DNA of 36,239 nucleotides from a virus. This document shows positions 1 through 36,239 of the stretch, piece after piece. The translations under genes were made by a program, and so were the position numbers. The stretch covers positions 1-36,239 of the IMG/VR virus record IMGVR_UViG_3300031774_000064; one strand, given 5' to 3'. Positions within the stretch are counted from its first letter, which is position 1. Each line of letters opens with the position of its first letter. The notes under the pieces are model-generated. The model was not told where the DNA came from and did no database searches. It worked only from the letters and a program-made list of their open reading frames with translations.

Positions 1-34
1 TTTCGTCAATTTGGGTATCTAATACATCATTCAT
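1..34 (-). CDS. Partial leftward gene, N-terminus only
   Basis: Reading leftward from position 34 an ATG opens a frame that stays open to the window edge, giving MNDVLDTQIDE. A purine-rich Shine-Dalgarno (AAGGGGG, about 39-46 on the complementary strand) sits a few bases upstream, which is the main reason to believe the start. Only 11 residues are visible, so no function can be given. It points the same way as the small genes at the right end of the window and away from the terminase operon. Confidence 0.5.
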   Translation of the reverse strand, partial: MNDVLDTQIDE

Positions 35-156
35 AAAACCCCCTTTAAGGTTGTTGACTATGTGACATCAATAATTTTAGGTTAAAAATCAGCTGCAATC
101 AAGCCTCAAATTTAATCAATCAGATCTAAACAATAATTTTTTTAATCCGGTTTCCC

Positions 157-197
157 CTGGGTAACATCTGGCTAGACCTGGTAGCACCTGGCTAAAC
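157..197. repeat. Four imperfect 10-11 bp tandem repeats (CTGG-start)
   Basis: CTGG recurs at 157, 168, 178 and 188 in the units CTGGGTAACAT, CTGGCTAGAC, CTGGTAGCAC and CTGGCTAAAC. The spacing is close to one helical turn, so the copies present the same face of the DNA. Iteron-like or regulator-binding repeats in the control region left of the terminase operon are possible; the binder is unknown. Confidence 0.5.
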
Positions 198-414
198 CAC
201 AAAAAAAACACCCGCACACTAGCCACCTAAGACAACCCCAACAACCTAGACGGATAATAACCCATCCTAAAAATAGCTGCACTTAAAACGGCTGTAAATC
301 GGAGCTACCCAACCCGCCACCCCTAAAAGATGACAAAACCCCCGCCCATCGCTAGAGGAGATACAACACCTAGCGGTAATCTTTAACAGTGCTATCTGTT
401 TTAGTCTCGCCAGG

Positions 415-431
415 TATCTGTATTACAGATA
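415..431. promoter_or_regulatory. Perfect 17-bp palindrome, operator-like
   Basis: TATCTGTA-T-TACAGATA is a perfect inverted repeat with 8-bp arms around one central base. A further copy of the arm (GCTATCTG) lies at 391-398, matching CAGATAGC at 426-433. Perfect short-spacer dyads of this size are typical binding sites for dimeric helix-turn-helix repressors. It lies in a gene-free stretch between a leftward gene and the terminase operon, where an operator would be expected. No repressor gene is identified in the window. Confidence 0.55.
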
Positions 432-435
432 GCTA

Positions 436-480
436 GGGGGTGGGGATACCGGAGGCTCTGCCGAGGGTTCCCCCTCCCCC
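436..480. terminator. G/C-rich hairpin, possible terminator
   Basis: GGGGGTGGGGATACC (436-450) can pair with the C-runs at 466-480, giving a long and very stable stem around a loop of about 15 bases. It directly follows the operator-like palindrome. There is no clear U-tract after it on either strand, so intrinsic termination is only one possibility; a packaging-site or other structural role is equally open. A similar G-run/C-run stem follows the holin gene at 27397-27442. Confidence 0.4.
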
Positions 481-483
481 CTG

Positions 484-830
484 ATGATTAGCGTCTTTTG
501 TGTGACTTTGCTTTTAGGTTTTTGGTGTGGGGGGTGTTTGGTTTTGTGTGTGGTGGGGTGTGTTGTTTTGTTTTGGGGTCGCCGGTTGGGGTTTGTGGGT
601 TTCGGGGTGGTTGGTTGGCGATTCTTTGTTTGCAGCTGGGTTTGTGCATGTTTGTTTTTGGAGTATTTGTTCTATGAATTGGTGGAGTGTGAGGTTCCAG
701 TGTGTTCCGTGCCATTGTGGGATGTAGGTGTGTTTTTGTTTGCCGATTTTGAAGTGGATCATTTCGTTTTGCGGGGGGGTAGGTGGGGGGGGGTTGTTGT
801 TTTTGGTGTGTCTGTGTTTGGGTATGGTTT
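484..830. other. Extreme G/T-rich stretch with G-quadruplex-like runs
   Basis: The + strand is almost purely G and T here: positions 541-600 contain no A and only about three C. Long open frames exist on both strands simply because stop codons are rare in such sequence, and the + frame gives an implausible Cys/Trp/Val/Phe-rich product. G-runs at 773-779 and 785-793, and several GGG/GGGG runs around 575-610, fit G-quadruplex-type patterns on the + strand. The stretch lies upstream of the terminase operon. Confidence 0.6.
514..762 (-). CDS. Doubtful leftward ORF in the G/T-rich stretch
   Basis: This 82-codon leftward frame begins MIHFKIGKQKHTYIPQWHGT and ends in a Pro/Thr/Asn/Gln-rich tail. 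The first 40 residues look somewhat protein-like, with spaced Trp, Leu and Ile. No Shine-Dalgarno precedes the ATG, because the upstream sequence on that strand is C-rich. Frames opposite real + genes in this phage give similar Asn/Thr/Pro-rich products, so it is most likely a composition artefact. It is listed because it is the only candidate gene in the stretch. Confidence 0.15.
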   Translation of the reverse strand: MIHFKIGKQKHTYIPQWHGTHWNLTLHQFIEQILQKQTCTNPAANKESPTNHPETHKPQPATPKQNNTPHHTQNQTPPTPKT

Positions 831-879
831 CCCCTGGGACTCCCTCCGTCGATTGAGGCTCGATCTTGCCTTGAACTAG

Positions 880-1090
880 CTTTTTCCTTTGCTGTTCTGA
901 TCCTATCCGGCTTGGTGTTTTTTGTCCCGTTTAAGCCCGTCGTTTCTCGGACAGGATGCGGTAGCCCCTTTAACGGGCGAACAGACGGTGGTTAGCCGAC
1001 GCTGGTTTTGGTGAGCCAGTGATTGAACTCTAGCACATTTCGTTCTGTGAAGTGTTATTGTTTTATTAGGATTTAAAAATTTTTTTAGTT
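880..1090. other. Gene-free stretch with inverted repeats upstream of the small-gene cluster
   Basis: No gene is recognisable. GCCCGT (935-940) can pair with ACGGGC (973-978), and CTGG (1002-1005) with CCAG (1016-1019), so a folded RNA or a structured DNA site is possible. AT-rich sequence at 1055-1090 could hold a weak promoter (TAGGAT at 1067-1072 with no good -35). Phage packaging start sites commonly lie close to terminase genes, so a pac or cos site is a reasonable but unproven guess. Confidence 0.3.
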
Positions 1091-1132
1091 TTGGAGAGTG
1101 TTTTGGGTTTTATTGAGTTGGGTGAGGCTGAG

Positions 1133-1276
1133 ATGGGTGAGCGTGGTTTTGTTGACCCGTTTTTGGATGAGAGTGTTGTTACTTATGTGGGGTCTGATGG
1201 GGGTTCTTATGAGGTTCAGCTGGCAGCTGGGTCTTGCAGTTTGGAGAATCCTGAAGTTTGTGAGTCTTGTGAGTAG
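1133..1276 (+). CDS. Small acidic protein, unknown function
   Basis: A 47-residue acidic protein ends in a cysteine-containing tail, with three cysteines in the last 15 residues (SCSLENPEVCESCE). I chose the ATG at 1133 because GTGAGG lies about five bases upstream; an in-frame TTG at 1091 would add 14 residues but has no Shine-Dalgarno. I do not recognise the family. It is the first convincing gene of the rightward operon leading to the terminase, and its cysteines fit the Fe-S/thiol flavour of the neighbouring genes. Confidence 0.5.
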   Translation: MGERGFVDPFLDESVVTYVGSDGGSYEVQLAAGSCSLENPEVCESCE

Positions 1277-1305
1277 ATGGGTTTTGCACAGTTGGGGAAA
1301 AGTTT

Positions 1306-1416
1306 GTGAACAAGTCAGAGCGTTTTTTTGTTGGGGTGGTGTTGATAGCGACTTCGTTGTGTTTGGGGTTTCTAGTGTTGGGGTTGGGTCTGATGTTACG
1401 TTTGTTGTTTGGTTAG
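1306..1416 (+). CDS. 36-residue single-pass membrane miniprotein
   Basis: GTG opens a 36-codon frame: a short charged N-terminus (VNKSER) followed by an unbroken hydrophobic stretch of about 24 residues and a final Leu/Arg segment, so one transmembrane helix is expected. GGGGA (1294-1298) sits seven bases before the GTG. The gene ends four bases before the ferredoxin start, which itself lacks a clear Shine-Dalgarno, so translational coupling is likely. Function is unknown; a small holin-like or membrane-modulating protein is one possibility. Confidence 0.45.
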   Translation: MNKSERFFVGVVLIATSLCLGFLVLGLGLMLRLLFG

Positions 1417-1420
1417 ATAA

Positions 1421-1663
1421 ATGAAGGTTTGGATTGACCAGGATTTGTGTACGGGTGACGGTCTTTGTGAGGAGTTGTGTGGTGACATTTTTTATGGACA
1501 TTCAGATGGGCTTTTTTATGTTAAGGAAGCTGGTTCTGAAACGCCTAAAGAGCCTACGCATAAGATGAGTGAAACGGTTAATGTGCCTGATGATTTGGCT
1601 GAAGCTGTTATTGAATCCGCTGAGGAGTGTCCTGGTGAATGTATTTTTGTGGAGGCTGATTGA
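1421..1663 (+). CDS. Ferredoxin-like Fe-S protein
   Basis: This 80-residue acidic protein resembles the small [3Fe-4S]/[4Fe-4S] ferredoxins that carry electrons to cytochromes P450 and other redox enzymes in actinobacteria. It has the family's N-terminal pattern (VWIDQDLCTGDGLCEELC: Cys10, Cys16, Cys20) and a C-terminal ECPGEC (Cys70, Cys74). The classic single-cluster form uses Cys10, Cys16 and one C-terminal Cys, with a fourth ligand optional, so five cysteines is slightly unusual. An insert of about 15 residues lies between the two motifs. It sits in the small-gene cluster ahead of terminase, and its stop overlaps the start of the 8-cysteine miniprotein (TGATG). No partner reductase or oxygenase is visible, so it probably feeds a host enzyme. 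Confidence 0.85.
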   Translation: MKVWIDQDLCTGDGLCEELCGDIFYGHSDGLFYVKEAGSETPKEPTHKMSETVNVPDDLAEAVIESAEECPGECIFVEAD

Positions 1664-1752
1664 TGAGTTGTGAGTGTGGATGCCCACCGGATTGTGGATG
1701 CACTAAAGAAAGTAATTGTGGTTGCAACTGTTGGGAAAAAGTAAATGAATAA
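1663..1752 (+). CDS. 8-cysteine miniprotein A (metallothionein-like)
   Basis: A 29-residue protein has eight cysteines at positions 3, 5, 7, 11, 13, 19, 21 and 23, spaced C-x-C-x-C-x3-C-x-C-x5-C-x-C-x-C. The core ends TKESNCGCNCWE. Its ATG overlaps the ferredoxin stop and its end overlaps the start of the next gene, so it sits in a tightly coupled chain. A paralogue with identical Cys spacing lies at 31807-31947. Dense CxC motifs in so short a protein imply metal (Zn, Cu or Fe-S) or thiol chemistry, as in metallothioneins, but I recognise no known metallothionein family. Conservation of the pattern in two places is the main evidence that it is real. Confidence 0.75.
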   Translation: MSCECGCPPDCGCTKESNCGCNCWEKVNE

Positions 1753-1930
1753 AACAGTTAAGTTGATTACGGCTATTACGGGTTTGTTAGTGGCTATTGG
1801 TACGCTTGTGGGTGCGATTACTGTAACGCTGGGGAAAGATAAGAAGGATGGCAGTAATTATTCGTACACTACGATAATCTTAGATTCTGAAGAAGCTTAT
1901 GAAAATTTTTTGAAAAACCACCCTGGGTGA
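1745..1930 (+). CDS. Small membrane-anchored protein, unknown function
   Basis: A 61-residue protein has a short basic N-terminus (MNKTVK), a hydrophobic segment at about residues 7-29 (LITAITGLLVAIGTLVGAI) and a charged, soluble C-terminal half. A single N-terminal membrane anchor or uncleaved signal is likely. It overlaps the end of the 8-cysteine miniprotein by eight bases and precedes the terminase by three. Weak purine-rich sequence (GGGAAAAAG) lies upstream. I do not recognise a family; a membrane role unrelated to packaging is plausible. Confidence 0.65.
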   Translation: MNKTVKLITAITGLLVAIGTLVGAITVTLGKDKKDGSNYSYTTIILDSEEAYENFLKNHPG

Positions 1931-1933
1931 TAT

Positions 1934-3859
1934 ATGACTTCTGGTAGAACGATAGATGAAGCAACATGGTTTAAGTATCAAGAGTTACGTGACGGCGGTT
2001 TGTCTATGTATGGGGCTTCTAAAAAGATAGGTATTTCCTATAGGGCAGCTTCAGATTTTGAAAAAGGCATAGGGTCTGTTGTTGGTAAAGCAGCTAAGAA
2101 AGCTTTCGATCAGGCTAAAAGCCCTTCTGTTGTTCCTTACGACTTGTTGTCTGATGAAGCCCGTGAAGCTTATGACGATATTGAGGTTTTCGCTAAACGG
2201 TATTTCGGGTTGATTTTGATGCCCTGGCAGATTGAAGCGACTAACAGGATCATGGAGTTACAGGCTTCTCCTCAAGAGGAGTATGTGGTAATTAACGCTC
2301 CTCCAGGTTCGGGCAAGTCCACGTTTTTTACTAGGATTCTTCCTGCTTGGGCTACTGTGAGGGATCGCACTATACGTGGGATGATCGGTTCGCATACTCA
2401 TCGTCTTGGCGAGTGGTATACCCGCCGTTTGAAAGGCGAGCTGGAACGTACTTCTCCTGTTAAGGCTGAGGCTAAGGATCTGAAAATGGGTTTAGCTGCT
2501 GATGCTGAGACTTGCCTTATGGATGATTTCGGAAGGTTTAAACCTGACGTTAAGGAAGTTTGGCGTGGGGATCAGTTTACTGTAGCTCAAGAGGGTGACA
2601 TTCCTGTTTCTGAGAAGGAACCCACTTGGACTTGTTTCGGTGTGGATTCCGGTTTCTTGGGTGGTCGTTTCGATTTGATTATTTGGGATGACCTTTATGA
2701 TCCTCGTAAGATGCGTACTTCTGAAGCCCGTGACGATTTGAAACGGTGGTGGGATGAGGTAGCTGAGACACGTTTGGAACCTGGTGGTCTTCTTGTGTTG
2801 CAAGGACAGCGCATGGCTGGTGATGACATTTACCGTTACGCCTTGGATAAAGAAGCTATCTTTGATGAAGAAGACGATTTTGAAGAAGATGTTCCTGAAG
2901 AGCTGAAGCTTGACGGTAAGCGTTACCATCATCTTGTTTACAAAGCCCATTATGAGGGTAAGTGTGAGAAGCAACACAAGTTGGATTCCGCTCCTTACCC
3001 TGATGGTTGTTTGTTGTATCCTCGTCGTTTGAATTGGAAGAAGTTGACGCATGTGAAGTCTCAAACTCCTGACAGGTACGCTATTTTGTACCAGCAGGAT
3101 GACGCTGACCCTGCGAGTGTTCTTGTTGATCCTTTGTGGATTAGTGGTGGCACGGGTGATGATGGTGTTTTGTATCAGGGGTGTTGGGATAATGACCGTG
3201 ATTTGTGGGAGTTACCTAAGAATCTTCCTGGTGAAGTGATTATTGTCGCTACGGCTGATCCTTCTCCTAGTAAGTTTTGGGCTTTGCAGGTTTGGGCGTA
3301 TGTCCCTGAGTCTGGTTTCCGTTATTTGTTGGAGTCTTACCGTCAGAAGATGGATGCTCCTACGTTTTTGGATTGGAACCATGAGGAGGGTGTTTTCACT
3401 GGTATAGCTGAGGAGTGGTGGCAGAGGTCAGCTGATATAGGGCGACCTATCAATTATTGGATAGTTGAGGCTAATGCAGCGCAAAAGTTTATTTTGCAAT
3501 ACGATCATTTTAGGCGCTGGTCTGCTGAGAGGGCGGTTAATTTGATCCCTCATTACACTCATTCACGCAATAAGGGGGACCCTGACTATGGGGTGCAGAT
3601 GCTTGCTCCTCTGTACCGTCACGGGCGTGTGAGACTTCCTGGTAAACAACGTACCGAAGCCCGCCCACATGCACTACTATTAGTTAATGAAGTAACAAAA
3701 TGGTCACCAGACGGTCATGGGTCAGCAACCGATGACTGTGTGATGGCTCAATGGTTTTTGGAGCATAATCTCCCTAACATTAGTTTGCCTAAAGGGAATG
3801 TAACTCCTTTATGGAGGCCATCATGGATAAAAGGAGAAGGTAAGTTTGAAGTCGCCTGA
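1934..3859 (+). CDS. terL: Terminase large subunit (packaging ATPase/nuclease)
   Basis: This is the motor that translocates DNA into the prohead and cuts the concatemer. Motifs in order: a helix-turn-helix-like N-terminus (about 10-45), an adenine-binding MPWQ (96-99), Walker A APPGSGKST (122-130), Walker B FDLIIWDDLYD (246-256), coupling motif LLVLQGQRM (286-294), and an RNase H-like nuclease with Asp442 (TADPSPSK), Glu512 (WIVEAN) and Asp600/601 (SATDDC). The length of 641 residues is normal for a full ATPase-nuclease. No separate small subunit is seen; the N-terminal HTH may take part of that role (inference). The last 14 bases overlap the portal gene. Codon use is G/T-heavy up to about position 3640 and then becomes more mixed. 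Confidence 0.95.
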   Translation: MTSGRTIDEATWFKYQELRDGGLSMYGASKKIGISYRAASDFEKGIGSVVGKAAKKAFDQAKSPSVVPYDLLSDEAREAYDDIEVFAKRYFGLILMPWQIEATNRIMELQASPQEEYVVINAPPGSGKSTFFTRILPAWATVRDRTIRGMIGSHTHRLGEWYTRRLKGELERTSPVKAEAKDLKMGLAADAETCLMDDFGRFKPDVKEVWRGDQFTVAQEGDIPVSEKEPTWTCFGVDSGFLGGRFDLIIWDDLYDPRKMRTSEARDDLKRWWDEVAETRLEPGGLLVLQGQRMAGDDIYRYALDKEAIFDEEDDFEEDVPEELKLDGKRYHHLVYKAHYEGKCEKQHKLDSAPYPDGCLLYPRRLNWKKLTHVKSQTPDRYAILYQQDDADPASVLVDPLWISGGTGDDGVLYQGCWDNDRDLWELPKNLPGEVIIVATADPSPSKFWALQVWAYVPESGFRYLLESYRQKMDAPTFLDWNHEEGVFTGIAEEWWQRSADIGRPINYWIVEANAAQKFILQYDHFRRWSAERAVNLIPHYTHSRNKGDPDYGVQMLAPLYRHGRVRLPGKQRTEARPHALLLVNEVTKWSPDGHGSATDDCVMAQWFLEHNLPNISLPKGNVTPLWRPSWIKGEGKFEVA

Positions 3860-5597
3860 AGAAATCATAGGTCTTCTTAGAGAAAGGGAATCAAATCTTG
3901 AGCCTGGTTTCGCACGTATGCGTCGTGTGAGAGCAGCTTATGATGGAGATATTGTAGTTCCTTTACCTGAGCTTGATGACAACGAACAGGTAGCTGTAGC
4001 TAATCTGTTAGCTCAAGGTTTGGATCAGACAGCAATGAGAATTTCGTCTGTGATGCCTGATGTTGTAATGCCTCCGATTAAAGACGATCAGAAGCAAGCT
4101 GAGAAACGTGCAAGTGTTAGACGCAGGGCTGTGTTGGGCTGGTGGCAACATAACCGTATGGATATCAAATTGTCGAAACGTGCCAGGCACATGCTTGGTT
4201 ACGCATCTTCTCCTGTTTCGTTAAGGTTTAATTCTAAGTTGGGTGTGCCTGAGTGGACTGTTAGAGATCCGTTGACGACTTTCCCAGCTCCTCTTTTCGG
4301 TCCTGATGACATGGCTCCTTATGACACAATTTTTACTTATGAACGGACTTACGACTGGTTGATGGACAATTACCCTGACCATGCTTTTAAACTCCGGCAT
4401 AAAGATACTAAAGGGTCTGACTTGTATCAGCTTGTTGAATACTGTGACCCTGAAGAAACTGTTCTTTTAGCTGTTGGTAGAGATATACAACAGGGTTCTA
4501 GTTGGAATCGTAACGCTGATTATTCTCCTCCTTTAGCGGAGTTGGAACGTAGCGTTAATCGTGCAGGCATTTGCCCTGTTGTTATTGCTGGCAGAGTTAA
4601 TTTGGATCAGCCTCAAGGACAGTTCGATCAGATGCTTGGCATGTATCAGATGCAAGCCAAGTTGATGGCTTTAGAAGTTTTAGCTGTGCAGAAAGGTATT
4701 TTCCCTGACAGTTGGCTTGTAGCTAATCCAGGTGAGACACCTCAAATTATTAACACAGCTAATGGTTTGACTGGTGAGGTTGGGATTCTTAAAGGCGGTC
4801 AATTAAAAGACACTGTTGTAAACCCTGGGTTTATGACTAACCCGACTATCGACAGGTTGGAAAGGGGTCAGCGTTTAACTGCTGGTATTCCTTCCGAGTT
4901 TGGCGGTGAGTCCGGTTCTAATATCCGAACGGGTCGTCGAGGTGAAGCGGTTCTTTCAGCGGTTGTTGATTTTCCTGTTCAGGAAGCTCAACGTATGATC
5001 GCAGCTTCTTTGGAAGTTGAGAACAAACGTGCTATTGCTTTGATGAAAGCGTATGCGGGTAATAAACCTAAGTCGTTTTATGTAACGATGAAAGGTGCTA
5101 AAGGCGTTGTTGATTACACGCCTAATAAAGATTTTGAAACTGATGAGAACCATGTTGTTTATTCTCACAGTGGTGCCGACATCAACAATTTGGTTATCGG
5201 TGCCGGTCAGAGGATAGGTATGGGAACTATGTCTAAGCGTTCTTTCATGCAGATAGACCCGATGGTTGATGATGCTGAACATGAACATGACGCTGTGATA
5301 GCTGAGAATTTGGAACAGGCTTTGTTGGTCAGTATCCAAACTCAAGCTTCGCAAGGTTCTATACCTCCTAATGATCTAGCTCGTATCACTGAACTTGTTA
5401 GAACAGATAAAGCAGAATTAGCTGATGCTGTTCAGAAGGTTCAAGAAGAAGCACAGCAAAGGCAAGCGTCTGAGGCACCAGCTGGTTCCCCTGAAACTAT
5501 GCCTGGGTTAGCTCAAGAAGGTGTAGGTGCTGAACAAGCGGTTGCATCTGCTGGTGGGCGACCTGCTTTGCGTGATCTGTTAGCACAGGTGGGATAA
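3846..5597 (+). CDS. Portal protein
   Basis: This forms the dodecameric ring at the capsid vertex through which DNA enters and leaves, and onto which the terminase docks. The 583-residue protein directly follows terL and has the length and alpha/beta character of SPP1 gp6/phi29-type portals, including a conserved-looking RAAYDGD near residue 30 and the core around LTAGIPSEFGGESGSNIRTG. The C-terminal 80 residues are rich in Gln, Ala and Glu. It starts at TTG with AAGGAGAAGG just upstream, overlapping the terminase end. The call rests on position and overall features rather than one diagnostic motif. Confidence 0.85.
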   Translation: MKSPEEIIGLLRERESNLEPGFARMRRVRAAYDGDIVVPLPELDDNEQVAVANLLAQGLDQTAMRISSVMPDVVMPPIKDDQKQAEKRASVRRRAVLGWWQHNRMDIKLSKRARHMLGYASSPVSLRFNSKLGVPEWTVRDPLTTFPAPLFGPDDMAPYDTIFTYERTYDWLMDNYPDHAFKLRHKDTKGSDLYQLVEYCDPEETVLLAVGRDIQQGSSWNRNADYSPPLAELERSVNRAGICPVVIAGRVNLDQPQGQFDQMLGMYQMQAKLMALEVLAVQKGIFPDSWLVANPGETPQIINTANGLTGEVGILKGGQLKDTVVNPGFMTNPTIDRLERGQRLTAGIPSEFGGESGSNIRTGRRGEAVLSAVVDFPVQEAQRMIAASLEVENKRAIALMKAYAGNKPKSFYVTMKGAKGVVDYTPNKDFETDENHVVYSHSGADINNLVIGAGQRIGMGTMSKRSFMQIDPMVDDAEHEHDAVIAENLEQALLVSIQTQASQGSIPPNDLARITELVRTDKAELADAVQKVQEEAQQRQASEAPAGSPETMPGLAQEGVGAEQAVASAGGRPALRDLLAQVG

Positions 5598-5962
5598 TGC
5601 CAAGAAAAGTTAAATCGAAACAAACGTATGGCGAGCGCAAGAAACAAGAAGATGCTATGGATGTTGTGCCTATGCACGAAGAGCCTTCTGTTAGGAAGCC
5701 TCCGATAACACCTGGCGGTCCTGGTTCTTTTGTAAGACCAACGGAACGACCAATGGAACCTATAACATCTGGTGTAGCTTCCGGTCCAGGTATGGGTGTT
5801 CGACCTCCACGGGCTGTTGTTAAAAAACAAGAAGAGGAAACATCTGCTAGGTTGATTGCTTTTCAACCCTTGCTGGAAGAGTTAGCTGCTTTACCAGGCG
5901 CGGGAGTGGAAACTAAAAGATTTGTAAACAAGTTAAGAGTTAAGAACAATCAGGTCTTTTAA
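5597..5962 (+). CDS. Small Pro/Arg-rich protein, probably structural
   Basis: This 121-residue basic protein has a Lys/Arg-rich N-terminus (MPRKVKSKQTYGERKK), a Pro/Gly-rich disordered middle (about 35-75) and a short predicted helical C-terminus (about 80-115). It overlaps its neighbours on both sides as TAATG, so it is translated with the portal and the giant protein. No family is recognised. Position and disorder suggest a minor head or connector-associated component, but that is inference. Confidence 0.7.
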   Translation: MPRKVKSKQTYGERKKQEDAMDVVPMHEEPSVRKPPITPGGPGSFVRPTERPMEPITSGVASGPGMGVRPPRAVVKKQEEETSARLIAFQPLLEELAALPGAGVETKRFVNKLRVKNNQVF

Positions 5963-8900
5963 TGTCCTTTATTAGCAGAATAAGAGAGATTGCTGGTGCA
6001 GCTGGTAAAGCCGGTGGGGATCTTGCAGGGTTTGTTGGTGATTTAGTAACTGCTCCTTTTGTAGAAGATGAGTTTGAAAGAGTTTGGCCTACTGTTAAAG
6101 GTATAGCGGGTAAGCGTTTTTTAGGTAACCAAGAATACGGTCCTGGTTATGTTCCTCACATGATAGGACCGGAAGGTGTTATAGGTGAGGTTATAGAAGG
6201 TCTTCCTGAAGGTTTACGTGAAGGCGGGAATGAACTTTTTGATGTGTGGGATGACGCTTACAGAGAAATAGCTAGACTCCCAACTACTGTTTTAACGGCA
6301 ACAAGTCTCGCTCAATCAAGAGGTGATTTCACTGGTTTGTTTGATGAAGGCACTTGGAAAGATGCTTGGCAGATAGCTGACCCAGGTTGGGATAATGATG
6401 AGAAAGAATACCCGACTTTAGGTAAAGCGTTGTCTTATCTTTTAGCTGGTGTGGACATTCTTGATGAAGACGAAAAAGTTCGGCATGAAGGCACCACATG
6501 GCATAAATTTGTTTCTGGGACAACTGACGCTGTATCAATAATAGCTTTAGACCCTACGGTTCTTGGCGGTAAAGCTGTGTTAGCTGTTCGTGGTGGAGGG
6601 AACCTGGGTTTAATTGCATCCAAGTTGGGTGTGCCTGGTACACGCGCGACTATGAATGTTGCTCAGAAGCATCGGCAAAGCGGGGTTTATGATCGTCTAG
6701 TTGCTAAACCTTACCTCAAGTTCAAAATGGGTAAAGCCAAAATGGATGAAGCTAGTGAATTGATTGAAGCGAATGTTAAAGGTCAGCCTTACAAACTTGT
6801 TTTGTCTCCCCGTGATGTGATGTTAGCTGGTGGTAAAAAGAACGTTCAAAAAAATCTAAGTGTTGGAGTTGCTAGAAGGGAACGATATTTCCGTCAAGAC
6901 GGCAGGTTTGATCGTCTTTTAGGAAGTATTGATAATACGGTAGATAATGTTTCTGATGAGGCTATTCGAGCGCATGTGACTGGAACTAAGAAACTTCCTT
7001 TAACTCCTACAGCTTTGAATGACGCTAAGATTGAAATAGCAGCTACTAAAATTCGTCAAAGGTTTTTTAAAGACAACCCTCACGGTGCGACTATCGCACG
7101 ACTTTTAACTTACGCTCAGAAAGGTCATTCTTCTTTTGGTGGGGCTAGAGGAAGAGCAATATCAGAAGATGTTATGCGTTTCTTTTTGGGTGACAATACT
7201 TCCATAGCGAGACTTTCAAGAGTCAATACTGACGTTGCGAATATGTTAAAAGGAATTTATGTAGCTGGTGGGACTGTTAAGCAGGGTGTTGTCCCTGGCA
7301 TGGTTGGCGCTAGAGCTAATCAGTCTCGAATAATAAATGAGCTTATGCCTCCTCAGTTGCCAACTCACACTGATGAACTTGGTGACATGGCGGGGATGTG
7401 GAAAACATTGGATGATATGGCTTCACCTGGTGCGTTTAATCCTTTAGGCAGGTTGGGTTTAGATCCTATTCGTCAAACATATTGGTTCACTAATAGTGTT
7501 ACTGGTAAGCCTTTCCGTTGGGTGATGGATAAGCGCGCTCATTCTCATGTTCTTTTTGCTGATCCTAATTCGGATCGGATGATTGAAAGAATGTTGAAAC
7601 AGGCGAAAGTTGAGCCTGATAAGATTCAAGTCATTTTAACTAAATGGAATGGGTTGGATGAAGCTGGTAGGCGCAGATATTGGGAACAGCTTATTGATGA
7701 AACTATTGACAGTGTTTTACAAAAACATTCCAAGAAACATATTTTTAAAAGTAAAGATGAGTGGGTAGCTGCGGGTAATAAAGCTAGTGATTACAAAGAT
7801 CACAGAGCAATGATTAAAGATCTTAAAAACCGAATCTTTGAAGATTACAAACGCAGTTCACGCCACGCTTTAGATGATTTAACTAAACACAAGGTTGGTA
7901 GGGCGCTTATTGAACGGCTTGATGACGGTTCGGTCAGTGCAACTCAAATGGGTACATCAGTTCCTGGGGTTTCTAAGTATGCTGAAGCAGATACTTTGAG
8001 TCTTTTAAAGACAGCTCAAACTCCTGAGCGTATGGCTGATGTAGGGCTTATCCCAGATTTCACTCGGTTTAATCGTTCTGTTAGACGTACTGCTTCTAAA
8101 ACGCCTATTGAAGTTTGGCGAACTATTGATGGGATGGATAATCTTTTACAACGCTTTTCCAACTTTTTTAAACCATCAGTTTTATTAAACCCTAAATGGC
8201 CTATGAGAGTTGTCGGAGAAGAACAGTTAAGAATGTCAGCTGTGATAGGCGGTCCTGATGCGTTGTGGAATCTTTTATTAAACCGTCGCAATGCTCAAGA
8301 AGCTGTTTTAAGAAACCTTTTAACTGATAAACAGATACTTGGGATAGCGGGAGATATGCCTAAAAAAGAATTAGAAAAAGGTTTAAGACAAATTCTTTTC
8401 GGTGACAACAGAGTGGTTAATAGAAGAATGGTTCTTTCGGGTTCTTTAGGATTTTTAGTTGCAGGTGTTCCTGGTGCTGTAGTGGCTCCTATGTTGTCGA
8501 GAGCTAGAAATGCCAGAATAGTTTCACGGATGGCAAAACCATTGAGGGAGAAACAAACTATTAAAGACATGGTTGTAGCAGGAGATAAAAATGCTGCTAA
8601 TGCTTTAATGGAAGCACCAGGTTTTGAGAATCTTCAAATTTTAGGTATTGATGTTGAACGTGCTTTTGGTAATCCTCTTACTCCTTTAAGAGAATGGGAA
8701 AATGCTGTAGGTGCAAATCGTGGCATGTCTTATATGTTGGATCAAGCTGGTAGTGATTTTAAATCAGGGAACATAGAATTTCTTGGAGACTGGGATCTGG
8801 TTATTAAACCTCCTTCGAGAGCAGATTTGCTTAATAATCCTCAAAAAGCAGAAGTATATGCTCAATGGTATGAGAGAGTTTTAAACGATCAATATGGCAG

Positions 8901-11244
8901 ATCGAAGTATTCGAGGATGTTTTGGGATGATACTAAAACAAACGATGACATTGTAGCGTTTTTAGAATCACCTGAAGGTAAACAAACTTTAGAAGAAATG
9001 GGTCTTGTTGATACTGAGGCAGAACAACTGCTTGATTGGGTAGAAGCAACTAGAGAATTTACAGATAGGTTGTTACCTCCAATAAACGAATTAGCTAACG
9101 TTAGACGGGCTTTAAGTAACGGGAACCGAATTGAGTTACGTCAAGTTATTGATGCTCTTGGTGGTGATAAAGGAATTAAAGCTGTTAGACCCTCACACAG
9201 ATTAACCCCTAAGCAGAAAATTAAATTGCAACAATCGGGCGCTCCTGCTGAAGCAGAAAATCTTAGATGGTATGACATTTTAGGTGGAGTTCATAAACAA
9301 GAAGAAATTACTTATTCCGGTATGTTAAACGGTTTGTTCAAAAAAACTTTAGACAAAGGTATTCAAAGACTTGGAGGTTTATACACAACACAACTTTCAC
9401 GGCATCCATTGTTCAGAGCAGTTTATGAAGCTGAAATGAAATCTAAGCTTGTTAATTTAGCGATTGACCCTGGTACGGGATTGTTTACTATTTCTGAAGA
9501 AGCATTGAAAGCTATGGAAAACAGTTCCCGTGTTACAGCTCTTAAAGCTGTTGAAGATGTTATGTATAACCTTGCGGAACAAAGCAATTTTGCTGAATCG
9601 ACTAGACATTTCTTTCCTTTCTTTAACGCATGGCAAGAAGTGTTGACAAGGTGGGTGGGGTTTACGATGGACAATCCTGCGTTTGTGTCAAAGGTTGCTG
9701 TCACATATCGTGAAGCTGCTGGTTTACCTACTTACACTGACCCTGAAGGTAAAGAACATTGGGTGTTGCATGTGCCAGAGGAAATGCGAGAAGTGTTATC
9801 TAAGAGTCCTTTATTCGGGGACATTATGGAATGGTGGGAGGGTGAACTTTATTTAAATAAAGCTGGTATAAATATGATTACCACAGGTTTACCTGGGGCT
9901 ATGCCAACTTTTACTTTTTCTGTAAGTCAACTAGCTAGGAAAAGACCTGATGTTGGCGAATATGTTGATTTCATGTTTCCTTATGGGTTTATTCCTCCCC
10001 GTGACGGATCTGGGCTATTTGGAGAAATGGAAGCTTTTGCTAAAGGTTCTGCACCAGCTTGGGGCAGATCGTTGTATACAGCCGTGCAAGGTTGGTTTAA
10101 AGATGCCGGTGTTGATGTTGACCTTTGGAATGACAGAACCTATAAGAGCATGATGGCTAACATCACACAAGTTTGGATAGTTGAAATGAATGAAGGTGAA
10201 AGAGAACTTGTAGATTTTCAAGATCCAGCGCAATACAGCGCGTTCATTAAAGATGTTGAACATGCCGCTAGGTCGTCGCTGATGCTTTTAACTATCGCTA
10301 AAGCAACAACTCCTACTGCTATAAGATTTGCTAGTCCATATCAAAAATGGATAGATATGGCTAGACGTTTTTACAATGAAAATCCTGATACAGCTGATGA
10401 TCGTTTCATGGAAGAGTTGATGAAGGAAGACATGGAAGATAGTTTTTGGTTTCTTACAGCCAGGTCAACTCAATCTTTGGAAGGGCTACCTCCAACATTA
10501 CCAGCTTGGGAAACGAGAGAAGAATTTAAACCTTACTTTGAAAAATATCCTGAGTTGGGAGCAATTATTTTAGGGTTGGAAACTACTGGTGGGGTAAAAG
10601 CTCGCGCTGATTTTTCACAGTTTGTTTATCAAAATCAAAAACAAGAAGAAACTTTTTATGGTAGCGGTGAAGAACAACGTAAATCTTTAACCCAATTAGA
10701 ATACATTCTTCAACCTGATATTCGTGAAGGTTGGTCAAAATACAGAATGATTAACGATAAGTATTATGCCATTTTAGATGACATGACAGGTGATGATGGT
10801 TTACCTGTTCCGAATATGAATGTGACCGCAGCTAGAGCTATTAAAAATTTAAGAGATGACGAAATAAAATTGCTTCAAGAAGAAAACCCTGTTTGGGCTG
10901 AAGATTTTGCAGAGAAAAATTTTGACGACGGAAAGTTTTTTGAAGGTTTAAGAAAACTTGTTGACGATCCAGTGATGGCAGGCAGAGTTGATATTCAGTT
11001 AATAGGTGAATACTTAGATTTAAGAGATGGTTTCACTGAGATGCTTAAAAATAATCATGTTAGTGGAAAGTCTATTCAAATAGATGCAAGTGATAATAAG
11101 GTTATCAAAGGATTGTGGGATGAAAACATTGCTAATATGGTTGCTAGCAACCCTGCTTTTAGAGACATTTGGCTTAGATGGTTTGAATTTGACATGATGG
11201 AACCCGAAACTTGGACACCTGCACAACGAAAGGTGTATGAATAA
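5962..11244 (+). CDS. Giant virion-associated protein (1760 aa), possible ejection protein
   Basis: A single frame of 1760 codons occupies about 15% of the window. No catalytic motif is recognised. It is mostly soluble and helix-rich, with a hydrophobic segment near residues 820-845 (SGSLGFLVAGVPGAVVAPML) and an Ala/Gly-rich amphipathic N-terminus (about 5-35). Long proteins between the portal and scaffold genes of podovirus-like phages are commonly internal virion or ejection proteins that enter the cell with the DNA; this call follows from size and position only. It overlaps both flanking genes as TAATG. It could instead carry a hidden enzymatic domain. Confidence 0.7.
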   Translation: MSFISRIREIAGAAGKAGGDLAGFVGDLVTAPFVEDEFERVWPTVKGIAGKRFLGNQEYGPGYVPHMIGPEGVIGEVIEGLPEGLREGGNELFDVWDDAYREIARLPTTVLTATSLAQSRGDFTGLFDEGTWKDAWQIADPGWDNDEKEYPTLGKALSYLLAGVDILDEDEKVRHEGTTWHKFVSGTTDAVSIIALDPTVLGGKAVLAVRGGGNLGLIASKLGVPGTRATMNVAQKHRQSGVYDRLVAKPYLKFKMGKAKMDEASELIEANVKGQPYKLVLSPRDVMLAGGKKNVQKNLSVGVARRERYFRQDGRFDRLLGSIDNTVDNVSDEAIRAHVTGTKKLPLTPTALNDAKIEIAATKIRQRFFKDNPHGATIARLLTYAQKGHSSFGGARGRAISEDVMRFFLGDNTSIARLSRVNTDVANMLKGIYVAGGTVKQGVVPGMVGARANQSRIINELMPPQLPTHTDELGDMAGMWKTLDDMASPGAFNPLGRLGLDPIRQTYWFTNSVTGKPFRWVMDKRAHSHVLFADPNSDRMIERMLKQAKVEPDKIQVILTKWNGLDEAGRRRYWEQLIDETIDSVLQKHSKKHIFKSKDEWVAAGNKASDYKDHRAMIKDLKNRIFEDYKRSSRHALDDLTKHKVGRALIERLDDGSVSATQMGTSVPGVSKYAEADTLSLLKTAQTPERMADVGLIPDFTRFNRSVRRTASKTPIEVWRTIDGMDNLLQRFSNFFKPSVLLNPKWPMRVVGEEQLRMSAVIGGPDALWNLLLNRRNAQEAVLRNLLTDKQILGIAGDMPKKELEKGLRQILFGDNRVVNRRMVLSGSLGFLVAGVPGAVVAPMLSRARNARIVSRMAKPLREKQTIKDMVVAGDKNAANALMEAPGFENLQILGIDVERAFGNPLTPLREWENAVGANRGMSYMLDQAGSDFKSGNIEFLGDWDLVIKPPSRADLLNNPQKAEVYAQWYERVLNDQYGRSKYSRMFWDDTKTNDDIVAFLESPEGKQTLEEMGLVDTEAEQLLDWVEATREFTDRLLPPINELANVRRALSNGNRIELRQVIDALGGDKGIKAVRPSHRLTPKQKIKLQQSGAPAEAENLRWYDILGGVHKQEEITYSGMLNGLFKKTLDKGIQRLGGLYTTQLSRHPLFRAVYEAEMKSKLVNLAIDPGTGLFTISEEALKAMENSSRVTALKAVEDVMYNLAEQSNFAESTRHFFPFFNAWQEVLTRWVGFTMDNPAFVSKVAVTYREAAGLPTYTDPEGKEHWVLHVPEEMREVLSKSPLFGDIMEWWEGELYLNKAGINMITTGLPGAMPTFTFSVSQLARKRPDVGEYVDFMFPYGFIPPRDGSGLFGEMEAFAKGSAPAWGRSLYTAVQGWFKDAGVDVDLWNDRTYKSMMANITQVWIVEMNEGERELVDFQDPAQYSAFIKDVEHAARSSLMLLTIAKATTPTAIRFASPYQKWIDMARRFYNENPDTADDRFMEELMKEDMEDSFWFLTARSTQSLEGLPPTLPAWETREEFKPYFEKYPELGAIILGLETTGGVKARADFSQFVYQNQKQEETFYGSGEEQRKSLTQLEYILQPDIREGWSKYRMINDKYYAILDDMTGDDGLPVPNMNVTAARAIKNLRDDEIKLLQEENPVWAEDFAEKNFDDGKFFEGLRKLVDDPVMAGRVDIQLIGEYLDLRDGFTEMLKNNHVSGKSIQIDASDNKVIKGLWDENIANMVASNPAFRDIWLRWFEFDMMEPETWTPAQRKVYE

Positions 11245-12110
11245 TGGAAACGACCTGGACAGCTCCTAATGGTGATGTGGTTACAGACCCTACCAGTGTT
11301 TTAACAGAAGAACAATTAGAGTTTTTGTATGGCGAGTATGGTTTAAACGCTAATTTGATGATAAATAATGCTTATGATGTAGCTCTCGTAAATGCAGATT
11401 CATTGGGAGTAGACGCTGATGATTTTGCTCAGACCAAGATATTTCAATTATATAACGATTCGATGGTAGGTGTAGATCCTAAACAAACTTGGTCACAAAT
11501 AGAATGGTACATATTTAACAACACAGATTTCACAGGTGAAACCGAAATAGGAGGGACAGGGGTAACTGTTCAAAATCAATACGAACACTATTTTGATTTA
11601 GAAGATAATAAACCGGAAGAGTTTCGTGAATTGCATGAAACACTTTTTGCTAACGGTTTTTACGGTCAAGGTGCTAGTGAAGAATCTATGAACAATAAGA
11701 CAGCTTCAACTAATGCTTTTCATAACGCGATCAACGAGCTTGTAGCCAGAGGTAAAGTTCCTATAGCTCAAGACTTTGACCAAGAAGCGATGCAAGTTTC
11801 GTATTCTTTTAAACATTTAGGTGTTGAACCTTTTGAGGGGGTAACAAAAGATACTCCTGTTTGGACAGACGATTTTATACATAACATGGGTGACCAGGCG
11901 GGTCAAAGAGTTTTTGGCAGGGATCTCTCTAACCAGGAACGTGAGTTGACTTTAAGTTTGGTTCGAGGTTTGGAAAGCGATGACACTTATCAGGGTCCTT
12001 CGGCTGCTGATATTGATGCTGCTTTGGAGGAGAGTAACCCTGTTGAGGCTAAGACTATGGATATGTCTGGTGTGTTGCAAAACTTTGCTTCTTTAGTGAG
12101 AGGTCGATAA
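11244..12110 (+). CDS. Acidic accessory virion protein, unknown
   Basis: This 288-residue acidic protein follows the giant protein with a one-base overlap and ends two bases before the next gene. It is rich in Asp, Glu, Asn and aromatic residues and has no membrane segment or recognised catalytic motif. The C-terminal part (about 220-280) is helical, with a short FGRDLSNQERE element that recalls internal domains of large phage virion proteins. Together with the next two genes it probably forms a set of internal or head-associated proteins; this is inferred from position between portal and scaffold. Confidence 0.6.
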   Translation: METTWTAPNGDVVTDPTSVLTEEQLEFLYGEYGLNANLMINNAYDVALVNADSLGVDADDFAQTKIFQLYNDSMVGVDPKQTWSQIEWYIFNNTDFTGETEIGGTGVTVQNQYEHYFDLEDNKPEEFRELHETLFANGFYGQGASEESMNNKTASTNAFHNAINELVARGKVPIAQDFDQEAMQVSYSFKHLGVEPFEGVTKDTPVWTDDFIHNMGDQAGQRVFGRDLSNQERELTLSLVRGLESDDTYQGPSAADIDAALEESNPVEAKTMDMSGVLQNFASLVRGR

Positions 12111-12112
12111 AT

Positions 12113-14023
12113 ATGAATACACCTGAACAGCTTCAAGAATTTATTGAAGGTCAAGGATTTGGTGACGATGTATGGTTTGATGGATGGGTTTTTGAAGATG
12201 GGTGGGACTTACTTGTAAAGCTATTAAATGCGAATACGTTTTTCCCAACTAGAGCTGACGGTGAGGAATACAACTTTACTGATGATGAGTTAATAAGTTT
12301 GATTGCTCCTTCAATAGATGGAGGCGCAGATTCAGATTTTATTAACGCTTTACGGATTGCTCAAATCTTGTGGAAGTCTAATTACACACCAGAACAGCAA
12401 AAAGATATGACCCAATTCTTTGTTAAGATGTATGAACAATCTGGTCAGCTTCAACCAACTCTTGAAGAGAATGTATCTGCTTACAACAAACAAGCTACGG
12501 TGGCTCCGACTACGACTACGACTACAGTACCTCCGACTACGACTACGACTACGGTACCTACGACTACGGTACCTACTACTACGACTACAGTTCCTACTCC
12601 TATAGAAACTTCATCACTTGACACTAAAAACGGTGAAGTTATTGATGAAAAAATTGATTTAATTACAACAAATAGATCTTATGTTTTTGACCAATTCAAA
12701 ACTTGGTGGGGAAATGTTACTGACCAAGAAATAAACAATGCACTTGACTCGATTGTTAATGGCAGTTCAACTTGGGAGCAAGCTAAAGAATCAATGGGCG
12801 TTCTTTCTGCTGGCAGGTTGGAAGAAGATTCTACTGCTGTATCAACGGGTGACCCCGTGTTGGATTCCGTTAAAGCAAAGTTCCCTCAACTAACACCTGA
12901 ACAATTAAGTTTTGCTGTCACAGGAATTAAAGCAGGAGATTTTAATATCGCCGAACTGGAAGCTCTGTTTTACACTTTAAACAATCCTGTTACACCTGAA
13001 GAAATCTTTGCAGGCGATCCTGTTTTATCTGAGATTATGGGTGCTTATGCTTCAGAGTTCGGATACTTCGGTTCTTTCCTTGAACATTCTCAAGTAGCGC
13101 CTATATTGTTACTAGCTTCAGAAGAGAATTGGTCAGCAGAGAAACTTAACCAAGAACTTAAAAGACCTGATCTTGATTTCGCTGTAACTAAAGAACGCTT
13201 AAATGCTTTAACAGAGCATGGCTATGACGTTTCTGGTATGAAAGAAAAAGTAGAAGCAGAGTTAGCTTCAACAGATTCAACCATTGATCGTTCATGGTGG
13301 CGAAACACTTTAGACACTGAAAGGGCATGGCAGATGCTTTTAGCTTCTGACCCTGCTCAAGCAGAGAAACAAAAACTGGATCAAATAAACATTCTAAGAG
13401 TCGCAGCTGGCAACCTTAGAATAAATTTAAGCCCTGAACGTTTAGAAATATTAGCTGTAGATGCCATCACACAAGGATGGGATGGCGCTGACTATGGAAG
13501 AAACCTTTTAGCTGAAGCTTCCTGGGATGAAGGTAAAGCTGCTGTTGGTGCTATCGGAGCGAACATGAATAAAATAAATAATCTCGCTAACGATTACATG
13601 CTGACATACAGCCCTGGTGTTGTTGAAGATTGGGCGCGTAAAATTTATTTAGGCGAGGAAGATTTAAACATTCTTGAAGCCGATTTCATTCAGACAGCTA
13701 AAGAAATGTATCCCACTATGGCAGGGAAACTTGATCGTGGTTACAACACAAGAGAGCTGTTTGATCCTTATGCTCAAAAGATAGCTAATCTTTTAGAGAT
13801 GCCAGCTACTTCTATTGATTTTATGAACGACCCTAAATACAGTCCGATAATAGATTCTGTGACTGACACTGGGGAAAGACGAGCTATGACTCTTTCGGAA
13901 ACAGCCGAGTATATTCGTACTTCTCCGTTGACAAAAGATTTGTGGGGGAGAACAAGCCAAGCTAAAACGGCAGCCCAGGGGTTTGCTGATTTTGTGGCTA
14001 GGAAATTTGGAGGTTTGGGTTAA
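12113..14023 (+). CDS. Large accessory virion protein with Thr/Pro linker
   Basis: This 636-residue protein has three parts: an acidic N-terminal domain (1-128), a low-complexity TTTTTTVPPTTTTTTVPTTT-type linker (131-163) and a helical C-terminal region (about 170-636). Thr/Pro linkers usually join separately folded domains and keep them extended. It lies between two other large unknown proteins in the terminase-portal-scaffold operon. No enzyme motif is seen. A structural or ejection role is inferred from context. The linker is coded by a near-perfect hexanucleotide repeat. Confidence 0.65.
   Translation: MNTPEQLQEFIEGQGFGDDVWFDGWVFEDGWDLLVKLLNANTFFPTRADGEEYNFTDDELISLIAPSIDGGADSDFINALRIAQILWKSNYTPEQQKDMTQFFVKMYEQSGQLQPTLEENVSAYNKQATVAPTTTTTTVPPTTTTTTVPTTTVPTTTTTVPTPIETSSLDTKNGEVIDEKIDLITTNRSYVFDQFKTWWGNVTDQEINNALDSIVNGSSTWEQAKESMGVLSAGRLEEDSTAVSTGDPVLDSVKAKFPQLTPEQLSFAVTGIKAGDFNIAELEALFYTLNNPVTPEEIFAGDPVLSEIMGAYASEFGYFGSFLEHSQVAPILLLASEENWSAEKLNQELKRPDLDFAVTKERLNALTEHGYDVSGMKEKVEAELASTDSTIDRSWWRNTLDTERAWQMLLASDPAQAEKQKLDQINILRVAAGNLRINLSPERLEILAVDAITQGWDGADYGRNLLAEASWDEGKAAVGAIGANMNKINNLANDYMLTYSPGVVEDWARKIYLGEEDLNILEADFIQTAKEMYPTMAGKLDRGYNTRELFDPYAQKIANLLEMPATSIDFMNDPKYSPIIDSVTDTGERRAMTLSETAEYIRTSPLTKDLWGRTSQAKTAAQGFADFVARKFGGLG
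12507..12603 (+). repeat. Thr/Pro-coding microsatellite (CGACTA-type)
   Basis: Runs of (CGACTA)n interrupted by GTACCT or GTTCCT encode the Thr/Pro linker of the 636-residue protein. Unit length is six bases, so slippage changes length by two codons and keeps the frame. Length variation between related phages would be expected. Confidence 0.85.
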
Positions 14024-15654
14024 TGGCATCGGATGATAATGGGGTTACGTTTACACCTATTTTTAAAGGACAGAAAACTAATAATCCTGAAGAAATAGCA
14101 GAGTTGGCTATTGCGGGAGCTGAATACGATCCAGTGTATTTATTGTCGCATGGTGGCAGTTGGCAAGATCCTTTCACTGGTCAGCAGATAGGTCAATCTC
14201 TTGATTGGTCTGGTGTTGCTGAAATGAAAACGCAGGTACCTGGTACTAACATTTGGGTTCGTTCAGCTGGCGCTCCTTCCGATTTGTTTGATGAAGGTGG
14301 TCAGCGTATGGGTGATGTTATGGCTACTGCTGATATTAAAACTCCTGCTGAGGGTATGTCTAAGGAAGAGATTTTAGATATTGCTGGTCGAGTGGCTATT
14401 GTTAATACTTTCCAGCCGGATCGTGTTGCTTTAATAGAGCAGTATGGTGATTACTTTTTAGAAGAAGTAGGCACAGATATTGTAGGTAAGTCTGTTAGTA
14501 AACTTGATGAGTTGCGTCATACCATTACAGGTGGTGATTTGTTGACAGGCGGGGTTCCTTCTTCTTTTAGGGATGAAGATTATGTGTCTGTTGATGACCG
14601 TGCGATGGCAACAACAGCGGGTAATTCAATGTCTTTAGCAATGATGAGATCCAACCTTGAAGTTTATGGAACTTTAAGTGGACCGCTACCTTCGTCACAA
14701 TCAATGAGTGGGACTTCAGGTTCAGGTACTCCAGGTTCAGTTACTCCAGGTTCAGTTACTCCAGGTTCAGTTACTCCAGGTTCAGTTACTTTAAACACAA
14801 ATGAATCAGGGGCAACTGCAATAGAAGAAGATAGTGCTACCAGTATCGTTCGTGACATTTTAACAACATACGGTTTAGAAGATTTATTAAAAGACGAATC
14901 TTTAAATCTGATAGACACTTGGGTTGCTTCTCAAGATCCTGCCGCAGTGTGGGGGAAGGTACGACAAAGTGAGACATATAAGGGAAGGTTCCCTGGTATG
15001 GAAGCTTTATCAAAAGCAGGCAGGGCAATATCTGAAAGCACATACATAGAATTAGAACGTGGCTACACAGGGGTGATGAAACAAGCAGGAATAGATTCAG
15101 AGTTTTATGATGATTACTCTGACTTTGGATCTTTGATAGGTGGGGATGTTTCTGTAGAAGAGTTAAGAAGCAGAGTTGCTTTAGCTAGTGAAGCTTCTTT
15201 AGCTACCACCCCAGAAGTTAGAGAAGCTTTGAAAGAGTGGTATGGTATTTCTGATGAAGACATAACTGCCTATTATTTGGACCCAGAGAGGGCTACAAAT
15301 ATCTTTGAAATGCGTGAGCAATTAGGGTCGGCTCGGATTGGTGGCATAGCTGCCGAGACTGGGTTCGGATCTGTTACTCAGCAAACCGCAGAAGGCTTGA
15401 GAGCAGCTGGGGTTAGTGAAACAGAAGCTCGGAGAGGTTTCCAAGCAATAGGACAGTCCACTTTAGCGGAAGAAACCGCTGGAGATATGGGCGATATCAC
15501 TCGCAAAGAGTTGGTTGGCGCTCAATTTGGGACAGAACAAGACGCTGCCCGAAAGGTAGAAGAACGCCGTCAACGCAGGCTTGCACAATTCGCTCAACAG
15601 GGCGGTCCTGCTTTAACCCAAGGTGGTTACATCGGGCTTGGCGAAGCTCAATAA
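14023..15654 (+). CDS. Large accessory virion protein with GSVTP repeats
   Basis: This 543-residue protein has an N-terminal domain (1-222), a Ser/Gly/Thr/Pro linker carrying four TPGSV repeats (about 226-257) and a helix-rich C-terminal half ending in an Arg/Gln-rich segment (RRQRRLAQFAQQGG). It closes the large-protein block before the scaffold and overlaps its predecessor as TAATG. No catalytic motif is seen. Like its neighbour, it looks modular, with a repeat-built linker. A structural or ejection role is inferred. Confidence 0.65.
   Translation: MASDDNGVTFTPIFKGQKTNNPEEIAELAIAGAEYDPVYLLSHGGSWQDPFTGQQIGQSLDWSGVAEMKTQVPGTNIWVRSAGAPSDLFDEGGQRMGDVMATADIKTPAEGMSKEEILDIAGRVAIVNTFQPDRVALIEQYGDYFLEEVGTDIVGKSVSKLDELRHTITGGDLLTGGVPSSFRDEDYVSVDDRAMATTAGNSMSLAMMRSNLEVYGTLSGPLPSSQSMSGTSGSGTPGSVTPGSVTPGSVTPGSVTLNTNESGATAIEEDSATSIVRDILTTYGLEDLLKDESLNLIDTWVASQDPAAVWGKVRQSETYKGRFPGMEALSKAGRAISESTYIELERGYTGVMKQAGIDSEFYDDYSDFGSLIGGDVSVEELRSRVALASEASLATTPEVREALKEWYGISDEDITAYYLDPERATNIFEMREQLGSARIGGIAAETGFGSVTQQTAEGLRAAGVSETEARRGFQAIGQSTLAEETAGDMGDITRKELVGAQFGTEQDAARKVEERRQRRLAQFAQQGGPALTQGGYIGLGEAQ
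14728..14787 (+). repeat. Four perfect 15-bp tandem repeats
   Basis: ACTCCAGGTTCAGTT is repeated four times without change, coding TPGSV each time, with a diverged half unit before it. Identical DNA units imply recent expansion and slippage in frame. Confidence 0.95.
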
Positions 15655-15670
15655 AAGTTACTTTTAATCT

Positions 15671-15699
15671 ATTTTAAGACGCTAAGTTTCTGCTACACT
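15671..15699 (+). promoter_or_regulatory. Possible extended -10 promoter before the capsid genes
   Basis: TG-C-TACACT (15691-15699) matches an extended -10 element; the -35 region (ATTTTA/TTTTAA near 15671-15677) is weak but correctly spaced. It lies in the only sizeable gap of the structural operon, directly before scaffold and capsid, which usually need high expression. A short palindrome, TAAAAGTTACTTTTA (15652-15666), just upstream may be a regulator site. Confidence 0.4.
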
Positions 15700-15740
15700 T
15701 TCTTGTAGATACTTAATGGCCGTTTAAGCAAGCGAGAGCT

Positions 15741-15806
15741 ATGAGGATCTACCACCACCGGCTCGCCTCCCGTGTCGGTGCGAACTGGAAGGGAGCGTTA
15801 ACATAG
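15741..15806 (+). CDS. Candidate 21-residue leader peptide before scaffold
   Basis: ATG at 15741 opens a 21-codon frame (MRIYHHRLASRV, then GANWKGALT) whose TAG touches the ATG of the scaffold gene. Base composition is much more GC-rich than the flanking genes, with codons such as CAC, CGG, CTC, GCC and TCC. GCAAGCGAGAGC upstream is only a weak Shine-Dalgarno. The frame runs through the hairpin that hides the scaffold's ribosome-binding site, so ribosomes on it would open that hairpin. It may instead be only a structured RNA that happens to be open. Confidence 0.4.
   Translation: MRIYHHRLASRVGANWKGALT
15764..15797 (+). promoter_or_regulatory. RNA hairpin sequestering the scaffold Shine-Dalgarno
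   Basis: CTCCC (15767-15771) pairs with GGGAG (15791-15795), which is the Shine-Dalgarno for the scaffold ATG at 15807. Two further pairs close the stem beyond a bulged C. Inside it, CGGT (1576-15779 range: 15776-15779) pairs with ACTG (15784-15787) around a GCGA (GNRA) tetraloop. Two stacked helices capped by a GNRA loop over a ribosome-binding site suggest translational control of scaffold and capsid. Confidence 0.5.
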
Positions 15807-16316
15807 ATGGCTGAAGCAACTGAAACTGACGCAATCGAATTAGATGAGAATGGAGAACCGAAACGCAATTTTCGGAGAGTTCTTGAAGATAGAGCCACCG
15901 AAGCTGAAGCTCAAGTAGCTGAACTTCAGGCAAAACTACAAGGACTTGAGAAAGCAGAAGTGTTTCGTTCAGCAGGGATTGACCCTAATGACACTCGGCA
16001 ATCATATTTTGTTAAAGGATATGACGGAGAGTTGGATGCAGAGTCAATTCGTATGGCAGCTGAAGAGGCTGGATTCTTGGGGCAAACCCCAGGTATTGAG
16101 TCAACTGTTCCGCAAGCAAGTGGACTCCTCGAACCAGAGGATACAACCACACTCCAGCAGGAGTTAGCGGCACAGCAGAGGATTGCCGATGCTGGTGTTC
16201 AAGGTCAACCTGTGGTTCCACCACAATTAAATGACCAGATTCGAGCTACAACTAATGAAAAAGAGTTGAAAGCTTTGATGAGTTCTCAAGGATATGAATT
16301 TGATGTTCAGGGTTAG
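15807..16316 (+). CDS. Scaffold protein
   Basis: This 169-residue acidic protein directly precedes the major capsid gene. It has a highly charged N-terminus, a coiled-coil-type helix at about 25-55 (RATEAEAQVAELQAKLQGLE), a Pro/Gln-rich middle and a short C-terminal helix. This is the usual build of phage scaffolds, which template prohead assembly and then leave or are cleaved. The ATG follows the leader-peptide stop immediately, and its Shine-Dalgarno (GGGAG) lies inside a hairpin. Identification is by position and composition. Confidence 0.8.
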   Translation: MAEATETDAIELDENGEPKRNFRRVLEDRATEAEAQVAELQAKLQGLEKAEVFRSAGIDPNDTRQSYFVKGYDGELDAESIRMAAEEAGFLGQTPGIESTVPQASGLLEPEDTTTLQQELAAQQRIADAGVQGQPVVPPQLNDQIRATTNEKELKALMSSQGYEFDVQG

Positions 16317-16353
16317 GTTAGCTTCTCGTTCTTAACCAGGAGAAAATTTAAAA

Positions 16354-17283
16354 ATGGCTTATACACAAAAATCAAGTGTGTCGTCAGATCAAGTAGCATT
16401 TGAGCAACTCGCTCATTTCGCTCTTCGTAAGCAAGTTCTTCACGAAGATTATGCAACTGTTAAAGCAACAAAGCAGACCCATAATGGTTCTGGTGTGACT
16501 TTCACAATTTACAATAATCTCGCTCAAGCAACTTCAGCTTTGACGGAAACTTCTGATGTCACAGCAGTCGCACTAGGCGACAGCACCGTAACGGTGTCCC
16601 TGGCTGAATACGGCAACGCAGTTGTAACAACTGCTGCGCTTCGTGGGCAGTCTTTCTTTAACGTAGATTCAGATGCAGCTAACATCGTTGGCTTTAACGC
16701 TGCTGATTCTATGGATCAGGTAGTGGCTGATCTTCTATATGCCGGCTCGAACGTCACGCACGTTTCGCAGTCGTCACGGGGCGCGCTCGTAGCGGGCAAC
16801 GTAATCACTTCTGACATTGTTCGTGAAGAGGTAGCTGGACTTCGTTCAGCTGCGGTTCCAACATTTGATGGAAATGCTTATATAGGGTTCATTCATCCTG
16901 ACGTAGCTTACGATTTCATTAAAGGCACAGCCGTTACTGATCTTCGTAGCTTCCAAATACGTCAAGATGCAGATGGAGTCCGTAAGGGTTCTATCGGTAT
17001 GTTCGATGGAGTTGACTTCATTGAAACACCACGCGCTTTGCTCGTAGCTGATGGAGGTAACTCCACTGTTGATGCTTACGGCACAGTAATTATTGGACAA
17101 CAGGCAATGGCAAAGGGTTTCTCGACCATGTTCGGTCCTGATCCTTCTGTTGTGTTCGGTCCTGTTACCGACAGTTTGCGTCGTTTCCAGCCTGTAGGTT
17201 GGTACACAATGTGCGGTTATGGTCGTTTCCGTGAAGCAGCGATTCGTCGTATCGAATCAGCTTCAAGTATCGGAGCTAACTAA
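16354..17283 (+). CDS. Major capsid protein (N4-gp56-like, HK97 fold)
   Basis: The 309-residue protein has the features of the N4-gp56 major capsid family: an extended N-terminal arm, a central segment with GNVITSDIVREEVAGLRSAA, the FDGNAYIGFIHPDVAYDF strand region and a C-terminal VGWYTMCGYGRFREAAIRRI. It builds the icosahedral shell. AGGAG (16340-16344) lies about nine bases before ATG. It follows the scaffold by 37 bases and is followed by a strong hairpin. Base composition is somewhat more GC-rich than its neighbours around 16560-16800, consistent with selection for high expression or exchange. Confidence 0.92.
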   Translation: MAYTQKSSVSSDQVAFEQLAHFALRKQVLHEDYATVKATKQTHNGSGVTFTIYNNLAQATSALTETSDVTAVALGDSTVTVSLAEYGNAVVTTAALRGQSFFNVDSDAANIVGFNAADSMDQVVADLLYAGSNVTHVSQSSRGALVAGNVITSDIVREEVAGLRSAAVPTFDGNAYIGFIHPDVAYDFIKGTAVTDLRSFQIRQDADGVRKGSIGMFDGVDFIETPRALLVADGGNSTVDAYGTVIIGQQAMAKGFSTMFGPDPSVVFGPVTDSLRRFQPVGWYTMCGYGRFREAAIRRIESASSIGAN

Positions 17284-17290
17284 CACACAC

Positions 17291-17335
17291 GTTGGTTTTA
17301 GGGTCGGGAGTCGGCAAGCCTCTCGACCCTAACCA
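17291..17335 (+). terminator. Strong hairpin after the capsid gene
   Basis: TTAGGGTCGGGAG (17298-17310) pairs with CTCTCGACCCTAA (17320-17332) with one wobble or mismatch, and flanking bases extend the stem. No U-run follows, so it may cause partial termination or protect the 3' end of abundant capsid mRNA rather than stop transcription. Confidence 0.65.
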
Positions 17336-17359
17336 GCAATTAGAGGTTAAGATAGAGTA

Positions 17360-17404
17360 ATGACTTACAGGGTAAAGAAACCTAAGAAACCGAGAGGTAG
17401 ATAA
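17360..17404 (+). CDS. Possible 14-residue basic peptide
   Basis: ATG at 17360 opens MTYRVKKPKKPRGR, whose stop touches the ATG of the next gene. TAGAGG lies 13 bases upstream, which is far for a Shine-Dalgarno. It could be a translated coupling peptide or chance. The strongly basic composition resembles disordered nucleic-acid-binding tails. Confidence 0.25.
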   Translation: MTYRVKKPKKPRGR

Positions 17405-17587
17405 ATGGGAAAGTATTCTTCTGTTGGTGTCCTTACTAAACGTGGAACCTCAAAGAAAACAAAAGTTCGTAGAGATTCCGATGGCTCTGTCGGAGGAATC
17501 CAAACTGAACACTGGAGTGGGCAAATTGATGCTACTGTAGCTCCTGAGTCAGTTGAGATGAGAGTCCTCCAGGGAGGCGTGGAATAA
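17405..17587 (+). CDS. Small basic protein downstream of capsid
   Basis: A 60-residue protein has a basic N-terminal half (KRGTSKKTKVRRDSDG) and a short C-terminal part. It overlaps the next gene as TAATG. GAGAGGTAGATAA upstream contains a usable Shine-Dalgarno. No family is recognised. Position right after the capsid gene suggests a minor head component; this is inference. Confidence 0.65.
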   Translation: MGKYSSVGVLTKRGTSKKTKVRRDSDGSVGGIQTEHWSGQIDATVAPESVEMRVLQGGVE

Positions 17588-18030
17588 TGGCTGTTACAGC
17601 AAGTGGGATGTTTTGTCCCACATTTTTAGATATTTTGGATGGCACACAGTTAGCGGTTAATACTGCTTCTGACACATTCAAGGTGGCGATGATAACTAAT
17701 TCATCCACACCAGATTTTGATAGTCACGATCATTGGTCGGATCTGTCAAGTAATGAAGTTTCCGGTACGAATTATTCTGCCGGTGGCGTGGCTTTAGGTA
17801 GTGTCGCTATGACGAGTGCTTCTGGTGCTTTGAAGTTTGATGCTGCTGATTCGAGCTGGGCTACTTCTACTATTTCAAGTGCGAGAGCTGCGGTCATTTA
17901 TGACGACACTCTCTCTAATGATCCGTTAATTTGTCTAGTGAACTTCGGTTCAGATTATTCGAGTGCTAATGGTACTTTCCAAATCACTTGGAACGCTGCT
18001 GGTATTTGGACAATCGACTTAACACCGTAG
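17587..18030 (+). CDS. Small beta-rich virion protein (decoration or minor tail type)
   Basis: The 147-residue protein, rich in Ser, Thr and Gly, carries the pattern FLDILDGTQLAVNTASDTFK followed by VAMITNSSTPDF, which I associate with a small phage structural family found near capsid genes and often annotated as tail or decoration protein. It has alternating hydrophobic strands and no membrane segment. GGGAGG precedes the ATG, which overlaps the previous stop. Its exact place in the particle is uncertain. Confidence 0.6.
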   Translation: MAVTASGMFCPTFLDILDGTQLAVNTASDTFKVAMITNSSTPDFDSHDHWSDLSSNEVSGTNYSAGGVALGSVAMTSASGALKFDAADSSWATSTISSARAAVIYDDTLSNDPLICLVNFGSDYSSANGTFQITWNAAGIWTIDLTP

Positions 18031-18041
18031 GAGGTTTTTAA

Positions 18042-18809
18042 ATGGCAACTGCTTACCCAGGTGCGCTTGATGCAACTAATAACCAATTACGCACAGATAT
18101 AAGTTCAACTGATGATTTAGATGCGTCAGGTAAAGAGCATGACGTTATGCACGTTAATGCTCATGGCGCTGTAGTTGAACTTGAAACCAAGTTAGGTACT
18201 GGTAGTTCAACGGCTTCTAGTGGTGCTGTTATGATGGGTACTGGTTCCGGCACATCAGCCTGGGACACTTCACCCACTATTCTTGGCGCTCTTACTATTG
18301 GTGCTGATGGTGCAGGACACGACGTAACTTTCCACTCAGACACAGCGGGTGACGCTCTCGTCTGGGATTCCTCAGCGGAATCTCTGACAATAACGGGAAC
18401 TAACGCCCAAACAGCGTTGGCGGTAGCTGACGGTAATGTCACTATGGCTGACGATCTTACTGTTACTGGCGCTATAAGTGCTGGTAGTGTCGTGGCTCCT
18501 CTTGCTATAAACGCTCAAACAGGAACCACATATACTTTTGCAGACGGCGACCAATCTAAGCTTGTTACAGCAAGTAATGGTTCCGCTCAGACTTACACGG
18601 TTCCACCTAATTCAGGTTTTGCCTTCGCTGTTGGTACAGCTATCACAGTTATTGGTATAGGTGCTGGCAAAGTTACTATTGCTCAAGGGTCAGGAGTAAC
18701 GATTAATAGTTTGGATTCTGAAAAAGCAATAAATGGTCAACACGCTTCGGTGACTTTAATTAAAACAGCTACAGATACTTGGCAACTTATCGGCAACTTG
18801 CAGGCTTAA
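18042..18809 (+). CDS. Fibre- or spike-like virion protein
   Basis: This 255-residue protein is Gly/Ser/Thr/Ala-rich and low in charged residues. An N-terminal helical segment contains HDVMHVNAHGAVVELETKLG, a trimerisation-type motif common at the start of phage fibre proteins. Repeated beta elements follow (ALTIGADGAGHDVTFHS, ALAVADGNVTMADDLTVTGA) and a compact C-terminal domain. This is the usual layout of tail fibres and head fibres. A strong AGGAGG lies just upstream. Partner proteins and receptor are unknown. Confidence 0.65.
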   Translation: MATAYPGALDATNNQLRTDISSTDDLDASGKEHDVMHVNAHGAVVELETKLGTGSSTASSGAVMMGTGSGTSAWDTSPTILGALTIGADGAGHDVTFHSDTAGDALVWDSSAESLTITGTNAQTALAVADGNVTMADDLTVTGAISAGSVVAPLAINAQTGTTYTFADGDQSKLVTASNGSAQTYTVPPNSGFAFAVGTAITVIGIGAGKVTIAQGSGVTINSLDSEKAINGQHASVTLIKTATDTWQLIGNLQA

Positions 18810-18810
18810 T

Positions 18811-19767
18811 ATGTCTCTTGTACATTCTTTATTCGGTTCGGTTTCCGCTAGTGGTAGTGCCGCTACTGGCGGTTGGGCTTACTTTTTTGGTAATGGTTCA
18901 ATCACAGGTTGGGGTAGAGGCGACAATATCGACAAAATGGATTCTGGTACGGATACTCTCACTACATTAAGTTCCGTGATGGCAACTGGGCGTTATCAGG
19001 CTTCAGGGAATGGTAACGCTGGTGTGGCGGCTTACTGCAACTGTGGCGATACAGGTAGTGGTAATTCAAACAGTACAGAAAAAATTTCGTTTACTTCGGA
19101 TTCGATAAGCACATTGGGAAGCACTAATCCAGGCGGTAGTTATTATGGAGGCGGTAACGGAACTAATCAGGGTGTTAAAGCCTATTATATGGGCGGTAAC
19201 AAATATCCGATTACTGCGACTGTGTTTGATATGCCGTTCGCTACGGAAACTTGGGGGACTTTAAGCAACAGTTTGACTTACAGTCCTCTTAATTTCCCTA
19301 CGTCTAGTGACAATGGTGTGGCGGCTTATGCGGCTGGTACTTACACAGGTTCGATGACAAATGTTGACAAGATGCCTTTTGCTACAGAAACGCCTGCTTC
19401 GTTATCTGATTCATTATCGCAGGGTGGTGGTTATATGGCTGGCGGGTATGGTCAATATGGGGTTACAGGTTCAGTCTTCATAAATTCATATTCAAATCAG
19501 TATGAATTTAATATTAGTTTCACCACCGATGCTGTAACGGATGGAACTTGGAGTATTACTAATCGGAAATATGCTGTTGGTTGTTCCATTTCTGACACCG
19601 CAGGATATATAAGTGGTGGAACCAGTTTTGGTGGTGGTGCCGCAACTTGGACTAACACTATCCAAAAAAACGTGTTTCCAGCTATGACAAACAGCGTTCT
19701 TAGCGCAACTCTTTCAGAAGCCAATCTTAGCGCAACATCCGCTACTAATGAACTGGCACTGGCTTGA
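18811..19767 (+). CDS. Gly-rich repeat protein, probable beta-propeller fibre tip
   Basis: The 318-residue protein consists of about six repeats of 40-50 residues. Each has a strand like DKMPFATET or EKISFTSDS followed by a TL-S-L element and a Gly/Tyr-rich loop (YYGGGNGTNQGVKAYYMGG). Such kelch-like repeats form beta-propellers and occur in phage receptor-binding or appendage proteins. It directly follows the fibre-like gene and has no enzyme motif. Adsorption to the host surface is inferred. Confidence 0.6.
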   Translation: MSLVHSLFGSVSASGSAATGGWAYFFGNGSITGWGRGDNIDKMDSGTDTLTTLSSVMATGRYQASGNGNAGVAAYCNCGDTGSGNSNSTEKISFTSDSISTLGSTNPGGSYYGGGNGTNQGVKAYYMGGNKYPITATVFDMPFATETWGTLSNSLTYSPLNFPTSSDNGVAAYAAGTYTGSMTNVDKMPFATETPASLSDSLSQGGGYMAGGYGQYGVTGSVFINSYSNQYEFNISFTTDAVTDGTWSITNRKYAVGCSISDTAGYISGGTSFGGGAATWTNTIQKNVFPAMTNSVLSATLSEANLSATSATNELALA

Positions 19768-19768
19768 T

Positions 19769-20308
19769 ATGAATATAGATGAAGCAATAGCAGAAGTTCA
19801 ACAATCACGTTCCGCATACCAGTTGGTTCATTTTGTTATTGGACAGCATGACACACCTGAAATGTGTTTTTATCAACTGTGTTTAGAGTTACAAAGTTTA
19901 CAAATGAAACTGCGACGACATGATATTAACGTGCGTAGAACAAAAATTGAGATTGCCAGATTGAAAGAAACTGGCGATGAGATGGATGCTCTTGAGGCTG
20001 AGGAAAGAGAACTCGAACTTGATAATTCGATTATTGTGCAACGTGGAGCGGAAAGAGAATACGAAATTTTAGTAGACTTGTTTAACAACTGTCAGCATTT
20101 CACTCGCGATGAAATAGATCATGCTCAACCTGAATATTGGGAGAAGCGTTTAACACGGCAAACGAATTTGCAAATCATGTCAGGGAACGTGGGCTGGGCG
20201 CAATTAGATTCTTTGCGTCAAATAGATTTATTGGATGATCTCGTAGCGGATCGTGAGAAACAAATATTGGAACAGCAAAAAATGGAATTACAGGACTCAG
20301 GGCAATGA
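19769..20308 (+). CDS. Coiled-coil protein, possible assembly chaperone
   Basis: This 179-residue, charged, helix-rich protein contains a long coiled coil at about 55-110 (KIEIARLKETGDEMDALEAE and beyond). I chose ATG 19769, one base after the previous stop, rather than ATG 19748, which would overlap the fibre gene by 20 bases. No membrane segment or catalytic motif is seen. Placement after fibre-like genes suggests a tail-fibre assembly chaperone or structural linker; the family is not recognised. Confidence 0.6.
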   Translation: MNIDEAIAEVQQSRSAYQLVHFVIGQHDTPEMCFYQLCLELQSLQMKLRRHDINVRRTKIEIARLKETGDEMDALEAEERELELDNSIIVQRGAEREYEILVDLFNNCQHFTRDEIDHAQPEYWEKRLTRQTNLQIMSGNVGWAQLDSLRQIDLLDDLVADREKQILEQQKMELQDSGQ

Positions 20309-20688
20309 GATATTTGAAATGGAAACTTTCTAACGGCACTTCTGGTACAAGCCCCAGCGCTACTTTCACTGAACGAGGCGGTCACATTACACCGTCTGAA
20401 TATATTAACTCTGAAACAGGTTACAGGGTTGGTTATATGACAGAGGAAATTGATGACTTGTCAGGGTTAGAAGAATGGGATGTCACAGAAATCACTGAAG
20501 CAGAGGCTTTGGCATGGGCGCAACAATTTCATCCAGATGCGTTTATTAAGACCGCCGATCATACTTTTACTGGTTTGATTTCATCTTATTGGTGTGAAAA
20601 TAATCCTCTTGTTGAACTCGGTTCACCTGATTTTGTTGATGCTTACAATAATGGTCCTTGGTCAGGGTATGAATTAGAGAACGAGTAA
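20305..20688 (+). CDS. Hypothetical acidic protein
   Basis: A 127-residue acidic protein overlaps the previous gene as ATGA. It has a beta-type N-terminus, a helical middle (ITEAEALAWAQQFHPDAF) and an aromatic, acidic tail. No signal or membrane segment and no recognised family. It lies between fibre-related and lysis genes, so either role is possible. Confidence 0.6.
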   Translation: MRYLKWKLSNGTSGTSPSATFTERGGHITPSEYINSETGYRVGYMTEEIDDLSGLEEWDVTEITEAEALAWAQQFHPDAFIKTADHTFTGLISSYWCENNPLVELGSPDFVDAYNNGPWSGYELENE

Positions 20689-20691
20689 ATA

Positions 20692-21168
20692 ATGGAAGAG
20701 ATAACAGACGTAAAAAAGATAGGAGTATCCAGGCTAACGCTTGGACTTATCATGTCTGTTGCTTCCATTTCAGGTGTAGTCGTTTGGAAAGCAGCTTCAG
20801 TCGCTAATCAAATCTCTGATTTGGAAGCGAAAGTAGCTGTTATTGAACAGAACACTGGGACAGATTCGAGTGTTCTAGCAAAGTTAGATGAAATAGAGGA
20901 AGGTATTGTTGCAAATGCTTCTGCCATTGACAGCGTTAGGGCTGCTCGCCTTGACGATTTGGACAGGTTCGCGCCTTCTTTAATTGTTGAAGCTATAGCT
21001 TCTGACATGAATGTTCTTATTGAAGATGTAGATGAGATGAAAGAGATCATTGCTTCTATGGCTTGGGTTCCTTCAGAATTTAGTACGATCTGGGATCGTA
21101 TATATTTAGCTGAAGAAGCTATCCAAAGTAAGACATGGGGTAAAGACTTCTACGAATACAACGAATGA
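20692..21168 (+). CDS. Membrane-anchored coiled-coil protein beside endolysin
   Basis: This 158-residue protein has a short cytoplasmic N-terminus, a transmembrane helix at about 15-37 (RLTLGLIMSVASISGVVVW) and an acidic coiled-coil ectodomain (about 38-125). Its stop overlaps the amidase start (ATGA). A membrane anchor plus periplasmic coiled coil next to an endolysin resembles lysis accessories (holin-associated or spanin-like), though hosts with a single membrane do not need classic spanins. Lysis regulation is the likely role. Confidence 0.6.
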   Translation: MEEITDVKKIGVSRLTLGLIMSVASISGVVVWKAASVANQISDLEAKVAVIEQNTGTDSSVLAKLDEIEEGIVANASAIDSVRAARLDDLDRFAPSLIVEAIASDMNVLIEDVDEMKEIIASMAWVPSEFSTIWDRIYLAEEAIQSKTWGKDFYEYNE

Positions 21169-21896
21169 CCGATATAATCCCAAGAGAAGAATGGGGTGCG
21201 GAACCAGCTCGTTGGACAACCAATCAGAAACGACCAGTTGACCATGTGTTCATTCATCATGGCGCTACTCTTTTAAAAGATCACTCTCAAGAGGGTGAAG
21301 CTGCTATAGCTAGGGCATACCAGCGTTACCATTTCGGTAAATCCTGGGCTGACATAGCTTACAGTTTTCTTATTGGTTTAAAATCTGGTCGAATATATGA
21401 AGCTAGAGGCTGGTTTAATAGACCTGGTGCTACTAAGAATTGGAATCACAGGTCATACGCTATTTGTATTATTGGTGATACTACTCAACAAGTTATTTCT
21501 GATGAGGCTGTTCGGGCGATACATAATTTGATTAAAGAAGGAATCAAGCTGGGTTACATTTTGCCTGATTTTAATATACGTGGGCATCGTGATGTGAAGA
21601 ATAAAGATTGCCCTGGTCATACTGCTTATTCTCGGTTACAGGAAATGCGCCCTGATGCGGAAACGGTAGTGGTTCCTAAGTTCGTTCCTCCGGCGTTTAC
21701 AAAGCCTCTGAAGCTTCGCTGGCCTAGGAATAGGTCAGCCCTAGTCAAATGGGTTCAGGCGGTCTTAGGATTGCCCCTGAACGGAGATTATGGATGGCTG
21801 ACAGTTCAGCGTGTTAAAGCTTGGCAGAAAGAAAACGGTCTTAAACCTGATGGTATTGTAGGTTCGATAACCTATAACAAGATGTTCGGAGAATGA
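21165..21896 (+). CDS. Endolysin: N-acetylmuramoyl-L-alanine amidase with PG-binding domain
   Basis: It cleaves the amide bond between muramic acid and the stem peptide to release phage. The N-terminal Amidase_2/PGRP-type domain (about 5-165) has the zinc ligands His31 (FIHHGA), His141 (RGHRD) and Cys149 (KDCPG), with Tyr66 (DIAYSF) as the catalytic tyrosine. A C-terminal PG_binding_1 domain (about 188-240) ends in DGIVGSITYNKMFG. There is no signal peptide, so export through a holin is expected; an r1t-type holin lies about 5 kb downstream. The 243-residue length is typical. Confidence 0.93.
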   Translation: MTDIIPREEWGAEPARWTTNQKRPVDHVFIHHGATLLKDHSQEGEAAIARAYQRYHFGKSWADIAYSFLIGLKSGRIYEARGWFNRPGATKNWNHRSYAICIIGDTTQQVISDEAVRAIHNLIKEGIKLGYILPDFNIRGHRDVKNKDCPGHTAYSRLQEMRPDAETVVVPKFVPPAFTKPLKLRWPRNRSALVKWVQAVLGLPLNGDYGWLTVQRVKAWQKENGLKPDGIVGSITYNKMFGE

Positions 21897-21897
21897 A

Positions 21898-22812
21898 GTG
21901 GCTCTTGATTACCGCCAATCAGGGATTGATTACAGAGATTCAATCCGAAATTATTATGGTGTAGGTCATGCCACTGTTACCCCTTCGACGATTGCTTGCA
22001 CAACTACACTTCCTGAAGTTCAAAGGAGTTTCCCTTACAGAGAATCAGGGATTGATTACAGGCAAACAGCGACAACGTATCGTGGGGACAACGCATCTGA
22101 AGTTAATATCGGTGCTGACCCTGCTATTAGCGTGGTTGCTGGTGTGGGTGCGGTTCCTGCGTCAACAGTATCGGGAAATGCGAGTGTCTCTCCTGCGTCG
22201 ATAACATGCCCAGGGGCTACTGTCCCTTCGGTTACTGCTGCAAGTATCGTAACTGTTTCAGCTACGGCTGTTGAAGCTACAGGTGTTCCTCAAAATGTAA
22301 CAGTTCTTTTATTCACTGAAGCTGTTGCTGCTTCTGTTGCAGGTGTTGGTGCAGTACCAGCGCATGTCGTAACAGGTGACGCTCAAGTCTCCGCTGCGAC
22401 TGTTGCTGCTAGTGCAACAATCCTTGCTGCTAGTGCCATATCTGGTACCGCAATAGCTACGCCTAATATTTTAAATAGCACAGCTACGGTAGGTGACCCT
22501 GATATGGCGATGAGGTATGTGCCTAAATACGAAAACACTTTACCGACACAAGCTAAAGGTGAACCTGATTATCAACCATTAGCTCCCATGAACAGACTTG
22601 CACGTTTCTATAGTCCAAGATCCAGGGGTTCTAATGTTTGGATTCTTTCAAACACTACTGTTACAACAGATCAACCTGTCACACCAGCTGATGTCGCTAA
22701 TATAACTAGGACTTTGTATGGCTCACATGAAAGTCCTAATGATTTAACTTCAACTGAAGCTACCCTTTTAATAGCAGCAGGTTATGACGTTACTGTTAAG
22801 GAGGCTGCCTGA
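21898..22812 (+). CDS. Virion protein with two YR-repeat motifs and an Ala/Val-rich region
   Basis: This 304-residue protein carries two copies of a tyrosine/arginine motif (DYRQSGIDYRDSIRNYYG at 4-21 and PYRESGIDYRQTATTYRG at 46-63), which recurs in the 619-residue tail protein downstream. An Ala/Val/Ser/Thr-rich beta repeat region (about 70-200) and a charged C-terminal domain (about 205-304) follow. It starts at GTG one base after the amidase stop. Sharing a motif with a tail protein suggests that it is a tail component. Confidence 0.6.
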   Translation: MALDYRQSGIDYRDSIRNYYGVGHATVTPSTIACTTTLPEVQRSFPYRESGIDYRQTATTYRGDNASEVNIGADPAISVVAGVGAVPASTVSGNASVSPASITCPGATVPSVTAASIVTVSATAVEATGVPQNVTVLLFTEAVAASVAGVGAVPAHVVTGDAQVSAATVAASATILAASAISGTAIATPNILNSTATVGDPDMAMRYVPKYENTLPTQAKGEPDYQPLAPMNRLARFYSPRSRGSNVWILSNTTVTTDQPVTPADVANITRTLYGSHESPNDLTSTEATLLIAAGYDVTVKEAA

Positions 22813-23165
22813 TGGGTACTAAATTAAGAAGAGAGAATGGTCGTTTTGTTAGCGACGCTACACCAGAAGAACGTGAAGCTTTCAGACGGAACGCTCGGTC
22901 TTTTAAAACTGCGCCTTCAGCTATGCCTTCTCGTAGTAGCGCAGCTGGTGAGAAAGAAGCTTGGAATGATTTGGAAACAGACATGGATTCCTACAAGCGT
23001 TTAAGAGATGATGGTTTACAACCGCCTTCTATTCGTGGTTCTGCCGACTTAGAGAGTCGCGCTGAGACTAAGATGGAGGTGGAGTCGGGACAGATTGTTG
23101 AAGATAAAACAACCCGTGACCAGGTAGAGAAAGTTATTAAAGAATCAAAGGATAGTGAAACATGA
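22812..23165 (+). CDS. Small charged hypothetical protein
   Basis: A 117-residue, very hydrophilic protein (Arg, Glu, Ser, Asp) starts by TGATG overlap with the previous gene and ends by ATGA overlap with the neck protein. It looks largely disordered with helical patches and has no recognised family. It may be an assembly or scaffolding helper of the neck. Confidence 0.55.
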   Translation: MGTKLRRENGRFVSDATPEEREAFRRNARSFKTAPSAMPSRSSAAGEKEAWNDLETDMDSYKRLRDDGLQPPSIRGSADLESRAETKMEVESGQIVEDKTTRDQVEKVIKESKDSET

Positions 23166-24043
23166 CAGCACAAACCTGGATAGATAGAACTAGGGATTTG
23201 TTGCTCTCTGGGACTGTTGAAACAATCAACAGATTGAATGGTGTTATTAACAGCACTACAGCAGGGTCTTTTACTATTGAACTTGCTGCCGGTCCTATTG
23301 CCCCTGGTGCGGTTGTAGAAATTGGCACAGAGTTAATGTATGTGACATCGGTTAGTGGTCTTAATGTAGGTGTCATCAGAGGCTATGGTGGCTCTACTGC
23401 CACTACTCATGCTGATGATTCTATTATTAGAATTTCACCTCAATACCCTGCTCACATGATCTTGGATGCTTTGAATGACGATTTGAATGATCTTTCAGCT
23501 CAAGGTTTATACCAAATGAAAGTAGCTACGTTTACTTACACGGCTTCCACTCAAGGGTACAATCTTGCTTCGGATGTTCTTAGTGTTCATCGTGTTACTT
23601 TCAGTGATGAGTCCGGTGATTTGTCAGAACCGGAAGTTCGTAGATGGTCGTTGCGTCGCAACAGGCTTTCTTCTACGTTCGCTTCTGAAACTGCTTTAGT
23701 TTTAGCTGATACACCAACGTCAGGTCAGGGTGTTCGTGTTGAATACAAAGCACCTTTCACTACTTTGAGTGCTTCTTCGACAGCTCTATCAACTGTTGGT
23801 CTTCATTCAGAAGCTTACGATCTGCCACCTTTAGGTGCAGCTTTAGCTTTGATGACTTTCAAACCGATAGCCCGTGAAAGTGTGATGACTCAATCTCCTA
23901 TCAGACGAGCCGAGGAAGTCCCTTCGGGTGCTATTTCTGCGTCTATGCGTGATCTACGTTTCCGTCGTGAGCAACGGCTGGAAGCTGAGAAGATGCGTTT
24001 AGCGCGAATGTACCCTACTCAATGGCTTCGTAGCGGGGAGTAG
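23162..24043 (+). CDS. Neck / head-to-tail connector protein
   Basis: This 293-residue protein has a beta-rich N-terminal insertion (about 18-95, PGAVVEIGTELMYVTSVSG) and a helix-strand-helix region with HMILDALNDDLNDLS, followed by an Arg-rich C-terminal helix (LRFRREQRLEAEKMRLARMY). Many podovirus-type adaptor proteins share such a helical bundle plus beta domain and precede a nozzle-type protein, as here. It is expected to sit between portal and tail. The call is by architecture and order, not by a signature motif. Confidence 0.55.
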   Translation: MTAQTWIDRTRDLLLSGTVETINRLNGVINSTTAGSFTIELAAGPIAPGAVVEIGTELMYVTSVSGLNVGVIRGYGGSTATTHADDSIIRISPQYPAHMILDALNDDLNDLSAQGLYQMKVATFTYTASTQGYNLASDVLSVHRVTFSDESGDLSEPEVRRWSLRRNRLSSTFASETALVLADTPTSGQGVRVEYKAPFTTLSASSTALSTVGLHSEAYDLPPLGAALALMTFKPIARESVMTQSPIRRAEEVPSGAISASMRDLRFRREQRLEAEKMRLARMYPTQWLRSGE

Positions 24044-24045
24044 TA

Positions 24046-25905
24046 ATGGCGGTTTCGCCTCAATACGATATCTCTATAAATGGTCGAGGATACCAGGTTG
24101 ATTACACTAACTATCGTCGGAGAACTGTTCCCGCACAAAAAGAACAAAGGGATACATCGGAAGATGTTGGTGAGAATACTCTTAGTAATGTAGGTCAATG
24201 GGTTAGAAGTCAAACAGATTGGTCATACGGAGCTGGTCAAGAACATTATGACCTTCCTGATTCTGATAGAAGAAGGTTTCATACTTCTAAGAACGTAGAC
24301 ATTTTCACTAAAGGTCAGCTGACCATGTGTAAAGAGATCGAAAGAAAACAAGCTGTTGGCTCTAGCAGTAATATGTATGCCAGGATTGTTAATGGTTCTG
24401 TGTTTTATTTCTCTGATGGTTCTAATTTAAAATTCGGCAACCCAGATCAGTCCGGTGAAATTAGTTTTAGTGCCACTCCTATGGGTGGAACTATCACTGA
24501 TTGGACTTCTGATGGCACGGATCTTTATGCCACGACTGGTTCAGCGGTTAAAAAAGAAACAGTTTCTAGCACTTCGACAGCTTCTACTATAGGAAGTTTC
24601 GCAGGGGATGTTATTGAGTACGCTAATGGAAGACTTATATCAGCTGATGGCGGGAGAATAGTAGAGCTGAATACTTCAGGTGCAGTTTTAACTTTTGATA
24701 AAACTCTTACAGGAACCTGCCAAGCTATTAAAGGTGGGGCTAATTGTATTTATGCGGCATATAATGTAAATGGACAGGGAATCCTCTACGCGATAGGGAT
24801 ATCTGCAACAGACGGTTCTCTCTCTTATCCGGTTCCTGCGGCGGTGCTACCAGTGGGGGAAACATTCTCTACGCCGTTTAGTATCGATACGTTTGGAGAG
24901 CTTGTCATGGTAGGCACCTCCGCAGGGGTCAGGTTTGGTGTTGTTAATTCTAACGATCAACAATCAGTAACTTTTGGACCCGTTATAGATTCAGGTGGAG
25001 CAGTTTATGGTGTTCGTATCTCCGGTAAGTACGGATATTGGGGTACAAAAAATGGGGATACATATAAAGCTGACCTTTCTATTTTCACTTCGACACTCGT
25101 TCCAGCATATTGCCGTTTTCTAGCATTTGATTCTGCGAGTTATGGGAACGTGCTTTCATTAGAAGTATACAATAGCAAATTATTTTTCACTGATAGCAAT
25201 GGAGAAATATATGGTGAAGATGCTACTGGCGATCTTTCCACTTCAGCTGAACTAACAGTGGGTGAAGTTACTTTCGGGACTACAGCTTCTAAGGTTGGTC
25301 GAGCTGGTTCGGCTAGGTTCTCTAAAGATCAAAGCGTTTCTGCTTCAGGTGATTTAGATTACCGATTAGCAGGAGTTGATTACAGATCAGGTTCACATAA
25401 CTATCGTGGTTTAGTTGAAGGTAATGTTACTGGTTCGGCAACGATTACTGTCACGGATGAAAATAACATTTCAACTGCTATGGCTGTTACAAGCACAGGA
25501 ACAGAAGTAGCGTATTCTCCTGTAGATCCTGCTAGTGAAACATTTGTTATTAAAATAACTTTAGCCAGGGAAGCTGGTTCTACTACAGCTGGACCGATAT
25601 TCCAACGCTGGTCTTTTCATGGCAGACCACAACCAGTTCGCATAGAAGAAATCATTGCACCATTAGTATTACAAGGGCAGGTTGCGACGATACATGGTGC
25701 GGGGGCTTTCGCAGGGTATGATAGTAAGGAAGAGTATTTACATTTGCGGAACCTTGCTAACCAATCAAAGGCGGTTACTTTTGAAGAAGGGGATCAATCG
25801 CTCACAGTCACAGTTGAAGACATTGAAATGTCTCCAATTCGTATGAGCAACAATGATTCTTTTTGGGAAGGAACTCTTACATGCCGACTTCTAACAGTCC
25901 CATAA
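24046..25905 (+). CDS. Large beta-propeller tail (nozzle-type) protein
   Basis: This 619-residue beta-rich protein has repeated strands of the type SDGTDLYATTGSAV, YANGRLISADGGRIVELNTS and ADGTDLY-like GTSAGVRFGV across about 110-400, as expected of a propeller. Residues 438-455 (DYRLAGVDYRSGSHNYRG) carry the same YR motif as the 304-residue protein. The order (neck, then propeller) resembles the podovirus adaptor and nozzle pair. GGGGAG precedes the ATG. A baseplate or tail-hub role is the alternative. Confidence 0.65.
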   Translation: MAVSPQYDISINGRGYQVDYTNYRRRTVPAQKEQRDTSEDVGENTLSNVGQWVRSQTDWSYGAGQEHYDLPDSDRRRFHTSKNVDIFTKGQLTMCKEIERKQAVGSSSNMYARIVNGSVFYFSDGSNLKFGNPDQSGEISFSATPMGGTITDWTSDGTDLYATTGSAVKKETVSSTSTASTIGSFAGDVIEYANGRLISADGGRIVELNTSGAVLTFDKTLTGTCQAIKGGANCIYAAYNVNGQGILYAIGISATDGSLSYPVPAAVLPVGETFSTPFSIDTFGELVMVGTSAGVRFGVVNSNDQQSVTFGPVIDSGGAVYGVRISGKYGYWGTKNGDTYKADLSIFTSTLVPAYCRFLAFDSASYGNVLSLEVYNSKLFFTDSNGEIYGEDATGDLSTSAELTVGEVTFGTTASKVGRAGSARFSKDQSVSASGDLDYRLAGVDYRSGSHNYRGLVEGNVTGSATITVTDENNISTAMAVTSTGTEVAYSPVDPASETFVIKITLAREAGSTTAGPIFQRWSFHGRPQPVRIEEIIAPLVLQGQVATIHGAGAFAGYDSKEEYLHLRNLANQSKAVTFEEGDQSLTVTVEDIEMSPIRMSNNDSFWEGTLTCRLLTVP

Positions 25906-26117
25906 GTCTTAAAGATTTCACAGAAGCCACCAGGAATGGTGGTTCAGGGAGATGGTGCGACACTCTTCCTGAAGAACTTAAAGAAGAGATCATCGCTTCT
26001 AATGCTGGCTCTAAAGTTGTTTCAGATTGGTTGAAAACAGTTCACAAACTTGATGACGCTACCCCTAAAAAGGTTGAACCTCTACTCGACGAGCGAAGGA
26101 GAAGAGCTTCTGAGTGA
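25881..26117 (+). CDS. Small helical, possibly DNA-binding protein
   Basis: A 78-residue protein is translated from ATG 25881 (AAGGAA upstream) inside the end of the tail gene. It contains helices around LPEELKEEIIASNAGSKVVS and WLKTVHKLDDATPKKVEPLL, with a basic RRRRASE tail. The spacing of helices resembles small helix-turn-helix domains seen in phage regulators and terminase small subunits. Function is not established. It is followed by a metallophosphoesterase and may act with it. Confidence 0.6.
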   Translation: MPTSNSPISLKDFTEATRNGGSGRWCDTLPEELKEEIIASNAGSKVVSDWLKTVHKLDDATPKKVEPLLDERRRRASE

Positions 26118-27180
26118 TTCTTTAGAAGAGTTCACTGAGATAAGTGTTCTCTTAGATCGTTTATCACGGTTAGAGAAAGCGCACACTAAAGCTAAGTCAG
26201 AGCTACGCATAGCTCGTAAACAATCAGCTGCACTTTCAGAAGATGTAGAAGCTAACAATAAACTTCTTGATGCTTATGAAGCCAGCCGTAGGAAAACTAT
26301 TCCCACCTGGTTGACTCCTAAGAAACCTAAGAAAAGTTCAGCAACAGTTGTGGCTATGATGTCTGACCTTCATTTGGATGAAGTCGTTGACCTGGATGAG
26401 ATGGGTGGGGCTAATAAATATGATCGTTGCATAGCTGAGATGAGGTTAAAACGTTTCGTTGATAAGACAATAGAGCTGTCAGATTCTTATATAGATGGTG
26501 TGAGCATAGATGGTCTTTGCCTTTTATGGGGTGGAGATATGTGTTCAGGTGATGTTCACGAAGAGTTAGCTCAAACCAATGAAGGTGTTTCTGGTTTAGA
26601 TACGTGTGTTTATTGGTCACCAATTCTTGCAGCTTGTGTCACGAAGCTGGCAGATTTTTTTGGTAAGGTACATATATCTTCCGTTGTAGGTAATCATGGT
26701 CGGCAGACCAGGAAACCCCGAATGAAAGGTCGGGTAAGAGATAACTTAGATTTTCTACTAGCAACGATGACCGCTAACCTTTTGGAAAAAGATGCTCGTA
26801 TTACTTGGGACATACCTGACACAGCTGACTGTTTGGTTTCTGTGTATAACACTCGTATTCTTTTAACACATGGAGATCAGATTCGTGGTGGAGGAAACGG
26901 AGTGGGTGGCTTAATGGCTCCTGTTCTAAGAATGGTTGATAAGAAAAGACTTCATCAGCCTTTTGATGTGATGGCTTTCGGTCATTTTCATCAGCAAATA
27001 CTTGACCCTGGCAACGGGGTCTTTGCCTGTGGTAGCAGTAAAGGAGTTGATGAGTTCTCAAGACTTATGAATTTCCGTGACTGTCCACCGTTGCAGGCGT
27101 ATGCTGTAGTAACACCGACAAACGGTTTTACTTTTACAGCTCCGATATTCGTACAAGATAAAGAAAAAGAAGGATGGTAA
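26110..27180 (+). CDS. Calcineurin-like metallophosphoesterase
   Basis: This is a metal-dependent phosphoesterase or nuclease. All motif blocks are present: SDLHLDE, GGDMCSGD, GNHGR, LTHGDQ and FGHFHQ. A charged coiled coil of about 70 residues precedes the catalytic domain. The start is uncertain: no ATG/GTG/TTG lies at the expected place; the best Shine-Dalgarno (AAGGAG, 26096-26101) is eight bases before an in-frame CTG at 26110, used here. ATG 26053 would overlap the previous gene by 65 bases. Roles in phages include DNA processing; the substrate cannot be told. Confidence 0.85.
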   Translation: MSDSLEEFTEISVLLDRLSRLEKAHTKAKSELRIARKQSAALSEDVEANNKLLDAYEASRRKTIPTWLTPKKPKKSSATVVAMMSDLHLDEVVDLDEMGGANKYDRCIAEMRLKRFVDKTIELSDSYIDGVSIDGLCLLWGGDMCSGDVHEELAQTNEGVSGLDTCVYWSPILAACVTKLADFFGKVHISSVVGNHGRQTRKPRMKGRVRDNLDFLLATMTANLLEKDARITWDIPDTADCLVSVYNTRILLTHGDQIRGGGNGVGGLMAPVLRMVDKKRLHQPFDVMAFGHFHQQILDPGNGVFACGSSKGVDEFSRLMNFRDCPPLQAYAVVTPTNGFTFTAPIFVQDKEKEGW

Positions 27181-27185
27181 TAACC

Positions 27186-27392
27186 ATGATTACAAGAGAT
27201 TTAATTGAAAGAGTTCTAGCAACTTTTTTCCAAGCTGCGATTGGTGCCATGTCGTCAAACTCCATGTTCGACCTAGGTGTTGACCAATGGAAGATGATGG
27301 CAGGTGCAGGTGTCGCTGCCGCTGTGTCCGTTATTAAGGGCGCTCTCGCTCAGAAAATTGGAACTAAAGGAACTTCTTCCTTAACTGACTGA
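27186..27392 (+). CDS. Holin (r1t-type)
   Basis: A 68-residue protein has two membrane-prone segments (about 8-27 and 39-60) separated by a polar turn containing DQWKMM, with a basic C-terminus. The pattern, with its opening RDLIERVLATFFQA and a Gly/Ala-rich second helix, fits the Lactococcus r1t holin family found widely in actinophages. It forms membrane holes that let the amidase reach the wall. I chose ATG 27186, after the phosphoesterase stop, over ATG 27174. The gene is last in the structural operon, followed by a strong hairpin. Confidence 0.82.
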   Translation: MITRDLIERVLATFFQAAIGAMSSNSMFDLGVDQWKMMAGAGVAAAVSVIKGALAQKIGTKGTSSLTD

Positions 27393-27396
27393 ATGG

Positions 27397-27442
27397 TTAG
27401 GGAGGGGGTTAAACCCGCCAGTTTTTCCTTCCCCCTCCCTAG
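27397..27442 (+). terminator. Hairpin terminator after the structural operon
   Basis: TAGGGAGGGGG (27398-27408) and CCCCCTCCCTA (27431-27441) form a perfect 11-bp stem with a 22-base loop containing five T. It closes the late operon just before a new promoter. The lack of a U-tract after the stem leaves the mechanism open. Confidence 0.75.
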
Positions 27443-27454
27443 CTAATAAATTGC

Positions 27455-27483
27455 TTGCATCTAACTATGATAACTCCTATAAT
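27455..27483 (+). promoter_or_regulatory. Sigma70-type promoter for the recombination module
   Basis: TTGCAT (27455-27460), a 17-base spacer and TATAAT (27478-27483) form a near-consensus housekeeping promoter, the best in the window. Transcription would start near 27490. The leader holds a small stem (GGGTC 27500-27504 area with GACCC) before the AGAGGGGG Shine-Dalgarno of the nuclease gene. Confidence 0.8.
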
Positions 27484-27535
27484 TAGAGGCATAGTCTAAG
27501 GGTCTAAAGGTGACCCAATAATAGAGGGGGTTCTT

Positions 27536-28471
27536 TTGATACAAGAAACCAACACTGGTAGTGGTCTTATTGCCAGCACAGTAGATGCACATTTACGCCA
27601 TGAACGTGAGCAGGAAGGTAAAAGACCTACTGCTTTCGGTACTGCTTTACGTGGTTCCCAGGCGTATAATTGTGCGAGGAAGATCGGATTTGAAATGGCG
27701 CAAGTCAGAGAATCCGAAGAGTTTCCTTATGAAACTTTGATTGCTTTTCATCTTGGTCAAGCAATGCACGAAAAGGTACAAGAATCTTTAGCAGGAATGT
27801 GGGAAGATTTTGAAGCTGAAGCTCCTGTTGATCTGCGACCTTTTGGTTATGACATTAGTGGTCATGCCGATGGGTTGTTCACAATAGGTGACAAGAAGTA
27901 CGTTTTAGAATTGAAAACGATGACAGCTTTCCCTTTCAAGCTGGCGTTAAAAGGTGAAGGCACAACCACTGACTCACCTAAGATTGAACACATCCTTCAA
28001 GCAGGTATTTATGCTTACGGGTTGGAAGCTGATGGCATCCAACTCGTTTACATTTCTAAAGATGCTTCATACAGAGATGGTGTTAAACCTGGTATGACTT
28101 TAGAATTTCGTTTCGACATGGATGATGTTGTTCCTTCTGTCAATATAACTGTTAGAGAATTAGTTGAACAAGAACTAAGCAGGCTTAATATAATTGCTGA
28201 GGAAGTTGAGTCCGGTATGATCCCTGCAAGGTTCGTGCCTGATGAGGGGTGGATAGAAGACCCTCCTAGATATGCAGCTTCTCGCGGTTACTGGCGTTGC
28301 CGGTACTGTGTATTCAACATTGATTGCAGAGCTTTACCTACGCAAGCTACACCTGTTGAAGCTAGTACCCCTAACATTCAGAACAGTTGGGATCCACCTG
28401 CGACAGAGTTCAATGAACACATTTCTTTTTACACATCATTAGATGACGCAACTGAGGAGGAAGAAAAGTGA
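27536..28471 (+). CDS. Cas4/RecB-like Fe-S nuclease
   Basis: This 311-residue PD-(D/E)xK exonuclease has His78 in LGQAMHEK, Asp112 (SGHADG), Glu125 and Lys127 (YVLELKT) and Gln155 (HILQAGIYAY). Four cysteines, Cys46 (YNCARK) and Cys255/258/264 (WRCRYCVFNIDC), match the Fe-S-binding arrangement of Cas4/AddB-type nucleases. It begins at TTG after AGAGGGGG. Neighbouring annealing, SSB and resolvase genes make it the resecting nuclease of a phage recombination module. No Cas1/Cas2 or CRISPR array is present, so a CRISPR role is unlikely. Confidence 0.88.
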   Translation: MIQETNTGSGLIASTVDAHLRHEREQEGKRPTAFGTALRGSQAYNCARKIGFEMAQVRESEEFPYETLIAFHLGQAMHEKVQESLAGMWEDFEAEAPVDLRPFGYDISGHADGLFTIGDKKYVLELKTMTAFPFKLALKGEGTTTDSPKIEHILQAGIYAYGLEADGIQLVYISKDASYRDGVKPGMTLEFRFDMDDVVPSVNITVRELVEQELSRLNIIAEEVESGMIPARFVPDEGWIEDPPRYAASRGYWRCRYCVFNIDCRALPTQATPVEASTPNIQNSWDPPATEFNEHISFYTSLDDATEEEEK

Positions 28472-28758
28472 CAAACCTTTTTGATGGCCTTACATACGAC
28501 ACAGAAAAAGATGAAGTTAGGCTCACGACTTTATTCGATAAAGTATTAGAGCTTATGAAAGATGGGCATTGGCGCACGTTGAATGAGATAGCTTTTCAAG
28601 TTGGTGGTCAAGTTCAAAGTGTTAGTGCAAGATTAAGAGATGCACGTAAAGCTAAGTTTGGTGGATACCAAGTGGAGCGTAAACGTGTTGGAGGCGGGTT
28701 GTGGATTTACAGAGTTTTAGATCCCATACCTGAAGATCAACAAACATTGGAGGTATGA
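28468..28758 (+). CDS. Small winged-helix-like protein
   Basis: A 96-residue protein starts at GTG overlapping the nuclease stop. The core, LELMKDGHWRTLNEIAFQVG followed by VSARLRDARKAKFG and a beta wing (QVERKRVGGGLWIYRVL), is a typical winged helix-turn-helix. It could bind DNA as an accessory to the recombination genes or as a local regulator. Confidence 0.7.
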   Translation: MTNLFDGLTYDTEKDEVRLTTLFDKVLELMKDGHWRTLNEIAFQVGGQVQSVSARLRDARKAKFGGYQVERKRVGGGLWIYRVLDPIPEDQQTLEV

Positions 28759-28759
28759 G

Positions 28760-29359
28760 ATGGGTTTTAACCCTGAAGATTATGAAACTGTCCATGACAG
28801 AATCCCGTTGTTTTGGGAAAAGTTTCCGAATGGTCGTATGGAAACCGAGATGGTTGAATACGACGAAGAGAAAGGCACAGTTGTTTTCGTTGCCCGTTTA
28901 TTTAGAGAAGGGGAAGACACTCCTTTTGCTACTGGTTGGGCTAGAGAAGTACGTGGCGATGGGTTCGTTAATAAGACAAGCCACCTGGAGAACTGTGAAA
29001 CGTCAGCGTTGGGCAGAGTTTTAGCAAATGCTTGTTTCTCAGATCAGAACAAGCCACGCCCTAGTCGTGAAGAAATGTCAAAGACGGTGGGGTCTGGTAA
29101 AAACCCTAACGGCGTTACTGGCAACCCCTCTAGCCAGCCTGATCCCACCGTCGTTTCGATTGACATTAAAGTAGAGTTGAAAGAGTTAGCTGACAGAGGT
29201 AAAAAGCTTAATGTTTTAGATCAGCTGACAGAGATAGCTTCTAAAACTCTTGATAGAAAAATCGTTAAAGCATCTGACATTAAAACTATTGAAGATATAG
29301 AAAAAGTTCATACTGCTTTAGATGACATTGAAGAATCCAACAATAAGGAGAAAAAGTAA
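28760..29359 (+). CDS. Putative single-strand annealing / recombination protein
   Basis: The 199-residue protein has a conserved-looking N-terminal domain (1-100) with VNKTSHLENCETSALGRVLA, a motif seen in a widespread family of actinophage proteins near SSB genes and similar to segments of ERF/Rad52-type annealing proteins. A helical C-terminal domain (about 130-195) follows a disordered linker. GGAGGT lies five bases before ATG. Its place between a RecB-like nuclease and SSB supports annealing during recombination; family membership is inferred from motif memory. Confidence 0.55.
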   Translation: MGFNPEDYETVHDRIPLFWEKFPNGRMETEMVEYDEEKGTVVFVARLFREGEDTPFATGWAREVRGDGFVNKTSHLENCETSALGRVLANACFSDQNKPRPSREEMSKTVGSGKNPNGVTGNPSSQPDPTVVSIDIKVELKELADRGKKLNVLDQLTEIASKTLDRKIVKASDIKTIEDIEKVHTALDDIEESNNKEKK

Positions 29360-29731
29360 ATGGGTTATATGCAAGTAACTGCAACAGGTCGGATGGTAAC
29401 TGACCCTGAATTGAAAGAAGTATCAGCCGGTAAGCATGTCGCAAAGATGCGAGCAGCTTTTACTAATAAAGGCGGGCAAGATGGGTCTTCTCTTTTTGTT
29501 GATGTTGAAGCTTGGGATGACCTGGCTAAGAATTGTGTCTCGACTTTAAAGAAAGGTTCACCTGTTGTCATAACAGGCAGGATTAAAGAAGACAGTTGGG
29601 AAAACAAAGAGGGTGAGAAGAGAAGCAAAATAAAAATTGTTGCTTCGGATATAGGTGAACAAATCTCTCCTTGGGCTGATGATAAAAAAGATTCTGATAA
29701 ACCACAGGAAGTTGAAGAAGAACTCTTCTAA
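29360..29731 (+). CDS. ssb: Single-stranded DNA-binding protein
   Basis: This 123-residue OB-fold protein (strands in VTATGRMVTDPELKEV, MRAAFTN, SLFVDVEAW, GSPVVITGRI, KIKIVASDIG) binds exposed single strands in replication and recombination. The acidic C-terminal tail ends EEELF, resembling the partner-binding tip of bacterial SSB (DDDIPF type). AAGGAG is well placed upstream, and the stop overlaps the next gene. Confidence 0.88.
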   Translation: MGYMQVTATGRMVTDPELKEVSAGKHVAKMRAAFTNKGGQDGSSLFVDVEAWDDLAKNCVSTLKKGSPVVITGRIKEDSWENKEGEKRSKIKIVASDIGEQISPWADDKKDSDKPQEVEEELF

Positions 29732-30060
29732 TGTCGTCACGTAACAAAGCTAAGGGGACACGGTTTGAAACCGATGTCGTAAATTTTATTAACGAGAACA
29801 AACCATATAATGTGGAACGTCGTGCGCTGTCAGGGGCAAATGATAAGGGCGATATCATAGGCGTACCCGACTTCGCTCTTGAATGTAAGAATGTAAAAGA
29901 CTGGTCTAAACAGTTGGGCGCTTTCATTCAAGAAGCAGAAATAGAAGCGGGTAACGCCGGTGTCCCTTTCGGCGCTGTTGTTATTAAGAAAAGAAACAGT
30001 AATACTTCACGCTCATATGTTGTGATGTCTTTAGAAAAGTTTGTTGAGCTGATGCCATGA
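29731..30060 (+). CDS. PD-(D/E)xK resolvase-like nuclease
   Basis: A 109-residue protein has Glu13 (GTRFETDVV), Asp41 (KGDIIGVPDF) and Glu51-x-Lys53 (LECKN), the catalytic layout of small PD-(D/E)xK enzymes such as archaeal-type Holliday-junction resolvases. It overlaps SSB as TAATG and the next gene as ATGA. Its module position suggests resolution of recombination or branched DNA before packaging. Confidence 0.78.
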   Translation: MSSRNKAKGTRFETDVVNFINENKPYNVERRALSGANDKGDIIGVPDFALECKNVKDWSKQLGAFIQEAEIEAGNAGVPFGAVVIKKRNSNTSRSYVVMSLEKFVELMP

Positions 30061-30416
30061 AGGATTTTGATTTAAGAATTTTTGATCCTCAAGAAAAAGC
30101 TAAGGCTAAAGCTGAACAGATATTGGAAGAGTGGAAGAACAATCCTTACAAGAAGCCTTCACTTCAAACTCATCGCAACTCTACGATTGTCAACAGGATT
30201 GTTGAAGCCTTGGAAGCAGGTTTCACTGACCCTGTAATAGCTTTGGCTTTAGATAAATGCTGGAAGTTTAGTTCAAGACCAGCGTGGGGTGTCGCATTAA
30301 ACATAGCTTACGGAGAAATAGACAAAAATAATAAACCTACTTTGAATGAGACACAGAAATCCGTGTTACGGCTACGTTCTTGGGATGACAACTATGAACT
30401 TCCTGAAGGTAGGTAA
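30057..30416 (+). CDS. Helical hypothetical protein in recombination module
   Basis: This 119-residue protein has a basic/acidic N-terminal helix (EKAKAKAEQILEEWKNN) and a compact helical domain (STIVNRIVEALEAGF, DPVIALALDKCWKFSS, AWGVALNIAYGEI). I do not recognise the family. It overlaps the resolvase-like gene and the following WhiB gene, so co-expression is certain. A DNA-binding role is possible. Confidence 0.6.
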   Translation: MKDFDLRIFDPQEKAKAKAEQILEEWKNNPYKKPSLQTHRNSTIVNRIVEALEAGFTDPVIALALDKCWKFSSRPAWGVALNIAYGEIDKNNKPTLNETQKSVLRLRSWDDNYELPEGR

Positions 30417-30597
30417 ATGGAGTAGTGATGCAGCTTGCCGAGGTGAACCCATTGAAGTGTTCTATGAAAAAGAATACTTGGATATTGCAAAAACTATTTG
30501 TCAAAGATGCCCTGTCCGACAGGACTGTCAGAAGCAAGGGCGTAAAGAAAAGTTCGGAGTGTGGGGTGGGTACCCTCGCGGATGGTTGGAAGAATAA
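30394..30597 (+). CDS. WhiB-like Fe-S protein, short
   Basis: WhiB-like proteins bind a [4Fe-4S] cluster and act with the primary sigma factor. Cys15, Cys36, Cys39 and Cys45 (AACRG, TICQRC, QDC) give the four ligands, and GVWGG is the family's turn motif. At 67 residues it is short and ends soon after the turn, lacking the long basic DNA-binding tail; phage WhiB proteins can act as dominant-negative forms of host WhiB2. The start is ATG 30394; ATG 30385 would add three residues. Confidence 0.9.
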   Translation: MNFLKVGKWSSDAACRGEPIEVFYEKEYLDIAKTICQRCPVRQDCQKQGRKEKFGVWGGYPRGWLEE

Positions 30598-30598
30598 C

Positions 30599-30886
30599 AT
30601 GATCTCATTAACATCTTTGCCTGAAAACATTTTCATTGTTAAATGTAAACGGCATGAAACCCGTTACCTGGCTGTAAGAGGAGATGACCCTGATAATAAA
30701 GAGCTACTCCTTTTCACAGCACATGAACATTTAGATGCAGAAGATACGGTGGGTTGGGCTATTGATACAGCTGTTGTTTTAGATCGTGACACCGCCATTG
30801 ATTTATCTCAAGCCTTATTGTTTATCGCAGCGAACCTAGATTCAGACAGTGACCCTTCTTCAAATGGGTATGGAAGCTATGATTGA
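30599..30886 (+). CDS. Hypothetical small protein between WhiB genes
   Basis: A 95-residue acidic protein has beta strands (ENIFIVKCKRHETRYLAV), a helix (AIDLSQALLFIAANL) and an acidic Ser-rich tail. ATG 30599 was chosen because it follows the WhiB stop by one base; the longer frame upstream overlaps WhiB and makes no sense. No family is recognised. Co-translation with both WhiB genes is likely. Confidence 0.6.
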   Translation: MISLTSLPENIFIVKCKRHETRYLAVRGDDPDNKELLLFTAHEHLDAEDTVGWAIDTAVVLDRDTAIDLSQALLFIAANLDSDSDPSSNGYGSYD

Positions 30887-31250
30887 AATACTTCCTGCAC
30901 CTGGTTGGTTTAAAGAAGCTGTTTGTCGTGGTCTTGAACCTGACATATTTTTCCCTAATAGTGGTAGACCGAATCGTGTCATAACTACTCTATGTGAGAA
31001 CTGTCCTGTCCAACAGGATTGTTTAGAGTATGCCTTAGAGCATGATGAGCTGGAAGGTATTTGGGGTGGTCTTGGGAAGAAAGATCGTGTCCGGTTGCGT
31101 CGTATAAGGCTCGGAGGTTTCGGAGATAAGAGAGCTTGTGTTATTTGCGGTGCGTCTTATATAGCTGAATCATATAAACACAGGATATGTTCTGATGCGT
31201 GTCGTGCTGTAGATAAAAGACTGAAGATAGCTGAGAAGCGTAGAAGATGA
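30879..31250 (+). CDS. WhiB-like protein fused to a zinc-finger-like tail
   Basis: A 123-residue protein has an N-terminal WhiB domain with Cys16, Cys39, Cys42, Cys48 and GIWGG (60-64), then a basic RVRLRRIRLGG segment and a second cysteine set, Cys87/Cys90 (CVIC) and Cys104/Cys108 (CSDAC), which could bind zinc. The Lys/Arg-rich C-terminus suggests DNA binding. The start could be ATG 30864, 30870 or 30879; 30879 is used because GGAAG precedes it and it leaves a normal WhiB N-terminus. It may control phage or host promoters through sigma. Confidence 0.88.
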   Translation: MIEILPAPGWFKEAVCRGLEPDIFFPNSGRPNRVITTLCENCPVQQDCLEYALEHDELEGIWGGLGKKDRVRLRRIRLGGFGDKRACVICGASYIAESYKHRICSDACRAVDKRLKIAEKRRR

Positions 31251-31804
31251 CCTCTCTTTTGCTTGCCGTAATTATTGCCGTGAACTCTATGGTTGTGGTA
31301 CCTGAGATAGCAGACCAAGAATACCGTATGTATGAGCGTGGTTCTCATATTGTGGAGTTGCAAAAAGAAATAGGTGGAGTCCAGGTTGATGGTATTTATG
31401 GACCGAAAACTAGAGCGAAACATATTGCTTCTGTTGGTGGTGGAGTAGCTGCTGTTTACAGATGGTATGGGTTCACCCCTTTAACAGACAACACTAAACC
31501 TTTAAGCGTTCTAATAGATGAGTATTTTAAAACAGAATCAGATCGTCTATGGGCAACGCGCGTCGCTTTCTGTGAGTCGTCTGCCTTACCACATCATGTT
31601 CGTTCTACTGCTGTTTCATCTGCTCTTGCTGTGGGAGCTATGCAAAACCTTATGCGTTACTGGTCAAGCCGTGCCATGTCAGCAGGTTTATCAGCTGATG
31701 CTTCACCTTACGATTTAGAAAATAATATAAGGGTAGCTTCACATTTGTTTTACACATCAGGTAAACATCATTGGAATCCAAGTAAGAAATGTTGGGAGAA
31801 ATAA
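31247..31804 (+). CDS. Secreted lysozyme-like cell-wall hydrolase
   Basis: This 185-residue protein has a hydrophobic signal-like N-terminus (2-19), a short peptidoglycan-binding repeat (about 33-60, DGIYGPKTRAKHI) and a transglycosylase-like domain (about 98-183) with a catalytic-type Glu110 (AFCESS) and GAMQNLMRYW followed by HHWNPSKKCW. It resembles lysozyme-like/Rpf-type muralytic domains. It lies in the early-type module, far from the amidase, so it may be displayed or secreted rather than act as the main endolysin. ATGA overlap with WhiB. Confidence 0.72.
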   Translation: MTSLLLAVIIAVNSMVVVPEIADQEYRMYERGSHIVELQKEIGGVQVDGIYGPKTRAKHIASVGGGVAAVYRWYGFTPLTDNTKPLSVLIDEYFKTESDRLWATRVAFCESSALPHHVRSTAVSSALAVGAMQNLMRYWSSRAMSAGLSADASPYDLENNIRVASHLFYTSGKHHWNPSKKCWEK

Positions 31805-31806
31805 TA

Positions 31807-31947
31807 ATGGATTGGAAAGTGTCTGCATTTCATAAAAAAGAATACTGGAAAAGAAAACAAGCTCCGTTTGGTTGCAAGTGTGGTTGCGGAGTGGATTGTG
31901 AATGTACGAAAGAAACTAATTGTGGTTGCGATTGTTGGGAGGAATAA
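31807..31947 (+). CDS. 8-cysteine miniprotein B (paralogue of 1663-1752)
   Basis: A 46-residue protein has a basic, aromatic N-terminal extension (about 1-21, FHKKEYWKRKQ) and a core with eight cysteines at 23, 25, 27, 31, 33, 39, 41 and 43, exactly the spacing of miniprotein A. The core ends TKETNCGCDCWEE, nearly identical to A. DNA identity is visible over the core as well. It overlaps the downstream methyltransferase start as TAATG and supplies that gene's GGGAGGA Shine-Dalgarno. Metal or thiol chemistry is inferred from cysteine density; the basic arm could direct it to nucleic acid or membrane. Confidence 0.8.
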   Translation: MDWKVSAFHKKEYWKRKQAPFGCKCGCGVDCECTKETNCGCDCWEE

Positions 31948-32924
31948 TGACTACTGTTGGAGAGTTTTTCTGTGGCGCAGGAGGCATGGGGTTAGGTGCT
32001 AAACAGGCAGGGTTCGAGCATAAGTTCGCTATTGATTATGAGTTCGATGCTGTTGCTTCTTTCTCATTAAATGTTTCACGTAATGTTTTATGTGCTGACA
32101 TAAAAGAAGTTGACATTAAAGAACTCCCGTATGTGGATGGGTTCATGTACGGATTTCCTTGTAACGATTTTTCTATACTCGGTGACAGTAAAGGACTTGA
32201 AGGTTCTTTCGGTGGTTTATATTCCTATGGTGTTGAGTATTTAAATTTACATTCACCGAAGTTTTTTGTAGCTGAGAATGTTGGTGGCATTTCAAGTGTC
32301 AATAAAGGTGAAGCTTTTAAGAAAATCTTGGCTGACCTGGGTGAAGCAGGCAATGGCTATACATTAACCGTGCATAAATATAAGTTTGAAGAGTACGGCA
32401 TACCACAAAAACGTCACAGATTCGTAATCGTTGGTATGCGATCTGATCTTGGTTTAAAGTTTGAAGTTCCTGAACCATCCGGTCAGATAGTTACAGCTGG
32501 AGAAGCATTAGCTTGCATACCTTCCTGGGCTAACAACCATGAGTTCGCTAAACATCCTGCGAAAGTTGTTGAACGATTGTCTTATATAAAACCTGGTGAG
32601 AATGTTTGGCAAACCCACCTGCCGGAACATCTAATGTTGAAAGAACAATTAGAACAGAAGCAACATAAAGCTATGTCTAATCGTTACAGGAAAACTCATC
32701 CTAATAAACCTGCTTATACCGTGACTGCTAGTGGTGGTGGTGGTACTCATGGCTACCATTGGGAGGATCGGGCTTTAACTAACAGAGAACGTGCAAGGTT
32801 TCAAACTTTTCCTGATTGGTTTACTTTTGTTGGAGGTAAAGAATCAGTTAGAAAGCAGATAGGTATGGCTGTTCCTGTGTTGGGTGCAAGAATTATTCTT
32901 GAAGAGATACGGGGTTTGTTGTGA
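31947..32924 (+). CDS. DNA (cytosine-5) methyltransferase 1
   Basis: It methylates C5 of cytosine in a target site. Motif I is FCGAGGMGLG (8-17), motif IV GFPCNDFS with catalytic Cys72, motif VI ENV (110-112), motif VIII QKRHR (154-158), motif IX RERARFQTFPD and motif X QIGMAVP. The 325-residue length is normal with a modest target-recognition region. ATG 31947 has GGGAGGA just upstream; a longer frame upstream overlaps the Cys-rich gene. No partner restriction enzyme is seen, so protection from host restriction is the likely role. Confidence 0.95.
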   Translation: MTTVGEFFCGAGGMGLGAKQAGFEHKFAIDYEFDAVASFSLNVSRNVLCADIKEVDIKELPYVDGFMYGFPCNDFSILGDSKGLEGSFGGLYSYGVEYLNLHSPKFFVAENVGGISSVNKGEAFKKILADLGEAGNGYTLTVHKYKFEEYGIPQKRHRFVIVGMRSDLGLKFEVPEPSGQIVTAGEALACIPSWANNHEFAKHPAKVVERLSYIKPGENVWQTHLPEHLMLKEQLEQKQHKAMSNRYRKTHPNKPAYTVTASGGGGTHGYHWEDRALTNRERARFQTFPDWFTFVGGKESVRKQIGMAVPVLGARIILEEIRGLL

Positions 32925-33238
32925 TGACTGAAGAAGAGGCAGCTAAGACTTTGTTTTTAATGTCGTCTATATGGACACAGAAAGTAAGCGATCCTACTTT
33001 AATTATTTGGAGAGACAAGCTAACCAGGTATCCGTATCACATGGCTGAAGAGGCTGTTCATAGGTTGGCTGATGTTAATAAGTTCTTTCCTTCTTGGGCA
33101 GAGATGAAAGAGATGATTGATTCTATTAAGCGTGGTTCTGTTGAGCCTGTTAAGGAGCTGGAGTCGAGCAAGGATTGGTTGTCCAAGGAAGAGAACCTTG
33201 AGAGGATTGCAGAGATCAGAAAGAAGCTGCGTAAGTAA
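32924..33238 (+). CDS. G39P-like helicase loader/inhibitor relative
   Basis: A 104-residue protein between the two methyltransferase genes shows helices TEEEAAKTLFLMSSIW, the central YPYHMAEEAVHRLADVNKFFP and SWAEMKEMIDSIKRG, followed by a charged tail. This order is typical of SPP1 G39P-type replisome proteins, which deliver the replicative helicase. No helicase gene is in the window, so it may act on the host DnaB or on a phage helicase elsewhere. It starts by TGATG overlap with methyltransferase 1. Confidence 0.6.
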   Translation: MTEEEAAKTLFLMSSIWTQKVSDPTLIIWRDKLTRYPYHMAEEAVHRLADVNKFFPSWAEMKEMIDSIKRGSVEPVKELESSKDWLSKEENLERIAEIRKKLRK

Positions 33239-34338
33239 TGAAAGTTGGAAGTTTTTGCACAGGCTACGGAGGGTTAGACCTTGCAGTAGAACAATACTAT
33301 AACGCTGAACTCTCATGGGTTTCTGAAATAGATAACAACTGCAACAAACTCCTAGAAAAAAGATTCAACAAACCAAACTTAGGTGACCTGACATCTGTTA
33401 ATTGGGAGGATGTAGAACCCGTAGATATTATTTGTGCAGGTTTCCCATGCCAACCATTCTCAGATGCCGGATCAAAAAAAGGAGACAAAGATGAAAGAGC
33501 AATCTTCCCACTCATTGCCAAGTCCATCGGGGTATTACGACCACGATACGTGTTCCTGGAGAATGTCGCAGGGATCATTACTACAAGAAATGGGGGAGGA
33601 CTTGACGTTGTTGGACTCCTTACCCAAATGGGGTATGACTGTAGATGGGGCATTATACGAGCTTCCGATATCGGAGCATGTCACCAACGGGCGAGGTGGT
33701 TTTGCGTTGCTAGTGACCCCAACAGCGACAGAGAAGGAGGTGGGCAGACCGGAACGGTACGTGAGCAGGGGAATAATGAACGACAGATCAACAAGGTTCG
33801 ACCTGACAGATCAAGTAGCTTACCTGAAAACTCCAACGACAGGGGATCATCAGAAAGGCAGACCGGAACGGTACAAGGAACGAGCGGTGGACAAGATCAA
33901 TTTCAAGGAGAAAGACGGCAGGATAGTGGAGACACGGTTCGACTTGGTGGATCAAGTGACTTACCTGCTTCCGACTCCGACTGTTCAAGACTCCAACAAC
34001 AATGCGGGTCGATCACAATGGGAGAGAGATGGCGACCCGTTAAATGTGGCAGCTATGAAACTAATTGGAATAAAGACATCGGAAGAACTGGAAACCATGA
34101 AACAGATTGGGGTAAATACACCGGAGCAATTAGAAGATGGTCAGAAACAATAGGAAGACCACCACCTACACCTGCTAAAGATTTAAAACTTTCCAGCTCA
34201 TTCGTCGAATGGATGATGGGATTACCTGAAGGATGGGTGTGTGATCTAGGTTTACCCAGAACAGTTGAACTTAAAATGTTAGGCAATGGTGTCGTACCAC
34301 AACAAGCCCTACTAGCGTTAGAGTTATTGAATGAGTAG
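33238..34338 (+). CDS. DNA (cytosine-5) methyltransferase 2, with nested gene
   Basis: Motif I is SFCTGYGGLD, motif IV GFPCQPFSDAG with catalytic Cys71, motif VI ENV (108-110), motif VIII HQRARWF (149-155) and C-terminal MLGNGVVPQQA. Between motifs VIII and IX/X lies a long hydrophilic stretch (about 158-285) rich in Ser, Gly, Asp, Arg and Gln, as in many phage C5 methyltransferases where it forms the target-recognition region. Another gene (33491-34153) is encoded entirely inside this one in a different frame. It overlaps both neighbours; a phage anti-restriction role is likely. Confidence 0.92.
   Translation: MKVGSFCTGYGGLDLAVEQYYNAELSWVSEIDNNCNKLLEKRFNKPNLGDLTSVNWEDVEPVDIICAGFPCQPFSDAGSKKGDKDERAIFPLIAKSIGVLRPRYVFLENVAGIITTRNGGGLDVVGLLTQMGYDCRWGIIRASDIGACHQRARWFCVASDPNSDREGGGQTGTVREQGNNERQINKVRPDRSSSLPENSNDRGSSERQTGTVQGTSGGQDQFQGERRQDSGDTVRLGGSSDLPASDSDCSRLQQQCGSITMGERWRPVKCGSYETNWNKDIGRTGNHETDWGKYTGAIRRWSETIGRPPPTPAKDLKLSSSFVEWMMGLPEGWVCDLGLPRTVELKMLGNGVVPQQALLALELLNE
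33491..34153 (+). CDS. Nested gene inside methyltransferase 2 (alternative frame)
   Basis: A 220-codon frame, shifted by one base relative to the methyltransferase, starts at ATG 33491 with a strong AAAGGAG (33478-33484) six bases upstream. The product begins MKEQSSHSLPSPSGYYDHDT and continues CSWRMSQGSLLQEMG, LPKWGMTVDGALYELP and TPTA/LPTPT blocks. I recognise this CSW...SLL...LPKWGM..GALYELP...TPT pattern as that of a phage protein family usually encoded next to or fused with C5 methyltransferases. A repeated segment (GRPERY...TRFDL.DQV.YL.TPT) occurs twice. Function is unknown; it may aid target recognition. Confidence 0.7.
   Translation: MKEQSSHSLPSPSGYYDHDTCSWRMSQGSLLQEMGEDLTLLDSLPKWGMTVDGALYELPISEHVTNGRGGFALLVTPTATEKEVGRPERYVSRGIMNDRSTRFDLTDQVAYLKTPTTGDHQKGRPERYKERAVDKINFKEKDGRIVETRFDLVDQVTYLLPTPTVQDSNNNAGRSQWERDGDPLNVAAMKLIGIKTSEELETMKQIGVNTPEQLEDGQKQ
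33743..33980 (+). repeat. Diverged internal duplication read in two frames
   Basis: GGCAGACCGGAACGGTAC occurs at 33743-33760 and again at 33857-33874, 114 bases apart. GGTTCGAC followed by a similar ATCAAGT...TTACCTG occurs at 33795 and 33936, 141 bases apart. Both offsets are multiples of three, so the duplication keeps both the methyltransferase and the nested frame. Confidence 0.8.
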
Positions 34339-34471
34339 CTTTGAAGAATGGTTACGCCAGGGGATAGAAAATGATTGGTGTTCAGAACCTTGGTGTGATG
34401 TTCACGACCCTATGTTCCTCTTTGATAATGATGATAAATGTTTTATTACTGTTCGAATTAAAGACGAATAA
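34331..34471 (+). CDS. 46-residue W/C/HD-motif protein
   Basis: A small acidic protein overlaps the end of methyltransferase 2 by eight bases. It starts MSSFEEWLRQGIENDWCSEP and contains WCDVHDP and a C-terminal DKCFITVRI. The pattern E-W-GIE-W-CSEPxC-HD is familiar from short actinophage proteins of unknown role. Three cysteines, a His and several Asp could bind a metal. It is the last gene of the rightward operon before a terminator. Confidence 0.7.
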   Translation: MSSFEEWLRQGIENDWCSEPWCDVHDPMFLFDNDDKCFITVRIKDE

Positions 34472-34488
34472 GATATACTGATTTCATA

Positions 34489-34507
34489 CTAAGGTAAACC
34501 TCCTTAG
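34489..34507. other. Short stem-loop CTAAGG/CCTTAG
   Basis: CTAAGG (34489-34494) and CCTTAG (34502-34507) can pair around a seven-base loop, just before the larger terminator hairpin. It might be part of the terminator region or a binding site. Confidence 0.4.
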
Positions 34508-34518
34508 CTATGTGACAA

Positions 34519-34550
34519 GCGATAGCTCAGAGTTTTCTCTGGGCTATTGC
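34519..34550 (+). terminator. Convergent-region terminator hairpin
   Basis: GCGATAGCTCAGAG and CTCTGGGCTATTGC pair over 14 positions (with G-U wobbles) around a TTTT loop, followed by TCTTTCTGT. It lies between rightward and leftward gene sets, where a terminator is needed. Confidence 0.8.
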
Positions 34551-34556
34551 TCTTTC

Positions 34557-34591
34557 TGTCGCCTGTCGCCTGTCGCCTGTCGCCTGTCGCC
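34557..34591. repeat. Five perfect 7-bp tandem repeats (TGTCGCC)
   Basis: TGTCGCC is repeated five times exactly, just after the terminator. The unit is not a multiple of three and no gene covers it, so it is non-coding; it may be a slippage hotspot or a protein-binding array. Confidence 0.95.
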
Positions 34592-34626
34592 AATGGTTCT
34601 GTTTAATAATTTTTCCTGCTGCGCTG

Positions 34627-34663
34627 AAGCTGCGTGTCAAGCTGCATTAAGCTGCGAAGCTGC
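34627..34663. repeat. Four AAGCTGC copies at 12/10/8-bp steps
   Basis: AAGCTGC occurs at 34627, 34639, 34649 and 34657, with shrinking spacing. Together with the TGTCGCC array it makes the convergent gap (34472-34751) repeat-rich. Iteron or regulator sites are possible. Confidence 0.7.
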
Positions 34664-34751
34664 TGTTCACCTGGCGGGTCAATGTTTTTACGGAGGGGAC
34701 AGACGCAATCTAAGCGCCCATCCCCGTCGTAACAGATTCGTTTATGCCTTG

Positions 34752-34946
34752 TCATATAATTTCTACGTTTCCGATTTGAACTGTTCTATGCCAAATCTCT
34801 TCAGAATCCCATGCAAATCCATGCCCACGATCCTGTTCAATATCCCATTCAATAAATTCTTTTTTTATCGCTTTAACATTTTCCTTCTCGGAATTTCCAA
34901 TTACACAAAATGTAATTCTGCCGTATTCCTTTACACTCATTATCAT
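34752..34946 (-). CDS. Small leftward hypothetical protein
   Basis: A 64-residue protein has beta/alpha character (YGRITFCVIGNSEKENVKAI, then KKEFIEWDIEQD). ATG 34946 overlaps the stop of the upstream gene (ATGA); an internal ATG two codons later is also possible. Compact size and tight coupling fit an early phage gene. No family is recognised. Confidence 0.6.
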   Translation of the reverse strand: MIMSVKEYGRITFCVIGNSEKENVKAIKKEFIEWDIEQDRGHGFAWDSEEIWHRTVQIGNVEII

Positions 34947-35272
34947 TTTACGTTCCAATCTTTTTGTGATTCTAAAAAACATGGGTTGCACTCGTCGAAA
35001 TTCTCAACGTGCAACCAACCATCTTCCGAATCTTGAATAACAGGTTGACCACAATCTTCACATTGCTCGACAATACCTAAGACTGTAAATGGATTCCATT
35101 TGTTATCTTCTGTTGGTGGTTCTATCTCCATCAACGCACGGGACAACACAAGATTAAACGCTTCTTCTGCCGTCAATGAATCAGCGGGTAGTGCAACGGT
35201 GGCTCTATGAGAACCTAACGTCACACTCACCCGCCATTCATCTTCACCCGTGCGAGGGTTAAAGGTAGCCAT
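34943..35272 (-). CDS. Small leftward protein with CxxC pairs
   Basis: This 109-residue protein has a beta-strand N-terminal part (DEWRVSVTLGSHRATVALPA), a helix (AEEAFNLVLSRALMEI) and a C-terminal zinc-ribbon-like segment with CEDCGQ and CNPC. Two CxxC pairs about 25 residues apart suggest a bound zinc. It overlaps both neighbours by a base or so. The function is unknown. Confidence 0.65.
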   Translation of the reverse strand: MATFNPRTGEDEWRVSVTLGSHRATVALPADSLTAEEAFNLVLSRALMEIEPPTEDNKWNPFTVLGIVEQCEDCGQPVIQDSEDGWLHVENFDECNPCFLESQKDWNVK

Positions 35273-35721
35273 TACAGAGATGCCTCTTCAACACTCACAT
35301 ATTCGGTAGTGATCTCCTCTTTACTAGGGTGGGATGTTCTCCACACTACTGAATGAGGAAAATATAATTTCATTTCATCACCGTGAAAAGATAGCAACCA
35401 TCTCTCGTATTCTTCACCGGCAAATTCCATTGCACCCGTGAGCAGGTCGGCGATACCTTTTAAAATTTCTTCCTCACATATTGATTTGTTCAACGGATAT
35501 GAGAGTTCAAGGTGTCCGAGTTCATCCTCTGTCACCTCAAAAAAGTTGTGTTCTAAAATTTCGGTAACGCTTGCATCACCATTGTCTTCACAAGATGGAA
35601 ACCTAGAAACCCTCAAGTCTTCTTTCTCCCAATACTTAGTACGGAGTCTGCGATGAACCTCACCGATATTAGACTTAGGGATTTTACAATTACTATGAAC
35701 TGACTTAATAAAGTAACCCAT
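35272..35721 (-). CDS. Leftward hypothetical protein (149 aa)
   Basis: This 149-residue acidic protein starts MGYFIKSVHSNCKIPKSNIG. ATG 35721 overlaps the upstream stop as TAATG and is preferred to longer frames that run into that gene. Aromatic and acidic residues dominate the C-terminal half (EEYERWLLSFHGDEMKLYFP). No family is recognised. It belongs to the leftward early-type operon. Confidence 0.65.
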   Translation of the reverse strand: MGYFIKSVHSNCKIPKSNIGEVHRRLRTKYWEKEDLRVSRFPSCEDNGDASVTEILEHNFFEVTEDELGHLELSYPLNKSICEEEILKGIADLLTGAMEFAGEEYERWLLSFHGDEMKLYFPHSVVWRTSHPSKEEITTEYVSVEEASL

Positions 35722-35963
35722 TAGTTTCTTCTCGGTTGGATGTAAACACAATCTTCTTGAACGAAACCAAACAAAGCGCCCGCTTGGTTTCCTTCCCAAT
35801 CAGCAGACGGGAAAAGTAAAGAACCATCATTAAGTTCTATTACCATCCCATCCTGATACTGCCATTCTCCTTCATCCCATCCTTGCATGGATGCCTCAGA
35901 GGGAGTCATTTCTCTGATGTCAACAATAGATTTATCTATCGGTGACCAATCTTTATCCGGCAT
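35721..35963 (-). CDS. Leftward hypothetical protein (80 aa)
   Basis: An 80-residue acidic, Trp-rich protein (MQGWDEGEWQYQDGMVIEL, then FPSADWEGNQAGALFGFVQE) is preceded by a good AAGGAG Shine-Dalgarno. It starts its operon segment after an 82-base gap containing the tRNA-like T-arm. It looks like a small beta-rich fold. Function is unknown. Confidence 0.65.
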   Translation of the reverse strand: MPDKDWSPIDKSIVDIREMTPSEASMQGWDEGEWQYQDGMVIELNDGSLLFPSADWEGNQAGALFGFVQEDCVYIQPRRN

Positions 35964-35997
35964 AAGTTTCTCCTTTACTGTTGTTTACTTTTGCCGT

Positions 35998-36037
35998 GCC
36001 GTTGCTTGGAATCGAACCACGCTTAAACCATTACGGC
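35998..36037 (-). other. tRNA-like T-arm plus acceptor remnant
   Basis: Read leftward, GGTTCGATTCC matches the tRNA T-loop consensus (TTCGATT flanked by a stem, 4 of 5 pairs: CGTGG/CCAAG). GCCGT just upstream pairs with ACGGC after it, like an acceptor stem. There is no room for D and anticodon arms, and the upstream CDS ends only nine bases away, so it is not a complete tRNA. It may be a degraded tRNA, a tRNA-mimicking RNA element or an attP core matching a host tRNA 3' end; no integrase is seen. Confidence 0.4.
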
Positions 36038-36045
36038 GACTAGAA

Positions 36046-36195
36046 CTAATCGTCTAGCTTGTTTAAAATCTCTGCAACCTGTTTGAGTTGGTCGGGATTT
36101 AAGTCGTCAACACTTGCTACTGCATGGTCAATTACTTTATTCCATGAGGTAACAAAGTCGTTGTCAGTTTCGGGTAGATAATGTTTGTCAGTCAT
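36046..36195 (-). CDS. 49-residue leftward acidic protein
   Basis: ATG 36195 opens MTDKHYLPETDNDFVTSWNK and ends in a helical NPDQLKQVAEILNKLDD. Its start shares one base with the upstream stop (TAATG), and AAGGCGGG lies nearby. Short helical proteins of this kind are common in phage early operons. Family and function are unknown. Confidence 0.65.
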   Translation of the reverse strand: MTDKHYLPETDNDFVTSWNKVIDHAVASVDDLNPDQLKQVAEILNKLDD

Positions 36196-36239
36196 TAGTT
36201 GCCCGCCTTTTCCATCATGTCCTCACGTGCTAAGTCAGG
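36195..36239 (-). CDS. Partial leftward gene, C-terminus only
   Basis: The frame enters from the right edge and ends DLAREDMMEKAGN with TAA overlapping the next ATG (TAATG). The overlap and frame agreement make a real gene likely; only 14 codons are visible. Confidence 0.5.
   Translation of the reverse strand, partial: PDLAREDMMEKAGN

Follow-up and report, generated by a model that had tools for sequence, protein, structure and literature searches.

One stretch of viral DNA carries two genes in overlapping frames: a C5-cytosine methyltransferase gene (alpha) and, nested within it in the +1 frame, a second gene (beta). Beta is a real, conserved coding gene, and chance has no power to explain its open frame. 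Sequence comparisons make it likely that the pair constitutes a two-protein C5-cytosine methyltransferase encoded by a single stretch of DNA, with beta as a multi-module target-recognition subunit acting together with alpha. The locus lies near the right end of the window, the whole 36,239-nucleotide stretch analyzed, whose source is a 36 kb IMG/VR virus record (Table 1). A preliminary description had placed a 220-codon +1 ORF inside a C5 methyltransferase here, and its position, ATG, and AAGGAG six bases upstream are as that description gave them. The ATG begins at 33491 and the TAG occupies 34151-34153, in a frame open since a stop at 33422.

Table 1. Positions of alpha, beta, and their parts in the window.
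Feature	Position	Strand	Evidence
Alpha, C5-cytosine methyltransferase, 366 aa (motifs I-VIII, linker, motifs IX-X)	33238..34338	+	PF00145 (E 2e-40); phrog_363/116; AlphaFold; M.HhaI match
AAGGAG ribosome-binding site of beta	33479..33484	+	Sequence; 6 nt 5′ of the beta ATG
Beta, nested gene, +1 frame relative to alpha, 220 aa	33491..34153	+	phrog_1008 match; selection tests; kept start codon
Region B, alpha motifs VI-VIII over the beta N-terminus	33496..33702	+	Purifying selection in both frames
Region C, beta alone constrained; alpha a variable, stop-free linker	33703..34149	+	Omega values; L008 comparison; low pLDDT
Beta constant N-terminal part, residues 1-73 (..CSWRMSQGSLL..LPKWGMTVDGALYELP..)	33491..33709	+	Kept in all relatives
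Beta module 1 (LVTPTATEKEVGRPERY...FDLTDQVAY), module family 4	33710..33823	+	
Beta module 2 (LKTPTTGDHQKGRPERY...FDLVDQVTYL), module family 4	33824..33967	+	
Beta module 3 (LPTPTVQDSNNNAG...) and C-terminal tail (..LEDGQKQ)	33968..34150	+	
Alpha C-terminal part, residues 288-366, motif IX-like FVEWMMGLPEGW and motif X LGNGVVPQQA	34099..34335	+	pLDDT ~95; phrog_1008 positions 227-317

Elsewhere in the window, short repeats (CGCCTGT units followed by AGCTGCG-like units) occupy 34558-34670, 3′ of the methyltransferase and before divergent minus-strand genes. At the left end, positions 484-1501 hold Trp/Cys/Val-rich ORFs and an overlapping antisense ORF with no clear gene, a segment that is possibly non-coding or of skewed composition.

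Alpha belongs to the C5-cytosine methyltransferases, presenting motifs I, IV (PCQ), VI (ENV), VIII, IX, and X in order. Its AlphaFold model (mean pLDDT 72.8) is confident at residues 1-165 and 288-366 (pLDDT ~95), except for the catalytic loop at 73-80; between these parts, a 122-residue linker (residues 166-287, pLDDT <50) is modeled as disordered, without appreciable secondary structure. Known C5 enzymes carry a target recognition domain (TRD) where alpha has this linker. The model matches M.HhaI across ~166 columns, and the alpha profile covers HhaI 16-178, passes over the HhaI TRD, and gives no more than a marginal alignment at 273-308. No TRD was found between motifs VIII and IX of the alpha chain, where HhaI region 179-272 is unmatched, the model is disordered, and omega is ~0.94. 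Hydrophobic residues make up 18% of the linker, which in one relative (L014) spans a few tens of residues only. The host frame had been described as a full methyltransferase with all motifs; its catalytic motifs are present, but a TRD of its own is not recognizable by profile or model.

The open +1 run is not a chance product, because randomized alpha genes never reached its 242 codons. When synonymous codons were drawn anew according to the codon usage of the phage, with the alpha protein fixed (5,000 trials), the longest +1 run had a mean of 96 codons and a maximum of 233; permuting the codons already present in alpha yielded no run above 218, and the observed run is longer than in all 10,000 synonymous randomizations. 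The control was a second C5 methyltransferase of the ordinary kind, lying one gene upstream of alpha (31920-32924): its +1 frame stays open for no more than 46 codons, and in its relatives the longest runs are 36-71 codons.

Selection in each frame was measured mostly from freshwater relatives that are related to but not identical with the window's gene; the pairs are not independent, and the statistics were bootstrapped over sequences. In 134 pairs drawn from 57 genes, substitution rates at alpha codon positions 1, 2, and 3 are 0.14, 0.07, and 0.41 upstream of beta and 0.15, 0.06, and 0.40 downstream of the beta stop. Across motifs VI-VIII they become 0.14, 0.08, and 0.26, with alpha-synonymous sites suppressed, and in the linker 0.39, 0.18, and 0.16, the signature of the beta frame. 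Resolved in 8-codon bins, the pattern switches exactly at the beta ATG and the beta stop. Overlap-aware dN/dS among the relatives yields an omega of 0.39 (0.32-0.45) for beta and 0.14 (0.12-0.17) for alpha over motifs VI-VIII, and of 0.18 (0.12-0.28) for beta and 0.94 (0.83-1.10) for alpha over the linker. The expectation of two meaningful proteins over ~660 bases therefore stands for the ~207 nt of motifs VI-VIII only, where both frames are under purifying selection; in the other ~450 nt beta alone is constrained, and alpha drifts neutrally yet stays stop-free as a passive linker.

Between the window and relative L008, third-position differences fall from 0.645 upstream to 0.318 once the overlap begins (Fisher p 1e-4), and identity in the linker region is 54% for beta and 38% for alpha. 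Alpha-frame stops in region C number 0 against 224-448 expected, a deficit that is partly a product of sample choice, the genes having been picked for an uninterrupted alpha (as found in 86 of 91 distinct methyltransferase ORFs). T at the beta wobble position before AA, AG, or GA occurs in 0 of 1,437 cases, compared with 932 of 3,836 elsewhere.

The beta ATG sits on a conserved Asp of alpha and needs either GAT there or an AAT-GAC pair one codon earlier; 58 of the 59 representatives have it. GAT encodes the conserved Asp at the beta start in 55/59 cases versus 248/486 elsewhere (p 4e-11), and in GAC-preferring contigs in 8/9 versus 20/111. Upstream of the ATG, 52 of 58 representatives carry a Shine-Dalgarno (SD)-like site, as against 7% at control positions, an excess that may be owed in part to conserved Lys-Gly residues of alpha. 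These codon and site preferences point to selection on the beta start.

Beta comprises a ~73-residue constant N-terminus followed usually by one to five modules, mostly of 23-50 residues, that begin with LLPTP or similar ("LLPTPxxxD"). It matches phrog_1008, "DNA methyltransferase" (E 1.1e-11, residues 3-188, family positions 46-215), as do all 23 betas of alignment A4. Alpha's C-terminus matches the same family at later positions (227-317); the family model takes in the motif IX-X end, which the window encodes in alpha's frame. Beta gave no Pfam match, a PDB sequence search with it matched no solved structure, and AlphaFold of a freshwater-clade beta (37-sequence alignment) returned no usable fold (mean pLDDT 45, pTM 0.24). 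Part of the beta N-terminus is dictated by conserved alpha motifs, LENVAG, for example, reading as SWR.S in the +1 frame. Motifs VI-VIII are ancient features shared by all C5 enzymes, and the beta N-terminus uses their DNA in a shifted frame; this part of beta was therefore most likely born by overprinting of the catalytic domain.

Module families, defined as single-linkage clusters at 40% identity and hence approximate in number, recur at differing positions beside differing neighbors; the family "PTPTARDYKD.." is found anywhere from position 1 to position 6. Whole modules set apart genes that are otherwise near-identical, with both frames kept: a 120-nt in-frame deletion separates L066 and L068 (flanks 95-100% identical), a 120-nt in-frame insertion separates L009 and L059, a clean in-frame module indel distinguishes L167 from L192, and L008 differs from L009 by module replacement. 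In many freshwater betas (e.g., L153:3251-3787), a conserved last module contains cysteines and His-Trp (GKCRNWGADLLHDVKC.C...R.HW) and is possibly metal-binding.

Relatives of alpha and beta gathered from IMG/VR include dozens of divergent phage contigs that keep the beta frame open together with its start codon and ribosome-binding site. In 59 of 61 representative alphas the +1 frame is open straight from the conserved start region, and in the remaining two (L012 and L013) it begins slightly later. Nearly all single-chain relatives also have ~130-300 open +1 codons at the corresponding place in the gene, with a homologous product, and their +2 runs are shorter than the +1 runs, L117 excepted. 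The exception to the open +1 frame is L129, two contigs with identical gene sequence, where beta is cut short after one partial module. The nested frame had been read as encoding a meaningful protein; frame-specific constraint and database matches bear this out, and neither of the adverse outcomes named beforehand, nested-frame stops in homologous methyltransferases or a lack of homologues, occurred.

Other layouts of the same parts occur. Two natural single-chain versions, L129 (496-1590) and L117 (2706-3791), carry "LLPTP" modules between motifs VIII and IX in the reading frame of alpha itself. Phages of Streptomyces, Arthrobacter, and Mycobacterium have beta as a separate gene whose frame extends across motifs IX and X, fusing the modules in front of IX-X. 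Many other contigs, together with Leptospira and Paenibacillus plasmids, place motif IX in the beta frame and motif X in alpha; the two plasmid copies (L199 and L200, respectively), with motif IX in the nested +1 frame and motif X in the large frame, are each annotated as one gene. The same parts thus exist in three distributions, with the modules always in the slot of the single-chain TRD. Nested beta is missing from the annotation of two culturable phages, Arthrobacter phage MidnightRain (gp84, L201:1828-3282) and Streptomyces phage Darolandstone (gp38, L203:1591-3285). A profile search of cellular genome contigs with the beta alignment returned only two weak matches. The nested arrangement is apparently widespread and mostly unannotated; its supposed rarity does not hold, as it recurs in many phage contigs and some plasmids, and the two-protein M.EcoHK31I has been known since 1995.

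We propose that alpha, in frame 0, would provide catalytic motifs I-VIII and IX-X, with a long disordered linker replacing the TRD, while translation of beta would begin on its own, at the SD and ATG that lie within alpha. Beta would then bind alpha and act as a TRD provided in trans, with a different short DNA target for every module; by swapping modules, the phage could keep its DNA protected as the set of host restriction enzymes changes. In this scheme catalysis belongs to alpha, and beta very probably contributes the recognition modules in trans. We also lean toward a broader picture in which C5 specificity in a large phage group is held entirely in the nested gene: modules would be swapped in one frame while alpha reads a featureless linker, and swaps would be tolerated only if both frames stay open. 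Against a TRD role of beta, the modeled beta protein did not fold confidently and the PDB sequence search matched no solved structure; as a further counterpoint, the predicted TRD of M.EcoHK31I was placed in the large subunit (PMC3404938).

That the nested frame is untranslated, and open and conserved-looking merely through alpha conservation and a linker poor in the hydrophobic codons that make +1 stops, deserves almost no credence. Although parts of the beta N-terminus do follow from alpha motifs and hydrophobic residues are scarce in the linker, linker substitutions follow the beta frame with alpha neutral, synonymous change in alpha is suppressed across motifs VI-VIII, selection acts on the beta start codon and its SD, and the window's run exceeds every synonymous randomization. 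Programmed frameshifting, which would make beta an extension of alpha rather than an independent protein, is very improbable and was rejected. The A7 run 5′ of the beta start in the window (33474-33480) could be read in its favor, as could L129 and L117, where modules do occupy alpha's frame; but the A7 run is missing from relatives, and a −1 slip there leads into the other frame and an early stop. Moreover, the independent ATG with its SD is conserved, alpha is kept open through the whole linker, and a chain of motifs I-VIII, modules, and motifs IX-X would require two shifts.

The alternatives that accept beta as a protein differ in its role. Recognition by alpha's linker, leaving beta a structural or accessory part that, for example, stabilizes alpha, would agree with the assignment of the M.EcoHK31I TRD to the large subunit (PMC3404938); this is improbable for a linker that has an omega of ~0.94, is modeled as disordered, and shrinks to a few tens of residues in L014. 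A function unrelated to methylation (e.g., anti-restriction or regulatory), overprinted on the methyltransferase, is unlikely, though it would fit a beta with no Pfam or structural match and a low-confidence fold. Against it, M.EcoHK31I requires both proteins in vitro (PMC3404938), the beta frame itself holds motif IX, or IX and X, in many relatives, single-chain forms place the modules between motifs VIII and IX, and alpha has no recognizable TRD. We retain beta as the likely target-recognition subunit of a two-protein methyltransferase.

The beta N-terminus offers a clear case of a protein segment apparently overprinted on an ancient catalytic domain. Long same-strand overlapping phage genes are usually single cases with weak evidence, whereas here a family of dozens of divergent members makes selection measurable per frame and switching exactly at the ends of the nested gene. 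The results suggest that many phage methyltransferases are annotated with half the enzyme missing, and expression or methylome work on the large subunit by itself would then be uninformative. Should the modules be recognition elements, they would form a naturally combinatorial system of specificity, from which interchangeable parts for DNA recognition could be drawn.

The nearest known counterparts are M.EcoHK31I, M.AquI, and the multispecific enzymes of Bacillus phages. M.EaeI is a two-polypeptide C5 methyltransferase like M.EcoHK31I; the small subunit of M.EcoHK31I was reportedly shown by Lee et al. in 1995 to be encoded in another frame of the large gene. M.EcoHK31I and M.AquI are natural two-polypeptide C5 enzymes (PMC3404938). 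In vitro, M.EcoHK31I depends on both of its proteins (Lee et al. 1995, as cited by PMC3404938); its small subunit carries motif IX, and its large one has motif X as well as the predicted TRD (PMC3404938). The window's pair resembles M.EcoHK31I in joining a large subunit with the catalytic motifs to a small second polypeptide, and in the window this second polypeptide lies in another frame and is under selection; the likeness is one of layout. It differs in that motifs IX and X both lie in alpha: beta, a constant part plus modules only, stops at 34153, before FVEWMMGLPEGW in alpha. The M.EcoHK31I motif distribution is found instead in relatives L077, L095, L101, and L199.

M.AquI likewise consists of two polypeptides, the second holding the distal variable region. 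Its layout is seen in the actinophage relatives phiBT1, Samy, Heather, and Ovechkin, in which beta is fused to motifs IX-X; in the window, by contrast, the second polypeptide holds neither motif, IX-X being back in alpha and beta wholly nested. Bacillus-phage multispecific enzymes carry their recognition modules between motifs VIII and IX. In these C5 methyltransferases (SPR, phi3T, rho11, and SPbeta), several short target recognition modules are arranged in tandem and are in principle exchangeable from phage to phage (PMC8936443, its references 58-59). The beta family similarly has tandem, exchangeable modules in the TRD slot; the Bacillus-phage modules belong to the catalytic chain and frame, whereas those of the window lie in a second protein in an overlapping frame, the two being likened by arrangement. 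A literature search, with subscription journals mostly outside its coverage, found no published description of a module-bearing nested gene. The window's enzyme differs from M.EcoHK31I, M.AquI, and the Bacillus-phage enzymes in combining motifs IX and X in alpha, a nested protein devoid of both, and a module array in the overlapping frame.
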